A DNA stretch of 64,000 nt. Source: an uncultured Fretibacterium sp. (GTDB lineage: Bacteria; Synergistota; Synergistia; Synergistales; Aminobacteriaceae). A program made the position numbers and the translations under genes. Location: NCBI GenBank assembly GCA_946183145.1, contig CAMGZM010000004.1:62001-126000 (forward strand). Reading direction: 5' to 3'. Positions 1 to 64,000 of the stretch are shown here, in pieces. How positions within the stretch are numbered: position 1 is the stretch's first letter; every line of letters starts with the position of its first letter. The notes below the pieces were generated by a model. It did no database searches, was not told the origin of the DNA, and was given only the letters and a program-made list of their open reading frames with translations.

Positions 1-144
1 GGTGTAAAAAGCTATTATGACAGCAGCATGAGGCGTTATTCCGGGGAAGACAGCAAAATTAACGCTGCATTCGTGAAAGCTGTGAAAAGTCTCGGAATCA
101 ATATAGAGTTTATTACGCCGTCAATTTACGCGGAAATGCTGTAG
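1..144 (+). CDS. C-terminal end of an unidentified protein (partial)
   Basis: The frame is open from the first base to a TAG at 142-144, giving the last 47 residues of a protein that starts before the window. The segment is mixed charged and hydrophobic (it contains SYYDSSMRRYSGED and ends IEFITPSIYAEML) and has base use like the neighbouring genes, so it is probably real coding sequence. I do not recognise the family. It converges on metK across a 65-bp gap. Confidence 0.6.
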   Translation, partial: GVKSYYDSSMRRYSGEDSKINAAFVKAVKSLGINIEFITPSIYAEML

Positions 145-154
145 CAAGAGCAGC

Positions 155-196
155 AGACAGGAGAACATTTGCCCCGCGTATTATGCTCTCCTGTCT
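155..196. terminator. Hairpin between converging genes
   Basis: A 14-bp stem with one mismatch (arms 155-168 and 183-196) lies between the converging partial gene and metK. Neither side has a clear T-run, so it is a weak or factor-assisted terminator candidate. Confidence 0.4.
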
Positions 197-209
197 CAAT
201 CACAAACGC

Positions 210-1409
210 TTAAATCCCTGCTGCTTTCCTGAGAGTTTCTGCCCTGTCGGTTTTCTCCCACCCCGGCAAATTCTGCAGATCGATTCTACCCATATGACCA
301 TAAGCCGCCAACTCTTTATACTGAGGCTTCCTCAAATCTAAATCCCGGATAATCGCTGCCGGCCTGAAGTCAAAGTATTCACGGAGCAGCGCAGAAATTT
401 TTTCCTCGCTGATTTTCCCCGTTCCGAATGTGTTTACGTTGAGTGATACGGGCTCTGCGACTCCGATTGCGTACGCGACCTGAATCTGGCACTCGTCAGC
501 AAGTCCCGCCGCAACAATATTTTTCGCCGCGTAGCGTGTCATATATGCGCCGCTTCTGTCAACCTTCGTAGGATCTTTCCCGCTGAAAGCTCCGCCGCCG
601 TGAGGAACCCATCCGCCGTAAGTGTCAACGATAATCTTACGCCCCGTTAAGCCTGAGTCAGCAGCAGGGCCACCCTTCACGAAACGCCCCGTAGGATTCA
701 CGAATATGCGCGTGTTTTTGTCGATGAGATTCGCGGGGACTATCGGCTCAATCACACGAGAAATCATATCAGCTCGAATCATTTCGAGGCTCGCTGAAGG
801 GTCATGCTGAGTCGATACTACTATCGTGTCTGCGTGTACTGCCTTTCTGTTCTCGTAACGCAATGAGACCTGAGTTTTTCCGTCCGGCCTGAGATACGGC
901 AATGTTCCGTCCTTGCGTATTTTTGCGAGCTGGCGTGCTAATGCGTGCGACAAAGCGATGGGCATCGGCATAAATTCTTCTGTCTCATTCGTAGCATATC
1001 CGAACATCATACCCTGATCCCCTGCTCCGATTTTCGCAACGTCCTCTTCTCCTGCTCCTGAGCCGCGAACCTCTATTGCGTCATCGACTCCCTGCGCAAT
1101 GTCCCCGGACTGTTCATCGAGTGCCACAAACACAGCGCATGAATTTCCGTCAAAACCGTAATCCGCGTTCGTGTAGCCGATTCCGTTTATCGTCTCTCGC
1201 GCAATTTTCTGTATGTCAACATGTGCCTTTGTCGTAATCTCGCCTGCAATCACAGCGAATCCCGTTGACACTAACGTTTCACACGCAACACGCCCCATCG
1301 GATCTTCAGCTAAAATTGCGTCAAGAACTGAGTCCGAAATCTGATCCGCTACTTTGTCGGGGTGTCCTTCTGTTACTGACTCTGATGAAAATATGAATGT
1401 ATCTGCCAT
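210..1409 (-). CDS. metK: S-adenosylmethionine synthetase
   Basis: This cytoplasmic enzyme makes S-adenosylmethionine from methionine and ATP. The 399-residue length is normal for bacterial MetK. Visible signatures are the N-terminal GHPDK ATP-binding motif, the hexapeptide GAGDQG followed by MMFGYA, and the glycine-rich [19 protein letters not shown] segment that holds active-site Lys and Asp residues. The ATG at 1409 follows an AAGGAGG site about 9 bases upstream. A SAM-I riboswitch with its own terminator stands just upstream on the same strand, so the gene is predicted to be shut off when its product accumulates. It appears to be transcribed alone. Confidence 0.98.
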
Positions 1410-1437
1410 CTTACAGCCTCCTTGTTATGTATAAGCA

Positions 1438-1602
1438 CAAAAAAATGTACCCTCCTGAACAATTCAAGAGAGTACACGCAAATTTTCTTCTGTCGTTCTC
1501 TCTCTCATCATCCAGCTTTGACTTGCTGCCGATATTGGCACCTGATTCAAACAGGTTGCCGGGCTTCACAGGGTCGGTCCCTCCGCCTCTCTCGATAAGA
1601 GT
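1438..1602 (-). promoter_or_regulatory. SAM-I (S-box) riboswitch with intrinsic terminator
   Basis: Read on the minus strand, the leader of metK holds the S-box core: P1 strands CTCTTATC (near 1602) and GATGAGAG (near 1500), the conserved GGAGGGA, then TGAAGCCCGGCAACC and GGTGCCAAT. After the aptamer (about 1497-1602) comes a strong hairpin (1447-1475) with a run of T (1439-1445), the expected expression platform. SAM binding would favour the terminator and stop transcription before metK. The class and mechanism are established knowledge; the assignment rests on the near-consensus core seen here. Confidence 0.95.
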
Positions 1603-1625
1603 TATATTTTCTTACGGTTTATATT

Positions 1626-2237
1626 TTACTTTGAGTACAACTCGACCGCAAGTATTTCTGTTACATCAATGGGCAGTTCCTCGCGCAAGGGTTCACGGAT
1701 TAATTTTGCGCTGAACTGTGCTTTGTCCTTCTCAAGGTAGGGTACGCTGAACGACACAAGCCCGTTGAAGTTTGACTCAACAAGAGGATTCGTGCGTGTT
1801 TTCTCCTTGAGGCTGATTACGTCATTGACCTTCACGCCGTATGACGGAATGTCTACTTTTGAGCCGTTCACGAGAATATGCCCGTGAGTAACGAGCTGCC
1901 TTGCCTGACGGATTGAGCGTGCGAATCCAGTGCGGTAAACGAGATTGTCGAGCCTGCACTCTAACGCCTTGAGCAACGCAACACCAGTCATCTCATCGCT
2001 CTTGCTGGCCTCGTTGAAATATCTTGCGAACTGACGCTCTAATATTCCGTAATATGCTTTGATCTTCTGTTTCTCCAAAAGCTGAAGGCCGTACTGTGAT
2101 ACCTTCTGCCCTGTTCTTGCCGCGCTTGCTGAAGCGTTTTTCTTTGTGTCAGCCCTCTTTAACGCTTTGGGATGGCCGCAGACATTAACGCCAAGATGAC
2201 GGCATAATTTGAATCTGGGTTCTCTTCTTGTTGCCAT
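1626..2237 (-). CDS. rpsD: 30S ribosomal protein S4
   Basis: Primary 16S rRNA-binding protein of the small subunit. Residues about 90-155 carry the S4 RNA-binding domain ([23 protein letters not shown], then [10 protein letters not shown]). The frame opens at a GTG at 2252, but the ATG at 2237 gives the usual [16 protein letters not shown] start; a GGGAG lies 14 bases before it, a rather long spacing. The N-terminus has two Cys (C12, C20 of this start) rather than the four-Cys zinc knuckle of C+ S4 proteins. The gene stands alone rather than in the rpsM-rpsK-rpoA cluster, so it could be the only S4 or a second copy; the window cannot tell. A promoter-like motif at 2288-2316 would give a leader of about 44 bases. 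Confidence 0.93.
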
Positions 2238-2285
2238 TGAAAGTTTCTGCACTCCCTGTAATTATAATATTGGATATTAGCTGAC

Positions 2286-2364
2286 TGAGTTTAACACCCG
2301 CAACGTGAAAAGTAAAGTTAATCACATCAATGTACATTCGTAATTATTCTCGTTAATTCACAGG
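2286..2364. repeat. 79-bp direct repeat, copy 1
   Basis: This block matches 2699-2777 over its full 79 bases without gaps (roughly three quarters identical by eye). The best conserved parts are AGTTTAACAC, GTGAAAAGTAAAGTT and TAATTATTCTC. The copies are 413 bp apart and in the same orientation. They bracket the TnpB-like remnant. Confidence 0.8.
2288..2316 (-). promoter_or_regulatory. Promoter-like motif upstream of rpsD
   Basis: On the minus strand this reads TTTACT, 17 bases, TAAACT, with a T/A-rich stretch upstream that could act as an UP element. The predicted start near 2281 leaves about 44 bases before the rpsD ATG. Both hexamers and the 17-base spacing are kept in the second repeat copy while the spacer bases vary, which supports function. 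Confidence 0.5.
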
Positions 2365-2640
2365 TTCTGAGCCTCCCTATAGTGGGTTCTTAAGAAGTTT
2401 GATTTTAAGTCTCCACCTGCGTAAACAGGCATTCTTATTCTTAAAGGCGTGGCCAGTCCGCCCCTACCGTATAGCCCTGTTAAGGACACAACGCTACTTT
2501 GTTTACTTCATGCACCTTTTCTCATAGAACCCGTCATAGTTCACATTTGTGCTACGCTGCGGCGAGAGGTAAGTGTTTCCCCGTATTGCTTTTGATAGTG
2601 CTGCTACATTTTTGGTAACGCGGAATAACTAACTGCAAAA
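2358..2640 (-). pseudogene. Decayed TnpB / IS605-type right-end remnant or structured RNA
   Basis: No intact gene is present. On the minus strand two overlapping open fragments lie in different frames (2503-2628 and 2358-2507). The second has Gly/Arg-rich coding character (LYGRGGLATPL, MPVYAGGD) and ends HYREAQNL followed by a stop. The last 40 bases form the CCC-ACTATA-GGG hairpin and AGG-CTCAG pattern resembling right ends of IS200/IS605 tnpB genes. The same strand can form several further hairpins (CCTG/CAGG, TTTAAG/CTTAAA, GGCG/CGCC). The favoured reading is a degenerate tnpB 3' end with its guide-RNA-like right end. An independent structured RNA is the alternative. Confidence 0.4.
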
Positions 2641-2698
2641 TTATTATACTACACAGCTAAAGCTAGGCATATTACACCACTTTTTGATAATTGTTAAT

Positions 2699-2777
2699 TG
2701 AGTTTAACACTCGCACAGTGAAAAGTAAAGTTGCTCCAATCATGACACATTCATAATTATTCTCATGAAATTACAAG
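2699..2777. repeat. 79-bp direct repeat, copy 2
   Basis: Second copy of the block at 2286-2364. On the minus strand it precedes the TnpB-like remnant just as copy 1 precedes rpsD. On the plus strand it lies directly before the gene at 2818, with TATAAT at 2779-2784. Confidence 0.8.
2701..2729 (-). promoter_or_regulatory. Promoter-like motif in repeat copy 2
   Basis: TTTACT, 17 bases, TAAACT on the minus strand, identical in both hexamers and spacing to the copy upstream of rpsD. It would start transcription near 2694 into the TnpB-like or structured region. Confidence 0.4.
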
Positions 2778-2817
2778 TTATAATAGCTTCATATTTTCAT
2801 GACGGAGGAAACTTGCC

Positions 2818-3864
2818 TTGTCTCTCAGAAAAGGATTAATCATCTTCATACTGTTAGCATTCGGCGTGAGCGCGTTCATAATTTTCCGCAGCGTTGATGA
2901 AGAAACTGTGCGTTCGCTCCTTAATGCCGACAAGATGAAACTGCTTCTTGCTCTCTTTGTTGTTTTTGCGGCGTGGGTCTGTGATGCCGGAAGATTCTGC
3001 GCGTTATCGTCAGCGGCTCATGAACACGTCCCCTTCTCGCTGGGAATCGTTTTGACGTGGCTCAATTATTTCGGGAGTGCTGTAACTCCTATGCAGTCAG
3101 GCGGAGGGCCTTTTCAGGTTTATGCGCTCTACAAGAAGGGTATACCTGTCGGAAAAGGAATCGCCATCACGTTAATGCGTACTATGCTGACGGTGTTGAT
3201 ACTCACAATTTCAGTGCCTTCCGCGTTGATGCTTGACCCGGAAATTTTAGAGGGCAGCCCGTTCCTTAAAGGACTCGTGTTTTACGTTTTTGTTGTGATT
3301 CTTGCGACTTGGGCATTCATTGCGTTCACGATTATACGCCCTGACCTCGTAAAGAAACTGAGTCATATTATCGTGTTATGGTTCAAGCGATTCGGATTCA
3401 TGCGTTCGACTCGGCGTGCGATAAAGATTGTTCGGTGGCTCGACAAAGAGATCGACAACTACATCATGAACTTCAAGCTCGCATTCAACACGGGAAAAAT
3501 CTGGGTGTTAATCGCTGTGATACTTTCTGTGCTTCATCTTGCGGCGTTGTTTACGGTTCTTCCTGTCTTGATGTCAGCAGTGGGACTCCCGTTCAAATAC
3601 TCTCAGACTCTCGCGGTTCAGGCTGTCTTCATGTTCATACTGTACTTCATTCCGACACCGGGCGCGAGCGGAGTCGCTGAGGGGGGCGGCGCATTGCTGT
3701 ATTCTATCCTGATGCCTGCAAACATGGCCGGAATCATGTCGGTGATTTGTCGCTTCTTCACGGACTATATATCTATCTTCATGGGCGTTGTAGTTGTGAT
3801 TCGTATGCTTGGCTGGGGAGTAACTGAGAATTTGCACAAAGGAGCGTCGGTTGAGGATGCGTGA
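2818..3864 (+). CDS. YbhN/UPF0104-family flippase-like membrane protein
   Basis: A 348-residue integral membrane protein with about eight hydrophobic helices, of the lysylphosphatidylglycerol synthase transmembrane-region / TIGR00374 family. Family-typical features are the motif around residue 95 (FGSAVTPMQSGGGPFQVYAL) and the late PTPGASGVAEGG segment (near residue 280), both conserved glycine-rich loops. Members move or modify lipid-linked groups, but substrates are mostly unknown. It starts with TTG at 2818, fixed by GGAGGAAA nine bases upstream. It overlaps the next gene by a few bases, so the two are probably cotranslated. Confidence 0.85.
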   Translation: MSLRKGLIIFILLAFGVSAFIIFRSVDEETVRSLLNADKMKLLLALFVVFAAWVCDAGRFCALSSAAHEHVPFSLGIVLTWLNYFGSAVTPMQSGGGPFQVYALYKKGIPVGKGIAITLMRTMLTVLILTISVPSALMLDPEILEGSPFLKGLVFYVFVVILATWAFIAFTIIRPDLVKKLSHIIVLWFKRFGFMRSTRRAIKIVRWLDKEIDNYIMNFKLAFNTGKIWVLIAVILSVLHLAALFTVLPVLMSAVGLPFKYSQTLAVQAVFMFILYFIPTPGASGVAEGGGALLYSILMPANMAGIMSVICRFFTDYISIFMGVVVVIRMLGWGVTENLHKGASVEDA

Positions 3865-4414
3865 ATTTGTCTTCAGAATGCGCGGGGGAATATGGACTCT
3901 CTTGTTCCTCGCGATTCTCTTCATGGTGCGTAAATCATCATGGGAAATTATTTCCGTCTCACTCGTAATTATTGCGCTGGGTCAAGTCTGGCGTTGCTGG
4001 TCTGCGGGCGTTATCGGCTTATATCGCGGCGAGAACGTGAAGGCGTTGAAACTTGCGACAAAAGGCCCGTATTCATTGATGCGCAACCCGTTATATTTCG
4101 GGAATTTCATTATCGGACTCGGATGGAGCCTCATTGCGGGAAAATTTGCGGTGATAATTTTCGTGATTAGTTTCATCGTTTTGTACGTGCTTGTGATTAT
4201 CCCTCACGAGGAAGAATTTTTGCGGACGAAATTCGGCCATGAGTATGAAGAATATTGTGCGGGAGTCAAAATGTTCTGGCCCGTGAAAATTGATATTGAC
4301 GCAATCACAGCCCCGGTTGACTGGGAAATCATCAGGAAGAGCGAAATTCACACAATAATATCAACGATAACCGGGACTGCAATAATCATCGCCGTATCAC
4401 TATGCTATACTTAA
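3851..4414 (+). CDS. Isoprenylcysteine carboxyl methyltransferase-like membrane methyltransferase
   Basis: A 187-residue membrane protein of the ICMT/PEMT (phospholipid methyltransferase-like) family. The segment GPYSLMRNPLYFGNFIIGLG and the C-terminal EEEFLRTKFGHEYEEYCA are the usual SAM- and substrate-contacting motifs. It likely methylates a lipid or small membrane compound; the substrate is not predictable. The TTG at 3851 lies 6 bases after AAAGGAG; an ATG at 3857 is possible with a 12-base gap. It overlaps the end of the flippase-like gene, suggesting translational coupling and a joint role in envelope lipid chemistry. Confidence 0.83.
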   Translation: MRMREFVFRMRGGIWTLLFLAILFMVRKSSWEIISVSLVIIALGQVWRCWSAGVIGLYRGENVKALKLATKGPYSLMRNPLYFGNFIIGLGWSLIAGKFAVIIFVISFIVLYVLVIIPHEEEFLRTKFGHEYEEYCAGVKMFWPVKIDIDAITAPVDWEIIRKSEIHTIISTITGTAIIIAVSLCYT

Positions 4415-4453
4415 TCCCCGATTTGACGGCACATAAAAGGAGGCTGATATTCA

Positions 4454-5086
4454 ATGTGCGCGGAAAAAAAGAGGAAACCAGAATCAGAAAGCCCATCCGA
4501 AATAATGATGAGCGATTTTCTTTCGGCCATGTCAGAAAGCGAATACCCGCAGTATATTCTTGACGCAATATCACGAGTCCAGGAATGGATGAAGGACGTA
4601 ACAGAAGATGACGATGACTCTGACGATGATATATTCTCGGCTATATTCGGCGAAAATTACGATGAAGGCAATACAGGAGTCGAGGCATTAATCGAACGCC
4701 TTGACGACATAGGAGAATACGCAGACATAATCCCAAATTCCAGAACGCCGGAGGGAAAATCTGACGCGCTGATAATCAGCATAACCCCGCCGGAATATGA
4801 GAGCGGCTTAAGATCTGCTATCGATTATGCGGCAGTCTTCAACCGCAGCACCTGCAAAAGAGTCTGGATAATCAGCGACACATTTATACTTGATGACGTG
4901 ATGAAATTCTCGCCTCACGTTGACGCATTATCAGAGCAGGGAATAACAATGAGATATATACTCGTAACGCCGTGGGGATGGGTTGAGCTTCCTTTGAGCG
5001 GAAATACAGCGTCAAAGCACGCATTCTTGTGGAGGAATGACAATGCGCCCGGAGAGAAGACTATACGCCGGAAAAAAGAACTATGA
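4454..5086 (+). CDS. Acidic hypothetical protein
   Basis: A 210-residue soluble protein with no signal peptide or membrane helix. Residues about 45-65 are a run of Asp/Glu (DDDDSDDD), followed by a mixed alpha/beta region with a Trp-rich stretch (VTPWGWVELP) near residue 180 and a basic C-terminus (RRKKEL). I do not recognise the family. The ATG follows AAAGGAGG at good spacing. It lies 39 bp after the methyltransferase and could be the third gene of that operon. Confidence 0.7.
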   Translation: MCAEKKRKPESESPSEIMMSDFLSAMSESEYPQYILDAISRVQEWMKDVTEDDDDSDDDIFSAIFGENYDEGNTGVEALIERLDDIGEYADIIPNSRTPEGKSDALIISITPPEYESGLRSAIDYAAVFNRSTCKRVWIISDTFILDDVMKFSPHVDALSEQGITMRYILVTPWGWVELPLSGNTASKHAFLWRNDNAPGEKTIRRKKEL

Positions 5087-5246
5087 CGGCTGAGTGAACC
5101 GGGTTCGTATTCTGAGGCTCAGGATAAAATTCATGCTGGTATATGACTATGAGAAATGGGCCGGGCTTGGAGCTTGGCATAACGGGTCGGGGCTTCTGTG
5201 GTAGAAATATAACCCTGTGCCCAAAAAGTAAAATGGCTGACAGAAA
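5087..5246 (+). other. Gap with a possible 23-codon ORF
   Basis: This 160-bp gap holds no recognised element. One short frame, ATG at 5133 to TAG at 5202-5204, encodes an aromatic 23-residue peptide (starts MLVYDYEKWAGLGAWHNG) after a weak AGGA. It may be chance. Confidence 0.2.
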
Positions 5247-5277
5247 AATCCCCTCTGTGAAATTTGCAGGGGGGGAT
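5247..5277 (-). terminator. Terminator of the nitroreductase gene
   Basis: Hairpin AATCCCC ... GGGGATT. Read on the minus strand it is followed by TTTTT (5242-5246). A weaker T-rich stretch on the other side may also serve the plus-strand gene at 4454-5086. Confidence 0.8.
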
Positions 5278-5289
5278 TCGTTTTGTGAA

Positions 5290-5817
5290 TTATTCCGCGT
5301 AAAAGACTCTCCCGGGTTTTCTCGGTGCTGCTTTTGGCGTTTCACCGTCAATGAATCCTAAAGCGCAGTGGCCGACACCGATATATTTCCCGGTGATGCC
5401 TAAATCCACAAGAAGTTTCCTGTAGTCATCCGTCAAAAATTCCTCGTATGCCCTATTGACCCATATGCTTCCGAGTCCTAACGAATGAGCCGCGAGCATC
5501 ATATTTCCGAGAACAAGACTCCCGTCCCGAACGTTGTTGAAGTTGTCCTCAGGCGCAAGAACGATAAGAATCACGGGCGCGCCGTAAAACGGGTCAAAAC
5601 TTTCGTCCCATCCGCCTATTTTGCAGTTGTCGTGTGAAATTTTGTCGCGTAATTCCTTGTTCGTTACGGCTATGATGATCGGCGATTGAGTCCCTTTTCC
5701 GCTGGCTGCGTAGAGTCCCGCCTCGATTACCGCGTCAATGTCTTTGCGTCCGGGCATGTCTGGCTTGAATTTCCGTATGCTTCTGCGTTCCTTTATGGCT
5801 TTCAGTACTTCATTCAT
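5290..5817 (-). CDS. Nitroreductase-family flavoprotein
   Basis: A 175-residue FMN-dependent oxidoreductase of the NfsB/FRP-like nitroreductase fold, short for the family but complete. Residues 11-16 (RRSIRKF) form the usual N-terminal FMN phosphate site, and NMMLAAHSLGLGSIWV (residues about 105-120) is the second family motif. Such enzymes use NAD(P)H to reduce nitro compounds, quinones or flavins; the natural substrate is unknown. GGAG about 9 bases before the ATG supports the start. It is divergent from the glyoxalase gene. Confidence 0.9.
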   Translation of the reverse strand: MNEVLKAIKERRSIRKFKPDMPGRKDIDAVIEAGLYAASGKGTQSPIIIAVTNKELRDKISHDNCKIGGWDESFDPFYGAPVILIVLAPEDNFNNVRDGSLVLGNMMLAAHSLGLGSIWVNRAYEEFLTDDYRKLLVDLGITGKYIGVGHCALGFIDGETPKAAPRKPGRVFYAE

Positions 5818-5884
5818 GAAAAATCACTCCTTGTGTGCAATAATAACCCAATCCGCGAGAATGAACAAAGGAGGATTTACGGCG

Positions 5885-6247
5885 ATGAAATTCAAGATGA
5901 TTCATGAGAATTACAACGTGCAGGATTTGACCCGCTCGCTTGACTTCTACAAAAAGGCACTCGGTCTCACTGAGAAAAGACGCAAGACAAACCCGGAAGG
6001 CTCGTACATAATCGTATACATCGGCAATGATGAGTCAGATTTCGAGCTTGAGTTGACGTGGCTCAAAGATCACCCGCAGAAATACGACATCGGCGAGGAG
6101 GAATTTCACCTTGCATTCAGAACAGATGATTTTGACGCGGCGCACAAACTTCACAGCGAAATGGGCTGCATATGCTTTGAGAATCACGACATGGGTATTT
6201 ACTTCATACAAGACCCCGACGGCTATTGGCTTGAAGTATTGCCGTAA
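5885..6247 (+). CDS. gloA: Lactoylglutathione lyase-like glyoxalase I (VOC family)
   Basis: A 120-residue VOC-fold protein aligned to GloA along its length. Metal ligands expected for glyoxalase I are all present: H7, E56 (in FELELTW), H75 (EEFHLAF) and E117 (WLEVLP). The reaction would isomerise the methylglyoxal-glutathione hemithioacetal; in a Gram-negative anaerobe another thiol could be used. The frame is open further upstream, but GGAGG at 5869-5873 and the family start fix the ATG at 5885. Confidence 0.88.
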   Translation: MKFKMIHENYNVQDLTRSLDFYKKALGLTEKRRKTNPEGSYIIVYIGNDESDFELELTWLKDHPQKYDIGEEEFHLAFRTDDFDAAHKLHSEMGCICFENHDMGIYFIQDPDGYWLEVLP

Positions 6248-6262
6248 GAGATTCGAGTCTGA

Positions 6263-6296
6263 GTCCCTCCGTCAGTAAAAGCGGGGGGATTTTTTT
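6263..6296 (+). terminator. Terminator of gloA
   Basis: GC-rich stem (TCCCTCCG against CGGGGGGA) followed by seven T. Confidence 0.88.
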
Positions 6297-6310
6297 GCGT
6301 CCACATAACG

Positions 6311-6340
6311 AAAAACCCCTCCGACGGATTAACCAGAGGG
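6311..6340 (-). terminator. Terminator of tRNA-Leu
   Basis: On the minus strand, CCCTC pairs with GAGGG and TTTTT follows (6311-6315), 16-45 bases beyond the tRNA 3' end. Confidence 0.75.
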
Positions 6341-6355
6341 ATTATTGTTATCTAA

Positions 6356-6445
6356 TGGTGCGGAGGGGGAGAATCGAACTCCCACAGCACTTAATTGGCC
6401 ACAAGATCCTTAGTCTTGCGCGTCTACCAATTCCGCCACCCCCGC
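6356..6445 (-). tRNA. tRNA-Leu (anticodon UAA)
   Basis: A 90-base class II tRNA with encoded CCA. The acceptor stem is GCGGGGG/CCTCCGC, the D arm has GGTAGAC, and the anticodon stem CAAGA/TCTTG encloses the loop CTAAGGA with UAA at 6410-6412. There is a long variable arm, and a T arm with GTTCGATTC. It decodes UUA leucine codons. Confidence 0.97.
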
Positions 6446-6474
6446 ACTGAAAGGGTGAGGCATGACAAGGAGAA

Positions 6475-6502
6475 ATTATACTATCTTTTTCCCCTGTGTC
6501 AA
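6475..6502 (-). promoter_or_regulatory. Promoter of tRNA-Leu
   Basis: Perfect consensus hexamers on the minus strand, TTGACA and TATAAT, with a 16-base spacer. The predicted start lies about 20 bases before the mature tRNA. Confidence 0.85.
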
Positions 6503-6559
6503 ATTTTTCTGATATTATTACGCTGCCCCGAAAAAATTTCTACAACTGGAGGAATCATT

Positions 6560-7354
6560 ATGACAAAAATATTTGCCACGCTGGTTATTTCTCTTCTCGT
6601 TTCATCATGTGCTTTTGCAGAAGGTCTTGAAGTCTTGACGCTTGTCGAAACTCAGGGACAAAGTGATACAGGTCTTCTCGTCAATGCTTCGGACTCTCTG
6701 AAGGCTGAATACTTCCCTGACGGAAAAATGCCGAGTCAGATTCTCGCGTTCTGGGTAAAAGTCAGCGACAATGGGATTCTATTTGACACGGGATTACGTG
6801 CGGGCAATATCCCGGCGGAGCTTTCGACAAAAGGAATCGACACCGAAAACGTAAAGACGATTCTTCTTACGCACCTTCACCCGGATCATTTCGGCGGACT
6901 CGTTAATGCTGAGGGTAAAGCAACATTCCCGAATGCAGAAGTGTACGTGTCAAAGCCTGAGTATGATTATTGGGTCAACGAGCTGAAGAATGACGGAGTA
7001 ATTTCCGCGCTGAAACTCTACAAGGTGAATCAATTTGCGTTCGGTGATGAAGTTGTTGCGGGAGTCAGGGCTATTGACACATCAGGACATACGCCCGGCC
7101 ATGTCTCATATCTCGCTGAGTCCGGCGGCAAAAAGATTCTCATTGCAGGGGACATTATGCACTTCCAGATTATTCAGCTCCCTCATCCTGAAGTAGCGGT
7201 GAAATATGACGTTGATCCCGTGAAGGCTGTGCAGTCAAGAAAATTCCTGTTCGATTATGCCGCGTGGAAAAATATTCCCGTTGCAGGTATGCACATAATG
7301 ATTCCTGGAATTATCAGCGTAACGAAATCGGGAGAAAGCTACGTGAAGCAGTAA
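6560..7354 (+). CDS. Exported metallo-beta-lactamase-fold hydrolase
   Basis: A 264-residue protein with an N-terminal signal peptide (about residues 1-20, ending SSCAFA) and an MBL fold. The zinc motif HLHPDHFGG (residues about 100-108), a later His in DTSGHTPGH and Asp in AGDIMHF complete the two-metal site. It resembles exported MBL hydrolases close to N-acyl-homoserine lactonases, but the substrate cannot be named. The Cys at the end of the signal could also fit a lipobox. The frame is open upstream; GGAGG before the ATG at 6560 sets the start. It sits 15 bp before the Sel1 gene, so they are probably cotranscribed. Confidence 0.88.
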   Translation: MTKIFATLVISLLVSSCAFAEGLEVLTLVETQGQSDTGLLVNASDSLKAEYFPDGKMPSQILAFWVKVSDNGILFDTGLRAGNIPAELSTKGIDTENVKTILLTHLHPDHFGGLVNAEGKATFPNAEVYVSKPEYDYWVNELKNDGVISALKLYKVNQFAFGDEVVAGVRAIDTSGHTPGHVSYLAESGGKKILIAGDIMHFQIIQLPHPEVAVKYDVDPVKAVQSRKFLFDYAAWKNIPVAGMHIMIPGIISVTKSGESYVKQ

Positions 7355-7369
7355 GGAGGAAAAATTCTC

Positions 7370-7915
7370 ATGAACAAAAAATTAACGGTGTTCACAGTTT
7401 TTGCGGCAATGATTCTCTCATGCACATTTGCTTTTGCAGACACGTTTGAAGAGATCATGAAGAGGGCTGAAGCCGGAGACGCTAAAGCACAGCTTGATAT
7501 AGCGGTTGCGTACTTTCAGGGCGATTATGTGAAAGAGAATCACGAAGAGGGCGCAAAATGGATGCTCAAAGCCGCAGAGAACGGACTCGCAAAGGCTCAA
7601 TTCGGCGCGGGACTCATGTACGATAACGGCGAGGGAGTAAAGCAGAGTCACGAAGAGGCCGCGAAATGGTATCTCAAAGCAGCACAGCAGGGTTACGCAG
7701 AAGCACAGTGCAACATAGGAGTCTGCTACACATTAGGGCGCGGAGTCGAACAGAATCTTGATGAGGGATTCAAATGGCTCAAGAAAGCAGAAGCGCAGGG
7801 AGCCCCGAACGCAAAGAAAGTACTTGAGAAAGAGTTTGAGATTCTCCGCCACAACGCACGAAACGGAGATAAAGACGCTCAGGAAGCATTGACACATTTC
7901 GGCGAAAAATGGTAG
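7370..7915 (+). CDS. Exported Sel1-repeat protein
   Basis: A 181-residue protein with a signal peptide (residues 1-23, ending FAFA) and three Sel1-like repeats, about residues 38-72, 74-108 and 110-144, each with the pattern AKAQ..., GxGV and AAxWYxKAA. A short helical tail follows. Sel1 repeats form alpha-solenoids that bind other proteins, so a periplasmic adaptor role is likely. AAGGAGG precedes the ATG. It follows the MBL hydrolase by 15 bp. Confidence 0.88.
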   Translation: MNKKLTVFTVFAAMILSCTFAFADTFEEIMKRAEAGDAKAQLDIAVAYFQGDYVKENHEEGAKWMLKAAENGLAKAQFGAGLMYDNGEGVKQSHEEAAKWYLKAAQQGYAEAQCNIGVCYTLGRGVEQNLDEGFKWLKKAEAQGAPNAKKVLEKEFEILRHNARNGDKDAQEALTHFGEKW

Positions 7916-7935
7916 CCTCAAAGCAACAAACCAGC

Positions 7936-7976
7936 AATCCCCCTGTATGTCTCACACACATATGGGGGGATAATTT
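7936..7976 (+). terminator. Terminator after the Sel1 gene
   Basis: Stem ATCCCCC/GGGGGAT with an internal TATGT/ACATA helix, then an A/T-rich tail (TAATTTTATC). Confidence 0.65.
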
Positions 7977-7996
7977 TATCTGAAGGAGGAATCATC

Positions 7997-8830
7997 ATGA
8001 AGTTCACCAAAATGCACGGCTGCGGAAATGATTATGTCTACGTAAACTGCTTCGAGGAAAAAGTCAATGACCCTGTGAATCTCTCAATCAAAATTTCAGA
8101 CAGGCACAAAGGAATCGGCGCGGACGGATTAATTCTCATTCTCCCGACTCCTAATGCTGATGCTTTCATGCAGTTGTACAACTCTGACGGCTCATCTGAC
8201 ACAATGTGCGGCAATGGGATTCGCTGTGTCGCAAAATATGTGTATGAACATGGACTCGTACCATCCGACAAAACGACTCTCACGATTGACACGCCCGTAG
8301 GAATGAGGACGCTGTATTTGACGGTTGACGACTCCGGCAAAGTCTCATCAGTACGCGTGAACATGGGCAAAGGACGCGCAACGACCCCGATACCCGACAA
8401 TATTACGGTTCATGATATGGCGTTGAAGTTCATCGGGATAAATGTCGGGAATGACCACGCTGTATATTTCGTTGAGGACAACCCCGCAATAAGAGATATT
8501 CATTCATGGCCGGACTCGAAATTCGCGGCTGAAGGGGTATATTTTGAGACACACGAGAGATTCCCGAACAGAGTCAACAGCGAGTTCATCGACATAATTT
8601 CACGCAACGAAATCAACATGAGAGTGTTTGAACGCGGATCGGGTGAGACTATGGCCTGCGGAACAGGAACAACTGCGAGTGTTTTTGCTGGAGTCGTTTC
8701 GGGGAAACTTGACCGTGATGTACTTGTTCACCTGAGAGGCGGAGACCTGAACATTCACGTTGACGATGACAATACATGCTGGATGACCGGCCCGGCTGTA
8801 GAAGTCTTTAACGGAGAGTACAGCGAGTAA
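7997..8830 (+). CDS. dapF: Diaminopimelate epimerase
   Basis: A 277-residue cytoplasmic enzyme that converts LL- to meso-diaminopimelate for lysine and peptidoglycan synthesis. The two catalytic cysteines are visible, C71 in the CGNGIRC motif and the Cys near residue 220 in ACGTGT. The N-terminal HGCGNDYVYV signature is also present. Length is usual for the family. AAGGAGG stands 9 bases before the ATG. It is flanked by terminators on both sides and probably monocistronic. Making meso-DAP agrees with a Gram-negative type wall. Confidence 0.97.
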   Translation: MKFTKMHGCGNDYVYVNCFEEKVNDPVNLSIKISDRHKGIGADGLILILPTPNADAFMQLYNSDGSSDTMCGNGIRCVAKYVYEHGLVPSDKTTLTIDTPVGMRTLYLTVDDSGKVSSVRVNMGKGRATTPIPDNITVHDMALKFIGINVGNDHAVYFVEDNPAIRDIHSWPDSKFAAEGVYFETHERFPNRVNSEFIDIISRNEINMRVFERGSGETMACGTGTTASVFAGVVSGKLDRDVLVHLRGGDLNIHVDDDNTCWMTGPAVEVFNGEYSE

Positions 8831-8841
8831 CGCAAGTAAAA

Positions 8842-8875
8842 AGCCCTCCTGTTTCATTCGCAGGAAGGCTCTTTT
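8842..8875. terminator. Bidirectional terminator between dapF and the PemK-like gene
   Basis: Stem AGCC-TCCTG / CAGGA-GGCT with T-runs on both sides (CTTTT on plus, TTTTT on minus). Confidence 0.85.
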
Positions 8876-8879
8876 GTCA

Positions 8880-9278
8880 TCAGCCCAAATTCATCGCAGC
8901 ACTTATCATTTTATGATTGTAGTCTTTCAGAGCCGTCATTATATCGTGATATTTTTCTGGGTAATCATTTGCCATATCACCAACGTACAAATCAAAATTG
9001 CCGGAGTGAATGACATTCTGTTTATGGACTCGGACATAAGACTCATATTTCAGCTTCAGCTTGGGAAAATCCGCAGGGTTTAATTTGATGTCAAAATCTT
9101 CATTTACATTCTCTTTCTCATTAACACGTGAGAGCGGAAGAATATTGCAGTCCCATGTGTCAGCTATTCCTATAACAAGAACAGGGCGGTTGCCGTAAGA
9201 CATTTTGCCTTTATCTTTGTCAAAAAACGGAAAATTTTTCGCATTATATATCTTGCCTATCATGTTAACGCTGTTCAT
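8880..9278 (-). CDS. PemK/MazF-like protein, no adjacent antitoxin
   Basis: A 132-residue protein whose first 90 residues follow the PemK/MazF small-barrel pattern: GKIYNAK near the start, RPVLVIG (about residues 31-37), LPLS, and YVRVHKQNVI near residue 80-90. MazF-type proteins cut RNA, but related barrels serve other roles, and the C-terminal 40 residues are extra. No small antitoxin gene lies next to it on either side. AAGGAGG precedes the ATG. The toxin assignment is tentative. Confidence 0.55.
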   Translation of the reverse strand: MNSVNMIGKIYNAKNFPFFDKDKGKMSYGNRPVLVIGIADTWDCNILPLSRVNEKENVNEDFDIKLNPADFPKLKLKYESYVRVHKQNVIHSGNFDLYVGDMANDYPEKYHDIMTALKDYNHKMISAAMNLG

Positions 9279-9335
9279 TGTGAGTTAATCCTCCTTAAAG
9301 TTTTGATTCATTCGGAAATTATACAGTAAAGGAAA

Positions 9336-9361
9336 AGCCCTCCCCGTTAATGAGGAAGGCT
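9336..9361 (-). terminator. Terminator of gdhA
   Basis: Hairpin AGCC-TCC / GGA-GGCT with TTTT on the minus strand, 40 bases past the gdhA stop. Confidence 0.75.
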
Positions 9362-9402
9362 TTTTGCGTGTGAATATATATCTTTTCGTTTGCTGATGTC
9401 TG

Positions 9403-10695
9403 TTACAGATAAACGCCGCGAAGCTCTACGATGTCAGAAACTCTCTTTATTGCGGCCATGTACGCGGAACGTCTCATTGTTACTTTCTTTGCCTCTGCAA
9501 AATCCCAGACCCTGCAGAAGTTATCCTTCATGAGTTTCACGAGCCTGTGATTGTATTCGTCCTCTGTCCATGTGAAGCCCTGCAAGTTCTGCGCCCACTC
9601 GAAATATGATCCAATAACGCCGCCCGCATTCGCCAAGAAGTCAGGAACGAGAATCACGCCTTTGTCATTCAGTATGTCTTCAGCTTCTGGAGTCGTCGGT
9701 GAGTTCGCGCCCTCGAAAACGTATTTTGCCTTGAGCTTGTCCGCTGTGTCCTGATTCAGAACGCCCTGAGCCGCGCATGGGCAGAATATATCACAGTCAA
9801 CCCCGATAATCTCATCGCCGGGGATTTTCTCGCAGCCTTCCTTCTCAAAGCCTGTGAGTTTTCTCCCTCTCTTGCCGGGATTCGTGTTCATGTACTCGAA
9901 AGCCTTTGCGATATTGATTCCGTTCGGGTTGTAGTATGCGCCTGTCGTGTCGCTTATTGCTACGATTTTGACTCCTGCCTCGCTGAGAATTTTTGCCGCG
10001 TAGCTTCCGACGTTGCCGAAACCCTGTACAGCAGCCTTCATTTTCGCGGGGTCAAGTCCCTTAATCCTCATCATCTCAAACGCACATGCCGCTAATCCTC
10101 TTCCTGTTGCCTCGACTCTTCCGGGCGCGCCCCAATAGTCGATAGGTTTACCCGTCAACATTGCAGGCTCAAAGTGTCCGAGCATTTTGCAGATAGTGTC
10201 CATAATCCAGACCATTTCCTGGCCGCCCGTGTACATATCAGGCGCGGGAACGTCCGACCATCTTCCGATGATAGGTGCGATTCTTGCTCCGTAAGTGCGC
10301 GACATTCTTTCTTTCTCGTTTCTTGACATGTTCGTGGGATCACAGCAAATTCCGCCCTTGCCCCCGCCGTAAGGAATCCCGGCTAATGAGCATTTCCACG
10401 TCATGAGCATTGCGAGTCCTTCGCATTCCTGCCCGCTTACGTCCATCGCGTAACGTATACCGCCTTTTGACGGCCCTAAAGCTGTGGAGTGCTGTACCCT
10501 GAATCCCTGAAACACTTTCACGCTGCCATCATCGAGCGTAACAGGTACAGAGACATCGACTCTTCTCTCCGGGTAGCTGAGGATCTGAATTAATCCCTCG
10601 CTGAGGTGCATTTCGTCAGCCGCCGCATAAAAGTCATGCAATGCTGTGTTAAGTATGAGATTGTTTGCTACTCTTCTGCCGTTTTCGTCTACCAT
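9403..10695 (-). CDS. gdhA: Glutamate dehydrogenase (Glu/Leu/Phe/Val dehydrogenase family)
   Basis: A 430-residue enzyme that oxidatively deaminates glutamate to 2-oxoglutarate and ammonia, or runs in reverse, central to amino-acid fermentation. Seen are the substrate site around GGIRYAMDV, the catalytic Lys segment IPYGGGKGG, and the Rossmann GFGNVGS motif near residue 225. The frame extends to a TTG at 10728. However, the ATG at 10695 has AAGGTG 8 bases upstream and sits 43 bases after the predicted transcription start, so it is preferred. It is expressed alone between its own promoter and terminator. Coenzyme preference is not assigned. Confidence 0.93.
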   Translation of the reverse strand: MVDENGRRVANNLILNTALHDFYAAADEMHLSEGLIQILSYPERRVDVSVPVTLDDGSVKVFQGFRVQHSTALGPSKGGIRYAMDVSGQECEGLAMLMTWKCSLAGIPYGGGKGGICCDPTNMSRNEKERMSRTYGARIAPIIGRWSDVPAPDMYTGGQEMVWIMDTICKMLGHFEPAMLTGKPIDYWGAPGRVEATGRGLAACAFEMMRIKGLDPAKMKAAVQGFGNVGSYAAKILSEAGVKIVAISDTTGAYYNPNGINIAKAFEYMNTNPGKRGRKLTGFEKEGCEKIPGDEIIGVDCDIFCPCAAQGVLNQDTADKLKAKYVFEGANSPTTPEAEDILNDKGVILVPDFLANAGGVIGSYFEWAQNLQGFTWTEDEYNHRLVKLMKDNFCRVWDFAEAKKVTMRRSAYMAAIKRVSDIVELRGVYL

Positions 10696-10744
10696 CGTAA
10701 CACCTTCAAAATATTCTGTATATTTCAAATTTTTACGGGCGGGA

Positions 10745-10774
10745 ATTTTACAGGGAAAATATTATTTTGTCAAA
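10745..10774 (-). promoter_or_regulatory. Promoter of gdhA
   Basis: TTGACA, 17 bases, TAAAAT on the minus strand. The implied start near 10738 supports the internal ATG at 10695 as the translation start. Confidence 0.8.
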
Positions 10775-10907
10775 TCGATTATATAATAGGCGTTAAGTTT
10801 TTCACGTTTTACATTTTGAGTCAGAAAAAATTTCTGGCAGCTCGAAATCTTTACGGCCATGAAAGAATATCAATCACAAATTTCACACTGAGGAGATTAT
10901 TATCACA

Positions 10908-11330
10908 ATGTCAGAAGAAACAAAGATTAACCGCGAGGCATTAATAAAGCTCAAAGATGATATTGAATGCAAGACTGGCTTCCGTTTCGTCAAGATTGAA
11001 GACGGTGTAGCAGTAAGTGAGCTTGATTTGCAGGAGGATCACTTCAACCCTTACGGAATACCTTACGGGGGCGTGTTATTCACGATGGCAGACGACACAG
11101 CCGGAGTCGCATTCATAAGCGCGGGAGGAGTCGGCGTAACCATCAACGGACATGTAGACTATCTGAGAGGCTCACGCAATGCCCAGAAGCTAATCTGCAC
11201 TGCCAAAGTGCGCAAAGCCGGAAAACGTATATTCTACATTGACGCGGATATAGTGAATGAGAAGGACGATGACCTTTGCCGGTTCAAGTTTGTGTTCTTC
11301 AATTTTGAGGTGAACGAGAACACGCGGTAA
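10908..11330 (+). CDS. PaaI-type hotdog-fold thioesterase
   Basis: A 140-residue acyl-CoA thioesterase of the PaaI/YdiI hotdog group. The helix-start segment NPYGIPYGGVLFTMADDTAG (residues about 46-65) is the family signature; HxN is replaced by a shorter HFNPYG, and the Asp in TMADDTAG is the likely catalytic acid. It would hydrolyse aryl- or acyl-CoA esters, fitting a cell that ferments amino acids through CoA esters. A GAGGAG lies 12 bases before the ATG. It faces the YjiM-like gene across a shared terminator region. Confidence 0.85.
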   Translation: MSEETKINREALIKLKDDIECKTGFRFVKIEDGVAVSELDLQEDHFNPYGIPYGGVLFTMADDTAGVAFISAGGVGVTINGHVDYLRGSRNAQKLICTAKVRKAGKRIFYIDADIVNEKDDDLCRFKFVFFNFEVNENTR

Positions 11331-11337
11331 AAAAAAA

Positions 11338-11364
11338 TTCCCGGTCTTTTGTCCCGGCCGGGAA
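11338..11364 (-). terminator. Terminator of the YjiM-like gene
   Basis: Hairpin TTCCCGG/CCGGGAA followed on the minus strand by nine T (11329-11337). Confidence 0.85.
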
Positions 11365-11383
11365 AAGGATTCTTCATCGTGAT

Positions 11384-12535
11384 TTATGCCGCCGCTGTCA
11401 TGATCTCGATAAACGCTTCGAGTCTCGTTTCAATCTGTCCTTTGTCCGACTGTGAAAAATCTGTGTCAAGTCTCAGATAGGGCAGGCCTAACTCATTCTG
11501 AACGACTCCCGCCGTCGTGAATGCCTCAACCGCAAACGTGTGGCAGCCGTGTAACACAATCTCTATTACTCCGTCAGCCTGATACTCTTTCACGGATTCG
11601 CGAATGTCGTTGAAGCGTTCCTCATTCGGAGTCATAACGGAACAATTGATTTTCAGATAGCGTTCTGCAATCGCCCTGTATGGGTCTTCTGCGTTCTCGT
11701 CAACCATGAATTTTTGCACCCTAGGCCCTGAGCAAATATCCGCGCATACGTAATCAGCTCCAAGTTCTTCAAGCCTCTTTATGATTTTGTCCCGGACTCC
11801 TGCGTTCGGGCAGCCTGTGATTAATACTCTTGGGCGGTTGGGATTGTCATTGCGGACTCGTGATTTCATTTCGCGGGTGATTCCCTCAATTTTCGCTATC
11901 AAGTCATCATCTGTGAAGTGAAAATCTACGCTTTCTGCTACTGTGCTTAATTCGTAGCCTGAAACGGGAGACGGCTTTTGCTTTGCGACCTCGTACAAGT
12001 CAACGATTGCACGGCGGAGTCTGTTTCGGTATCGTATTGCCCCGCGCAATTTCTCGTCAGTGATTGTTACGCTGAATAATTCTTCAAGGAATCGTGCTGT
12101 CTTCCTCATTTCCTCAGTCCACATTTCAACCGCTAATGCTTGAGTCCTGCTCTGCGGAAGATTCAGAACGTGAACGGGCTTGATTTTGCTCATAAGCTCG
12201 TACATTTTCTTTTTGCCGTCGCAAGTTGTCTCGGCTATTATCGCGTCTGAAAAGTAAAAGTACGGGCATTGATCCGTGAATGCCATTCCGTAACTTGCCT
12301 TGATGAGCGGGCAAATCGTTTTCGGCAATACTGTTTCGGCCTCGGCGATTCCCTGCTCTGATTTCCCGCATAATCCTACGGCGATTGCTCCGGCGGCATT
12401 GATGATTTCTACGGGAGTGTATGAGCAGAATGTTCCGATTACTTTTTTCCCGGACTCTTTTGCGCTGTAGAGTGCCATGAAAGATTTTTTGCGTGCATCG
12501 TTGAACGTCTCAAAATTTTTCGGAAGTGATAGCAA
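11384..12535 (-). CDS. YjiM-like double-cubane cluster protein (2-hydroxyacyl-CoA dehydratase family)
   Basis: A 383-residue protein matching E. coli YjiM along its length and belonging to the HgdB/BcrC-like iron-sulfur family, subgroup of double-cubane cluster proteins. Conserved Cys are in GTFCSYTPVEI (near residue 37), CPLIKASYGM (75), ETTCDGKKKMYE (105), ITGCPN (245) and LHGCHTF (335). Relatives hold an [Fe8S9] cluster and reduce small molecules at very low potential after ATP-driven activation. The activating ATPase is not in this window. The start is TTG with GGGGG 7 bases upstream. The physiological substrate is unknown. Confidence 0.85.
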   Translation of the reverse strand: MLSLPKNFETFNDARKKSFMALYSAKESGKKVIGTFCSYTPVEIINAAGAIAVGLCGKSEQGIAEAETVLPKTICPLIKASYGMAFTDQCPYFYFSDAIIAETTCDGKKKMYELMSKIKPVHVLNLPQSRTQALAVEMWTEEMRKTARFLEELFSVTITDEKLRGAIRYRNRLRRAIVDLYEVAKQKPSPVSGYELSTVAESVDFHFTDDDLIAKIEGITREMKSRVRNDNPNRPRVLITGCPNAGVRDKIIKRLEELGADYVCADICSGPRVQKFMVDENAEDPYRAIAERYLKINCSVMTPNEERFNDIRESVKEYQADGVIEIVLHGCHTFAVEAFTTAGVVQNELGLPYLRLDTDFSQSDKGQIETRLEAFIEIMTAAA

Positions 12536-12559
12536 TTTTATTCCCCCTCAATGTGAAAA

Positions 12560-12585
12560 GGACAGGAAGATTTTTCCCCCTGCCC
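12560..12585 (-). terminator. Terminator after the AhpD-like gene
   Basis: Minus-strand stem GGGCAGG/CCTGTCC followed by TTTT, between the transporter-linked gene and the YjiM-like gene. Confidence 0.7.
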
Positions 12586-12602
12586 TGAAAATTTCCGTGC
12601 GA

Positions 12603-13004
12603 TTATTTCTCCGCGCTGAACTGGTCAAAGACTTCAAGAGCCGTTGCCGCATATGCCGAATTAGGCCCGCCGCCCATCAACACGCAGACTCCAAGAGCGT
12701 CAACAAGTTCCTCGCGTGTTACTCCTGCTTTGATTGCGTTCTTTACGTGGGACATTATGCAGGTCTCGCACCTGTTCTGAACACTGAGAGCTACGGCTAT
12801 AAGCTCCTTTGTCTTGAGTGAGACTGCGCCGTCTTTCAGCACAGCTTTTCCGAGATTCCCGAATGCTGTCATCATTTCGGGGGCTGCTTCCTTGAGCTTT
12901 GTGCGTGGGCCGTCTGCGTCTTTGTCCTGTGCAACGAAATCTTTTGCGAAAACACAGCCCGCAACCGCAAGCACTACCAGCAACGCGCATAATACTTTCT
13001 TCAT
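12603..13004 (-). CDS. Exported AhpD/carboxymuconolactone decarboxylase-like protein
   Basis: A 133-residue protein with a signal peptide (VVLAVAGCVFA, cleavage or lipid attachment near residue 17-21) followed by one CMD/AhpD domain. The redox motif RCETC with the downstream His (CETCIMSHVKNA, residues about 78-90) matches the AhpD-type CxxC-H site. Export is unusual for this family, whose best-known members are cytoplasmic. It starts 12 bp after the substrate-binding protein gene and is followed by a terminator, so it is the last gene of that transcript. A periplasmic thiol-redox role linked to the transported compound is an inference. Confidence 0.85.
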   Translation of the reverse strand: MKKVLCALLVVLAVAGCVFAKDFVAQDKDADGPRTKLKEAAPEMMTAFGNLGKAVLKDGAVSLKTKELIAVALSVQNRCETCIMSHVKNAIKAGVTREELVDALGVCVLMGGGPNSAYAATALEVFDQFSAEK

Positions 13005-13016
13005 GATGATACCTCC

Positions 13017-14024
13017 TTATTTCTTCATCAAAACTCCGTCCCAAACGCGGGAGAGAGTCTCTTCTGTGTCAAAATTCTTGTTGAGGATTCCGCATGTCTT
13101 GTAGTCGTCAATAACTTTTCGCAGAGTCGCTTCTGTAGTCTCATCTGTTACCGAGTAATCAAGCGTGTTGTAGAACGCAAGCACCTTGTCAAATTCGCCG
13201 GATGCCCATTTGTTTTCGAGCATGAGCTTCACGGCCTCTTCACGGTTCGCCATTATCCATTTGCGGCAATTCTCGTGAGCCTGAGTCAATTTCCGTGCTG
13301 TAATCGGGCTGTTCTCGACAATATTTTTTGACACCGCGAATATGCAGCATGTTTCATCCTTGAAATCATCATCGAACGTAATCGAGCGGATAATTCTCAG
13401 TGTACCGTTCTCAAGAAATTTCTGTATGAACTGGTCGCTGAGCAACGCCGCCGCAACTTCCCCGTTCTGCATGGCCAGAACCGCCGCGCCTGAGTCTGTC
13501 GTCTTGAACTTCACGCCGCGTACAGGGTCAATACCGTCGCGCAGTAAGAATCGCATTGTGATGTTCGAGTCTGATCCGCCGATTGCTGTCGTGATTGCTA
13601 TCGTTTTGCCGACAAGATCTTTCGTCGTCTTGTAGGGTGAGTCAGAAAGGACACATAACGATTTGCAGCCCGTGTGCATTCCCGTTGTGAACTTCATCTG
13701 AACGCCGTTAGCCGCCGGCACAAGCAATGTAGCGATATGTCCCCCGGCAATGTCGATTTTTCCCGTTCCGAGAGCATCGCCGAGTGTTACTGTGTCGCCC
13801 TGATAGCGCACTAACTCAACGTCAAGACCTTCCGCCGCGTAAAATCCCTTTGCGTGAGTCAGGCCTAGAGTCCCCGTGCAGAGTCCGCCGTTGTAGCCGA
13901 CCTTGATTTTTTTGCCGTAAGCAGGCTCTTTCTTCCACGCTTCTAACTCCTCTTCAGGTGTCATAGCAAGCGCGCCCGTAACAACAAACAATACTGCAAA
14001 CATTCCCGCAATAATTCTCTTCAT
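13017..14024 (-). CDS. ABC transporter substrate-binding protein (NMT1/SsuA/TauA-like)
   Basis: A 335-residue periplasmic binding protein with a cleavable signal peptide (residues 1-20, ending TGALA) and no lipobox. The mature part has the NMT1/THI5-like pattern KIKVGYNGGLCTGTLGLTHAKGF followed by AEGLDVELV, typical of binders of sulfonates, nitrate, taurine or pyrimidine precursors. The ligand cannot be named. It has its own promoter-like motif at 14050-14078, although the ATPase and permease genes lie upstream on the same strand. AAAGGAAG precedes the ATG. Confidence 0.88.
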   Translation of the reverse strand: MKRIIAGMFAVLFVVTGALAMTPEEELEAWKKEPAYGKKIKVGYNGGLCTGTLGLTHAKGFYAAEGLDVELVRYQGDTVTLGDALGTGKIDIAGGHIATLLVPAANGVQMKFTTGMHTGCKSLCVLSDSPYKTTKDLVGKTIAITTAIGGSDSNITMRFLLRDGIDPVRGVKFKTTDSGAAVLAMQNGEVAAALLSDQFIQKFLENGTLRIIRSITFDDDFKDETCCIFAVSKNIVENSPITARKLTQAHENCRKWIMANREEAVKLMLENKWASGEFDKVLAFYNTLDYSVTDETTEATLRKVIDDYKTCGILNKNFDTEETLSRVWDGVLMKK

Positions 14025-14324
14025 TGAAAATCAATACTTCCTTTCTGCTATAATATTTTCCGGCCTTTAATGAGTTAAGATTCGGAGGTTGGCCGGACAA
14101 AATACGTTCTGCCCGTAAAATTTTAAGCGACCTAAGGTTAAACAGTTAGCCGTTCTGTTTTAAAAACGATTGCACACACTGTGCTTTACAATGTAACCCG
14201 GTGAACATAAAAAGTTCTACGGTTTAGAGGCTGAAGTAAACCAGCCCCAGCGAAAAAGGCTCTAAGCAGCAAACTTCTCTGAAAAACCATCTCCTTTATC
14301 AATAAAGTGTGGTTGTTTACGCGG
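14025..14324 (-). other. 300-bp intergenic region with hairpins
   Basis: No gene is supported. A hairpin TCCGGCC/GGCCGGA (14060-14098) overlaps the promoter-like motif, and a second imperfect one, AGGCTGAAG-type, lies around 14225-14245. A 34-codon frame (ATG near 14289) has its Shine-Dalgarno touching the start and is rejected. I do not recognise a riboswitch here. Confidence 0.5.
14050..14078 (-). promoter_or_regulatory. Promoter-like motif upstream of the substrate-binding protein gene
   Basis: TTAACT, 17 bases, TATTAT on the minus strand. The implied start leaves only about 18 bases before the ATG, just enough for the AAAGGAAG site. Confidence 0.5.
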
Positions 14325-15101
14325 TTATACCTCCTTTGTATTTTTCTGCCCAAAATCGAGCATTCCCAACACTTTCTTGCGCCACTGCAAAAACTCATCG
14401 CTTGTCCTGATTCGCGGATAAGGCATATCATTTCTCAGGTCAGCGCGGACTCTTCCTGGTCTCGGTGCCATCACAAGAATACGAGTCCCAAGATATATAG
14501 CCTCGTCAATGTCATGCGTTACCATCAAGACAATGTGATTTGACTGCTGCCACAAACGCAAAATTTCATCCTGCATATTCATTCGCGTGAAAGCGTCTAA
14601 AGCTCCTAAAGGTTCGTCAAGCAAAAACACTTTGGGATTGTTTATCATCGTGCGAATTAGTGCGAGTCTCTGAGCCATTCCGCCGGATAACTGGTGCGGG
14701 TAATCGTTCCTGAACTCAGACAGCCCGGCCATCTCTAACAGTCTTTCAGCCTCGGCCATGTATTGAGAGTCGCGCCTGCGTCCCTGCATACGCGCAGTAA
14801 AGTGCAGGTTCTCTTCAGCCGTAAGCCAAGGGAAAAGAGTCGGTTTCTGGAAGACCATTCCGCGCCCGGTGTCAGTGCCTTTGATGATTTCGCCGTTGAG
14901 CGTGATTGTTCCTGCTGTCGGGAAAATGAGTCCCGCGATGAGTCGCATTATCGTTGACTTTCCGCACCCTGAAGGCCCTACGATAGACAGAAATTCGCCG
15001 TCATTCACCGTAAAATTTATGTCTTCAAGTGCCTGTGTAACGTCTTCACCTTCTGTGCGTGCAAAACTTTTATGTACGTGTGAAAGCTCTAACACATTCA
15101 T
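14325..15101 (-). CDS. ABC transporter ATP-binding protein (SsuB/TauB-like)
   Basis: A 258-residue ATPase with Walker A GPSGCGKST (residues about 42-50), a Q-loop (VFQKPTLFPW), the signature LSGGMAQR, Walker B VFLLDEPLGALD and the H-loop THDIDEAI. The LFPWLTAEEN and GALDAFTR wording is typical of the nitrate/sulfonate/taurine group. It overlaps the permease gene by 4 bases (15098-15101), so the two are translationally coupled. It energises import with the permease and the binding protein downstream. Confidence 0.93.
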   Translation of the reverse strand: MNVLELSHVHKSFARTEGEDVTQALEDINFTVNDGEFLSIVGPSGCGKSTIMRLIAGLIFPTAGTITLNGEIIKGTDTGRGMVFQKPTLFPWLTAEENLHFTARMQGRRRDSQYMAEAERLLEMAGLSEFRNDYPHQLSGGMAQRLALIRTMINNPKVFLLDEPLGALDAFTRMNMQDEILRLWQQSNHIVLMVTHDIDEAIYLGTRILVMAPRPGRVRADLRNDMPYPRIRTSDEFLQWRKKVLGMLDFGQKNTKEV

Positions 15102-16135
15102 TCCGTCATACCCTCCTGCCAGCGCAATAACCTGCGTTTTACGGCGTTAAGCCCCCAGTTGACCGCGATAAATACGATGCACAGGACGACAATTGCCGCG
15201 TACATTTTCCCGTATTGCGCCCAGCTTCTTTGCCATGAGACATACCAGCCGAGTCCCGATTCGACTCCAACCATTTCCGCCGTGATTAGGGTCAAACATG
15301 CCGTACTCATTCCCTGCGTGAGTCCCTGAAGGATATTAGGCACAGCGAAAGGAACTGCGACATTCAGCACAAGGCGAATCCGACTCGCTCCGAGAGTTTT
15401 TGCCGCGTCATAATATGATTTGTCGATGTTGCGAATACCCGTCATTGTCGCTATCGTGAGTGAGTACCAGACTCCAAGCGCAATGATGAACACCGCCCCG
15501 CTGAATAACGTTGACGCTATAACCATTACGATCGGAATCCACGTAGGCGAGGGAATAGCCCCGACAAGTTTCATGAATGGCGAAATCCAGTAATCCGCGT
15601 TTCTCGAACATCCGCAAGCGACTCCCGTAACAATCCCCAATAACGCCCCCGAAAAATATCCCGTGAATAACAGCTTGAGAGAATTTATTGTGCAGTCCAA
15701 AAGATAAGCGCGGTCATCAATAATTGCGTTGAGTATTTCATCTGTCCACGTGAAATATGGCAGAACAAGTTTTCCCGTCTTCAATGTCATGTAGTCATAC
15801 GCCGCAAGCAGCACGAATATGAACGAGTAGAACGGAGCTTTGTACCTCAGGACGAGAAATATTTTTTTGCTGAAGAATGACATCACGAAATACATTCCAG
15901 CAGCCGCAATCAGAATCGCAAGGAAGTATGTATATGTTGATGTTGACTTGTTGCCCTTCAGGTTCGGGACATAGAGATATTCAGCGAGTGCCAATAGTCC
16001 GAATATCACGGGCATGAAGCATATCACGTAATCCATGAAGACACGAAGAGGCGTTCTCGGCCTGCTCTCAAGCTCGGCTAATCTCTCACGCGTAAGATGA
16101 CTCAGAACATCAGCCCCGGAAGTTTTTTTGTGCAT
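15098..16135 (-). CDS. ABC transporter permease (SsuC/TauC-like) with extended N-terminus
   Basis: A 345-residue membrane protein. The C-terminal 210 residues are a BPD_transp_1 permease core with the EAA loop (DAAKTLGASRIRLVLNVAVPFAVPNI, near residue 245). The first 120 residues hold about three additional hydrophobic helices (31-52, 66-83, 95-115) not found in standard 250-residue SsuC proteins. The ATG at 16135 has no Shine-Dalgarno; no better in-frame start is visible. A six-codon frame with a strong ribosome site lies upstream at 16269-16289. Substrate unknown. Confidence 0.87.
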   Translation of the reverse strand: MHKKTSGADVLSHLTRERLAELESRPRTPLRVFMDYVICFMPVIFGLLALAEYLYVPNLKGNKSTSTYTYFLAILIAAAGMYFVMSFFSKKIFLVLRYKAPFYSFIFVLLAAYDYMTLKTGKLVLPYFTWTDEILNAIIDDRAYLLDCTINSLKLLFTGYFSGALLGIVTGVACGCSRNADYWISPFMKLVGAIPSPTWIPIVMVIASTLFSGAVFIIALGVWYSLTIATMTGIRNIDKSYYDAAKTLGASRIRLVLNVAVPFAVPNILQGLTQGMSTACLTLITAEMVGVESGLGWYVSWQRSWAQYGKMYAAIVVLCIVFIAVNWGLNAVKRRLLRWQEGMTE

Positions 16136-16268
16136 GTGAAATTTATTCTTAATGCGAAATATTTATGTGTCTATGTGAATCCGCTGCCCCGAAAGTTTTT
16201 GCGGGCGGTTAATTTTGTGCGGGTGAAAGTTCAAAGCAGCAGAATGCAGCACGTGCATGATCAATCCT

Positions 16269-16289
16269 TCACGCAAACACTCTGTGCAT
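16269..16289 (-). other. Possible six-codon leader ORF upstream of the permease gene
   Basis: On the minus strand AAGGAG stands 9 bases before an ATG that opens a frame of six codons (MHRVFA) ending in TGA. It lies about 130 bases before the permease ATG, which itself lacks a ribosome site. It may be a leader peptide or a leftover start region. Confidence 0.25.
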
Positions 16290-16375
16290 TGAATTTTTCT
16301 CCTTCCTGAAAAGATATTGCCATGATACAGAATATGCCGTTATTCCGCAATAATGATATTAGCGCAAAAAATTAC

Positions 16376-16396
16376 CCCCTCCGTTTGTGGAAGGGG
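16376..16396 (-). terminator. Terminator of the zinc-transport operon
   Basis: CCCCTTCC/GGAGGGG hairpin on the minus strand followed by TAATTTTTT, just past the stop of the last gene of the cluster. Confidence 0.85.
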
Positions 16397-16403
16397 CAAA
16401 ATT

Positions 16404-16802
16404 CTACATTAATTCAGCGTCGCTCAACCGGCAGAATGTATCCTCACCGTCTTTATACTGCTCGAATTTTCCCATCACCGTAATCATGTCGCCGACTTTG
16501 GGATATTTCCCCGACTTAAGCACGAAATCCACGCCGATCATGCAGCACATTGAGCCGTCTATCAACACAACCGCGTAATAATCTTTTCCCGTGTCGTCAT
16601 CATGAGTGGAGTCGCAGAAGCCCTTCACCTTGATGATTTTACCCTCGTAAGCTGGAGGATTGCACATTACGTTGAAGAGTCCCGAATACGCCATAACGCC
16701 GTTCATTTTCGACAGGTCAACATCAGGCTTGATTTTCGCGCAAGCAGACGTAACCGCAAACATCATCACAATAATTACAGCGCACATAAATTTTTTCATC
16801 AT
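16404..16802 (-). CDS. Small exported protein of the zinc cluster
   Basis: A 132-residue protein with a signal peptide (about residues 1-21, ending TSACA, a possible lipobox). The mature part is beta-rich and resembles small OB-fold proteins (GKIIKVKGFCD, then VGDMITVMGKF), with four Cys (C47, C63, CC near 86, C124). The start overlaps the znuB stop by one base (TAATG), a strong sign of translational coupling. A periplasmic role in metal handling is inferred from this position only. GGGAGG precedes two possible ATG starts three bases apart. Confidence 0.78.
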   Translation of the reverse strand: MMKKFMCAVIIVMMFAVTSACAKIKPDVDLSKMNGVMAYSGLFNVMCNPPAYEGKIIKVKGFCDSTHDDDTGKDYYAVVLIDGSMCCMIGVDFVLKSGKYPKVGDMITVMGKFEQYKDGEDTFCRLSDAELM

Positions 16803-17641
16803 TAACGCCTCCCTAAAATTTTTCCCATCACAAAGAATACTGCGAACATAATCATATCAGCCGCCGCTATCGTTGAGCCTACTGGAGTCCCCGCAAGAAT
16901 TGACACGAGCATTCCCGCAAGAGCGCATGACACGGAGATTATTGCAGAAGAAATTGTTACGGCCATGAAGCTCCGGAAGACTCGCATTGCCGACAACGCC
17001 GGAAAAACTACGAGCGCGGAAATCAGCAATGCCCCCGCAAGTTTCATCGACAATACGATTACGACCGCTGTTATTACGGCTGTGAAAACGTTGCAGAGTT
17101 TCGCATTTGTCCCGCAGGCTGTTGAAAATTCCTCATCAAACGTTACAGCAAATATCCTGTTGTAGAAGTACACGAACAATATCACCGTTACTGCTGAGAG
17201 TATCACGCAGAGTCTCACGTCATTTTCTGAGAGAGTCAATATTGACGTTGAGCCGAAAAGAGTCGTGCATACATCGCCGGAAATATTAGAGGATGACGGA
17301 AATACATTCATCAGCAAGTACCCAACAGCAAGCGAACTCACAGACAGCATTGCGACAGCGGCATCACCTTTTACGGCGGAATTTCGTCCAGACTTCAGCA
17401 GAATCACAGCGCATATTATTGTTACAGCGAGGATAAACGGCATGTCGTCAGAAAACCCAATCACAGCGGCGGCGGCCATAGCACCAAAAGCGACATGTGA
17501 AAGCCCGTCCCCGATGAATGAGAATCTCCGCAGCACTAACACGACTCCCAATAATGACGAGCATAACGCGATTAACACGCCGACAATCAGAGTATTCTGC
17601 ACGAACGGGAACGCAAGATACATAGACAATTTTTCGGCCAT
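16802..17641 (-). CDS. znuB: Zinc/manganese ABC transporter permease
   Basis: A 279-residue membrane protein of the ABC-3 family with about eight helices. Typical segments are the early SLLGVVLVLRRFSFIGDGLSHVAFG stretch (residues 26-50) and the later MKLAGALLISALVVFPA. It forms the channel of a metal importer with ZnuC and ZnuA. It starts 2 bp after the ATPase gene and ends on the start of the small exported gene, all in one operon. Zinc rather than manganese is favoured by the His-rich loop of the partner ZnuA. Confidence 0.92.
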   Translation of the reverse strand: MAEKLSMYLAFPFVQNTLIVGVLIALCSSLLGVVLVLRRFSFIGDGLSHVAFGAMAAAAVIGFSDDMPFILAVTIICAVILLKSGRNSAVKGDAAVAMLSVSSLAVGYLLMNVFPSSSNISGDVCTTLFGSTSILTLSENDVRLCVILSAVTVILFVYFYNRIFAVTFDEEFSTACGTNAKLCNVFTAVITAVVIVLSMKLAGALLISALVVFPALSAMRVFRSFMAVTISSAIISVSCALAGMLVSILAGTPVGSTIAAADMIMFAVFFVMGKILGRR

Positions 17642-17643
17642 GA

Positions 17644-18267
17644 TTACGCCCTCCCAAGTGTCAAAACGCGAGTCGCATACTTCATTGATGACTCTGTGTC
17701 GTGTGAGATCATTATCACCGTCATTCCCTCCGTGTTAAGCTCATGAATTACCCTGTACATTTCTTTTGCTGACTGAGAGTCGAGTCCCGCAACAGGCTCA
17801 TCAAGGAACATGATTTTACGCCCCGCGCATAATGCCCGCGAGATTAACACCCTCTGACGCTGCCCGCCGGATAATTCGCGGTAAGATTTTCGCGACAACT
17901 CAGCGATATTCATTCTCATCATGGCCGACTCTGCCGACTCTTTCTCGTGCTGACTGTAGAAAGGCCGCAATCCTAATCTCCCCTGAAAGCCTGACATTAC
18001 AACTTCACTCACAGACGCGGGAAAATCCTTCTGCAAATCATTCTGTTGTGGAACGTAACCGACATCACCCGCGCCCGCATGAATCTTCACGCTTCCTGAC
18101 AACGGCGGAATGAGTCCCAAAAGAGTCTTCATGAGCGTAGATTTCCCCGAACCGTTAGGGCCTGTGATGCAGAGATAATCCCCGGCGTTCACAGAGAGAT
18201 TCAGACCGCTGATTATTGGCGTTGTGTAGCCTGCTGAAAGGTTATGAGTCTCAATCGCAATCATCAA
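17644..18267 (-). CDS. znuC: Zinc/manganese ABC transporter ATPase
   Basis: A 207-residue ATPase, short but complete: Walker A GPNGSGKST (residues about 34-42), Q-loop VPQQNDLQ, signature LSGGQRQR, Walker B IMFLDEPVAGLD and H-loop SHD. It powers metal uptake through ZnuB. Its ATG overlaps the znuA stop by 4 bases and it ends 2 bp before znuB. Confidence 0.93.
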   Translation of the reverse strand: MMIAIETHNLSAGYTTPIISGLNLSVNAGDYLCITGPNGSGKSTLMKTLLGLIPPLSGSVKIHAGAGDVGYVPQQNDLQKDFPASVSEVVMSGFQGRLGLRPFYSQHEKESAESAMMRMNIAELSRKSYRELSGGQRQRVLISRALCAGRKIMFLDEPVAGLDSQSAKEMYRVIHELNTEGMTVIMISHDTESSMKYATRVLTLGRA

Positions 18268-19217
18268 TTCAACGCTTCTTTCAGGACACCGAGATTTGAG
18301 CGCATTACGCCGAGATAAGTTTTTCCCGCGTCAATGTCTCTTTTTGCGGCTGACTGCATAGAGTCGAGAACGAGAATTTTACGGCCATGATTCTTTGAGC
18401 TGCTTATTACTGTTTCGGCGATTTTGTGATTCGCTCCGTCAATCTTTATGACGCAGGGGAGATTGAGTTCGTCTGACTTTTGCGCGAGGAATATTACTGT
18501 CTCAAAGCTGGCTTCACTCTCTGCGCTGCAACCTGAGAACGCCGCGTAATATTTCAGCCCGTAATCATCAGCCAAATACCTGAATGGGAATCTGTCAGCA
18601 ACAAGAATGATTTTGCGCTCAGAGTCTTTCACCATTGAGGCATATTCTTTGTCGAGAGATGATAATTTCTCGGCGTAAGTCCCTGCGTTTGAGGCGTAAA
18701 TATCTTTGCGGGACGGGTCAATCTCCGAGAGAGTCTCCGCTAATTTCCGGCAGATTATTCCCGCGTTCCTCAGTGAAAGCCATATATGCTCGTCAGGCTC
18801 TGCGTGTTCGTGTTCATGTTCATGTTCGTGATGATGTTCGTGATTATCCTGCATACCTTCAACAAATTCCTCTGTCTTTACGTTTGAGCCAAGAATATCG
18901 AGAAGGTTGATGACGCGCCGTGATTTTTTGCCGGGAATTTTGAGCGCGTTTTCAGCCCATTCATCTGACTCGCCTCCAACGTAAACGAACAAATCAGACT
19001 CGGCAATCCTCATAATGTCCTCTGCTGAAGGCTGGTAGCTGTGAAGATCCGCACCGCTGTCAAGCAATAGCGTAATGTCGTTGCTGACTCCCTTTGAGAT
19101 TTCGCGAACCCAGTCATAAACCGGGAATATTGAGACTGTTATACGAGCCGCGCAACATGGACTTGCAATCATAACCGCAAGAAATGACGCAGTGAAAAGT
19201 GAAAATATTTTCCTCAT
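18264..19217 (-). CDS. znuA: Zinc-binding periplasmic protein ZnuA
   Basis: A 317-residue cluster A-I metal-binding protein with a signal peptide (about residues 1-22, ending PCCAA). Conserved metal-site elements are the His in DSGADLHSYQPS, the His in DEHIWLS, the Arg-Phe region DRFPFRYLADDYGL and a late Asp. A loop of alternating His and Glu (around residues 133-150, ten or so His) is the mark of zinc-specific ZnuA proteins. The frame opens at 19250, but GGAGG 8 bases before the ATG at 19217 and the start of the signal peptide fix that start. Confidence 0.94.
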   Translation of the reverse strand: MRKIFSLFTASFLAVMIASPCCAARITVSIFPVYDWVREISKGVSNDITLLLDSGADLHSYQPSAEDIMRIAESDLFVYVGGESDEWAENALKIPGKKSRRVINLLDILGSNVKTEEFVEGMQDNHEHHHEHEHEHEHAEPDEHIWLSLRNAGIICRKLAETLSEIDPSRKDIYASNAGTYAEKLSSLDKEYASMVKDSERKIILVADRFPFRYLADDYGLKYYAAFSGCSAESEASFETVIFLAQKSDELNLPCVIKIDGANHKIAETVISSSKNHGRKILVLDSMQSAAKRDIDAGKTYLGVMRSNLGVLKEALN

Positions 19218-19298
19218 GAATAAATCCTCCATATGAATACACATAACCATAGCCCGAAGTGAATCAGGCCGGGAATTTTGCGCCGTTAAGTTTGTGAT

Positions 19299-19586
19299 TT
19301 AGTCCGTGAGTTTCACTTTGAGTGTGATTAGTGTTGACGGTAATACGAGGATTTTTGCTGACGTAATTATGACTGTGAAGAGGATTAGCGCGTGAATTGA
19401 GGAGTTTGCGTTTTGGGTGTGATATGTGAGATTTTGTATTGCGTTATGGCAAATTGCGATGCAGAAACACACGGGGCATTCATCGCCTGGGCATTCGTGA
19501 TTTTTTTCGAGGACAATGAAAGCACAGCCGCAAATGAACGCCGAACATAATAATATTGCTGTGAGTATTGCTGTAACGCGCTTCAT
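19299..19586 (-). CDS. Small membrane protein with Cys/His motif, upstream of znuA
   Basis: A 95-residue protein with an N-terminal hydrophobic helix (or signal ending CGCAF), a Cys/His-rich loop HECPGDECPVCFCIAICH (residues about 29-46) and a second hydrophobic helix near residue 65-90. The loop could bind zinc, which would fit its place 81 bp before znuA on the same strand. The ATG at 19586 has no ribosome site, but TGC-TATAAT ends 7 bases before it, so the mRNA may be leaderless. A GTG at 19628 is an alternative start. Family not firmly recognised. Confidence 0.65.
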   Translation of the reverse strand: MKRVTAILTAILLCSAFICGCAFIVLEKNHECPGDECPVCFCIAICHNAIQNLTYHTQNANSSIHALILFTVIITSAKILVLPSTLITLKVKLTD

Positions 19587-19593
19587 GATTAAG

Positions 19594-19602
19594 ATTATAG
19601 CA
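19594..19602 (-). promoter_or_regulatory. Extended -10 promoter candidate
   Basis: TGC-TATAAT on the minus strand, with its predicted start at or next to the ATG at 19586. No good -35 element is seen, as expected for extended -10 promoters. Confidence 0.4.
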
Positions 19603-19658
19603 TGAGAAAAAGAAAGCTCTGATTTCACCTTGCGGGAATAATATCACGGCATGAAAAA

Positions 19659-19688
19659 GCAGGGTTAAAGATTTCTCCCGCTCCCTGC
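19659..19688 (-). terminator. Terminator of the giant LRR / 44-codon operon
   Basis: Minus-strand hairpin GCAGGG/CCCTGC followed by TTTTT (19654-19658). Confidence 0.8.
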
Positions 19689-19704
19689 AATTTCACATTA
19701 CACG

Positions 19705-19839
19705 CTAGAACAGATTGAACACGCTGCTTAATGACGCTCCCTCGTCGATGGGAAGAGGATTAACGGGTTTAATGCTCGTTTTTATTACGTCCTCAGCCTC
19801 AAAATATATTATCTCAATTGCGGGCTTCTCATATTTCAT
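19705..19839 (-). CDS. 44-residue conserved-looking small protein
   Basis: A short gene starting at ATG 19839, with GGGAGG about 10 bases upstream and ending at TAG 19705-19707. The product starts MKYEKPAIEIIYFEAEDVI and continues KTSIKPVNPLPIDEGAS, ending SSVFNLF. The N-terminal pattern resembles small proteins of unknown function seen in gut Firmicutes (MKYxKPxIEVxxFxxEDVI..TS). There is no signal peptide or helix. It begins 16 bp after the stop of the giant LRR gene and is followed by the terminator, so it is cotranscribed with it. A precursor peptide or a small partner of export is possible; function unknown. Confidence 0.65.
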   Translation of the reverse strand: MKYEKPAIEIIYFEAEDVIKTSIKPVNPLPIDEGASLSSVFNLF

Positions 19840-19855
19840 TGTGTCTTGCCTCCCT

Positions 19856-22800
19856 TCACTGATTATTATTTTCCCAATACGCTTTTGCTGCTTTGTAGTA
19901 TTTGTACAGGGAAGTTACAGCCTTCTTCATGTTGTCGTTGTATTTTTCAGAGTTGAGGATTGTATTCACGTATGACAATGCGGAGACTTTCACGTCAAAT
20001 TCTCCTTTGTCCGTAACAACCCGTATAATGTTCGTGTAATCGAGTCTGTGAGCAGGAATCCCCGAAATCTGAACGAGGTAACGCCCGTCTGATTGTTTCA
20101 CGGCGATATTTGCGCTAGTGTCTGTGATGCCGATAACCCCGCGTGAATATGCTGAAACATTCCCGTTGTAATCATCATTAGGGCGAATGAAAAGCTCAAT
20201 AATCGTATCAGCGTCAAGCGCGAGCCTGTAGCCTATGCTCTTTATGCCCGAATTGCCGACGTTCCACGATTTTGCGTAATCCTCTACAGCCTGCCTTGCC
20301 TCCTCAATGTCTGAAGCTGTGTAGACGTTCGCGGCTTGTGTTTCTATATGATCTTTTCCGATTGTCCAGCCGTTTACTTCAGCGAGGGCAATTTGCGCGT
20401 AATGCCCGTAATCCTTCATTGCTCCGACAACATTCTTCAGGAGTTCGGGAGTTGTTGACGCGTAATAATATTTGTCGAGGTAATCCGTGAGCTTGTATGT
20501 ATGTTCGACTGTGAGGCCGTTCCCGTAATGAAGCGTGGCTGTGATAGGGTCTGCCATCTGCACGGAAGTTACGCAGCATCGGAAGCCGTAATACGTTCCT
20601 AATTTCCCGGCGGCTGTGAATGAGGGATCATATTCCTGCGTTGGGTTATATGATGTGTCATTGAGTATCTTGAAATTCACATAGCTGCTGTTATAGTTCA
20701 CACCAGAAATTTCCGGCATGTACGCATAGAAGTTGACAACTATTATTCCGTCAAGATCGGGCTGATGAGCTTTGAACTCCGGCGCAATGTCGTCTTCTGT
20801 TTTCTTGATGACTGTAACACCATAATCATAGCTGAAAATTGTCAGATTAGAACGGTCAGAAATGTATATCTCCGTCAATTTGTTGTTCCTGCAGTACAGA
20901 CGCGTTAAAGCAGTATTTTTGCTCACGTCAAGCTCGGTCAGCTGATTGCCGTTGCAGCTCAGAAACTCCAGCGCAGTTAAGTACTCAACACCTTTTAGTG
21001 AGGTAATATCTTGGTAACCTACGAGTATTGTCTTTGCCGCCACAATCTCCGAAGTACTCAGGTAACCGTTTTTGTCCTTGTCAAAAGTTGTGCTGACATA
21101 TTCCCTGAATACAGAATCAGGAAAATTCAAAGAGGAAATTGCAACTTCTGATGTCTCACTGCTACTTCCTGCTGAAACGATATTGACTGTGAAAGTTTTT
21201 GACACACTTCCCGCTGTATTCGCAGCCGTTACTGTTACGCTGTATGTTCCTGATGATGCAGGAGTACCGCTTATTGTTCCAGAGCTTGAGCATGAAAGCC
21301 CGCCCGGTAAACCTGACGCGCTCCATGTGATCGGAGTCGTACCCGTTGCGCTGAGAGTCGCGGAATATGCAGTGCCTTTTTTGCCGGAAGGAAGACTCGT
21401 AGTTGTGATAGAAGGCACGGTAACTGATGAAGCTGCGGTGTTTACGGTTAGGGTGAAAGATTTGCTGTCAGACCCTGCCGGATTTGTCGCATTGATATTT
21501 ACCGTGAAAGTGCCTGATTCTGTCGGAGTGCCTGTTATTGTCCCGGTATTCAATACACACAGCCCTGAAGGAAGCCCCGATACGCTCCATGTGATCGGAG
21601 TATCGCCTTCTGCGCTGAGACTTGCGGAATATGCCGTACCTTTTTTGCCGGAAGGAAGACTTGTAGTTGTGATTGACGGAGCTGCTGACTTCTTTTCGGT
21701 AATTGTAACACCATAATCATAGGTGAAACTTGTCAGATTATAACGGTTAGAAATATAGATTTTCGTCAGTTTGTTGTTCCTGCAGGACAGACGCGTTAAA
21801 GCAGTATTTTTGCTCACGTCAAGCTCGGTCAGCTGATTGCCGTTGCAGCTCAGAAACTCCAGCGCAGTTAAGTACTCAACACCTTTTAGTGAGGTAATAT
21901 CTTTGTAACCTACGATTATTGTCTTTGCCGCCGCAATCTCCGAAGTACCCAGATAGCCGTTTCCGTTCTTGTCAAAGTTTGCGCTGACATAATTTCTGAA
22001 TACAGAATCAGGAAAATTCAACGAAGAAATCTCAACGCCGATATTAATGGTAGTAATATCATCTGTAACAAAACCGTTCTTGACAGTAATATGATCTGTA
22101 ATCAAGCTTGCCGGCACAGAATAAAGATCAACTCTTGTAACTATTCTTGCCAGATAAGGACAGTCAGAAATATCAAGTTCCGTCAGTTTGTTGTTCTCGC
22201 ACTGCAAATAGTACAGATCGGTATTTTCGTTCAAGTATAGATTTGTCAGCTGGTTGTCATTGCACCGAAGGATTATTAAATCTGTACAATAGCCAACGTA
22301 AAGATCGCTCAGTTGGTTATTATTGCACTCCAGATACTTAAGGGCGGTGTTCTCGCTGCTCAAGTTAAGCTTTGTCAGCTGGTTATTATTGCACCGCAGA
22401 GACTTAAGGGCGGTATTATTGCTAACGTTAAGCTCTGTCAGCTGGTTGTTCTCGCAGTACAGACACGTCAGCGCGGTGTTTTTGCCCACATCAAGGGCTG
22501 TAAGCTGATTGTAGCTGCACGCCAGAGCATCAAGAGCGGTATTCTTGCTCACATTAAGTTCGGTTAACTGATTGTGATTACATCCTAAAGAGATTAGGGC
22601 AGTGAAGTACTCAACACCTTTTAATGAGGTGATGCCTTTTTCTGTAACCTCGATATCCTTTGCTGCTGCAATCTCTGAAGTACTCAGGCAGCCGTCCCCA
22701 TTACTGTCAAATTCACTTATAACATATTCCCTGAATACAGTGTCCGGGAAACTCGTAGAATCAACCGCAATACCGCCCTTGAGGACGACAGTAACACCTT

Positions 22801-25378
22801 CATCACGCTCAATCCCATTTTCTTGTTTCGTACAGCCGGACATATCAACCTTAGACAGCTTGTTGTTTTTACAGTTCAGGTACTTCAGAGCGGTATTCCT
22901 GCTTAAATCAAGCTCGGTCAGCTCATTGTTTCTGCAATCCAGATATGTTAAAGCTGTGAAGTGTTCGATGCCCTTCAATGACTTCATTTTTGTGCCGTTA
23001 TAGCCAGATACCAAATCAATCGTTTTTGCTGACGAAATCTCTGGCACATCGAGGTAACCGTTTTTGTCCTTGTCAATTTTATCGCTGACATACGACCTGA
23101 ACGCATCATCCGGGAAATTCGTGGAATCGACTGCTACGAAATCATGATAAAACGTACTCAGATTAGGACAGCCTGATATGTCAAGTGTGGTCAGCTTGTT
23201 GTTCCGGCAATAAAGAGAACTCAGCTTTGTATTGCTTCCCAGCTTTAGCGAAGTCAGCTTGTTGTTGTCGCAATCAATTTGAGTTAAAGCGGTGTTCTTG
23301 CTCAGGTCAAGAGTCGTAAGCTCATTGTTATGGCATTTCAGAGTTGTTAAGGCAGTGTTCTTGCTTACGTCAAGTTCGGTAAGCTGGTTGTTGTAACACC
23401 AAAGAGTCGTCAAAGCGATGTTACTTCCCAGCTTTAGCGAAGTCAGTTTGTTGTCGTAGCACTCAATTCGGGTTAATGCGGTGTTCTTGCTAACGTCTAG
23501 AGTCGTAAGCTCATTGTAGCGGCAATCCAGAGTCGTTAAGGCCGTGAAGTGTTCGATGCCATTCAATGACTTCACCTTTGTACCGTTATAGCCGTAACTC
23601 AAATTAATCGTTTTTATTGATGAAATCTCTGAATCGCTGAGAGAGCCGTTTTTGTCCTTGTCAATTTTATCGCTGACGTATGACCTGAACGCAGAATCCG
23701 GGAAATTTGTGTCATCGATTGCTACGAAATCATCATGATAAAACGATGTCAGCTTAGGACAGCCCGATGTGTCAACCGAGGTTAATTTGTTGTTTCTGCA
23801 ATCAAGATACCACAGCACGCTGTTGCTTCCCAGCTTTAGCGAGATCAGCTGGTTGTCGTTGCAGTGCAGAGACGTTAAAGCGGTGTTTTTGCTCACATCA
23901 AGCGCGGTCAGCTGGTTGTTGTAGCAGTACAGATACTTTAAAGCGGTGTTCTTGCTCACATCAAACGTTGTCAGCTGGTTGTCGTAGCAGTACAGAGACG
24001 TTAACGCGGTGTTCTTGCTCACATCAAGAGTTGTCAGCTGATTGTTGTAGCACTCCAGATACTTTAAAGCGGTGTTCTTGCTCACATCAAACGTTGTCAG
24101 CTGGTTGTCGTAGCAGTATAGCTCAGTCAAAGCGGTGTTCTTGCTCACATCAAGAGTCGTAAGCTCATTGTAGCGGCAATCCAGAGTCGTTAAGGCCGTG
24201 AAGTGTTCGATGCCTTTCAATGACTTCACCTTTGTACCGTTATAGCCGTAACTCAAATCAATTTCTTTTGCTGACGAAATCTCCGACACACTTAAACAGC
24301 CGTTTCCATCCTGATCAAGATAGTAGCTGACATACGACATGAACGCGGCATCCGGGAAATTTGCGGAGTTGACTGCTAGTCCGATTTTGGGTTCGCCGAA
24401 ATCATCATGCAGAAACGTGGTCAGATTAGGACAGCCTGAAGTATCAAGCGCGGTCATCTTATTGTTCTTGCAATCAATGTAACCCAGTTTTGTATTATTG
24501 CTCACGTCAAGAGTCGCCAGTTGGTTGTTAGCGCAGCCTAGAGACGTTAAAGCGGTGTTTTTGCTCACATCAAGAGTCGTCAACTGGTTGTTCCCGCAGC
24601 TAAGGTGACTCAGCTTTGTGTTGGTGTCCAATTTTAGCGAAGCCAGCTGGTTGTTATTGCAGTACAGAGTTGTTAAAGCGGTGTTTTTACTCACATCAAG
24701 AGTCATCAGAATGTTGCCGTTGCAGTACAGAGTTGTTAAAGCAGTATTCTTGCTCACATCAAGAGTCGTCAGACTGTTGCCGTTGCAGTACAGAGTCGTT
24801 AAGGCTGTGAAGTGTTCAATGCCCTTCAATGAGGTAATATAGCTGTACTGTAAATAAATCTCCTTAGCTGATGAAATCTCTGATGCACTGAGATAGCCGT
24901 TGTTGTCCGTGTCAAAATTATCGCTAACATACGACTTTAAATCAATATCCGGGAAATTCGTGGCGTTGATTGCTATTCCGCTAACTGAAGGCTTCGGATT
25001 GTTCGGATTGTTTGGATCGTTATTGTTATTGCCGCCGCCGTCCCCTGCTGCTATGGTGATGGTGAAACTTTTTGACGCGCTTCCGCTCTTGCTGCTGACA
25101 CGGATAGTGATTGAATACAAGCCTTCTCTTGTCGGCGTTCCTGAGAGGCTGGCACTTGCTCCGAAACCGCTGAAACTCAAACCGGGCACGCTTCCTGTCA
25201 TGCTCCAGTTCAAAAGTGATGACGTTGAGAACATAACGCCGAAGCTTGCGCTGTACGATTTGCCTACTTTGCCGCTACCCGGACTTCCGGTGATTGACAT
25301 GTTCGCTGTAATCGCCCACGCACAAGAAGACAACGCAATAGTATACGCAAATACTAACACAACGATATATTTTTTCAT
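19856..25378 (-). CDS. Giant exported EF-hand/LRR/Ig-like surface protein
   Basis: A 1840-residue secreted protein. In order: signal peptide (1-23, ending SCAWA); a putative-Ig (He_PIG-like) domain (24-115); an Asn/Pro linker; then seven modules. Each module starts with NFPDxxFRxYVS plus a Ca-binding loop like DKDKNGYLSxSE and continues with 21-residue LRRs (LTxLDVSKNTALTxLxCxxN). Two more Ig-like domains separate modules 6 and 7. Residues about 1530-1840 form a C-terminal domain that recurs in the protein at 51653-54982. AGGAGG 7 bases before ATG 25378 sets the start. A calcium-dependent binding surface is likely. No Synerg-CTERM is present, so it may be released or held by the C-terminal domain. 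Confidence 0.9.
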   Translation of the reverse strand: MKKYIVVLVFAYTIALSSCAWAITANMSITGSPGSGKVGKSYSASFGVMFSTSSLLNWSMTGSVPGLSFSGFGASASLSGTPTREGLYSITIRVSSKSGSASKSFTITIAAGDGGGNNNNDPNNPNNPKPSVSGIAINATNFPDIDLKSYVSDNFDTDNNGYLSASEISSAKEIYLQYSYITSLKGIEHFTALTTLYCNGNSLTTLDVSKNTALTTLYCNGNILMTLDVSKNTALTTLYCNNNQLASLKLDTNTKLSHLSCGNNQLTTLDVSKNTALTSLGCANNQLATLDVSNNTKLGYIDCKNNKMTALDTSGCPNLTTFLHDDFGEPKIGLAVNSANFPDAAFMSYVSYYLDQDGNGCLSVSEISSAKEIDLSYGYNGTKVKSLKGIEHFTALTTLDCRYNELTTLDVSKNTALTELYCYDNQLTTFDVSKNTALKYLECYNNQLTTLDVSKNTALTSLYCYDNQLTTFDVSKNTALKYLYCYNNQLTALDVSKNTALTSLHCNDNQLISLKLGSNSVLWYLDCRNNKLTSVDTSGCPKLTSFYHDDFVAIDDTNFPDSAFRSYVSDKIDKDKNGSLSDSEISSIKTINLSYGYNGTKVKSLNGIEHFTALTTLDCRYNELTTLDVSKNTALTRIECYDNKLTSLKLGSNIALTTLWCYNNQLTELDVSKNTALTTLKCHNNELTTLDLSKNTALTQIDCDNNKLTSLKLGSNTKLSSLYCRNNKLTTLDISGCPNLSTFYHDFVAVDSTNFPDDAFRSYVSDKIDKDKNGYLDVPEISSAKTIDLVSGYNGTKMKSLKGIEHFTALTYLDCRNNELTELDLSRNTALKYLNCKNNKLSKVDMSGCTKQENGIERDEGVTVVLKGGIAVDSTSFPDTVFREYVISEFDSNGDGCLSTSEIAAAKDIEVTEKGITSLKGVEYFTALISLGCNHNQLTELNVSKNTALDALACSYNQLTALDVGKNTALTCLYCENNQLTELNVSNNTALKSLRCNNNQLTKLNLSSENTALKYLECNNNQLSDLYVGYCTDLIILRCNDNQLTNLYLNENTDLYYLQCENNKLTELDISDCPYLARIVTRVDLYSVPASLITDHITVKNGFVTDDITTINIGVEISSLNFPDSVFRNYVSANFDKNGNGYLGTSEIAAAKTIIVGYKDITSLKGVEYLTALEFLSCNGNQLTELDVSKNTALTRLSCRNNKLTKIYISNRYNLTSFTYDYGVTITEKKSAAPSITTTSLPSGKKGTAYSASLSAEGDTPITWSVSGLPSGLCVLNTGTITGTPTESGTFTVNINATNPAGSDSKSFTLTVNTAASSVTVPSITTTSLPSGKKGTAYSATLSATGTTPITWSASGLPGGLSCSSSGTISGTPASSGTYSVTVTAANTAGSVSKTFTVNIVSAGSSSETSEVAISSLNFPDSVFREYVSTTFDKDKNGYLSTSEIVAAKTILVGYQDITSLKGVEYLTALEFLSCNGNQLTELDVSKNTALTRLYCRNNKLTEIYISDRSNLTIFSYDYGVTVIKKTEDDIAPEFKAHQPDLDGIIVVNFYAYMPEISGVNYNSSYVNFKILNDTSYNPTQEYDPSFTAAGKLGTYYGFRCCVTSVQMADPITATLHYGNGLTVEHTYKLTDYLDKYYYASTTPELLKNVVGAMKDYGHYAQIALAEVNGWTIGKDHIETQAANVYTASDIEEARQAVEDYAKSWNVGNSGIKSIGYRLALDADTIIELFIRPNDDYNGNVSAYSRGVIGITDTSANIAVKQSDGRYLVQISGIPAHRLDYTNIIRVVTDKGEFDVKVSALSYVNTILNSEKYNDNMKKAVTSLYKYYKAAKAYWENNNQ
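20881..21130. repeat. Intragenic repeat, copy 1
   Basis: Nearly identical to 21772-22021 (offset 891 bp, 297 codons), covering the end of one LRR module and its EF-hand start. Only scattered base changes are visible, so this is a recent in-frame duplication or gene conversion. Confidence 0.8.
21772..22021. repeat. Intragenic repeat, copy 2
   Basis: Partner of 20881-21130. Both encode an LRR plus EF-hand block of the giant protein. Confidence 0.8.
23478..24260. repeat. 63-bp LRR array and 654-bp module repeat
   Basis: Within the giant gene, 63-bp units (21 codons, core GTTCTTGCTCACATCAA) repeat in tandem. A longer block around 23478-23605 recurs at 24132-24259 with few changes (offset 654 bp, 218 codons). 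All offsets are multiples of three, so the reading frame is preserved. Confidence 0.75.
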
Positions 25379-25593
25379 GAGCATACCTCCTTTTATGAAT
25401 TTTTCTGAACCTGCAAAAAGAATACAGAATACACATGACCGCCCCCCTGCCTTATGGTATAATGAAACAATAAGACAAGGGAGACAAGAAGATTCCACCT
25501 TCTTGACATGTGTAAATAATATGAAATTCTTAACCGATAAAATTATAACACAACCCTTGTTTTTTTATGGCCAAATTCCGCCCACACACGCAC

Positions 25594-25623
25594 AAAAAAA
25601 CCTCCCCGCTATTCACAGGGAGG
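25594..25623 (-). terminator. Terminator of ileS
   Basis: CCTCCC/GGGAGG hairpin followed on the minus strand by seven T. Confidence 0.88.
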
Positions 25624-25640
25624 CCGCAAAATTTCATCTC

Positions 25641-28439
25641 TTAATCTTCATTCATCACATGGGCGCAGCGATGACACAATCCGTTTTCATTGGGATGCTC
25701 TTCATACTTCCAGCAGCGCGGGCATTTCTCACCGGGCGCGAACCCTCCCGCAATCTTGAACCCCGTATCAGCGTCATCAAATACATTCGGCAGGGTCAAA
25801 TCATCAGCCCATTCAAATTTTGACACTATCACGATGTCGGCAAGCTCTTCTGACGTGAATGACTCCTCAAGTTTTGCGAGTCCCTCGGAGCGTTTCACCT
25901 GCACGGACGCTTCAAGAGATGTCCCGATAGTCTTTGCCGCCCTCATCGTCTCAAGCATCCGGCTGACTGCTCCCTTAAGCACAACAGCTTCACCCCATAA
26001 GGCATTGAGCGAGTCATTAAGCCGCGTTTTGTCCTGCTCCGGGAAATCAGAGAGAAATACACTCTCAGGAAGTGAGTCATCAGTCTTCCTCATGTCCTGC
26101 CAGATTTCCTCAGCCGTGAAGCTCAGCAACGGCGCAATCATTCTCGTCAAGCATGACAATATTTCGTACATGGCCGTCTGCGCGCTGCGTCTCGTCAGTG
26201 AGTCTTTTGCCTCAACGTATAATCTGTCTTTGCTTACGTCAAGATAGAATGCTGAAAGCTCATTCACGCAGAAAGAATGAATCAATGACACAGGAACGTG
26301 AAACTCATACTCATCAAGTGCTTCACGAACGCGGGCTATTATCCTGTGAAGTCGGTCAAGAATCCATTTGTCCATAGAGAGAAGAGACTCATACGGCAGT
26401 GAATTTTCCGGCTTGAAGTCGTGAAGATTTCCCAGAAGGAAGCGCGCTGTGTTACGGATTCGCCTGTAGGTTTCGGATAACGTTTTGAGAATGTCATTCG
26501 AGATTTTTACGTCGTTCCTGTAATCCGTCGACGCTACCCACAAACGCAATATATCCGCCCCGAACTGATTGCAGACATCTCCGGGTGCTACTGTGTTTCC
26601 GAGAGATTTCGACATCTTCCGGCCTTTTCCGTCAAGCGTGAAGCCGTGAGTCAAAACCTGGTCATACGGCGCGCGTCCCTTAAGTGCTACTGATGTCAGC
26701 AATGATGACTGGAACCATCCGCGATGCTGATCGCTTCCCTCAAGGTACATATCACACGGCCATGTGAGTCCGAATTTCTCATTAAGCACCGAGATATGAG
26801 AGACTCCCGAATCAAACCATACATCAAGAATATTGCTGTCCTTCTCGACATTGTGAGACCCGCATTTGTCGCAGCAAGCCTTTTCACCAAACAACGACTC
26901 TAAACTCTCGCGCCACCATATAGATGTTCCGTCAGGGGAAGTCTTCACTTTTTCCGCAAGCATTCTGATTCTGTCGGGCGTAAGCGTGAATGATCCGCAG
27001 TCTTTGCACCTTATCGCAGGAACAGGAATCCCCCAGACTCTTTGGCGGGAAATGCACCAGTCAGAACGAGAGCTTACCATGTTATATATCCTGTCGCGGC
27101 CCCAGTCGGGAATCCATTTCACTCCGTCGTCAATAACTTTCAATGCGTCATCTTTGAACTGGCTAACGTTGATGAACCATTGATCCGTCGCACGGAATAT
27201 TACGGGGCGTTTGCACCTCCAGCAATGAGGGTAACTGTGAGAGATTTTCCCGAATCCTAAGAGCCTTCCTTTTTCCTTTATGAGTTCGATTGCCTTTTTG
27301 CCGCCCTCGTCTAAACTCATTCCGCCGACAATCGGTAATTCTTTCTCAAATTTTCCGGCGTGGTCTACTGAGCTGTATATTTTGAGGCCGTATCTGACTC
27401 CCGTCTCGTAGTCTTCAACGCCGTGTCCCGGTGAAGTGTGTACGCAGCCTGTTCCCGTCTCAAGCTCTACATAGTCAGCAAGAACAACAAGAATCTCATG
27501 CTCATAGAACGGGTGAAGAGGCTTCATTCTCTCAAGCTCCGCGCCTTTAACCGTCAAAATTGCGTCGCTGAATGTTATTCCCGTATTGGCCTCGATGGAT
27601 TTCTTCAGCTCACACGCAAACGCATAAATTTTCCCGTCATGCTCGTAGAAGCCGTAATCATATTTCGGATGAACCGCAACGCCCGCGCTTGAAGGAAGAG
27701 TCCAAGGGGTAGTCGTCCATATCACTATATATACATCGCGCCCGGATAACTGCGGGAATTTCTCACCAGCTCCCGGCAAAGGATAAGCGACATATACAGA
27801 CGGAGAGTCCTCGTCCCAATACTCAATTTCCCCGGCGGCTAATGCTGTCTGGCAGTCAGTGCACCAAAACACAGGCTTCAATCCGCGATATATGAGTCCC
27901 TTCTCTACCATGTCGGCGAATGCGTGAAGCTCTAAATGCTCGTATTCAGGATCAAGAGTGATATACGGATGCTCCCATTCACCCAAGACTCCCAATCGCT
28001 TGAACTCCTCACGCTGTACATCAAGGTAATGCAACGCTGTCTGTTTGCACTTTGCGCGCAGTTCTACGGGGTCTACACCTGTTCCGAGCTTTGAGAGTCC
28101 GCCGTCTTTGAGCGAGCGCAATTCTATCGGGAGTCCGTGTGTGTCCCAGCCGGGTACGTAAGGCGTGTAATGCCCCGTCATAGTCTTTGCTTTGATGATA
28201 AAGTCCTTCAGAATTTTGTTGAACGCTGTTCCGATGTGAATATCTCCGTTTGCGTAGGGCGGGCCGTCGTGAAGCTGGAATTTTTTGGGTGAATGTTCAT
28301 GTGCGTGAAGTGCTTTGTGATAGATGTCGTGTGAGTCCCAGAACTGCAAGAATGAAGGCTCACGTTTTGCGAGATTCGCCCGCATTGGGAAATCCGTAAC
28401 AGGCAAATTCAAAGTGTCCTTGTAATCTTTTGCTTCCAT
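25641..28439 (-). CDS. ileS: Isoleucyl-tRNA synthetase
   Basis: A 932-residue class I synthetase charging tRNA-Ile. The HIGH-type motif appears as DGPPYANGDIHIGT (near residue 60), the KMSKS loop as GRKMSKSLGN (near 600), and the editing domain has the conserved TTTPWTLPSS. A C-terminal zinc finger (CPRCW...CHRC) closes the protein, as in bacterial-type IleRS. AAGGAGG precedes the ATG. No T-box leader is visible in the 140 bp upstream. It stands between the two giant LRR genes and has its own terminator. Confidence 0.98.
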   Translation of the reverse strand: MEAKDYKDTLNLPVTDFPMRANLAKREPSFLQFWDSHDIYHKALHAHEHSPKKFQLHDGPPYANGDIHIGTAFNKILKDFIIKAKTMTGHYTPYVPGWDTHGLPIELRSLKDGGLSKLGTGVDPVELRAKCKQTALHYLDVQREEFKRLGVLGEWEHPYITLDPEYEHLELHAFADMVEKGLIYRGLKPVFWCTDCQTALAAGEIEYWDEDSPSVYVAYPLPGAGEKFPQLSGRDVYIVIWTTTPWTLPSSAGVAVHPKYDYGFYEHDGKIYAFACELKKSIEANTGITFSDAILTVKGAELERMKPLHPFYEHEILVVLADYVELETGTGCVHTSPGHGVEDYETGVRYGLKIYSSVDHAGKFEKELPIVGGMSLDEGGKKAIELIKEKGRLLGFGKISHSYPHCWRCKRPVIFRATDQWFINVSQFKDDALKVIDDGVKWIPDWGRDRIYNMVSSRSDWCISRQRVWGIPVPAIRCKDCGSFTLTPDRIRMLAEKVKTSPDGTSIWWRESLESLFGEKACCDKCGSHNVEKDSNILDVWFDSGVSHISVLNEKFGLTWPCDMYLEGSDQHRGWFQSSLLTSVALKGRAPYDQVLTHGFTLDGKGRKMSKSLGNTVAPGDVCNQFGADILRLWVASTDYRNDVKISNDILKTLSETYRRIRNTARFLLGNLHDFKPENSLPYESLLSMDKWILDRLHRIIARVREALDEYEFHVPVSLIHSFCVNELSAFYLDVSKDRLYVEAKDSLTRRSAQTAMYEILSCLTRMIAPLLSFTAEEIWQDMRKTDDSLPESVFLSDFPEQDKTRLNDSLNALWGEAVVLKGAVSRMLETMRAAKTIGTSLEASVQVKRSEGLAKLEESFTSEELADIVIVSKFEWADDLTLPNVFDDADTGFKIAGGFAPGEKCPRCWKYEEHPNENGLCHRCAHVMNED

Positions 28440-28579
28440 AAAAATTTTTGCCTCCTTAACTTTACGTGAATAATCCGCAATATTATCACAAAAATTTTCA
28501 GCCTCTAAATTTTATGATACACTTACGGCACTTCATACCCAACAAATTTTTTCATATTTTATAGGAGGAGGACTCATCT

Positions 28580-31500
28580 ATGAGACGATTCTTTTTGCTA
28601 TTCGTTTCTGCGTTGATGGTTATGATTCTCACAGTTCCGCCGGGTTTTGCTGACGTGGGAATCACAAGCGCGACATTCCCCGATGAGGCATTCAGGAATT
28701 ATGTCAGCTCCGTTTTTGATCAGGACAGCGACGGGATAATAACTGATTCTGAAATCGCGGGGATAACTTTGATGGAACCTATAGGGCTTGGCATTAAGAG
28801 TCTGAAAGGCATTGAGTATTTCAAGGCACTCCAATATTTGACATGTCCAAGCAACGAGCTGACCGAAATTGATTTGAGCGGAAATCCTGAGTTCATAGGG
28901 CTTGCATGTCAGTACAATCAGATTACGTCCCTGAACCTGACTCAGAATCCGACACTCTATCAGATATGGGTCGATCACAACAATCTGACCGCGCTTGACT
29001 TCTCGTATAATCCCGAACTCGCTATACTGAGCTGTCAGAATAATTTTCTCACCGAGCTTGATATTTCGGCCAACCCTAACTTGAAGGAGCTGTATATTGC
29101 AAACTTCGCCGATGAAGCCTTAGAGATTGACCCGCGCACAATAGAGGGCAACAGGATACACAATATTGATTTGAGCAGCGCACCTAACCTTACGGATTTT
29201 GTCTGCTGTGCCAATGAAATAAGCACCATTGACATTTCACACAATCCCCTGCTGAGTCATTTTAACTGCGGCTGGAACAATATCACGTCTTTAAACTTGA
29301 GCAACAATCCGGCAATCAAGGAGCTTCATTGCGGATGGAATCAGCTTGCGGAGCTTGATTTGAGTCATAACACTGACATTGAAATTCTGACCGCCGGAGA
29401 CAATCAGCTAACGGCTATCGATGTAAGCAACCTGAAAAATCTTCGTGAGCTTCATTGCTGGCAGAATCAGATTTCAGCCCTTGACCTGAGCAATAATTCC
29501 CTGCTTGAGCTTCTGAGGTGCGGAGGAAATCAGCTAACGACTCTTGATGTCAGCAAACTACCGAATCTCTATGAGCTTGACTGCGCTAATAATTTTCTTA
29601 CTGCCCTTGATATTTCGGCAAACACAAAGCTGCTGACTTTATCATTCCAGAACTACTACAGGGAAAATGTTGACCCGCGCGAAATAGAAGGCAATAGGAT
29701 ACGCAATATCGATTTGAGCAACGCGCCTCTTCTTGAGAATCTACAATGTGAGATAAACGAGATTGAAACGCTTGACGTAAGCAAGAATCCTCTGCTTATG
29801 AATCTTTATTGCGGATGGAACAAACTCACCGCCCTTGACGTTAGCAATCTCCCGAATCTTCAGGGACTCGGCTGCTGGTGGAATCAAATTTCCGAGCTTG
29901 ATTTGAGTCATAATCCTGAACTCGTTAATCTCCATTTTGACGGCAATCAGATTACGGCTATTGACCTGTCGAACAACACAAAACTGATTGAGCTTCATTG
30001 CGGATGGAATCAGATCGGGACTCTTGACGTGAGCGGACTGGCTCTTCTTGAGCAGCTCTGGTGCGATTCTTGCGGACTGTCTGCGCTTGACGTAAGCAAA
30101 AATCCGAATCTCTGGTTACTGTCTTGCAACAATAATCAGCTCTCAGCCATTGACACGACGCAGAACCCAAAACTCTCGGAGCTTCACTGCATGAACAACG
30201 CCATAACCGCCCTCAATCTCTCAAACAATCCCGAACTCACTGTGCTTGAGGCAAACAATAACCTTCTCACGAAGCTTGATATTTCGGCAAACACGAAACT
30301 TGCCGGGCTTTTCCTCGCAAACTTCTACAATGACGGCTTCGATATTGATTTCCGTGAACGTGAAGGAAACAGAGTACGCAATATCGATCTGAGCAAAGCA
30401 CCGCTCCTTGATGGATTCAATTGCTCATGGAATGAGGTTAACGCTATTGATGTCTCACATAATCCCCTGCTGAGATACTTTGATTGCGGCGGGAACAATA
30501 TCACGTCCCTGAATCTCAGCAACAATTCAGAGCTTGAGGAGCTTCAATGCTACTGGAACCAGATTACGAAACTTGATGTCAGCAACCTCGTGAATCTCAC
30601 CTTGCTTAACTGCGACGGGAATCCGATTGACGCGCTTGATGTCCGCAACCTTGAAAGCCTCCGTGATCTTCAGTGCGGATGGAGTACATTCGAGACGATT
30701 GATCTTAGCCGCAACACTGATCTTGATAGATTTTCGTGCGAATACGGGCGGCTTAACACTCTCGATCTCAGCAAAAATATTGACCTCAAAGAGCTGAGAC
30801 TCGAAAGCAATTACCTTACGTATATTGACCTCAGCTATCTTGAAATACTTGAGACTCTTGACCTCGACAATAACCCGCTGAGCAATCTTGACGTTACGAA
30901 CAACACCGCGCTGATTAACCTTGAATGCGGCCAGCATGACATTTGGGATGTCTATATCCAGCCATCGCTAACAGCAATAGACCTCAGCCAGAATGAATAT
31001 CTGGAATATGTGTACCTCACCGGGAATCTCCTGACAGAAATTCACTTAACGAACAACAAAATTCTGAAGTACCTCGACCTTTGGGGCAATCAGCTTTCAG
31101 CAATCGATGTCAGCCACAATGAATATTTGCAGCGTCTCGACCTGAATAACACACGCGGAGAAGACGGGAATCATATTACGGCTCTTTACCTGTCGAACAA
31201 TCCGCATCTTGAACAGCTTTTTGTCAACAACAACCAGCTCTCAGCGATTGACGTAAGCAACAATGACGAACTCACAGACCTTGATGTTTCGGACAATCAA
31301 ATAGCAGTTCTTGACCTGTCGAACAACATGGAGCTTTTGCATTTATGGTGTGCCAGGAATCCTATTACAGCAATCGACATTACCAATAATACGAAATTGA
31401 CGGATTTCAACTGCGATGAATGCCAGCTTTCAGCAATCGATGTGAGCCAAAACCCGCAGCTACGGAGCTTTGCTTGTGGAGGAAACCAGATCTCGCAGCT

Positions 31501-34500
31501 TGATGTTAGCAAGAATCCTCTTCTTTGGGAGCTGCATTGCTGGAATAATCAGCTTAGTACACTTGACGTTACGCACAATCCGGCACTTGAGATTCTGCAA
31601 TTCTTCGGGAATCAGATAACCTCCATAAACGTATCACAGAATCCCGCATTAAGAGAGCTTTACTGCCAGAATAATCTGATCTCAGCTCTTGACGTAAGCA
31701 ATAATCCGAATCTCGAAAACCTCGAATGCAGCGACAACAATCTCACAGCCTTGAACGTTACGGCAAATCCGAATCTTAAGTCCCTCTCGTTCAACAATAA
31801 CCGTGTCTCAGAAATTGACGTAACACAGAATCCGATGCTTGAGAATCTCGGTTGCCAGCTCAACAGACTCACAGCTCTTGACGTTACTCACAATCCCCTT
31901 CTCCGCAGTCTGGATTTCCCGAATTACGTCGATGATGAAAATGACATCTCGAAGATTGACGGCAACAAAATTACGGCAATTGACCTGAGTCAGAATCCCC
32001 TTCTCGAATGGATAAGCTGTGAAAGGAACGGAACTACAGCACTCGATTTATCCCACAATCCGAATCTCACAGGCATTAACTGCGCGGGTAACGGCATGGC
32101 GGATTTAGATGTCAGCGCAAATCCTGAGCTGAACTACATATGGGCGTGGGGAAATAACTTCCAGACCTTTGACGTTGCCAGCAACCTGAAACTTGAGGTG
32201 CTGAACGTTACCGGGAATCAGCTTGGCGTTTTGGACGTGAGCAAGAATCCTGCGCTGCGTGAATTGCAGTGCTCATATAACAATCTCAGCAAACTTGACG
32301 TTAAGAGCAATACGCTTCTTGAGAATCTCATATGCGGTAACAACTCAATCACGGAGCTTGATGTTTCGTCATGCCCGAACCTGAACAATCTTGCGTTCGG
32401 AAATTATTACGAGGCTGAGAATGACGAGGAAGCCGAAAAACTTCGCCAGACTACAGGCAACAAAGTTACGGCTATTGACCTCAGCAGCAACTCACAACTC
32501 CGCTGGCTGGATTTCGACTCCAACAAGATAACCGAAATTGACATCTCCAACATGCCATATCTTGAAGGCATCAACTGTTCCGCGAACGGCCTGGCCGCTC
32601 TTGACGTTACGGCGAATCCTGAGATAAACAACATATGGGCGTGGGGAAATCCTATCACCGTCCTTGACCTGTCAAACACTCCGAAACTTGAGCGCATTAA
32701 TGTTGACGGCTGCAACATCTCAGAGCTTGACTTCAGCGGGAAACCGAATCTTGTCGAGGTTCATTGCTGGGGGAACGGCGTATCCTCACTTAATGTAGCA
32801 GACAGCCCTAACCTTGAGCATTTAGAGTGCGGATATAACAGCGTGAAAGTCTTAGACTTCAGCAACAACCCGAGAATGAAATTCATCAACGCACGCAACA
32901 ATCAGATTATCGCGCTCAACATTGACGGATGCACGGAGATTGAATCGCTGAACGTCCGCAACAACCAGCTGATGACTCTTGACGTTTCAGGACGTGTGAA
33001 TCTCCGCGAGCTTTACTGCCAGTACAACCAGATAACAAGCCTCAACATTGACGGGTGCTATGCGCTTGAGGAGCTTAACTGCCGGAACAATAAGATTCAG
33101 GCTCTCGATGTTTCAGGGCGGAGTCAGCTCAAACATTTATGGGCGAGCAACAACGATTTAGGCTCATTCAGTTTTGACGGCTGCACATTGCTTGAGGGAA
33201 TCGGATTCAGCTATGCACATTTCGTTTCATCAGGGACAATTGATTTGACTCCGTTCACGAATCTCACGGAGCTTTGGTGCACTTCAAACGGCCTTAACGC
33301 TATTGATGTCTCGAACATGCCTCACTTGCAAATTTTGGGGGCGGCTGGAAATAACTTCACAGCGGTTGACGTTACGCACAATCCGAAACTTGCTGAACTT
33401 GAAGTGCATGAAAACCCGATTACAGCACTTGACGTTTCGCAGAATCCATTGCTGAGAAAACTCAATTGCCGGAACACGAACATTACAGCCCTCGATATTT
33501 CGCACAATCCATTGCTTGAAGAGCTTTACTGCCGCGAAATCGGACTCACAGAGATTGACGTTTCACAGAATCCGAATCTCAAAACTCTTTCGTGCTGGAA
33601 CAATAGCATTACCGCCCTTGATCTTTCGGCAAACGGGGCATTAACTGAGCTTTATTGCGACGGGAATCAGCTCACGATTCTTGACCTCAGCGCAAATTCT
33701 CAGCTAGTAAGCATTGACTGTTTCAAGAATAATCTTGTCTGGCTGAATATCGACAACTGCGGGGAACTCGTTTACCTTGACTGCACGAAAAACAACATCG
33801 CAAAGCTCAACATTGGCGGATGTCCCAAGCTCGTAACATTCAAATACGACAGCACGACAGAAATTGTGTATTCTCATGTCGATAACCCAATAATAAGCGG
33901 AGATATTCAGGGAGTCGCACCCACAATTCTCACAACGACTCTGACCACCGTAACAGCAGGAGTCAATTACCGCGTTCAGCTCATGGCCTCAGGAGCACAG
34001 CCGATAACATGGACTCAGAGCAGACTTCCGGCGGGGTTCACTCTCAGCAGCTCGGGACTCTTGACGGGCTTCACGAACGCGAAATTAACCAACAAGAAAT
34101 TCATCGTAACAGCAACAAATTCATACGGCACTGCCACAGCAACGCTCACACTAAGCGCGCTGATACCGCCGACTATTTCAACAGCAAGCCTCAAAGACGC
34201 GACAATAGCAAAATCCTACAGCGTTACACTCAGAACGAGCAAAGGATCAAAACCCTTCAAGTGGACACAGGAAGGACTCCCCGAAGGTCTTGCGTTTGCG
34301 GAAAAAACCGGGAGGATTTCAGGCAAGCCGACAGTAGCAGGAACATTCAGCGTATCATTCACGGCAGAAAATGACGCGGGAAGAAGCTCGAAGACTCTCA
34401 ATCTTTCAGTGAACGGAATCGCTCCGACACTCTCAGGAAGTTTCGCGAGGGCTGAACTCAACAAGGCGTACAGCTCAGGGCTTAAGCTCACAAAAGGCAC

Positions 34501-35332
34501 TCAGCCAATAGTATGGAGCGTTGAAGGAGATTTGCCGCAAGGTTTGACGCTTGACCCCAACACGGGAATAATTTACGGAACTCCGACATCTTACGGGAAA
34601 AACGGCAGCTTCAAGTTCAAGATCACCGCAGCAAATTCAGCAGGAAGCAAAACAAAGACTGTAACCTTCAAAGTAAAAGGCACTGCACCAAAAATCACGG
34701 CGAAATTACCGGGCGCAACAGCAGGAGAAAATTACAGCGCGGAACTTACAGCAACAGGAAGCGATCCTATAACGTGGACTGCGGATCTTCCCGATTACCT
34801 GACACTTGACGGAAATATTATCAGCGGGATTATTCCTGAATCGGTAAAGAGCTTCAAAATCACGGTATACGCTTCAAACCCCGTAAAGCAGAATGTCAAG
34901 AAGACTTTTACCGTAAAAGTTACAACAAACAAATCATCACTTCCCGAAAATAATATCAGCGTGAATGAAACTGTTACGGAAATTCATTCGGGCATTAATT
35001 ACGGAGTCAATGACATAGCACCGACATTAACGGCGGAGAATACGCAATCACATCACGAGGACTATATCATTATCGCGGAGCTTGGTGTGATTTCGAGAGA
35101 TGAAGACGGATTGCAGGAGTTCGGAGTCGCATTGCCTGATGATGTGCGTGAAGGCGCGGAACTCGTTTACATCGCAAATTCTGATGAGCCTTCTGACGAT
35201 GACGAGATTGCAGAGTTCTATGATGACACGGGAGAAGAGATTACCGCTGTACCTGAAAGCCGGAGAATCACAATATCAATCTGGCTCAACAAAGGCACAA
35301 CATACAATCCCGCAATAGGAATCAAACGCTAA
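28580..35332 (+). CDS. Giant exported LRR protein with Ig-like repeats
   Basis: A 2250-residue secreted protein, the largest gene here. Signal peptide 1-24 (ending GFA); one NFPD-type block with an EF-hand-like loop DQDSDGIITDSE (residues about 47-58); then about 1700 residues of 20-22-residue LRRs with the core LxxLDVSxNPxLxxLxCxxN, roughly 75-80 units. Four putative-Ig (He_PIG-like) domains follow, starting near residues 1776, 1863, 1946 and 2034. An acidic C-terminal domain (2117-2250) differs from that of the other giant protein. AGGAGG precedes the ATG. A very long binding rod on the cell surface or in the medium is the likely form; the ligand is unknown. Confidence 0.9.
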   Translation: MRRFFLLFVSALMVMILTVPPGFADVGITSATFPDEAFRNYVSSVFDQDSDGIITDSEIAGITLMEPIGLGIKSLKGIEYFKALQYLTCPSNELTEIDLSGNPEFIGLACQYNQITSLNLTQNPTLYQIWVDHNNLTALDFSYNPELAILSCQNNFLTELDISANPNLKELYIANFADEALEIDPRTIEGNRIHNIDLSSAPNLTDFVCCANEISTIDISHNPLLSHFNCGWNNITSLNLSNNPAIKELHCGWNQLAELDLSHNTDIEILTAGDNQLTAIDVSNLKNLRELHCWQNQISALDLSNNSLLELLRCGGNQLTTLDVSKLPNLYELDCANNFLTALDISANTKLLTLSFQNYYRENVDPREIEGNRIRNIDLSNAPLLENLQCEINEIETLDVSKNPLLMNLYCGWNKLTALDVSNLPNLQGLGCWWNQISELDLSHNPELVNLHFDGNQITAIDLSNNTKLIELHCGWNQIGTLDVSGLALLEQLWCDSCGLSALDVSKNPNLWLLSCNNNQLSAIDTTQNPKLSELHCMNNAITALNLSNNPELTVLEANNNLLTKLDISANTKLAGLFLANFYNDGFDIDFREREGNRVRNIDLSKAPLLDGFNCSWNEVNAIDVSHNPLLRYFDCGGNNITSLNLSNNSELEELQCYWNQITKLDVSNLVNLTLLNCDGNPIDALDVRNLESLRDLQCGWSTFETIDLSRNTDLDRFSCEYGRLNTLDLSKNIDLKELRLESNYLTYIDLSYLEILETLDLDNNPLSNLDVTNNTALINLECGQHDIWDVYIQPSLTAIDLSQNEYLEYVYLTGNLLTEIHLTNNKILKYLDLWGNQLSAIDVSHNEYLQRLDLNNTRGEDGNHITALYLSNNPHLEQLFVNNNQLSAIDVSNNDELTDLDVSDNQIAVLDLSNNMELLHLWCARNPITAIDITNNTKLTDFNCDECQLSAIDVSQNPQLRSFACGGNQISQLDVSKNPLLWELHCWNNQLSTLDVTHNPALEILQFFGNQITSINVSQNPALRELYCQNNLISALDVSNNPNLENLECSDNNLTALNVTANPNLKSLSFNNNRVSEIDVTQNPMLENLGCQLNRLTALDVTHNPLLRSLDFPNYVDDENDISKIDGNKITAIDLSQNPLLEWISCERNGTTALDLSHNPNLTGINCAGNGMADLDVSANPELNYIWAWGNNFQTFDVASNLKLEVLNVTGNQLGVLDVSKNPALRELQCSYNNLSKLDVKSNTLLENLICGNNSITELDVSSCPNLNNLAFGNYYEAENDEEAEKLRQTTGNKVTAIDLSSNSQLRWLDFDSNKITEIDISNMPYLEGINCSANGLAALDVTANPEINNIWAWGNPITVLDLSNTPKLERINVDGCNISELDFSGKPNLVEVHCWGNGVSSLNVADSPNLEHLECGYNSVKVLDFSNNPRMKFINARNNQIIALNIDGCTEIESLNVRNNQLMTLDVSGRVNLRELYCQYNQITSLNIDGCYALEELNCRNNKIQALDVSGRSQLKHLWASNNDLGSFSFDGCTLLEGIGFSYAHFVSSGTIDLTPFTNLTELWCTSNGLNAIDVSNMPHLQILGAAGNNFTAVDVTHNPKLAELEVHENPITALDVSQNPLLRKLNCRNTNITALDISHNPLLEELYCREIGLTEIDVSQNPNLKTLSCWNNSITALDLSANGALTELYCDGNQLTILDLSANSQLVSIDCFKNNLVWLNIDNCGELVYLDCTKNNIAKLNIGGCPKLVTFKYDSTTEIVYSHVDNPIISGDIQGVAPTILTTTLTTVTAGVNYRVQLMASGAQPITWTQSRLPAGFTLSSSGLLTGFTNAKLTNKKFIVTATNSYGTATATLTLSALIPPTISTASLKDATIAKSYSVTLRTSKGSKPFKWTQEGLPEGLAFAEKTGRISGKPTVAGTFSVSFTAENDAGRSSKTLNLSVNGIAPTLSGSFARAELNKAYSSGLKLTKGTQPIVWSVEGDLPQGLTLDPNTGIIYGTPTSYGKNGSFKFKITAANSAGSKTKTVTFKVKGTAPKITAKLPGATAGENYSAELTATGSDPITWTADLPDYLTLDGNIISGIIPESVKSFKITVYASNPVKQNVKKTFTVKVTTNKSSLPENNISVNETVTEIHSGINYGVNDIAPTLTAENTQSHHEDYIIIAELGVISRDEDGLQEFGVALPDDVREGAELVYIANSDEPSDDDEIAEFYDDTGEEITAVPESRRITISIWLNKGTTYNPAIGIKR

Positions 35333-35357
35333 ACAGTCCGCAAAGAGTCAACAAAAA

Positions 35358-35418
35358 ATCCCCTCGGTTCATGGCCGACCCCGTAAGGGTGGTGCTTGCA
35401 CCAAGGGGATAAATTTTT
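35358..35418. terminator. Bidirectional terminator between the giant LRR gene and ppdK
   Basis: Stem ATCCCCT/AGGGGAT (35358-35364, 35404-35410) with an inner hairpin. T-runs follow on both strands (AAATTTTT on plus, TTTTTTGTT on minus). Confidence 0.85.
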
Positions 35419-35438
35419 GTCCGTTTTTGTCCGTGAAA

Positions 35439-38087
35439 TTATTTCAGCGCACCGAGAGCAGCATGAGCCGCCGCGACTCTCGCAACAGGTACACGGAACG
35501 GCGAGCATGATACGTAGCTGAGTCCTACGCTGTGGCAGAACGCAATACTCTCCGGGTTGCCGCCATGTTCACCGCAAATTCCTACAGACATTCCGGGGTT
35601 GACGGAGCGTCCTTTTTCGACCGCCATTTTCACGAGCTGGCCGGGGCCGTCCCTGTCGAGAACTGCAAACGGATTCTCCTTGAAGACTCCCTTGTCAACA
35701 TACTGGAACAAGAACTTGTTTTCCGCGTCATCACGTGAGTAGCCTAATGTCGTCTGCGTGAGGTCGTTTGTTCCGCATGAGAAGAACTGCGCGTACTCCG
35801 CTAATTGATCCGCAACAAGCGCCGCCCTCGGAAGCTCTATCATCGTTCCCACAAGATAGCCGAAATCTACACCGCTGGCCTTCTTCACTTCAGCCGCGAT
35901 TCTGTCAGCCATTTCACGGAAGAATTTCATCTCCGCTTTTGTTCCTACGATAGGTATCATGACTTCAGGCTTTACGGTTACGCCCTGTTTCGTAAGCTCA
36001 ACGACTGCTTCAAAGATCGCGTTCATCTGCATCTCGTAAATTTCGGGGTAAATCATTCCGAGTCTGCACCCTCTGAATCCTAACATCGGGTTGTTCTCGT
36101 GAAGCTGGTGAATCTTTTCGAGAACGTTATTGAGCTTCTTGGCTTCTTCCGGCGTTGCTGTCTTGAGGGCTTCGAGTACGTTGGGTTCTTTGGGCAGAAA
36201 TTCGTGTAACGGCGGGTCAAGAAGTCGGATTATTACGGGAAGTCCGTCCATCGCCCTGAATATCCCGATAAAGTCCTCTTTCTGCATGACCTTCAATTTT
36301 GCGAGAGCCTCAGCGCGTGCTTTCTTGCCTTCCTCGCCAGCTTCACCAAGCGCAACAATCAAGCTCTGCATTACGGGCAAACGGTCAACGCCCATGAACA
36401 TATGCTCAGTCCTGCAAAGCCCGACTCCCTTTGCGCCGAAATCACGTGCGCGTTTTGCGTCTTCGGGTGTGTCTGCGTTCGTCCAGACCTGCAATTTCGC
36501 GTTCTCGTCAGCCCACGCAAGAATCTTCTTGAAGTCGTCCGTGAATGTCGCGTCAACCATCTTTGCTTCGCCGGCCAAGAAATTACCCGTTGTGCCGTCA
36601 ACCGTTACCCAGTCGCCTTTCTTGAAGACACGATCTCCAACCGTCAGAGTCTCTTTCTCAACGTCAATAACTGCTGACTCACAGCCACAAACGGCGGGCT
36701 TGCCCATTCCGCGGGCAACAACAGCGGCGTGTGATGTCATTCCGCCTCTTGATGTTACGACACCCTGAGAAGCGAAAAGCCCGTGAATGTCATCGGGGCT
36801 AGTCTCAGGACGTGCGAGGATTGTGGGTTTGCCTTGTCTCGACCACTCTTCAGCCTCGTCCGCGCTGAATACGAGCATTCCTGCGCCTGCTCCGGGGGAA
36901 GCGGGGAGTCCTTTTGCGATTACGTCAAGTTTTGCTGACTTGTCGACCTGCCTGTGTAACAACATTTCAACCTGATCGGGGCTTACGCGTGTTACTGCTG
37001 TCTTTGTGTCGATTAATCCCTCGTTCACCATGTCAACGGCGGCTTTTACGGCGGCTGCTGCTGTGCGTTTTCCGGCTCTTGTCTGAAGGATGAATAATTT
37101 TCCGCGCTCTATCGTGAACTCTACGTCCTGCATGTCGTGATATGTTTTCTCAAGGTTGCTGGTGATTTCGCAGAGTTCCTTGTAGATTTCGGGCATTTCG
37201 TTCTCAAGCTGTGCAATAGGCATAGGAGTCCTGATTCCTGCAACAACGTCCTCGCCCTGTGCGTTGATGAGAAATTCTCCGTAAAGTTTGTTCTCGCCTG
37301 TTGACGGGTTACGCGTGAAGCATACGCCTGTTCCGCAGTCATTGCCCAAGTTGCCGAAAGCCATCGTGATAACGTTTACGGCTGTTCCGAGTGAGTCATC
37401 AATTTTGTTGATTTTGCGGTAAGTTACGGCGCGGGGGATATTCCAGCTCTTGAAGACTGCCTCAATTGCACGGCGCAGCTGAATCCAAGGGTCAGACGGG
37501 AAATCATTTCCTGTTGCGTTCTTGTAGATTGCTTTGTACTCAACGAGTAATTTCTCTAACGCTTCCGCCGGAATCTGATAATCCTGCTCAACTCCTGCGG
37601 CTTTGCGTGTCTTGGCTAATGCTTCCTCGAAAAGGTCAAAATTCACCTCATCAACAACGCTCCCGAACATCTGTATGAATCTCCTGTAGCTGTCAAGCGC
37701 AAAACGTTTGTTGCCTGATGCTTGCGCGAGTCCCTTTACGGTTTCTTCATTGAGGCCGAGATTGAGTATCGTCTCCATCATTCCTGGCATTGAGATGGGC
37801 GCGCCTGAACGTACCGAAACGAGCAGCGGATTTGTCGGTGAATTGAAGCCTTTTTCGGTCTCCTGCTCAAGGCGTTTCACTGAGGCTTTAACGTCGTCCC
37901 AAATCGTGTCCATGATTGAAGGATCCTGCATGTATTTGCGGCATACTTCAGTTGTGATTACGAATCCTGCGGGAATGGGAAGGCCTAACTGAGCCATAGC
38001 GCAGAGATTCGCGCCTTTGCCTCCGAGAAGCAAACGGTTTGAGCCGTCTCCTTCCTTGAGGCTGTATACAAATTTTTCTGAGGGCAT
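35439..38087 (-). CDS. ppdK: Pyruvate, phosphate dikinase
   Basis: An 882-residue enzyme interconverting pyruvate, ATP and Pi with phosphoenolpyruvate, AMP and PPi. The N-terminal ATP-grasp domain starts GGKGANLCAMAQLGLPIPAGF. The swivelling phosphohistidine domain has the catalytic His in GGMTSHAAVVARGMGKPAVCG (near residue 455). The C-terminal PEP/pyruvate barrel ends with GICGEHGG (catalytic Cys-Gly-Glu-His, near 835). In anaerobes it can run toward glycolysis with PPi saving or toward PEP for synthesis. The ATG follows GGAGAGTG. Confidence 0.97.
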   Translation of the reverse strand: MPSEKFVYSLKEGDGSNRLLLGGKGANLCAMAQLGLPIPAGFVITTEVCRKYMQDPSIMDTIWDDVKASVKRLEQETEKGFNSPTNPLLVSVRSGAPISMPGMMETILNLGLNEETVKGLAQASGNKRFALDSYRRFIQMFGSVVDEVNFDLFEEALAKTRKAAGVEQDYQIPAEALEKLLVEYKAIYKNATGNDFPSDPWIQLRRAIEAVFKSWNIPRAVTYRKINKIDDSLGTAVNVITMAFGNLGNDCGTGVCFTRNPSTGENKLYGEFLINAQGEDVVAGIRTPMPIAQLENEMPEIYKELCEITSNLEKTYHDMQDVEFTIERGKLFILQTRAGKRTAAAAVKAAVDMVNEGLIDTKTAVTRVSPDQVEMLLHRQVDKSAKLDVIAKGLPASPGAGAGMLVFSADEAEEWSRQGKPTILARPETSPDDIHGLFASQGVVTSRGGMTSHAAVVARGMGKPAVCGCESAVIDVEKETLTVGDRVFKKGDWVTVDGTTGNFLAGEAKMVDATFTDDFKKILAWADENAKLQVWTNADTPEDAKRARDFGAKGVGLCRTEHMFMGVDRLPVMQSLIVALGEAGEEGKKARAEALAKLKVMQKEDFIGIFRAMDGLPVIIRLLDPPLHEFLPKEPNVLEALKTATPEEAKKLNNVLEKIHQLHENNPMLGFRGCRLGMIYPEIYEMQMNAIFEAVVELTKQGVTVKPEVMIPIVGTKAEMKFFREMADRIAAEVKKASGVDFGYLVGTMIELPRAALVADQLAEYAQFFSCGTNDLTQTTLGYSRDDAENKFLFQYVDKGVFKENPFAVLDRDGPGQLVKMAVEKGRSVNPGMSVGICGEHGGNPESIAFCHSVGLSYVSCSPFRVPVARVAAAHAALGALK

Positions 38088-38167
38088 AATAAATCACTCT
38101 CCGATTAAAGTTTTTGTGATGAGTTGAATTATAGAGAATTTCAGAAAAAAGTATTGCGCTTTTTGCA

Positions 38168-39337
38168 CTAGTTTATACTCACTCGCCGCCCCTCATGCGC
38201 TGACATATACGCCGCGTAAATCACCTGCACTGTTTCATACGCAATATCGAATCCTGAAAGTGAGTCGCGGTCATATGCTACTGCCTCCAAAAAGTCGCGA
38301 AGCTCACCCGCATAGCCGCGTATAATTTCATCGCTGACAAATGCCTTGTTCCATCCGAGTTTTGACGGAAGCATCTCAGAAATATACACATCCTCTAATC
38401 CGTCCTCGTCAAGAAAGTACGTATCAAGAATATCTGTCGGAGTTATGTTGCAGGTCATGGCCGCGTCATTGGCGTAAACCTCGATATAGTTTTTCGTTCC
38501 GCCCAAAACTGAATCGCTTGCTATCGTCAGGCATTTAGTCCCGTCAGAAAAAGTTACTGTAACAGCGGCGTAATCTTCTACATCTTCCGGCCTCGCGGAA
38601 ATATGTCGGTGTTCATATTCGGTTAATGCTCTTGTCGTTGTCCCTGTGTCAGCAGTAACGCTCTCAATCCCGAACGGTTCACCGCGTGCTTCTGCTTCCT
38701 GATGCTTAAGCCAAAGCATTCCGCTTAAAGGGTGAGTGCCTGTGCGAATGAGGCAGCCTCCTCCTGTTTTGTTCCATTTTCCCGCAACGGATGAGCTTGA
38801 ACCTTTGAGACTCTCCTCGCCCTTCATGAATAGAATCTTTGAGCGTTTAGCCCGGATAATTTCGGCGGCTTTCTGGACGGGAGGAGCGTACACAAAATTT
38901 TCCGCGTACATAAATTTTCTCCCGGTCTCACGAAGAACATCACGCAGCTCATTCATCGATGCAATGACATTCTCATACATTACGCGCCTCGGAGTTACAA
39001 GGCCGGTATTCTCTTCACCGTTCCCGAAATAACCCGTCAAAGGCTTTTCACAGATTACATTTTTTCCCGCCTTAAGTGCTTTTATTGCCATAGGAATATG
39101 AAGAAAAGGTGGTGTAACAATGTCGACCAAATTTATTTCAGGGTCATCAAGAATCGAATCGTAATCCGAAGTTGAAGACTCGTAGCCGTAATCCCTCCGC
39201 AAATTTTCAGCGAGTTCAAGATTAACATCGCAAATCGTTTTGAGTCTGAAAGGAATATTGCTGACGTTTTTATATCCGCCTGCATGAAGCCTCGCCGCAT
39301 ATCCCGCGCCTGCTGTGCCAATAATTACCGGCTGCAT
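38168..39337 (-). CDS. Gfo/Idh/MocA-family oxidoreductase
   Basis: A 389-residue NAD(P)-dependent dehydrogenase acting on a sugar, inositol or related polyol. The Rossmann start is IIGTAGAGYAARLHAGGY, and the family motif with its catalytic-site Lys is ICEKPLTG (near residue 98). A later GTHPLSGMLW segment carries the His typical of the second motif. GAGGAGG precedes the ATG. It is monocistronic as far as seen and divergent from tRNA-Glu. The exact substrate cannot be given. Confidence 0.88.
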   Translation of the reverse strand: MQPVIIGTAGAGYAARLHAGGYKNVSNIPFRLKTICDVNLELAENLRRDYGYESSTSDYDSILDDPEINLVDIVTPPFLHIPMAIKALKAGKNVICEKPLTGYFGNGEENTGLVTPRRVMYENVIASMNELRDVLRETGRKFMYAENFVYAPPVQKAAEIIRAKRSKILFMKGEESLKGSSSSVAGKWNKTGGGCLIRTGTHPLSGMLWLKHQEAEARGEPFGIESVTADTGTTTRALTEYEHRHISARPEDVEDYAAVTVTFSDGTKCLTIASDSVLGGTKNYIEVYANDAAMTCNITPTDILDTYFLDEDGLEDVYISEMLPSKLGWNKAFVSDEIIRGYAGELRDFLEAVAYDRDSLSGFDIAYETVQVIYAAYMSAHEGRRVSIN

Positions 39338-39381
39338 GAAAAATTTTCCTCCTCGTAATGAATTTGCATGAAGTATACAGC

Positions 39382-39410
39382 TTGCATAAAAATTTTTATC
39401 GTGGTAATAT
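39382..39410 (+). promoter_or_regulatory. Promoter of tRNA-Glu
   Basis: TTGCAT, 17 bases, TAATAT, placing the start about 16 bases before the tRNA. Confidence 0.75.
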
Positions 39411-39432
39411 TCCCTGCGTTGTAAAAATAAAT

Positions 39433-39505
39433 GGCCTCATCGACTAGTGGTCCAGGTCGTAGCCCTCTCAAGGCTAAAACACGAGTTCGAACCTCGTTGA
39501 GGCTA
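39433..39505 (+). tRNA. tRNA-Glu (anticodon CUC)
   Basis: A 73-base tRNA without encoded CCA. The acceptor stem is GGCCTCA/TGAGGCT, the D stem GACT/GGTC, the anticodon stem TAGCC/GGCTA encloses loop CTCTCAA (anticodon CUC), and the T arm has GTTCGAAC. It reads GAG codons. A promoter and a terminator frame it. Confidence 0.95.
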
Positions 39506-39517
39506 CTAAAAGCAAGG

Positions 39518-39551
39518 AGCTTCCGTAAAGATAATACGGAGGCTTTTTTTA
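39518..39551 (+). terminator. Terminator of tRNA-Glu
   Basis: Stem AGC-TTCCGTA / TACGGA-GGCT followed by seven T. Confidence 0.9.
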
Positions 39552-39615
39552 TGGGTGTGATGATTTATAATTAGGCGTTAAAGCGGTATGAAGGACAAGG
39601 ACGGGCAGAATAATA

Positions 39616-42522
39616 ATGAGTGAAAAAACAGCGGAAGAAAAATTAAGGCAGGCACTAGAAGGCAGCACAACCAGCAACAGCAGCAGCGAGCCGCCGAAAC
39701 CCCAGAAGAAACCCAAGCCATCACGCGCAAGGCCGAAAGCAGTATCATCACGCACCGTGAAATCCGAAAGTATCGGTGAAAGACTCGATTCATTCATGGA
39801 TGATTTTGAGCGCAGAATAGAGCAGAGCATTAACGCTGTAAAATCGCCCTCAGAATCTCATGAGACTCCCCGCCGCGCAAGAATTTCCGCTGAACATAAG
39901 CCCGAAACTTCACGCAGAGTCCATAAAGCTGTGAATACACATCCCGAACCGTTAGAGGAGCTTATACCCTCAAAACATGAAGCAACGCCGGAAATTTCAC
40001 AGCCTGAGTCATTACCCGAAATTGACGCAATACAGGAAGATTTACCCGTCTCACAGCCTGAAGCAACGTCGGAAATCTCACAGCCTGAGTCATTACCCGA
40101 AATTGACGCAATACAGGAAGATTTACCCGTCTCACAGCCTGAAACAACGCCGGAAATCTCGCATCATGAATCATCACACGCAACTGACGCAACACAGGAA
40201 GATTTACCCGTCTCACAGCCTGAGTCAATGCCGGAAATATCACAGCATGAATCATTACCTGCAACTGACACAACGCAGGAAGATGTACCCGTCTCACAGC
40301 CTGAAACAGTGCCGGAAGAAATTATCCCTGACGTTATGCCGCTCGATGAAGCCGAACCAAACGAGGAAGAATTACCCGACATACCCGTGATTGAGGCCGC
40401 TTTTGACGAAGTTCCCGAAACACCGCAGGAGACTTACGGCGATTTGCCCGATATACCCGTGATTAGTGCTGATGAAGATGATGACACAGCAGAAATTTTT
40501 GCTGACGGACTCGAGGACATTATCCCGCCCGCTGATGATGAAGCTGATGAAACGCGAAAAGAATCCCATATTGATTTTCAGGAGGCAGAACTCATTGAAG
40601 CTCCAGAAATTGATGATGATTTTACTGACATTGACGCTGATACAGACGATTTCACTGACGAGCCTTTAGACGAGGAACCCGCAGCCCCTGACGCTGAAGA
40701 GGAAGACGCGCCGCCGTATGACATTGAGTCTGATGACGCGGGAATTTTCGCAGATGATGTTGATGCTGTTGATGTTGATGTTGATGATGATGTTGCTGAT
40801 GATACGCCCGGAGACTTTTCGCCGTCAGCCGATGTAGTGCTGAATGTTGATGACGAAATACCGCAGATTTCACAGCCGTCTGAACCCATCAATGACCCAG
40901 AATCCGAGTCAGTCCCCGTAACCGTAACAATGCCAGAATCCACAAAGACAGCAGAAGACAAGCTCATGGCCGATATTGCGGAAGCCATGACGGGAAACCC
41001 TCTCAGCCTCGAATCGCTAGAATCTCCAGCCTACAATATCCCGGAAAATTTCTTCACAGAAGGCGCGAACAACGGAGACTCCCCCCAGTCAGCAGAAGAC
41101 AAGCTCAAGGCTAATATCGCTCAGGCACTCTCAGAATCTCCGATTAATGCGGCACATGAGCAAGCACGCCAGAGTCTTGAGCAGGACATTAACCCGTTCG
41201 AGGAACTCTCAATCCCTGAACCCGAAAATGAGCCTCACAATGAAGAATTATTGCCGGAAGAATCTCATGACATAGAAGAACCGCTAACGGAAGAGTCTCT
41301 TGACGGAGAAGAATCGCTTACGGAAGAAACGAATGATGACGATGATTTTACGCCGCAAGAAATTCCCGCTGATGATGATAATGTTGATGAATTAATGCCG
41401 GATTCATCTGCGGTTGATGAGAATGAAGATGACACAGAGAGCCTTAATGACCCGTTTACGATACCTGATTTCCCCGATGATGATACAGAGTCAGAGCCAT
41501 CTATGAATCTCGAATCATCAGAGGATGAGACAAGATTTTTCACGGAGGCTTTCACTGATGATGACGCTGAAGAAGCAGCCGAGCCTGAAAACGATTTAGA
41601 CCTTATGCCGAAAATTGACCCTGAGCCGGAAGCAGTACAGGACATTTTCACACAGTCTCAAGAAGAGTCAGAACCCGAAATTAACACGGAAGAAACTACA
41701 GAGACGGAGCAAGAATCAGAGCCAGAATCAGCCGTAAATGATAATGATGATATGCCGTTCCCTGTTGAAGAGCCAGAGAAAACAGCAGAAGAGCCGCAGA
41801 AAACTCCGCTCACTGAACAGGAAGCATTAATAGCGATGCTTAATCAGGAATTTGAGCCTGAAAGCAGCAATTTCACAGCACAGGAGGAGGCACAGCCGGA
41901 TAATAACATGCCTGAACAGAGTTTGCTTAATGATGAAACACCCGGAACTTTTGAGCCGGAAGAAAACCATGATGATTTTGACATATCTTCGCTCGGTGAT
42001 GAGCTTGGGCAGGCCGCAACATTCGCCGACGAAAGCGAAGACTTCACAGCATCACCCGCAACAGTAACAGAAATGATAACTCAGCCCGAAGCCGGAATAA
42101 CCCATAACCCGGAAGACGATCACAAGGAGAAGACAATGAACATTCGCGAAAAACTAGCCTCAAGGAAAAACGGAAATTCAGAAAGCGCGCCGGCAGGAAA
42201 AAGCAAATCAGGATTGCTTCTCACTGTTCTAACAGGATTGCTTGCGGTTATAGGAGGGTTAATTCTCTGGCAGTTAATGCAGGTTTCCGACAAAATTACT
42301 TCCCTCGCAATGAACGCGCCGGGCTATGAGTCGTCAGCAAGATCAGAGACTCCCTCTTACGATTACGCAATAGACTTCATACTTGATCCGAATCTCGCTG
42401 ACAGAATGGCGCAAAGAGGGCGTGCAGGGTGGCAGGTTGTCGGCTCAAGACGCACTCAGGACAGCACAACAGGCCAATACGGTTACGAGTTCATATTCAT
42501 GCGCCGTACTCCGGGGAGGTAA
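39616..42522 (+). CDS. Large acidic repeat protein with C-terminal membrane helix
   Basis: A 968-residue protein. Residues 1-70 are basic and Pro/Lys/Arg-rich. About residues 120-840 are very acidic, low-complexity and Glu/Asp/Pro/Ser-rich, with a four-and-a-bit copy 27-residue repeat (DNA 39979-40310). After a short basic segment comes one hydrophobic helix (near residues 865-887) and a compact C-terminal domain (FILDPNLADRMAQRGRAGWQVVGSR) resembling small DUF4177-like folds. There is no signal peptide, so the acidic part is probably cytoplasmic with the last domain across the membrane. It ends 4 bp before ftsY, suggesting a link with membrane targeting. No function is known. Confidence 0.8.
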   Translation: MSEKTAEEKLRQALEGSTTSNSSSEPPKPQKKPKPSRARPKAVSSRTVKSESIGERLDSFMDDFERRIEQSINAVKSPSESHETPRRARISAEHKPETSRRVHKAVNTHPEPLEELIPSKHEATPEISQPESLPEIDAIQEDLPVSQPEATSEISQPESLPEIDAIQEDLPVSQPETTPEISHHESSHATDATQEDLPVSQPESMPEISQHESLPATDTTQEDVPVSQPETVPEEIIPDVMPLDEAEPNEEELPDIPVIEAAFDEVPETPQETYGDLPDIPVISADEDDDTAEIFADGLEDIIPPADDEADETRKESHIDFQEAELIEAPEIDDDFTDIDADTDDFTDEPLDEEPAAPDAEEEDAPPYDIESDDAGIFADDVDAVDVDVDDDVADDTPGDFSPSADVVLNVDDEIPQISQPSEPINDPESESVPVTVTMPESTKTAEDKLMADIAEAMTGNPLSLESLESPAYNIPENFFTEGANNGDSPQSAEDKLKANIAQALSESPINAAHEQARQSLEQDINPFEELSIPEPENEPHNEELLPEESHDIEEPLTEESLDGEESLTEETNDDDDFTPQEIPADDDNVDELMPDSSAVDENEDDTESLNDPFTIPDFPDDDTESEPSMNLESSEDETRFFTEAFTDDDAEEAAEPENDLDLMPKIDPEPEAVQDIFTQSQEESEPEINTEETTETEQESEPESAVNDNDDMPFPVEEPEKTAEEPQKTPLTEQEALIAMLNQEFEPESSNFTAQEEAQPDNNMPEQSLLNDETPGTFEPEENHDDFDISSLGDELGQAATFADESEDFTASPATVTEMITQPEAGITHNPEDDHKEKTMNIREKLASRKNGNSESAPAGKSKSGLLLTVLTGLLAVIGGLILWQLMQVSDKITSLAMNAPGYESSARSETPSYDYAIDFILDPNLADRMAQRGRAGWQVVGSRRTQDSTTGQYGYEFIFMRRTPGR
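39979..40310 (+). repeat. 81-bp in-frame tandem repeat
   Basis: Units start at 39979, 40060, 40141 and 40222, with a partial one at 40303, exactly 81 bp apart. Each encodes 27 residues of the type E(A/T)xPEISQPESLPEIDAIQ followed by EDLPVSQP. The first two are almost identical and later ones diverge. Confidence 0.92.
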
Positions 42523-42526
42523 TATC

Positions 42527-43450
42527 ATGGCGTTGTTCGCAAAATTACGCGAGAGCCTTAAAGGTGTACGCGAAAAATGGAGCGCGGGAATCTCAAAATT
42601 ATTCTCATCGGGAAAATTTGACTCCGATTTCTGGGACAACTTAGAGGAACAATTAATAGCGGGCGATACTGGACTCGATTTCACGGAAGAAATGATAGAC
42701 TTCCTCAAAGCTAAAGCAAAACGAAAAGGCATTAAGACTCCTGAAGGTCTCAAGGACATTTTCACCGCAAAAATTGTTGATGAGCTTAATTCCGTTAAGG
42801 GCATGGGAGAATCTTTCAGCCTCGTAAAAACTCCCCTCGTTCTTCTCATGGCCGGGGTAAACGGAAGCGGCAAAACTACCTCAGCAGGAAAACTCGCGGC
42901 CATGTACGCAAAGCAGGGCAAAAGAGTCATCCTCGCGGCTGCTGATACATTCCGTGCGGCGGCGGTTGAGCAGCTCAAAATCTGGGGCGAACACTCAAAC
43001 GTAAGAGTCATAGCCCAGGGTCAGGGAGCAGATCCGGCGGCTGTATCTTTTGACGCATGGAAGGCCGCTGAAAACTCAAACGCTGATGTTCTTATCGTTG
43101 ACACAGCAGGAAGGCTTCACGACAAACATAACTTGATGGAGGAATTACGCAAGATTCACCGTGTATTATTGCGCGGGGCAGGTGATGAGAGGCTCGAAAC
43201 TGTTTTAGTGCTTGACGCTGTATTAGGCCAAAATTCTGTCGCCCAAGCCGAAACTTTCAACAGCATAATCCCCGTAACATCTATAATCCTCACGAAATAC
43301 GACAACACAGCAAAGGGCGGTGTCGTTATCTCAATCGCAAGAAAACTTCATATACCAGTGCGCTATATAGGACTCGGCGAAGGTGCTGACGACTTGAACA
43401 CTTTCAGCCCTCTTGATTTCGCGAATGCCTTAATGGAAGTCAGTCAGTGA
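42527..43450 (+). CDS. ftsY: Signal recognition particle receptor FtsY
   Basis: A 307-residue SRP-type GTPase that docks ribosome-SRP complexes at the membrane. The N domain is residues 1-95. The G domain has G1 AGVNGSGKTTSAGKLA (near 112), DTFRAAAVEQLKIW, G3 VDTAGRLHDK and G4 TKYD (usually TKLD). There is almost no acidic A domain; the acidic protein encoded just upstream may be relevant to this. The frame is open upstream, but GGAGG 7 bases before the ATG at 42527 marks the start. Confidence 0.95.
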   Translation: MALFAKLRESLKGVREKWSAGISKLFSSGKFDSDFWDNLEEQLIAGDTGLDFTEEMIDFLKAKAKRKGIKTPEGLKDIFTAKIVDELNSVKGMGESFSLVKTPLVLLMAGVNGSGKTTSAGKLAAMYAKQGKRVILAAADTFRAAAVEQLKIWGEHSNVRVIAQGQGADPAAVSFDAWKAAENSNADVLIVDTAGRLHDKHNLMEELRKIHRVLLRGAGDERLETVLVLDAVLGQNSVAQAETFNSIIPVTSIILTKYDNTAKGGVVISIARKLHIPVRYIGLGEGADDLNTFSPLDFANALMEVSQ

Positions 43451-44409
43451 ACGAGAGAGATTACAGCCTCAAATCACTTACTCCAGAATCAACGCTGATA
43501 TATCTTTTGCGGACTCTTTTCGGGACTGCCGCAGAATATGCCGTGTATATCCCCGACTCCGGCGATGTCGTTGCGCTCACAAAAGGGCAGCTCGTTTTTC
43601 TCGTTGAAAGGGGATGTGCTGACGCGATGATTAAGACTCTCCCGCAGTTAGCCGCAAGAAATATCATACGTCCCATTAACCCGGAGGAAATAGAATACCC
43701 GCAGGACATTAACGCGCTTTACGTTGAGACAACCGGGGCATTTGTCGGGACTCTTGAGACTGCATTATACCCCGATGAACCGCAGTTCCCTTCATGGTGG
43801 GATGCTCCTGTTCCGTTCGCAATCTCTTCACGCGGAGTCTTGAGACTGAATGATACGGCAATAAGCATGTTCGGCGCGGGACTCGAAAAACTTAACGCCT
43901 CAGAACTTCCAGATCGCGACGAGTTTATAGTGAGGCTTGAAGGCACAAACGGCGCGAGATTCATTGCGTTCCGTAAACTTAAGCCGGGAATTTTCACGGT
44001 CGATGACTGCACAGAAGATCTCAATGACGCACAGGATATTACGTGGTGGGCTGCTGTCGGACAAACATGGATGCGCGAGGTTGAAGCTAGAGGCGGAAAA
44101 TGGCAGCGTCTTTCATCAATACCCGGCGGCAAAAGGAGAGTCCGCGCTTGTGAATGGCAGGGACAAATTCAAGGTTATCTCGATATTCAGATGCCGCAAA
44201 GAAACAAACCCGTACCACAAATACAGGAACAAGAAACAGAATCACAGCCGGAAAATTTACAGCCTCAACCACAACAGGAAGAACCAATACAGCCCGAACC
44301 GTTAAGCATGAGGCAGCCTGATGATGTAATCGGGAGAATAGGCCCTCAGGCTATGGCACTCCTTGCGGCGGGTCAGTCAAGAGAAAATGAAGGGGGATTC
44401 ATCTTATGA
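43447..44409 (+). CDS. Hypothetical protein of the ftsY operon
   Basis: A 320-residue soluble protein of unrecognised family. Residues 1-110 contain a helical segment and VVALTKGQLVFLVERG. Residues 110-235 contain Trp-rich stretches (FPSWWDAPVPFAISSRGVLRLN, then ITWWAAVGQTWMREVEARGGKW) that recall a PAS-like sensor fold. Residues 238-285 are a Gln/Glu/Pro linker. It starts with GTG overlapping the ftsY stop by 4 bases, and its end overlaps the DUF4416 gene, so it is firmly part of the operon. Function unknown. Confidence 0.72.
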   Translation: MNERDYSLKSLTPESTLIYLLRTLFGTAAEYAVYIPDSGDVVALTKGQLVFLVERGCADAMIKTLPQLAARNIIRPINPEEIEYPQDINALYVETTGAFVGTLETALYPDEPQFPSWWDAPVPFAISSRGVLRLNDTAISMFGAGLEKLNASELPDRDEFIVRLEGTNGARFIAFRKLKPGIFTVDDCTEDLNDAQDITWWAAVGQTWMREVEARGGKWQRLSSIPGGKRRVRACEWQGQIQGYLDIQMPQRNKPVPQIQEQETESQPENLQPQPQQEEPIQPEPLSMRQPDDVIGRIGPQAMALLAAGQSRENEGGFIL

Positions 44410-44912
44410 GAGATCCGAGAGTAAAACGCATTGCGGGAATCTTGTACCCCGATGATGATTTATTGTCGTGGAGCGTTGAAATGCTCACAGAAATTTGGGG
44501 AGTCCCGGAAATTATGAGCAGTCCTGTACCATTTGACAAGACAAATTATTACGATGAAATTTCGCCGAATCTCAAGCGAGTCTTCTTATGTTTTCCCGGA
44601 CTCGTAAACGCAGGAGGACTCGCAGACTGGAAGCACGAAGCAATAGAGATTGAAGCGATGAGCCGCAAACCTGTACGAGCGGTGAACATTGACCCGGGAT
44701 ATATTGACGGCGCAAGATTGATTTTAGCGTCAACAAAAGACCACGCGCACCGAATATATTTGCGTGACGGGATTTTTGCGGAAGTAACAATGCGTTACAG
44801 GTTCAGGAAATGGGCGAGCTTTGATTACACTTTCCCGGATTTTGCCAGCGGAGTTTACGATGAATTTTTGTCGAAAGTCCGAAAATTGTGGCTTCATGAG
44901 GTAAAAGAATGA
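44406..44912 (+). CDS. DUF4416-family protein
   Basis: A 168-residue protein matching the DUF4416 pattern: a start with RIAGILYPD, TNYYDEISPNLKRVF in the middle, the Asn-Ile-Asp-Pro-Gly motif VNIDPGYI, LASTKDHAHRIYL and WASFDYTFPDF near the end. The family has no assigned function and occurs in several anaerobic phyla. It overlaps its neighbours by 4 bases on both sides (ATGA type), so it is translationally coupled. Confidence 0.85.
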   Translation: MRDPRVKRIAGILYPDDDLLSWSVEMLTEIWGVPEIMSSPVPFDKTNYYDEISPNLKRVFLCFPGLVNAGGLADWKHEAIEIEAMSRKPVRAVNIDPGYIDGARLILASTKDHAHRIYLRDGIFAEVTMRYRFRKWASFDYTFPDFASGVYDEFLSKVRKLWLHEVKE

Positions 44913-45406
44913 GGAAAATTTTTGCGAGTCTTATTGCGTTTTTCGCTTTGAGTTTTACGGAATGCGTTTTTGCGCTTGAGCTTCCGAATCAAATCGGCGA
45001 ATGGCACAAAGTCAGTACAAATATTCTGCCCCTAATCACAGCTTACAACGGCGAATCACATGGCCGAGTCGTTTACATGACGTACAAGCGCGAGTCGCCG
45101 TCAGGATTTCTCGATGTCATTCTCACAGAAGGAGCAGGAACAGGGAATCTCTATATCCCCGAAAAAGTTAATGACTCAGAAGGCATGATGAAAAGTGATT
45201 CAGGCTTTGAGGTCGTGAAAGTTGCAGGCCATGACGCAATAATAGAGTCTCATTCATTTATGCCGCTTGTTCTTGCGGTGAACGTTGGATATAATATCAC
45301 TCTCAATCTTGAAAGCCCTTCAGCAAACAGAGAAGAATTAATGCGAGTTGCAGAGGAGATATTAGCATGGAAAAATACAAGCTCGGACTCATTCCCGGCC
45401 CCGTAA
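44909..45406 (+). CDS. Small exported protein of the ftsY operon
   Basis: A 165-residue protein with a signal peptide (about residues 1-23, ending CVFA). The mature part is beta-rich (GRVVYMTYKRE, FLDVILTEGAGTGN) and unrecognised. It overlaps the DUF4416 gene by 4 bases. Its last 13 codons overlap the aminotransferase gene by 40 bases. Function unknown. Confidence 0.72.
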   Translation: MRKIFASLIAFFALSFTECVFALELPNQIGEWHKVSTNILPLITAYNGESHGRVVYMTYKRESPSGFLDVILTEGAGTGNLYIPEKVNDSEGMMKSDSGFEVVKVAGHDAIIESHSFMPLVLAVNVGYNITLNLESPSANREELMRVAEEILAWKNTSSDSFPAP

Positions 45407-46449
45407 AAATTCCCGACGAAATAAAATCAGCGTGGAAAAATGATTACGGAAGCTCAGACCTTGAGGAAGAATTTTTCACCCTTTACCGCGACAATCAATC
45501 ACTCACACAAAATTTACTTCACACACATAATGATATAGTCATCACATCAGGCGAGGCAATGTCAGTATTATGGGCATCGCTGAAATGTACATTAAGGCCG
45601 GGGGATAAACTTCTTGCGGTTTCGTCCGGGATATTCGGCGAGGGATTCGCGGAAATGGCGCGGGCTATCGGAGTCGAGTCGGAGATTTGCGCGTTCCCGT
45701 ATGATGAAGTTCCTGACGCTGAAAAAGTCTGTGAACATGCGCGAGTCTTCAGGCCGAAAGTGATAACCGCTGTTCACTGTGAAACACCTTCAGGGACATT
45801 AACGCCGTGCCTCGCTGAAATCGGGAAAATTGCTCATGAAGTCGGCGCGTTGTTTGTGGTCGACTTTGTATCATCTGCCGGGGGAGTCCCTCTTAATGTT
45901 GACGCTTTCGGAATCGACATCGGACTCTTGGGCAGCCAGAAAGTTTTGTCGCTCCCTCCGTGCTTGTCAGTCTCATCTGTCTCAAAAAGAGCGTGGGAAA
46001 TCATCAATGACGTGAATTATTCCGGCTATGAGTCATATATCGGCTGGAAGAATGTACCATCATCGCACTATATGCCCTACACACACGACTGGAACGCAAT
46101 GAAAGCCCTTAACATTTCGCTGAAAATGATAATGAATGAGGGATTAGACTCGGTGATAAAACGACACAATGAAGCCGCGAAATTATGCCGCGATCTTGGG
46201 CGCGAAATTGGATTGAGACTCTTCCCGAAAAGTGAATGCTATTCTTCGCCGACTGTTACAGCTTTCTATGTGCCGGAAAAATTTTCGTGGCCTGAATTTG
46301 ACGGAGCATTACGCGAAAAGGGACTCGCCGTCGGAGGCAATTACGGGAAATTAGCAGGTAAAGTCTTCAGAGTCGGGCATATGGGGAGCCAGGCTGATTG
46401 CGATTTAGTGCGCGGGGGAATGAACATTATACGTGAAGTAATTTCTTGA
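45367..46449 (+). CDS. Class-V aminotransferase (alanine-glyoxylate / serine-pyruvate type)
   Basis: A 360-residue PLP enzyme of the PucG/AGXT group. The start GLIPGPVKIPDEI fits the family GPV/T motif. The region VVDFVSSAGGVPLNVDAFGID carries the Asp that holds the pyridine nitrogen, and the PLP Lys is in LLGSQKVLSLPP (near residue 188). It transfers amino groups among Ala/Ser and glyoxylate/pyruvate or related acids. The ATG at 45367 follows GAGGAG and lies inside the end of the preceding gene. Confidence 0.88.
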   Translation: MEKYKLGLIPGPVKIPDEIKSAWKNDYGSSDLEEEFFTLYRDNQSLTQNLLHTHNDIVITSGEAMSVLWASLKCTLRPGDKLLAVSSGIFGEGFAEMARAIGVESEICAFPYDEVPDAEKVCEHARVFRPKVITAVHCETPSGTLTPCLAEIGKIAHEVGALFVVDFVSSAGGVPLNVDAFGIDIGLLGSQKVLSLPPCLSVSSVSKRAWEIINDVNYSGYESYIGWKNVPSSHYMPYTHDWNAMKALNISLKMIMNEGLDSVIKRHNEAAKLCRDLGREIGLRLFPKSECYSSPTVTAFYVPEKFSWPEFDGALREKGLAVGGNYGKLAGKVFRVGHMGSQADCDLVRGGMNIIREVIS

Positions 46450-46473
46450 CCGCAAAATTTCCCCGTCTATAAT
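46446..46473 (+). promoter_or_regulatory. Promoter of the antiporter gene
   Basis: TTGACC, 16 bases, TATAAT, overlapping the stop of the aminotransferase gene. It separates the antiporter from the ftsY operon. Confidence 0.75.
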
Positions 46474-46506
46474 CACAGTCAACCATAACAGAAAGGCGAT
46501 AATAAT

Positions 46507-47673
46507 ATGGACGGCGTTCACTATCTTCTTGACTTGGCGATAATTTTATTCGCGGCAAAACTTTTCAGCACAATCGGGAAAAAATTCGGAGTGCCTGAAG
46601 TCGTAGGTGAAATTATTGCGGGACTCGTAATAGGTTCTGCGGTTCTCGGTGTCGTGAAAGAGTCTGACTTCCTGAGCATCATGGCCGAACTCGGAGTCAT
46701 TATGCTGATGTTCGAGGCAGGACTCGGAACTAATTTGCAGGAACTCAAAAGTTCAGGCGTAAAGGCTACACTCATTGCGTGCGCGGGCGTTATTATTCCG
46801 CTGATTTTGGGTACGATTCTGTTCATGTCGTTCTACGGTTTCGACTCTTTCGGCTCAGAGCGTTTCATGAAGGGAATTTTTCTCGGCACAATAATGTCAG
46901 CAACTTCTGTAAGCATAACTGTAGCTGCGTTAAAGGAGCTTGGCAAACTATCTAGCACAGTAGGCACAACAATAGTAAGCGCGGCGATTATCGATGACGT
47001 TCTGGGAATAATTCTGCTTACGGTTGTTACGGGGTTAAGCGGCGGGAGTCAGTCTGAAAGTGTTTCAAGCGTCCTGCTGAAAGTTCCTGCATTTTTCGCG
47101 GGCGCAATCGTTACGGGATTTCTCGTTTACCGCGCTATGTCGTGGCTTGACGGAGCATATTCACATCACAGGCGCATACCTATAATCAGCTTGTGCTATT
47201 GCTTCCTGCTTGCGTATCTGTCTGAGACTTATTTCGGGATTGCTGACATCACCGGCGCATATGTTGCGGGCGTAATACTCTGCAATCTTTCTGACCGTGA
47301 TTATGTTGCACGCAGAGTCGACATCAGCTCATACATGATTTTTGCTCCGATATTCTTTGCGGGAATCGGACTCAAGACTTCATTCGGCGCAATGGATTCT
47401 AGGCTGTTGATGTTCAGCGTATGCTTTGTGATTGTTGCGCTGGTGTCGAAAGTTATCGGCTGCGGAGGCTGCGCGAGGCTCTTGGGATTCGATTCGGGAG
47501 ACTCTCTGAAGGTCGGCGCGGGAATGATGACACGCGGAGAAGTTGCGCTAATTACGGCTCAAAAGGGACTCGCACTCGGACTTCTCACGGCTGATTATTT
47601 CACGGCTGTTATCCTCATGATTCTAGTAAGCTCGGTTGTTACGCCGGTGATTCTCAAGAAACTTTACCAGTAA
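46507..47673 (+). CDS. CPA2-family cation:proton antiporter
   Basis: A 388-residue membrane protein with about twelve helices, of the Kef/NapA type without C-terminal TrkA domains. Typical segments are GEIIAGLVIGSAVLG (residues 37-51), the FEAGLGTNLQEL loop, the SATSVSITVAALKELG crossover near residue 140, the ion-site IDDVLGI (Asp-Asp near 160) and late GMMTRGEVALI. It exchanges Na+ or K+ for protons. AAAGGCG precedes the ATG, and a consensus promoter lies just upstream. Confidence 0.92.
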   Translation: MDGVHYLLDLAIILFAAKLFSTIGKKFGVPEVVGEIIAGLVIGSAVLGVVKESDFLSIMAELGVIMLMFEAGLGTNLQELKSSGVKATLIACAGVIIPLILGTILFMSFYGFDSFGSERFMKGIFLGTIMSATSVSITVAALKELGKLSSTVGTTIVSAAIIDDVLGIILLTVVTGLSGGSQSESVSSVLLKVPAFFAGAIVTGFLVYRAMSWLDGAYSHHRRIPIISLCYCFLLAYLSETYFGIADITGAYVAGVILCNLSDRDYVARRVDISSYMIFAPIFFAGIGLKTSFGAMDSRLLMFSVCFVIVALVSKVIGCGGCARLLGFDSGDSLKVGAGMMTRGEVALITAQKGLALGLLTADYFTAVILMILVSSVVTPVILKKLYQ

Positions 47674-47695
47674 CATAATACCTCAAACGAAATTC

Positions 47696-47733
47696 ACGGA
47701 TGCCCAAACGCTAAAGGGTGTCCGTTTTTTTTT
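47696..47733 (+). terminator. Terminator of the antiporter gene
   Basis: Stem ACGGATGCCC / GGGTGTCCGT followed by eight or more T. Confidence 0.9.
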
Positions 47734-47798
47734 ATGGCCGTAATATAATTTATCCAAATCTCACAACACTATTAACTTAAGGAGTCAAGAAAAATTTT

Positions 47799-50700
47799 AT
47801 GTGCAGCTCCCAGAAGGATGAACGGAAAAATTTTATCGACACTATTTCACAGCTAGGCAACAGCGCAATTCTTATCTGTTCGCACAAAGACGGAAAATCT
47901 CAGGCCGTTTACGTTTCTCCCGAATACATTTCAATGATGGAAGATACTCCCGAAAATGCAGACCGCTTCAACGACACAGGAGACTTCAGCCCGATAATTT
48001 TCCCGGAAGATATACCCCTCGTAAAATACATGCTCGAACATCACGAAGCACCCGACAAATCACAGCACATTCAGATACGCAAAATCACCGCAAAGAACAA
48101 TATTATCTGGTGCAGCGCGCATTATGCTTTTATCACTGTAGCGGGTGAAGATTATGTTTACATTACGTTTTCAGATATAACACTCTTCAAGAATTACGAG
48201 GAGAAAATCCGCACAAGTTACGACTCAATCGGTCAGAATTTCTATCATCAGGACAAATTCACGCTCGGTATGTTCCGGGCTGACATCACGATTGACACAC
48301 TGGAGGAAGTAAGAGGCCGGGACTTGTTCAGAACCGACAGAGAGCAGGAGTCATTCTCCGAAATGCTGAAAACCCGCTCAAAGCACTACATAAATTTCAT
48401 CGAGCGCAAAAAGTTAATGGAAACTTTCAGCGTTGACTCACTCCTTGACGCTTATGTGAAAGGCAAGAGCGGTATACGTCAAGTGTTGCTATCACGCCGC
48501 GAAAATGGCAGCATATGTTACGTGGAATTGTCCGCAATGATGACCCGCAACCCCTTCAACGGCCATGTAGTAGCCTTCATCACCGAGAGGGAGTGCAACA
48601 ACTCAAAAGTTTATCAGACAATCGTCGACAAAATTTTAGCCCGTCAGTTTGAGATGATTGCGTATATGGCCGTCGGACGCTATCACATAACAGTCAGCGA
48701 TAATTTGCCGGAAGGAAGCATTTTGCCAAAAGCCGAGCATGAGACCTTCAACGCATATATTCATGATGAGATTCTGCCGATATTGCACGGGACTGATGAG
48801 CAGATTAACGAGATGACACGCTCACTTGCGCCGGACTCGATAGCATTCGGGACGCAGAAAAATTCACTCTATGAAGTCAACATTGTATGCGATATTGACG
48901 GAAAAATTTTCTACAAGCAGTTCAACTTTTACGCCGTAAATCCGGGCTTCTATATTATCCTCGTTTCTGATACGACTCGTTTGCACAAAGAGCAGCAGGA
49001 ACGCTCTGAACAGTTAGAGGAAGCATTAGACCTCGCAAACGCCGCAATGCAGCAGGCACGCCGGGCAAATTCCGCAAAGAGTGAATTTCTCGCAAATATG
49101 TCCCACGAGATTCGCACGCCGATTAACGCGGTGTTAGGCATGAACGAGATGATTATCCGCGAAAGCACAAGCGACAGAATCACAACTTACGCCCGAAACG
49201 TAGAAAGCGCAGGGAAAAATCTTCTCTCAATCATCAATGATATTCTTGACTTCTCAAAGATTGAAGCCGGAAAAATGGAGATTGCTGAAGGCGAGTACAA
49301 ATTAAGCTCAGTGTTGAATGACGTAACAAATATGATTGTCTTCAAGGCACGCCAGAAAGATCTAGTCTTCAACGTGAAAGTAGATGAGGAACTTCCCGAT
49401 GTCCTTTACGGCGATGAAGTGCGAGTCCGTCAGGTCGTAACAAACGTACTCAACAACGCCGTGAAATATACCCATGAAGGAGATGTGAGTCTCAGCGTTT
49501 CAGGCGGAAAAACTTACACGGAAGACGGAGCGGAAATCATCAATCTTGTATTCAGAATCACAGACACAGGAATCGGCATAAAGGCTGAAGATTTGCCCAA
49601 ACTCTTCAAGAAGTTCGAGCGCATTGACCTTGTGCAGAATAATACGGTTGAAGGAACCGGGCTCGGACTCTCAATCACACACAGCCTCTTGCAATTGATG
49701 GACGGACGCATAGAAGTCGAGAGCGAATACGGAAAAGGCTCAACGTTCATAATCTACCTTCCGCAGAAAATAATCTCCGATGAGCCTATAGGGAATTTTC
49801 ACGACAAATTCAACCGCTATGTTCACACGATGAGGGCATATCAGGAGTCATTCAAGGCACCTGACGCGCATATACTTGTAGTTGATGACACAGATATGAA
49901 TCTCACAGTCATAGAAGGACTCCTCAGCAAGACAGACATAAATCTTGATACGGCTTCGGGAGGCCATGAGGCATTAGAGCTTACGCACGGGAAAAAGTAT
50001 GATGTGATATTCATGGATCAGCGTATGCCCATAATGGACGGGACTCAGACGATGAAGGCGATTCGTGAACAGTCAGACGGAATGAATCTCGAAACGCCTA
50101 TAATCTGCCTTACTGCTGACGCTGTGAGCGGTGCTAGAAGCAAATATCTCGCTGAAGGATTCACGGATTACCTCTCGAAACCTGTAGAAGGGCCGAGCCT
50201 TGAAGCAGCACTGATAAAGTACCTGCCTCAGGAGAAAATATTATTGCAGGAAGCTACAGAGTCGTTACAGGACGAACAGCACGAACGCACAGCCCTTGAG
50301 GAATTTTATTCGCACACTGAAGGATTGAGCTACAACGAGGCCATAAAGAATTGTGCGACGGAGGAAATACTCACAAAAACCCTTCAGCAGTTCTGGAACT
50401 CAATCAACAATAATCTCCGCGACATAGAATCATTCTGGCGCAATGACGACATAAAGAACTACACGATAAAAGTACATGCCCTGAAAAGCTCGGCTCGTCT
50501 CATTGGTGCAATGGAACTCTCAAAGCAGGCGGCATATCTTGAGGAATGCGGGAACAATAACGACACCGCAAGCATATCTGACTTTACGCCCGATTTGCTC
50601 GACAATTACAGGAAGTGCCAGCAGAAATTATCACCGTTATACGCAACGGATGACGACAAAGAAGAGATTTCAGCCGAAAGACTTTACGAGGCATACGCGG

Positions 50701-50870
50701 CAATAAAGGAGTTCACCGAAATGTTTGACAGCGACTCAATAGACGGAATAATAGAGATGCTGAGAGGGTACAAGATTCCCGAAAATGAATCAGAACGCTT
50801 CAACGTCATTGCGACATGCGCGGATGCTGCTGACTGGGGCGGATTAGAAGAGGCACTGAAAAATTTATAG
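47799..50870 (+). CDS. Hybrid sensor histidine kinase with receiver and HPt domains
   Basis: A 1023-residue protein without evident membrane helices. Residues 1-400 hold PAS-like sensor regions (EYISMMEDTPENADRF, then FPEDIPLVKY). A short coiled coil leads to HisKA with the phospho-His in FLANMSHEIRTPINAVLG (near residue 437). HATPase_c follows with GTGLGLSI (near 625). The receiver has HILVVDDTD (near 690) and the phospho-Asp in VIFMDQRMP (near 738). An HPt domain has its His in KVHALKSSARLIG (near 893). This gives a full intramolecular phosphorelay. The response-regulator gene 11 bp downstream is the likely output partner. AAGGAG is 15 bases before the ATG, a long gap. Confidence 0.93.
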   Translation: MCSSQKDERKNFIDTISQLGNSAILICSHKDGKSQAVYVSPEYISMMEDTPENADRFNDTGDFSPIIFPEDIPLVKYMLEHHEAPDKSQHIQIRKITAKNNIIWCSAHYAFITVAGEDYVYITFSDITLFKNYEEKIRTSYDSIGQNFYHQDKFTLGMFRADITIDTLEEVRGRDLFRTDREQESFSEMLKTRSKHYINFIERKKLMETFSVDSLLDAYVKGKSGIRQVLLSRRENGSICYVELSAMMTRNPFNGHVVAFITERECNNSKVYQTIVDKILARQFEMIAYMAVGRYHITVSDNLPEGSILPKAEHETFNAYIHDEILPILHGTDEQINEMTRSLAPDSIAFGTQKNSLYEVNIVCDIDGKIFYKQFNFYAVNPGFYIILVSDTTRLHKEQQERSEQLEEALDLANAAMQQARRANSAKSEFLANMSHEIRTPINAVLGMNEMIIRESTSDRITTYARNVESAGKNLLSIINDILDFSKIEAGKMEIAEGEYKLSSVLNDVTNMIVFKARQKDLVFNVKVDEELPDVLYGDEVRVRQVVTNVLNNAVKYTHEGDVSLSVSGGKTYTEDGAEIINLVFRITDTGIGIKAEDLPKLFKKFERIDLVQNNTVEGTGLGLSITHSLLQLMDGRIEVESEYGKGSTFIIYLPQKIISDEPIGNFHDKFNRYVHTMRAYQESFKAPDAHILVVDDTDMNLTVIEGLLSKTDINLDTASGGHEALELTHGKKYDVIFMDQRMPIMDGTQTMKAIREQSDGMNLETPIICLTADAVSGARSKYLAEGFTDYLSKPVEGPSLEAALIKYLPQEKILLQEATESLQDEQHERTALEEFYSHTEGLSYNEAIKNCATEEILTKTLQQFWNSINNNLRDIESFWRNDDIKNYTIKVHALKSSARLIGAMELSKQAAYLEECGNNNDTASISDFTPDLLDNYRKCQQKLSPLYATDDDKEEISAERLYEAYAAIKEFTEMFDSDSIDGIIEMLRGYKIPENESERFNVIATCADAADWGGLEEALKNL

Positions 50871-50881
50871 GAGGTAAATAG

Positions 50882-51574
50882 ATGAAGGAAAAAATTTTGT
50901 ACGTAAGCGACAGGCCGTCAATGGGAGCGGATATGCTGATGAAAAGTTTAGGCGACTCGTTTGAGGTTATGAATGTCCGTTCAGGCGATGAAGTGAAACA
51001 TGTGCCGGGCATCGTGATGGTGAATCTTGCGGGCTTTGAGGGAGCTGACAAGGTCAGGAATCTCACAACGGCGAAAGTGTTTTTGCTTGGGACGCAGGCT
51101 GAAATTGACGATGCCGGGATTACAGGCGCGACGGGAATCGCAAAGCCCTTCAACGCAGCGGAAGTGAAAGCGAAATTGTTATCACTCTCAGGCAATATAG
51201 GAGATATTCAGCGTACGATTCTTCTTGTTGATGATGACGCTGTAATGATACGCACTCTCCGTGAAGGACTCAGCACAAGCTACAAAGTTCTTCCGGCAAA
51301 TTCTGGAGCGAACGCCCTCAAGATTCTTTCACGCGCAAAGCCTGACTTGATACTTCTGGATTACGAGATGCCCGAAATGAACGGCCCGCAGGTTTTCGAG
51401 GCACTGAGGAATAATCCTGATACGGCGAAAATCCCGGTGATGTTCCTGACGGCGAAAAATGACTCACAGAGCATAGCAAAAATTGAGACGCTTAAACCTG
51501 AAGGGCATATGCTGAAGACATTACCGTTAAGAGAAATCAAAGATATGATTCAGAAATTTTTTGACGGAAAATAG
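50882..51574 (+). CDS. Response regulator with a degenerate and an intact receiver domain
   Basis: A 230-residue protein of two receiver-like domains and no DNA-binding or enzymatic output domain. Residues 1-105 are a pseudo-receiver (VSDRPSMGADML, no acceptor Asp in VMVNLAGFEG, but a closing GIAKPF). Residues 112-230 are a normal receiver with the acidic pair LLVDDDA, the acceptor Asp in LILLDYEMPEMNG and the Thr in VMFLTA; the usual Lys-Pro is Lys-Thr (MLKTLP). GGAGG precedes the ATG, 11 bp after the hybrid kinase gene. It probably accepts phosphate from the kinase HPt and works by protein contact. Confidence 0.9.
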   Translation: MKEKILYVSDRPSMGADMLMKSLGDSFEVMNVRSGDEVKHVPGIVMVNLAGFEGADKVRNLTTAKVFLLGTQAEIDDAGITGATGIAKPFNAAEVKAKLLSLSGNIGDIQRTILLVDDDAVMIRTLREGLSTSYKVLPANSGANALKILSRAKPDLILLDYEMPEMNGPQVFEALRNNPDTAKIPVMFLTAKNDSQSIAKIETLKPEGHMLKTLPLREIKDMIQKFFDGK

Positions 51575-51594
51575 AGCGTGTGAAGAAAAAATTT

Positions 51595-51630
51595 TCCCCC
51601 GGCCATGAAGGAAACCGGGGGATTTTTGTT
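51595..51630 (+). terminator. Terminator of the two-component operon
   Basis: CCCCCGG/CCGGGGG hairpin followed by ATTTTTGTTT. Confidence 0.85.
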
Positions 51631-51652
51631 TGCGATGTTAATTGCCTGATGG

Positions 51653-54600
51653 CTATTCTGCCGAATGCTTTGTCCTGTATCTCATTGTCCTGTAGTAGTA
51701 ATCGTACAGGGAAATTACACCGTTCTTGATTCCCGTTACGACTTCCGTATCGTCTTTGAATAGTACACCGTAGACGTATGACAGCGGGGAAATCTTTACC
51801 GTGAATGTGCTGTTGTCTTTTGTGCCTGTGATGGTGTAGACATTGCCGAGTTCGTGCGCTGATATGTCTGCGATTGTTACTATGTTGTTGTTCACATCGC
51901 CTGACGCACACGCAAGATACTCAATTGTTGAATCAAAACTGACTTGCAGAGTCGTCTTGCTGTCGAGGTAAAGCGCGTAAGTGAATGACAGCGTGTCAGG
52001 TGTTTTACTGATGGCATAATCCGCCACGCCCTGTTTCGCCAAGAGAACAGCATCATCACCGTACTTGTCAGCAGAGTCCATTTTCGCGTGTTCCATGCCG
52101 ATCGTCCAGCCGTTTTCAGCCGCAAGAGGAACCTGAACATAGCTTCCGTAATTCTTGATGGCCTTGCAGAGATTCACCGTCTTTGAAGTGAACACATCAT
52201 CAGAAGCAATAATACGGTCGAGGTACGTTTTTGCGGTGTAATCCTCACTCAATACAACAGTGTTGTTCTTGTCGTAAAGTTTTGCGTGAATAGTGTCAGC
52301 CATCTGCACCGAGTTCACGTAGCACCTGTAACCGTAAAGCGTATATCCGCCGTCTGAGACTGACTCATAGTACACAGTCGGATTCGGGTTCTCTGTCTTG
52401 TCGCCGCTTACGTCAAAAACCATCGTGTAATTTTCTGGCGTAGAGCCTTCAGGTAAATACACATAGAACATGACAACAATCTGGCTTCCGAGAATCATCG
52501 AGTGCTGCGGAATTTCGATTTTTGTCGTATCAGCGGGCTTAAAGCTATTCTGCCAGCGCGCTGTGTATGTCCTGTTTCCTGTTGAGCCTGCCGGAATCGT
52601 TACGCTCTGAGTTGCTCCGTCAAGCCCGGTGCCTGTCCACCCTAAGAACGTATAGCCCTCTTTTGTCGGATGATCCAGCGTGAACGTGTCAGTATTTACC
52701 GTGTATTGAGTAGAGGACATGCTGCCCGCATCTACATACGTGATTTCGTAGGTATTAAGATTCCAATTCGCTGTGAGTTTGAGATTTACGTTTGTGTTTT
52801 TCGGAATTGCGTAACCGTCCCCCGATTTCGTTAAAGTTATTTCGGGTGATGATGTCCAGCCGTTGAATGTATATCCTTTTCTCGCGGGATTCAGCACTAA
52901 CATGGGCAGTGCTGTGGGTGAATATGCTAACGGATTCAAGAGTCCTGCGTCAAGTCCTGCTATCAAGTACTTGCCTTTTACCGTTGAGTAATTCAGCGCA
53001 ATGTCGTGCGTTCCTTCCGTAAGATCATCTGCGGGATTGTCTGACACAAACAAATACGTGGTGTTGTTGCTGCTGTCTCTGGCTCTGAGCGCAAACGTTG
53101 AGGCCAATACATCACTGGAGGAAAGAAGAGCAAGGTACATGCGTTTGTCATCTGACCTTATTAGATTCTCTTCTGCGTCATCAATCTGCATAGACATAAC
53201 ATCAACAGACTCATCAAGCGATACAATCATTATGTACCCTTCATTGAGGAGAACCTCGCCGCTGCTGAGGGCGTAATCATACGAGATTGTGTAAACTTCG
53301 TAAGGTACAAGCGTCTTGCCTTGAATTGCGTTAATCTGATTTGATGTGAGAGTCCCTGAGTAGAGTGTTTTAGACGTATCACCGCTGACGATAAAAGCCT
53401 GGCCGTCAGCAACTTTCACTGTCTTGGCGTTATAAGCGTCCGCTGAAATATAGTCTGTTTTGTTCCTGTAACCGAGCGTTATTGTACCCTGTGCGCCGCC
53501 GTAGGTAGGAGTATAACCGGCATACAAATTCGCGCCCTTAGCCCTGACTTTTCCGCCGCTGATCGTGATACTGCCTTCAATGTCCGTATAGTCGCTGCGT
53601 CCGGTGTTAATAGCATGAGAGGAAGCCCTGCCGTTTATGTCGATACTGAGAGTCCCGTTGTTTATGTTTACTGTCCTGCTGGCGAAAATACCGCAGCTAT
53701 ATCTTGTACCATTATCAGCTGAAAGGATGATGTTCCCGCCGTTCTGTATAAAAGCATTGCTAGCTTCAATGGGAAAATGCGCGTAAATCTTGAGCGTTCC
53801 TGTCTGCTCTTTCTGGCCGTAAATATACAGGTTAGAAATGCCATAGTTATTGAAGCCAAAGGTAAATTGGTTGCTACTTGAGCCGATGGTCATTGTTTTT
53901 CCGTCAGCAAGAATAATATGTATGGAATTGCCGCTGAGGTAAAATCCTGTCTTCCCTGAGTATGGGTCTTCTGGAACATCGGTTATGTTTACGTCCTCGT
54001 TGACAATATACCAGCCGTCTTTGAGGCTTTGCGTTTGACTGCTTGATTTGAGCGGTGTTGCGGTTACTTGTTTTTCTTCGCCGTTCTCGTCAATATAGCT
54101 GTACAATTCTACCCACTGAAGTTTTTTGCCTGCAATCGCGTTAATCTGATTTGATGTGAGAGTCCCTGAGTAAGTGTTTGTGCCGTCTGAAAGAGTCTGA
54201 CCGTCAGCAATCCTCACTGTCCGTGCTGAATAACTGCTTGCCTTGATATATTCCTCTTTATTCCTACTGCCGAGCGTTATCGTTCCTGTAGGGCCGTAAG
54301 AAGAAGAAATATATCCTACAGGGCCGGCATAGAAGCCTTTGTCAGCTGAGACTGTTCCGCCTTTGATTGTGATATAGCCTCTATAAAGCCATTCATTAGC
54401 ATAACCTCCGGCAAAAATAGCAAATGAGTTGCTGCCAGTTACCTTGATGCTGAGATTTCCGCCGTTGATGTTCACTTTGCTAGCAGCTGTAATGCCAAAT
54501 CCGTGAGAAGTAATATCGATATTTCCGCCGTTCTGAGTAAAGCTGAACATATCAATTCCTCTCTCGTTGATTGCAGTAATCTTGAGCGTTCCTGTGTTCC

Positions 54601-54982
54601 CGCTTTGGCCGTAAATATACAGATAACCAATCTCGCTTGCATTGGTAGAGATTCCCTTGTCTTGAGCGTTGATTGTCATAGTTGCGCCGTCAGCGAGAAT
54701 GATACGGACATCCGCATTTGTTCCGAGTGTTATTGTGTGGTTAAATGTGATGCTGCTGTTCACGACGTACCAGCCTTCAGCGAGTGTTGTCTCGTTTCCT
54801 GTGAGTACAGTTGCGTCTGTGGTCTGCGGATTGCCGCTTTCATCAATGTAGCTTGTTGATACCGTTGAGGCTTGTGCTGTTACGCAGGACATCATACAAA
54901 GAATAAGAGTAAGCGCGAGAAGTTTTGTGAAGCTGTGAGGAATGAAGATTCTATTTTGAGCATTGAAATTAAACCTGCTCAT
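51653..54982 (-). CDS. Large exported protein with duplicated beta region, InlB-type repeats and shared C-terminal domain
   Basis: An 1109-residue secreted protein. The signal peptide ends near residue 38 (CVTAQA). Two copies of a roughly 270-residue region follow (about 40-310 and 310-600). Each starts YIDExGxxxxxxATxL and contains WYxVNxxxxI, repeated NINxGxLSI / ITIxGGxVxA beta-helix-like strands and the end SGTLTSNQINAIxGK. Residues about 690-815 hold two InlB B-type (Flg_new) repeats (GYTFNGW, GYTFLGW). Residues about 820-1109 match the C-terminal domain of the giant LRR protein at 19856-25378. AAAGGA precedes the ATG. Likely a surface or released adhesin-like protein. Confidence 0.87.
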   Translation of the reverse strand: MSRFNFNAQNRIFIPHSFTKLLALTLILCMMSCVTAQASTVSTSYIDESGNPQTTDATVLTGNETTLAEGWYVVNSSITFNHTITLGTNADVRIILADGATMTINAQDKGISTNASEIGYLYIYGQSGNTGTLKITAINERGIDMFSFTQNGGNIDITSHGFGITAASKVNINGGNLSIKVTGSNSFAIFAGGYANEWLYRGYITIKGGTVSADKGFYAGPVGYISSSYGPTGTITLGSRNKEEYIKASSYSARTVRIADGQTLSDGTNTYSGTLTSNQINAIAGKKLQWVELYSYIDENGEEKQVTATPLKSSSQTQSLKDGWYIVNEDVNITDVPEDPYSGKTGFYLSGNSIHIILADGKTMTIGSSSNQFTFGFNNYGISNLYIYGQKEQTGTLKIYAHFPIEASNAFIQNGGNIILSADNGTRYSCGIFASRTVNINNGTLSIDINGRASSHAINTGRSDYTDIEGSITISGGKVRAKGANLYAGYTPTYGGAQGTITLGYRNKTDYISADAYNAKTVKVADGQAFIVSGDTSKTLYSGTLTSNQINAIQGKTLVPYEVYTISYDYALSSGEVLLNEGYIMIVSLDESVDVMSMQIDDAEENLIRSDDKRMYLALLSSSDVLASTFALRARDSSNNTTYLFVSDNPADDLTEGTHDIALNYSTVKGKYLIAGLDAGLLNPLAYSPTALPMLVLNPARKGYTFNGWTSSPEITLTKSGDGYAIPKNTNVNLKLTANWNLNTYEITYVDAGSMSSTQYTVNTDTFTLDHPTKEGYTFLGWTGTGLDGATQSVTIPAGSTGNRTYTARWQNSFKPADTTKIEIPQHSMILGSQIVVMFYVYLPEGSTPENYTMVFDVSGDKTENPNPTVYYESVSDGGYTLYGYRCYVNSVQMADTIHAKLYDKNNTVVLSEDYTAKTYLDRIIASDDVFTSKTVNLCKAIKNYGSYVQVPLAAENGWTIGMEHAKMDSADKYGDDAVLLAKQGVADYAISKTPDTLSFTYALYLDSKTTLQVSFDSTIEYLACASGDVNNNIVTIADISAHELGNVYTITGTKDNSTFTVKISPLSYVYGVLFKDDTEVVTGIKNGVISLYDYYYRTMRYRTKHSAE

Positions 54983-55179
54983 AATGAATCAGTCCTTTCT
55001 TCATGAAAATTTTTCGGCGCAAATTATTTCACAACTTCAAACTTCATTCAAATTTGAATCGCAAAGAAACCGAATCGCGTTTTAAGTTTTTGCGGACTCG
55101 TTTTTGTTCTAATGTCATAAAAATTTTTCTCTGCTACAATATTTCAAATTTCCACACGAAAAAAGGAGCATGAAATTTT

Positions 55180-56199
55180 ATGGCAAAAGTTTACTACGAA
55201 AAGGACTGCGATTTAGGCAAGCTCACAGGGAAGAAAATTGCGATCATCGGTTACGGTTCACAGGGACACGCGCACGCAATGAACCTCAGAGACTCCGGCT
55301 GTGATGTCATTGTCGGACTCTACAAGGGCGGAAAGTCATGGCCTGTTGCGGAGAAAGACGGCTTCACGGTTATGACAGTCGCAGAAGCAACGAAAGCCGC
55401 AGACATCATCATGATACTCATCAACGACGAGAAGCAGGCAGATATGTACCGCGCCGAAATGCTGCCCAACCTCACAGAAGGAAAGACAATCGCATTCGCT
55501 CACGGCTTCAACATCAGGTACAAGCAGATAGTCGCGCCAAAGGGAGTCGATGTCTTCATGGCCGCGCCCAAAGGACCGGGGCACACCGTAAGAAGCCAGT
55601 ACGTAGCCGGGAAGGGTGTACCGTGCCTTGTAGCTGTGGAGCAGGACGCTTCCGGGAAATGCCTCGATACCGCGCTCGCGTACATTGCCGGGATTGGCGG
55701 AGCAAGAGCGGGAATCCTCGAAACAACAATGCAGCAGGAGACGGAGACCGATTTGTTTGGCGAGCAGACTGTACTTTGCGGCGGAGTCGTTGACCTCATG
55801 CAGTGCGGGTTTGAAGTGCTTTGTGAGGCAGGATATGACCCCGTCAACGCATACTTTGAGTGCATTCACGAAATGAAGCTCATCATTGACCTCGTGAACA
55901 GAGGTGGAGTCGCGGCCATGAACTACTCAATCTCAGACACTGCGGAATTTGGCGAATACGTTTCAGGCCCTCGCGTACTTCCTCATGAAGAGATCAAAGC
56001 GAACATGCGTAAAGTTCTGCAGGACATTCAGGACGGAACATTTGCAGGAAGATGGATTGCCGAGAACAAAAACGGGCGTACATTCTTCAACTCACGCCGC
56101 GATCAGCTCGCAAAGCACCCGATGGAAGTAATCGGCAAAGAATTACGCGAGCAAATGTTATGGAAGGACGGTTCAAGCCTTGATGAAGTGTCGAAGTGA
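55180..56199 (+). CDS. ilvC: Ketol-acid reductoisomerase
   Basis: A 339-residue class I enzyme of valine, leucine and isoleucine synthesis that isomerises and reduces acetolactate or acetohydroxybutyrate. The Rossmann motif is [19 protein letters not shown] (near residue 22), and metal-site acids are in [14 protein letters not shown] and the late [13 protein letters not shown] lies 11 bases before the ATG at 55180; a closer ATG at 55170 is out of frame. It overlaps ilvD by about 17 bases and the two form an operon. Confidence 0.97.
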
Positions 56200-57850
56200 T
56201 AACATCAAAGCCGGAGTCGAACGAACGCCGAATGTGAGTCTTCTCTATGCTTTGGGCTTGACGAAGGAAGAAATTTCCCGCCCGATAATCGGAGTTGTAA
56301 GCTCATTCAGTGAAGTAGTCCCCGGTCATATGCACCTCGACAAGATAGCGCAGGCCGTCAAGGAAGGAATTTACGCGGCAGGAGGGACTCCGATGATGTT
56401 CCCGGCAATCGCTGTGTGTGATGGGATTGCGATGGGTCATGTAGGGATGAAGTACTCTCTTGTGTCCCGTGATCTTGTTGCGGACAGCACAGAGGCTATG
56501 GCGATCGCTCATCAGTTTGACGGACTCGTGATGATTCCCAACTGCGACAAGAACGTTCCGGGACTCTTAATGGCGGCGGCTCGTCTCAACATTCCCGCGA
56601 TATTCTGTGCTGGCGGGCCAATGCTCGCAGGACATCTCAGAGATGGAAGACGTACATGTCTGAGTCATATGTTCGAGGCTGTCGGAGCGTATCATGCGGG
56701 TAAACTTGACGAGGCCGGAGTCGATGATTACACCGAAAACGCTTGCCCTTCATGCGGTTCATGTTCGGGAATGTACACGGCTAACTCTATGAACTGTCTG
56801 ACGGAAGCCATCGGAATGTCGCTGAAAGGTAACGGAACAATCCCCGCTCCCCTGTCAGCAAGAATCAGACTCGCGAAATTGACGGGCATGAAGATTATGG
56901 AGCTTGTGAAGAATAACATATGCCCCCGCGACATCATGACCCCGGAAGCGTTCGACAATGCAGAAGCGGTTGACATGGCTTTAGGCTGCTCAACAAACAC
57001 AATGCTGCACCTTCCCGCAATCGCACATGAAGCAGGCGTAACAATCAACCTCTCACACGCAAACGCAATCAGCGAACGTACTCCGAACTTGTGCCATTTA
57101 GCCCCGGCGGGTGATACGTTCATGGAAGATTTAGACCGGGCCGGCGGAGTTTATGCCGTGATGAATGAGCTTGCGAAAAACGGACTCATCAAAACGGACT
57201 TAATCACAGTTACAGGAAAAACAGTCGCCGAAAATATAGCGGGCTGTGAGATTCTTGACGGTGAAATAATACGCACGGTTGCGAATCCATACTCATCAAC
57301 AGGAGGAATCGCCGTCCTCAAAGGGAATTTAGCCCCGGACGGCTGTGTTGTGAAACGTTCGGCAGTTGCAGAAGAGATGATGAAGCACGAAGGCCCCGCA
57401 AGAGTTTTCGACTCAGAAGATGACGCAATAGCCGCGATTTACGCACGGAAGATTAACCCCGGCGATGTCGTTGTGATTCGCTACGAAGGCCCTAAAGGCG
57501 GCCCGGGAATGCGTGAGATGTTGAACCCTACAAGCGCGATATGCGGAATGGGACTCGACACAAGCGTCGCATTGATTACGGACGGAAGATTTTCGGGTGC
57601 TACGAGGGGCGCAAGTATCGGCCATGTTTCACCGGAAGCAGCTTCAGGCGGGAATATCGGACTCGTTCATGAAGGAGACATCATAGCGATTGACATCAAC
57701 AGCTACTCAATCACGCTGAAAGTTTCTGACGATGAATTAACCGAACGCCGAAAGAACTGGAAGCCAAACGAACCCAAAATCAAGACAGGGTATCTTGCGC
57801 GTTATGCCAAGCTCGTAACGTCAGCTGACAAAGGCGCAATTCTGGAGTAA
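56183..57850 (+). CDS. ilvD: Dihydroxy-acid dehydratase
   Basis: A 555-residue iron-sulfur dehydratase, the step after IlvC in branched-chain amino acid synthesis. Cluster Cys are in [19 protein letters not shown] (near residue 117) and [19 protein letters not shown] (near 190). The late [30 protein letters not shown] segment holds the catalytic Ser region. The ATG at 56183 gives the family start [11 protein letters not shown]; a TTG three bases earlier is possible. It overlaps the end of ilvC, indicating coupled translation. Confidence 0.97.
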
Positions 57851-57868
57851 ATCTGCAAACGAAAAATG

Positions 57869-57903
57869 AATCCCCCAGTCGTTAAATGGCCGGGGGATTT
57901 TGT
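57869..57903 (+). terminator. Terminator of ilvCD
   Basis: AATCCCCC/CGGGGGATT hairpin followed by TTT after the ilvD stop. Confidence 0.8.
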
Positions 57904-58031
57904 GTGCGCAAATATTTTCTCAAATCTTAATTTTGATTCCTTCCTGAAAAAATTTTTGTGAGAGTATTTTTTTTTTTTGCGTAAAAGAGGTTATAATACC
58001 TCCGAACAAATTTCCCAAAGAGGTGATTATT

Positions 58032-60440
58032 TTGTTGAAACGTTTTATTTTTGCGGCGCTCGCTGTCGTGCTGGTCATGTCAGCTTGTGCTTACGGTTCA
58101 GATCTCCCGGTCTCGTATGATTTGCGGACATTGGGTCGCGTTACTCCTGTGAGAGATCAGGAGCCGTTCGGAACATGCTGGGCTTTCGGCGCAATGGCTG
58201 CGGTTGAGAGCAACTATCTCACGAAGTATGTGAGCAATGACTCTTCAGTCAGAATAGCGCGCGATGTTTTGGGCGATGCACAAAGCGCAGACTTGTCCGA
58301 GCTTCATTTGTCGTGGTACATACGCAATGACCCCGACAAACGCAAGCGCAACACTAATGTAATGCCGAGAACTCTAACTCTCAGCTCGCTTAACGGTGCT
58401 ACTACGACTACGGCGGCTGCGTATTTTACGAGAGTTGACGGCCCTGTTCTTGAGTCATCGCTTCCGTATCTCTCAATAGCCCTGCTCAGAAGAATGGGTT
58501 TCTCTCCTGTGATACCTAATCACTGGTACGACACAAAAGAGTATCCTACGTATGATTTTCTTCAGACATTGGCAAACCAGCAGTCGCAAGATCAGCTAGC
58601 AAATGATCATGTTCCTATTCTGCCCGGTCTCAAAGAGTCCCCAAGAAGCTATGATGTACAGCTGAGGCTTACGGATATTCTTTTCAGCTCGAAGGCTCCT
58701 GTAACTCTCTCTAATGCAAACAATGAGAAAACAGACCGCTTAGACCCCGAAAAGGCGAAAGAGTTAATCATGGATCACGGCGCAATTTCTATATCATATC
58801 AGGCAGGAGGCTCCTTGAGTGACTCTTCAGCATACTACGTTTCCGGGGATGAAATGAATCATCAAGTAGTAATAGTAGGATGGGACGATACTTATTCAGC
58901 CGACAAATTTCTGTGGCATACGCAGCCTTCTCAAAACGGAGCTTGGATAGTCAAAAACTCTTGGGGAAATAAATGGGGTGATGGCGGATATTGCTACATG
59001 TCCTATCAGCAGCCAATAGACGAGGGAGCAGCGTTTATCGTTGAGGATTACCCCGTAGACCTGAAAGTTTACGAGCATGACCCGCTAGGCTGGTGCGACG
59101 CTTACGGAGCGAGCGCGGATACACTTTACGCGGCTAATGTCTTCAAGGTACGCTCAGACAACGAAACTTTAGAGGGAATATCATTCTACACGACAGAGGC
59201 AGGAGCTACGGTTCAATGGCAGGTATTCTACAATCTCGGAACGAACAAGCCGACACTCGCGCCATACACAGCCGGAGCGGTCAGCATAAGCGGCACTGAG
59301 ACATTCCCGTATTCAGGCTATCACACAATCAAGATGACGGGTACGAACGCTGTATCACTCACTAAAGGAACGTACTTCTCTGTTGTGCTGAAGGTAACGA
59401 ATCCTACTTTGAAATATCCTCTTATTGTCGAACGCAAAATAGATGGTATATCAGATTTCGCAGCAGTACATGACTATGAGAGCTGGTTCTCTGAGGACGG
59501 TTCAGACTGGTGGGACGGTATCACCGCGCTTGACGGCAGGAAGCACATTCCTATGAACGCCGCGATAAAAGCATTCACGTTAAACGGATCAGGCACGGAA
59601 GTTGAAGAGGACAAGCTGACAATTCTCGGCAAAAATCTCGACTACTACATGAATACCGTCAGCGTTAAAGAAGTACGGACAAGCGATGACATCAAGCCCA
59701 ACAGCAATATACCCGATGAGCCTATCATGACGAGGCTGATATTCGCACCTGCAAATGTAAGCGTAGATGAAAATGAAAATGTAAGCGTAGACCTCTACAA
59801 CGCAGGGACGAAAATAATATATTACCTCGTGAACGTAACAGAAGCCCATGAATTTGTTGAAAACTATGAAGCAAACCCGGACACAACATATCCCACAGGC
59901 TTTGTGCCTTATAACCCTGACAGAGAATATGACCCGCTCTTTGAGGAAGGCTATGAACCCGATGTATTCTGGCTTGCAGAGGACGGCGGCGAGTATCCTG
60001 TTTACGGGCCTTTCACAACGTCTGTAGATGAAAACGGGTATGTGTATCTCGATGTTCAGAATTTGGATTACGGCGAGTACGCTAACGAAAGCAGTGCATT
60101 AGGATCAATCCCGAAAGGCTATTATGATTTCGTTTACACAGGGCCTCAGGGTGAAAATAGCTTTGTCGGAAGTGTTGAGCTTAGACTCGCGGCATCAGAT
60201 TTCAGCGGCCCCGACAGCGGGGACATCACAAGCCCGGACATCAGATACGTAAGCCGGGACGTGATACGCTACGTGAGCCATGATGTACCAGTCGTAAGCC
60301 GTGAAGTTGTTGTGCAGTACGTAAGCTCTGACTCGGTTGTAGGAGTCGGAAGCTCATCATCAAGCGGATGCACTTCAGGATTCGGACTCGCGGGTTTGAT
60401 TCTTCTCTCAGGACTCGCGGCGGCCATGAAGAAACGTTAG
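58032..60440 (+). CDS. Exported papain-family (C1) protease with lectin-like domain and Synerg-CTERM
   Basis: An 802-residue secreted cysteine protease. Signal peptide 1-23; C1 domain with the oxyanion Gln and catalytic Cys in RDQEPFGTCWAFGAM (near residue 40-54), catalytic His in MNHQVVIVGWDD (near 280) and Asn in AWIVKNSWGNKWGDGGY (near 310). A beta-rich lectin-like domain (about 340-520) of the kind found in bacterial C1A proteases follows. Near residues 735-775 is a degenerate YVSxDV repeat. The end (SSSSSGCTSGFGLAGLILLS, then KKR) is the Synerg-CTERM sorting signal. A GTG at 58023 overlaps the ribosome site GAGGTGAT; the TTG at 58032 is better spaced. Confidence 0.9.
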   Translation: MLKRFIFAALAVVLVMSACAYGSDLPVSYDLRTLGRVTPVRDQEPFGTCWAFGAMAAVESNYLTKYVSNDSSVRIARDVLGDAQSADLSELHLSWYIRNDPDKRKRNTNVMPRTLTLSSLNGATTTTAAAYFTRVDGPVLESSLPYLSIALLRRMGFSPVIPNHWYDTKEYPTYDFLQTLANQQSQDQLANDHVPILPGLKESPRSYDVQLRLTDILFSSKAPVTLSNANNEKTDRLDPEKAKELIMDHGAISISYQAGGSLSDSSAYYVSGDEMNHQVVIVGWDDTYSADKFLWHTQPSQNGAWIVKNSWGNKWGDGGYCYMSYQQPIDEGAAFIVEDYPVDLKVYEHDPLGWCDAYGASADTLYAANVFKVRSDNETLEGISFYTTEAGATVQWQVFYNLGTNKPTLAPYTAGAVSISGTETFPYSGYHTIKMTGTNAVSLTKGTYFSVVLKVTNPTLKYPLIVERKIDGISDFAAVHDYESWFSEDGSDWWDGITALDGRKHIPMNAAIKAFTLNGSGTEVEEDKLTILGKNLDYYMNTVSVKEVRTSDDIKPNSNIPDEPIMTRLIFAPANVSVDENENVSVDLYNAGTKIIYYLVNVTEAHEFVENYEANPDTTYPTGFVPYNPDREYDPLFEEGYEPDVFWLAEDGGEYPVYGPFTTSVDENGYVYLDVQNLDYGEYANESSALGSIPKGYYDFVYTGPQGENSFVGSVELRLAASDFSGPDSGDITSPDIRYVSRDVIRYVSHDVPVVSREVVVQYVSSDSVVGVGSSSSSGCTSGFGLAGLILLSGLAAAMKKR

Positions 60441-60469
60441 ACTCAAAACAGAATTATCCATCGAAAATG

Positions 60470-60503
60470 AATCCCTCGGTGAAAAATTGCCGGGGGATTT
60501 TTT
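60470..60503 (+). terminator. Terminator of the protease gene
   Basis: AATCCCTCGG/CCGGGGGATT hairpin followed by TTTT. Confidence 0.85.
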
Positions 60504-60598
60504 GCTGACTTCTTACAGTTACAGACGCAAAATATATATGTGTTAATATAATCTAATCCACAAAAATTTTTGACACAGGGAGGAATTTCACGCACAAA

Positions 60599-61483
60599 AT
60601 GAAGAATGCAGCACGCAAATTTTTCACGCTGTCTTACGCATTAATCACATCAGAATGGAAAGCCGTAACCGTAATCATACTTGCGAGTCTCTTGCAGGCA
60701 TTCGCGGTAAATTATTTCACGCTACATTATCGCTTCCCTGATTTGGGCGTGTCAGGTATAGCAGTCCTCACTAATTATGCGTTTGGGATTTCGCCGAACT
60801 GGGTAATACTCACGGGAAATATTATCCTCATGATATGGGCATGGCGGGATCTCAACCTTCATTTTTTGGGGCTGACTCTCATATCGATATTCACATTTTC
60901 GGCGGGGCTGTCAATTTTCGCGCTGTATCCTCTGAGCTTGCCTGATGACAAATTCATGGCCACTGTCATAACGGGACTCATTAAGGGATTTGCGGGCGGA
61001 ATGATGTTCAACGTCGGCGGTTCAAGCGGAGGCACTGACATTATAGCTGCGGCATTGAGACGGCGTTACGGGATTGAGGTCGGGCAGTTCTCGATCTTCA
61101 TCAACCTGTTTATTCTTGGTCTGTCGATTGGTGTCGTTGGTCTTGAAGCTGTTGTGTATGGTGCTGTAGGTCTCTACGTGAACGGTGTAACAACGGACAA
61201 TGTTACGAGGAGTTTCGACAAACGCAAGCAGGCAATAATCATCACCAACAAGCCCGATGAAGTCAGCAAGTTCATCAACGAACATGGCCGCGGCGTAACA
61301 CGTCTTGAAGGTCGCGGAGGCTATACAGGTCAGCCCAGGCCGGTATTGATTACGCTGTTAGATCCCAGGCAGGTGGTAATTCTCAAACGATTCTTGAAGG
61401 AACATGACGAACACGCTTTTGTGTCTATCTGTGATGCCTCTGAAGTTTTAGGGCAGGGATTCAAGAGCTGGCGTTCATTATGA
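60599..61483 (+). CDS. YitT-family membrane protein
   Basis: A 294-residue protein with five or six helices (DUF161) followed by a cytoplasmic DUF2179 domain. Family marks are the GVSGIAVLTNYAFGI segment near residue 50, GGMMFNVGGSSGGTDIIA near residue 135, and in the tail RGVTRLEGRGGYTG (near 235). Homologues are widespread in Gram-positive and other bacteria; transport function is proposed but unproven. GGAGG lies 15 bases before the ATG, an unusually long gap. It is followed 22 bp later by the ribosome site of the NYN gene. Confidence 0.88.
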   Translation: MKNAARKFFTLSYALITSEWKAVTVIILASLLQAFAVNYFTLHYRFPDLGVSGIAVLTNYAFGISPNWVILTGNIILMIWAWRDLNLHFLGLTLISIFTFSAGLSIFALYPLSLPDDKFMATVITGLIKGFAGGMMFNVGGSSGGTDIIAAALRRRYGIEVGQFSIFINLFILGLSIGVVGLEAVVYGAVGLYVNGVTTDNVTRSFDKRKQAIIITNKPDEVSKFINEHGRGVTRLEGRGGYTGQPRPVLITLLDPRQVVILKRFLKEHDEHAFVSICDASEVLGQGFKSWRSL

Positions 61484-61535
61484 TTTATGTACAAAGGAGT
61501 GAAATATTACGAGTGATTTTTCTATAGGGAGTTTA

Positions 61536-62978
61536 TTGGATGACGACAAGAAAGCATCATTGCAGAGCTTCTCCGAGAATTTGCCGCAAAAAGACGCGCC
61601 CCGCTCAAAGAAGGATATTGTCTCACACATAGCATACTTAATCGGAGTTGACGCAAAATATTTCGGACTCGGCAATGACGGAATGAACCCGCAATTTTAC
61701 CGCACTGTTTACGACAAACTTAACGCCGACAAAGAAGCGAGAATAGTCCGAAGCCTTTGCAGACTGCGCACGAAAATTCAGCGGAACTTCAAAGCCATCT
61801 CCACCGAAATGAATTCAGACGTTAAGAATCTCGACTCAATGCCTGACCTTATACCGCCGGAAATTTTGATGACGCTCGAATCTGACGGCGTATCTATCGT
61901 GAGGCCGCGTAAAAGACCAGAAGACTATATCATTGACATTCATAATTATTTGCTTCCTCATGTACCTAACTGTCAGAAATTTATGCCGTCATGGGTTAAA
62001 TGGATATACATACGAAATCTTTTCTTTATACCGCGTGGGAACACAACAGAAGGCAACAGAGAAGGCGCAAAACTCTATTACGAGTACAGAGACTTATTCC
62101 CCTATCAGGCATATATCAATTGGAGTCCTGACGAGAGAGACGGAAATATTCTCCGTGATGACGCGAAATTTCTTCCGGTATTGTACGAGCGCAACAGGGA
62201 TAAATTCTACGACATGAGCAAAGTTACGGAAGCAGGAGACGCGGCAATAGATGACCCGACAGAATTTTTTGCGGAAGCTGAAAGGGTGCTTGTTGCGGTT
62301 GACTGTGAGAATGCTGACCCCTGCAAAGTTATCGGAATCATCAAGGAACTCTCACGGCTGAATCTCGTGAAGAAAATCGTGAAGATAATTCTTGTTGATG
62401 ATGAGCATACCTCCTCGCAGTGGCGGGCATTGAGGCGGAATGAGAATCTCCCGCTTGAGTACTACATGACAGACCGCGTTAAAGATGACAAGTCAGCAGT
62501 AGACGTAGCGTTGACGATAAAATTTTACCGCGAATTTGTGCAGATGAAAGCAGAAGGAAACCCGATAGACTCGGCGGTGATAATTTCGAGCGACTGTGAT
62601 TTTTGGCCGCTGATAGAGCTTACGCCGGAAGTGAGATTTATGGTGATGCTTGAGTACGATAACTGTTCGCAGTCATATTATCAGAGATTGCAGAATAATG
62701 ATGTTCCTTTCCTGTATATAGATGAATATTTTGCGTCAGGGAATATTGAGCTTAAGACAGAAATAGTTTTGCAGGAAGTAATACGCGAGATTGAAGAGGG
62801 GTATTTGAGCAAGATAAACATATTCTCAGTGATTAACCGGGCATTGACGAAACTTGAAGTGAAGATGACAGAAAGCGAGTCAGCAAATTTTTACGCAAAA
62901 TACATATCACCGATGACAATAACATTCGCCAAAAACGGAAGCGCATTGCTCCAGAACAAACCGACTCTCAAGGAATGA
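61536..62978 (+). CDS. NYN-domain (PIN-like nuclease fold) protein
   Basis: A 480-residue soluble protein. Residues 1-245 are helical and unrecognised. Residues about 245-400 form a NYN domain with acidic residues at expected places: VLVAVDCENADP (near 250), VDDEHTSSQW, DKSAVDVALT (near 325) and VIISSDCDFWPLI (near 350). NYN proteins are usually RNases, and the kept acids suggest activity. The tail is helical. A TTG at 61536 has GGGAG at only 4 bases. The better site, AAAGGAG at 61493-61499, stands 6 bases before an in-frame ATT at 61506, so a non-standard ATT start adding ten residues is possible. It may share a transcript with the YitT gene. Confidence 0.78.
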   Translation: MDDDKKASLQSFSENLPQKDAPRSKKDIVSHIAYLIGVDAKYFGLGNDGMNPQFYRTVYDKLNADKEARIVRSLCRLRTKIQRNFKAISTEMNSDVKNLDSMPDLIPPEILMTLESDGVSIVRPRKRPEDYIIDIHNYLLPHVPNCQKFMPSWVKWIYIRNLFFIPRGNTTEGNREGAKLYYEYRDLFPYQAYINWSPDERDGNILRDDAKFLPVLYERNRDKFYDMSKVTEAGDAAIDDPTEFFAEAERVLVAVDCENADPCKVIGIIKELSRLNLVKKIVKIILVDDEHTSSQWRALRRNENLPLEYYMTDRVKDDKSAVDVALTIKFYREFVQMKAEGNPIDSAVIISSDCDFWPLIELTPEVRFMVMLEYDNCSQSYYQRLQNNDVPFLYIDEYFASGNIELKTEIVLQEVIREIEEGYLSKINIFSVINRALTKLEVKMTESESANFYAKYISPMTITFAKNGSALLQNKPTLKE

Positions 62979-62982
62979 ATTT

Positions 62983-63020
62983 CTCCCCCTTGTGTGAAAA
63001 AGCAGGGGGGATTACTTTTT
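62983..63020. terminator. Terminator between converging NYN and exported-protein genes
   Basis: TCCCCCT/AGGGGGGA hairpin with ATTACTTTTT on the plus strand. The minus side is weaker. Confidence 0.7.
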
Positions 63021-63581
63021 CTCCGCGCCGCATGTAACATCAAAAGTATATTTCTCGTCCGGGTAAGTCTCATCAGAAATGAATCCTTCCCAGCGAATCA
63101 GGGCATTTTTCCCCGGCATGAATGACAATGTGATTTTGTCCTCGCCGTCAATAAATTCTGTGCTGAAGCTCCATGAGTTTTCGCCCTCGCGCTTAAGGTC
63201 ATAAGGCACTGCGTACTCCCAGCTTCTTTCACAGACAATTTCACCCTGAATATTAGTGATTACTCCAGTGAAAATTACGTCTGCTCTTCCTTCTGACTGG
63301 CTTTCGGAATATTTCACGGTCTCAACAGTGAGTGATACATCGTCAGCGTTGAGTGAGACATCAACACCGGGCTGACGTGGGTCTGTTCCTGTTCCGTTTC
63401 CTGAACCTTTCCAGACTCCAATCAATGAGCTTAACCCGGAAGATTTCTGCACGTTCTGAGATTGTGAGGGCTGAGTTGCTTTGTGGGACTTGCGTTTTTT
63501 CTTTGCGGCTTCACTCTGAGGACTCGCAAACATAATCACAAGAATCATAATGACAACAAAAATTTTCATGCAGCGTTTCAT
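63012..63581 (-). CDS. Small exported protein
   Basis: A 189-residue protein with a signal peptide (about residues 1-25, ending QSEA), a basic Ser/Gln-rich linker (KKKRKSHKATQPSQSQ) and a C-terminal beta-rich domain of about 130 residues starting IGVWKGSGNGTG, reminiscent of lipocalin-like or immunoglobulin-like folds but not recognised. The frame is open to 63716; GAAGAG before ATG 63581 and the signal peptide mark the start. It is divergent from the oxidoreductase gene. Confidence 0.72.
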   Translation of the reverse strand: MKRCMKIFVVIMILVIMFASPQSEAAKKKRKSHKATQPSQSQNVQKSSGLSSLIGVWKGSGNGTGTDPRQPGVDVSLNADDVSLTVETVKYSESQSEGRADVIFTGVITNIQGEIVCERSWEYAVPYDLKREGENSWSFSTEFIDGEDKITLSFMPGKNALIRWEGFISDETYPDEKYTFDVTCGAEKK

Positions 63582-63612
63582 TTTCGTATCTCTTCTTTCA
63601 GCGGGATAAATT

Positions 63613-63641
63613 ATTGTAGCACACGCTGTTATAATTGTCGG
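63613..63641 (-). promoter_or_regulatory. Promoter of the small exported protein gene
   Basis: CCGACA, 17 bases, TACAAT on the minus strand, 25 bases before the ATG region. A plus-strand TATAAT at 63630-63635 overlaps it, so the divergent promoters may interfere. Confidence 0.5.
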
Positions 63642-63658
63642 TGTTAGGAGGCTTAACC

Positions 63659-64000
63659 ATGACAAAAATTTTAGTGGTCTCAGGACACACGGACTTGCAG
63701 AAAAATTCATTCGCAAACAAAATCATACTTTCACGGCTTGAAGAGATAATGCCGGCTGAATATGTATATCTTGATACTGAGTATCCTGACTGGAAATTTG
63801 ACGCTGGGCGCGAACAGGACAGACTCAGGAATGCAGATGTGATTGTGATTCAGTTCCCGTTCTTCTGGTACGGAGTCCCGTCATTGCTGCATAAGTGGAT
63901 GGAGGAAGTATTTGTGCACGGCTTCTCTCACGGCTCAAAGGGGAAGGCACTTGTCGGGAAAAAATTTCTTGTGTCTTTCACGTCAGGCGCGCCGGAAGAA
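63659..64000 (+). CDS. Flavodoxin-fold NAD(P)H oxidoreductase (partial)
   Basis: The first 114 residues of a protein cut by the window end. The fold is that of NAD(P)H:quinone oxidoreductases (KefF/MdaB/WrbA-like): a first strand KILVVSGH, then the segment ADVIVIQFPFFWYGVPSLLHKWMEEVF (residues about 64-90) with the flavin-contacting FPFFWY and Lys-Trp, and KGKALVGKKFLVSFTSG. AGGAGG precedes the ATG. It likely transfers two electrons to quinones or similar acceptors. Confidence 0.88.
   Translation, partial: MTKILVVSGHTDLQKNSFANKIILSRLEEIMPAEYVYLDTEYPDWKFDAGREQDRLRNADVIVIQFPFFWYGVPSLLHKWMEEVFVHGFSHGSKGKALVGKKFLVSFTSGAPEE

Follow-up and report, generated by a model that had tools for sequence, protein, structure and literature searches.

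How can an element of a kind that makes no target duplication come to be flanked by a long direct repeat, and by one that carries the promoter of a ribosomal protein gene? This question is raised by the DNA upstream of rpsD in the window, by which we mean the whole 64,000-nucleotide stretch of an uncultured Fretibacterium genome that was analysed here. The window's own genome is called G000, other G-numbers are genomes of the genus, and L-numbers are scaffold or TnpB loci. A first-pass annotation of this DNA had reported two gapless 79-bp repeat copies that lie 413 apart. The repeat is real and proves to be longer, with 97 nt per copy, 23 differences (76% identity), no gaps, and a start-to-start distance of 413. 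When the two 150-nt flanks of the element are aligned locally, they score 51, and the top score of 300 shuffles is 25.5. The promoter sequence TTTACT-17-TAAACT, also reported as exact in both copies, is indeed present in each, and none of the 23 differences falls on its 14 core positions where 3.3 would be expected, a chance of ~0.02 for positions that were picked post hoc. Of the 39 genus loci that have enough sequence ahead of rpsD, 25 show a strict form of this pattern there, TTTAC[AT]-15 to 18-T[AG]AACT. A consensus promoter scan gave 5 sites vs 1.5 expected and missed the rpsD promoter because TTTACT and TAAACT lie under the scan thresholds; no terminator was found in a scan of the region. 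Elsewhere in the window, a SAM riboswitch (RF00162, 80.2 bits) lies at 1502-1601 on the minus strand, upstream of an S-adenosylmethionine synthetase-like ORF at 210-1409.

Table. Features of the rpsD upstream region, in window coordinates.
Feature	Position	Strand	Basis and remarks
rpsD (30S ribosomal protein S4)	1626..2252	minus	ORF; orthologues in 39 of 41 genomes, the window's own included
Repeat copy 1	2270-2366	minus	rpsD promoter: -35 at 2311-2316, -10 at 2288-2293
Putative 16-nt guide AACCTGTGAATTAACG	2351..2366	minus	first bases of repeat copy 1, beside CTCAG; by analogy with ISDra2, as partly described in PMC8612924
Non-autonomous IS200/IS605-type (PATE-like) element	2367..2684	minus	left end after TTATC, right end ...GGGAGGCTCAG; ends as in L026; multi-copy
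Predicted TnpB right-end (omega/re) RNA scaffold	2367..2499	minus	covariation, 36 sequences; covariance model R1
Shortened terminal hairpin CCC/GGG of right end	2375..2386	minus	alignments A2 and A3
TnpB C-terminus remnant, ~40 codons	2385..2504	minus	overlaps RNA scaffold; matches L026 TnpB residues 391-430
Middle segment	2505..2618	minus	in most TnpB-less copies, but not in L026 or in L010 and L011, which are short
Element left end	2619..2684	minus	subterminal palindrome AGC-TTTA-GCT, TATAAT-like box; copy alignment
Insertion target TTATC / putative TnpB TAM	2685..2689	minus	at left end of element
Repeat copy 2	2683-2779	minus	second promoter: -35 at 2724-2729, -10 at 2701-2706; reads into element; ends at TTATC
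TATAAT box of divergent gene	2779..2784	plus	on outer edge of repeat copy 2; conserved in G022 and G057
Divergent gene, LPG_synthase_TM membrane protein	2818..3864	plus	Pfam PF03706, E 1.6e-31

The DNA bracketed by the repeat is a complete element of 318 bp with CTCAG at its right end. It has no transposase gene and contains only a broken TnpB C-terminus, a minus-strand ORF (2358-2489) that is 80% identical to residues 391-430 of the TnpB at L026. This locus has an open TnpB of 433 aa (PF01385 and PF07282), a left end that follows TTATC, a right end that reads GGGAGGCTCAG, and a scaffold ~87% identical to that of the window element. The match to its TnpB and the shared ends support the TnpB/IS605-like right end proposed in the first-pass annotation; of the two frame-broken coding fragments described there, one is the TnpB C-terminus and the other was not identified as coding. 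The element is thus made up of a left end, a middle segment that L026 does not have, and the TnpB right end. Its left end is 18 nt shorter than in other copies in the alignment. Subterminal palindromes are present at both ends, the left one read by eye and the right hairpin, shortened in the window copy, by covariation. Judged by its sequence, this is an element of the PATE type, a known kind of non-autonomous IS200/IS605 element for which the palindrome-associated transposable elements of Haloquadratum walsbyi provide the name (partly described in PMC3119063). It would be mobile only with help from elsewhere. A single truncated match to Y1 TnpA was found in G000, not adjoining the L026-type TnpB, and no TnpA adjoins an L026-type TnpB in the 43 genus genomes. 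A sequence search for solved-structure relatives of the L026 TnpB returned none at E 0.001.

We found TTATC immediately 5′ of the left end in the window copy, in L026, and in all 6 of the other full-length G000 copies with readable ends; the exceptions are L010, which is preceded by TTACC, and L006, which has no such left end. None of seven other elements in the window's genome has repeats abutting its ends, so such repeats are not how this element family inserts, and the first-pass view that the repeat is not a simple insertion scar holds. L002 has a weak flank match away from its ends, above 95% of shuffles but below the best shuffle. The long flanking repeat is confined to the window locus and the same locus in G057. 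Target-site duplication was rejected as a candidate, given the seven other elements and the 95-bp span of the window's repeat. A search for empty sites found nothing in 6 genomes with the left flank of L007 and one weak hit, in 1 of 6 genomes, with that of L004; both the target word and the absence of duplication are thus read from the comparison of flanks and not from empty alleles.

Covariation indicates that a conserved structured RNA overlaps the right end as well as the end of tnpB. In alignment A2, which holds 36 of 38 distinct loci (L005 and L088 were left out, their first hairpin being replaced), RNAalifold gave 26 pairs, 14 of them with pair-preserving changes on both sides, and 97.6% of 935 cells were paired. 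The covariation score of 0.342 was reached by 0 of 500 shuffles (mean 0.184) and slid versions gave at most 0.107, in a test that takes its structure from the same alignment and is favoured by it. Among the 26 TnpB-less copies alone (alignment A3, 26 of 38 rows picked by eye, without the 10 TnpB-bearing rows and L005 and L088), 15 of 27 pairs changed on both sides, although some of these double changes may have arisen earlier, in ancestors with TnpB. A compensated pair is present in the window copy itself, C-G for U-A at columns 7-35, and this copy scores 142.3 bits with covariance model R1, of which its own row was part. Folding energy revealed no excess structure (z = +0.70 for 2358-2700 and z = -0.37 for 2367-2499). 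The rich secondary structure noticed earlier is therefore not seen by folding energy alone and is seen by covariation across 36 relatives, which also supports the suggestion that a guide-RNA-like region was kept. Rfam, proposed earlier as a place to look, has no family that matches the region. Two variants of the scaffold were also observed. In L005 and L088, which are from two species, the first hairpin is replaced by AAGGCTCACGATA...GTGAGAAGATAGCGT and the rest is retained. In L003, L007, L008, and L011 (two copies), an extra 18-nt insert of the TCCCTTACGGGGCGTTGC type lies between the first and second helix; in the alignment, this insert occurs only in the window's genome.

Copies without TnpB are the rule for this scaffold. 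A search of G000 with the region found 18 matching places, and 13 of the 14 strong right-end RNA copies in this genome, of which the window element is one, have no TnpB. Covariance-model matches at E 0.001 occur in 21 of the 43 genus genomes. Restricting the census to the hits of at least 80 bits, 50 of all those listed, we found that 11 loci adjoin a TnpB of at least 100 aa, 14 a C-terminal remnant only, and 25 neither. This gives 39 TnpB-less vs 11 TnpB-bearing loci in the 43 genomes, where the absence of TnpB cannot be judged at two or more TnpB-less loci (among them G022:C255 and G020:C32) that start within 110 bp of a contig end. G057 has 5 scaffold loci, and TnpB of the L026 type is present there only as 44-aa remnants. 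L006, L013, and L014 have the scaffold in common and other ends; L013 (G000 C1:81735-81852) and L014 (C1:131073-131193) have neither usual end, are preceded by a TATAAT- or TACAAT-like box, and are possible solo RNA genes. Among named records, the scaffold core occurs in Synergistaceae and Synergistales MAGs (several ruminant) and one uncultured Fretibacterium, and the same scaffold stands beside TnpB genes in Lachnospiraceae, other Clostridia, and three viral contigs. The latter, L188, L189, and L190, are on contigs filed as viral (467, 52, and 147 kb), and their TnpB relatives are 58-59% identical to the L026 TnpB over residues 1-415. One uncultured Blautia MAG (CAMNNO) has the same scaffold at L147, L151, L168, and L183 with at most ~30 aa of TnpB; a short palindrome of the CCCACGTACC...GTGGG type precedes these loci, complete in three of the four, and they appear to form an independent family of TnpB-less elements in this Lachnospiraceae genome. 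A tree of 16 copies is star-like and does not join the window and G057 copies. The end branch of the window element ranks third in length, as would fit an insertion that is old and in decay, and we conclude that the element is old and decaying with both ends and the right-end RNA scaffold retained.

How the repeat relates to this insertion can be read from its edges and from relatives. The inner edges of the repeat are exactly the ends of the element, the left copy running to TTATC| and the right copy from CTCAG| with 0 spare bases, so the duplication belongs to the history of the insertion. Comparison of the rpsD upstream region, proposed in the first-pass annotation, proved informative. G022 has the same neighbour genes, one promoter block, and no element. 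G057, the closer relative of the window's genome by four-fold sites, has the insertion with an identical right junction and a left copy of 28 bp, exactly what would remain of a 95-bp copy cut from one of its AATTAT words to the other; with this loss the second promoter is gone. Taken alone, the short repeat of G057 (27-28 nt) is marginal, with a score of 17.0 where 95% of shuffles reach 16.5 or less and the best 21.5. The upstream edge of the block reads TTAT|AACC in G000 and G022, and TTAT precedes 1.2% of positions in upstream regions (133/11,531). At the downstream edge, the aligned position in the rpsD 5′ UTR reads TTATC in G051 and G047. Both block edges thus appear to be target words or close to one.

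We think that the duplication is probably a recombination scar left by a crossover between two insertions of an old TnpB-less PATE-like element. If the promoter block is called R and the element E, one chromosome would have received an E after TTAT at the upstream edge of R, and its sister a second E after TTATC at the downstream edge, the two sites being 95 bp apart. A single crossover inside E would then yield R-E-R, with the left part taken from the second allele and the right part from the first, a label order that matches the observed one (as labels only). Either parental insertion would disturb one of the divergent genes and the recombinant would leave both upstream regions intact, so it could persist. 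In the G057 lineage, the redundant promoter would later have been removed by the loss of 67 bp between AATTAT repeats. Against the crossover, no allele with E at one edge only was found, the upstream edge today is TTATA, not TTATC, the short repeat of G057 is marginal on its own, and no TnpA adjoins this TnpB type in the 43 genomes. The empty site in G022 could be a later loss, because R-E-R can collapse to R. Replacement or gene conversion is possible in G057, given that its element is of another indel subtype and is not joined to the window copy in the tree. Read as a crossover scar, the locus offers one route by which long direct repeats can come to flank an element that does not duplicate its target.

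The same edges could have arisen in other orders. R may have been tandem-duplicated by slippage between TTAT words before the element inserted at the junction TTAT, which would account for TTAT(C) at both edges and, as few such words occur in the block, would not require a very unlikely choice of site. We nevertheless consider this rather unlikely: the junction would read TTAT|AACC, yet readable left ends follow TTATC, and no R-R without the element exists among the rpsD loci examined. Still less probable is a one-step duplication by aberrant transposition, in which TnpA would join the left end to TTATC on one strand but would use a second target-like site, on the sister strand, for the right end; TnpB might assist by cutting the donor joint, so that repair from the sister is forced. 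The exact element ends at both junctions are what this would produce, and cutting of donor joints by TnpB, with ensuing repair from the sister, has been proposed (in the part of PMC8612924 available to us). However, all 7 of the other copies are negative and that of G057 is the same locus, and no cognate TnpA is known in these genomes. The crossover remains our preferred origin, and we regard the locus as an ordinary element with an unusual scar.

An earlier suggestion was that a guide-RNA-like region had been kept and given the rpsD promoter. In its full form, this would be a domesticated RNA gene, the right-end RNA being expressed from the rpsD promoter and either acting with TnpB in trans or regulating rpsD. 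In its favour, covariation in the scaffold is still seen when TnpB-less copies are taken alone, copy 2 has an unchanged core promoter, and the middle and scaffold are 85% identical between G000 and G057 (215/252) vs 65% for the neighbour gene at four-fold sites (103/159; p 2e-6). Compared with the local intergenic flanks (42/53, hand-counted on the alignment), however, this conservation does not reach significance (p 0.30), identity at rpsD four-fold sites is 88%, and the end branch of the window element is among the longest, as noted above. Moreover, the second promoter is lost in G057, which has no cognate TnpB beyond the short remnants, and an 18-nt pattern for the putative guide, searched in the whole genome within 3 mismatches, matches its own locus only. 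With repeat edges that are exactly the element ends, a gain of the rpsD promoter as a function is not supported, and domestication seems very improbable.

For the related IscB, omega RNAs that act in trans have been discussed. The right-end RNAs of TnpB-less copies might form a trans-guided selfish family, although we consider this improbable. The sole intact L026-type TnpB would be loaded by RNAs from ~13 TnpB-less copies and would cut each empty donor site, so protecting them all; at rpsD, out-of-register repair of a break made by TnpB would give promoter-element-promoter. With 39 TnpB-less scaffolds vs 11, the genus lends itself to the question of whether orphan guide RNAs are served by TnpB in trans.

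Among the accessible portions of the literature searched (including PMC12558985), a search that left most subscription journals outside, we found no report of TnpB-less covarying right-end RNA elements that outnumber TnpB copies, or of a long promoter duplication on both sides of an IS605-type element. Within the same genome, L026 has the same TTATC left end and the same right end as the window element but has an open TnpB and no middle. ISDra2 is similar in that its right-end RNA overlaps the end of tnpB, its guide comes from flanking DNA, and it inserts without target duplication, as far as the available part of PMC8612924 describes it. In contrast, ISDra2 carries TnpA and TnpB and has the pentanucleotide target TTGAT (same source), whereas the window element has neither protein and has the target TTATC. 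The PATEs of Haloquadratum walsbyi are likewise transposase-free and multi-copy with near-terminal palindromes shared with IS605-type elements, and some arise by core deletion (PMC3119063, in part). They differ in being archaeal, and the available portion of that report describes no guide-RNA scaffold or promoter-block duplication. A PATE-like element of Halanaerobium hydrogeniformans (available part of PMC7290912) differs in being single copy and lacking a middle segment, and that part contains no analysis of its RNA, but its 271 nt, made up of a left end, the last 58 nt of tnpB, and the whole 160-nt right end, have nearly the same build as the window element.
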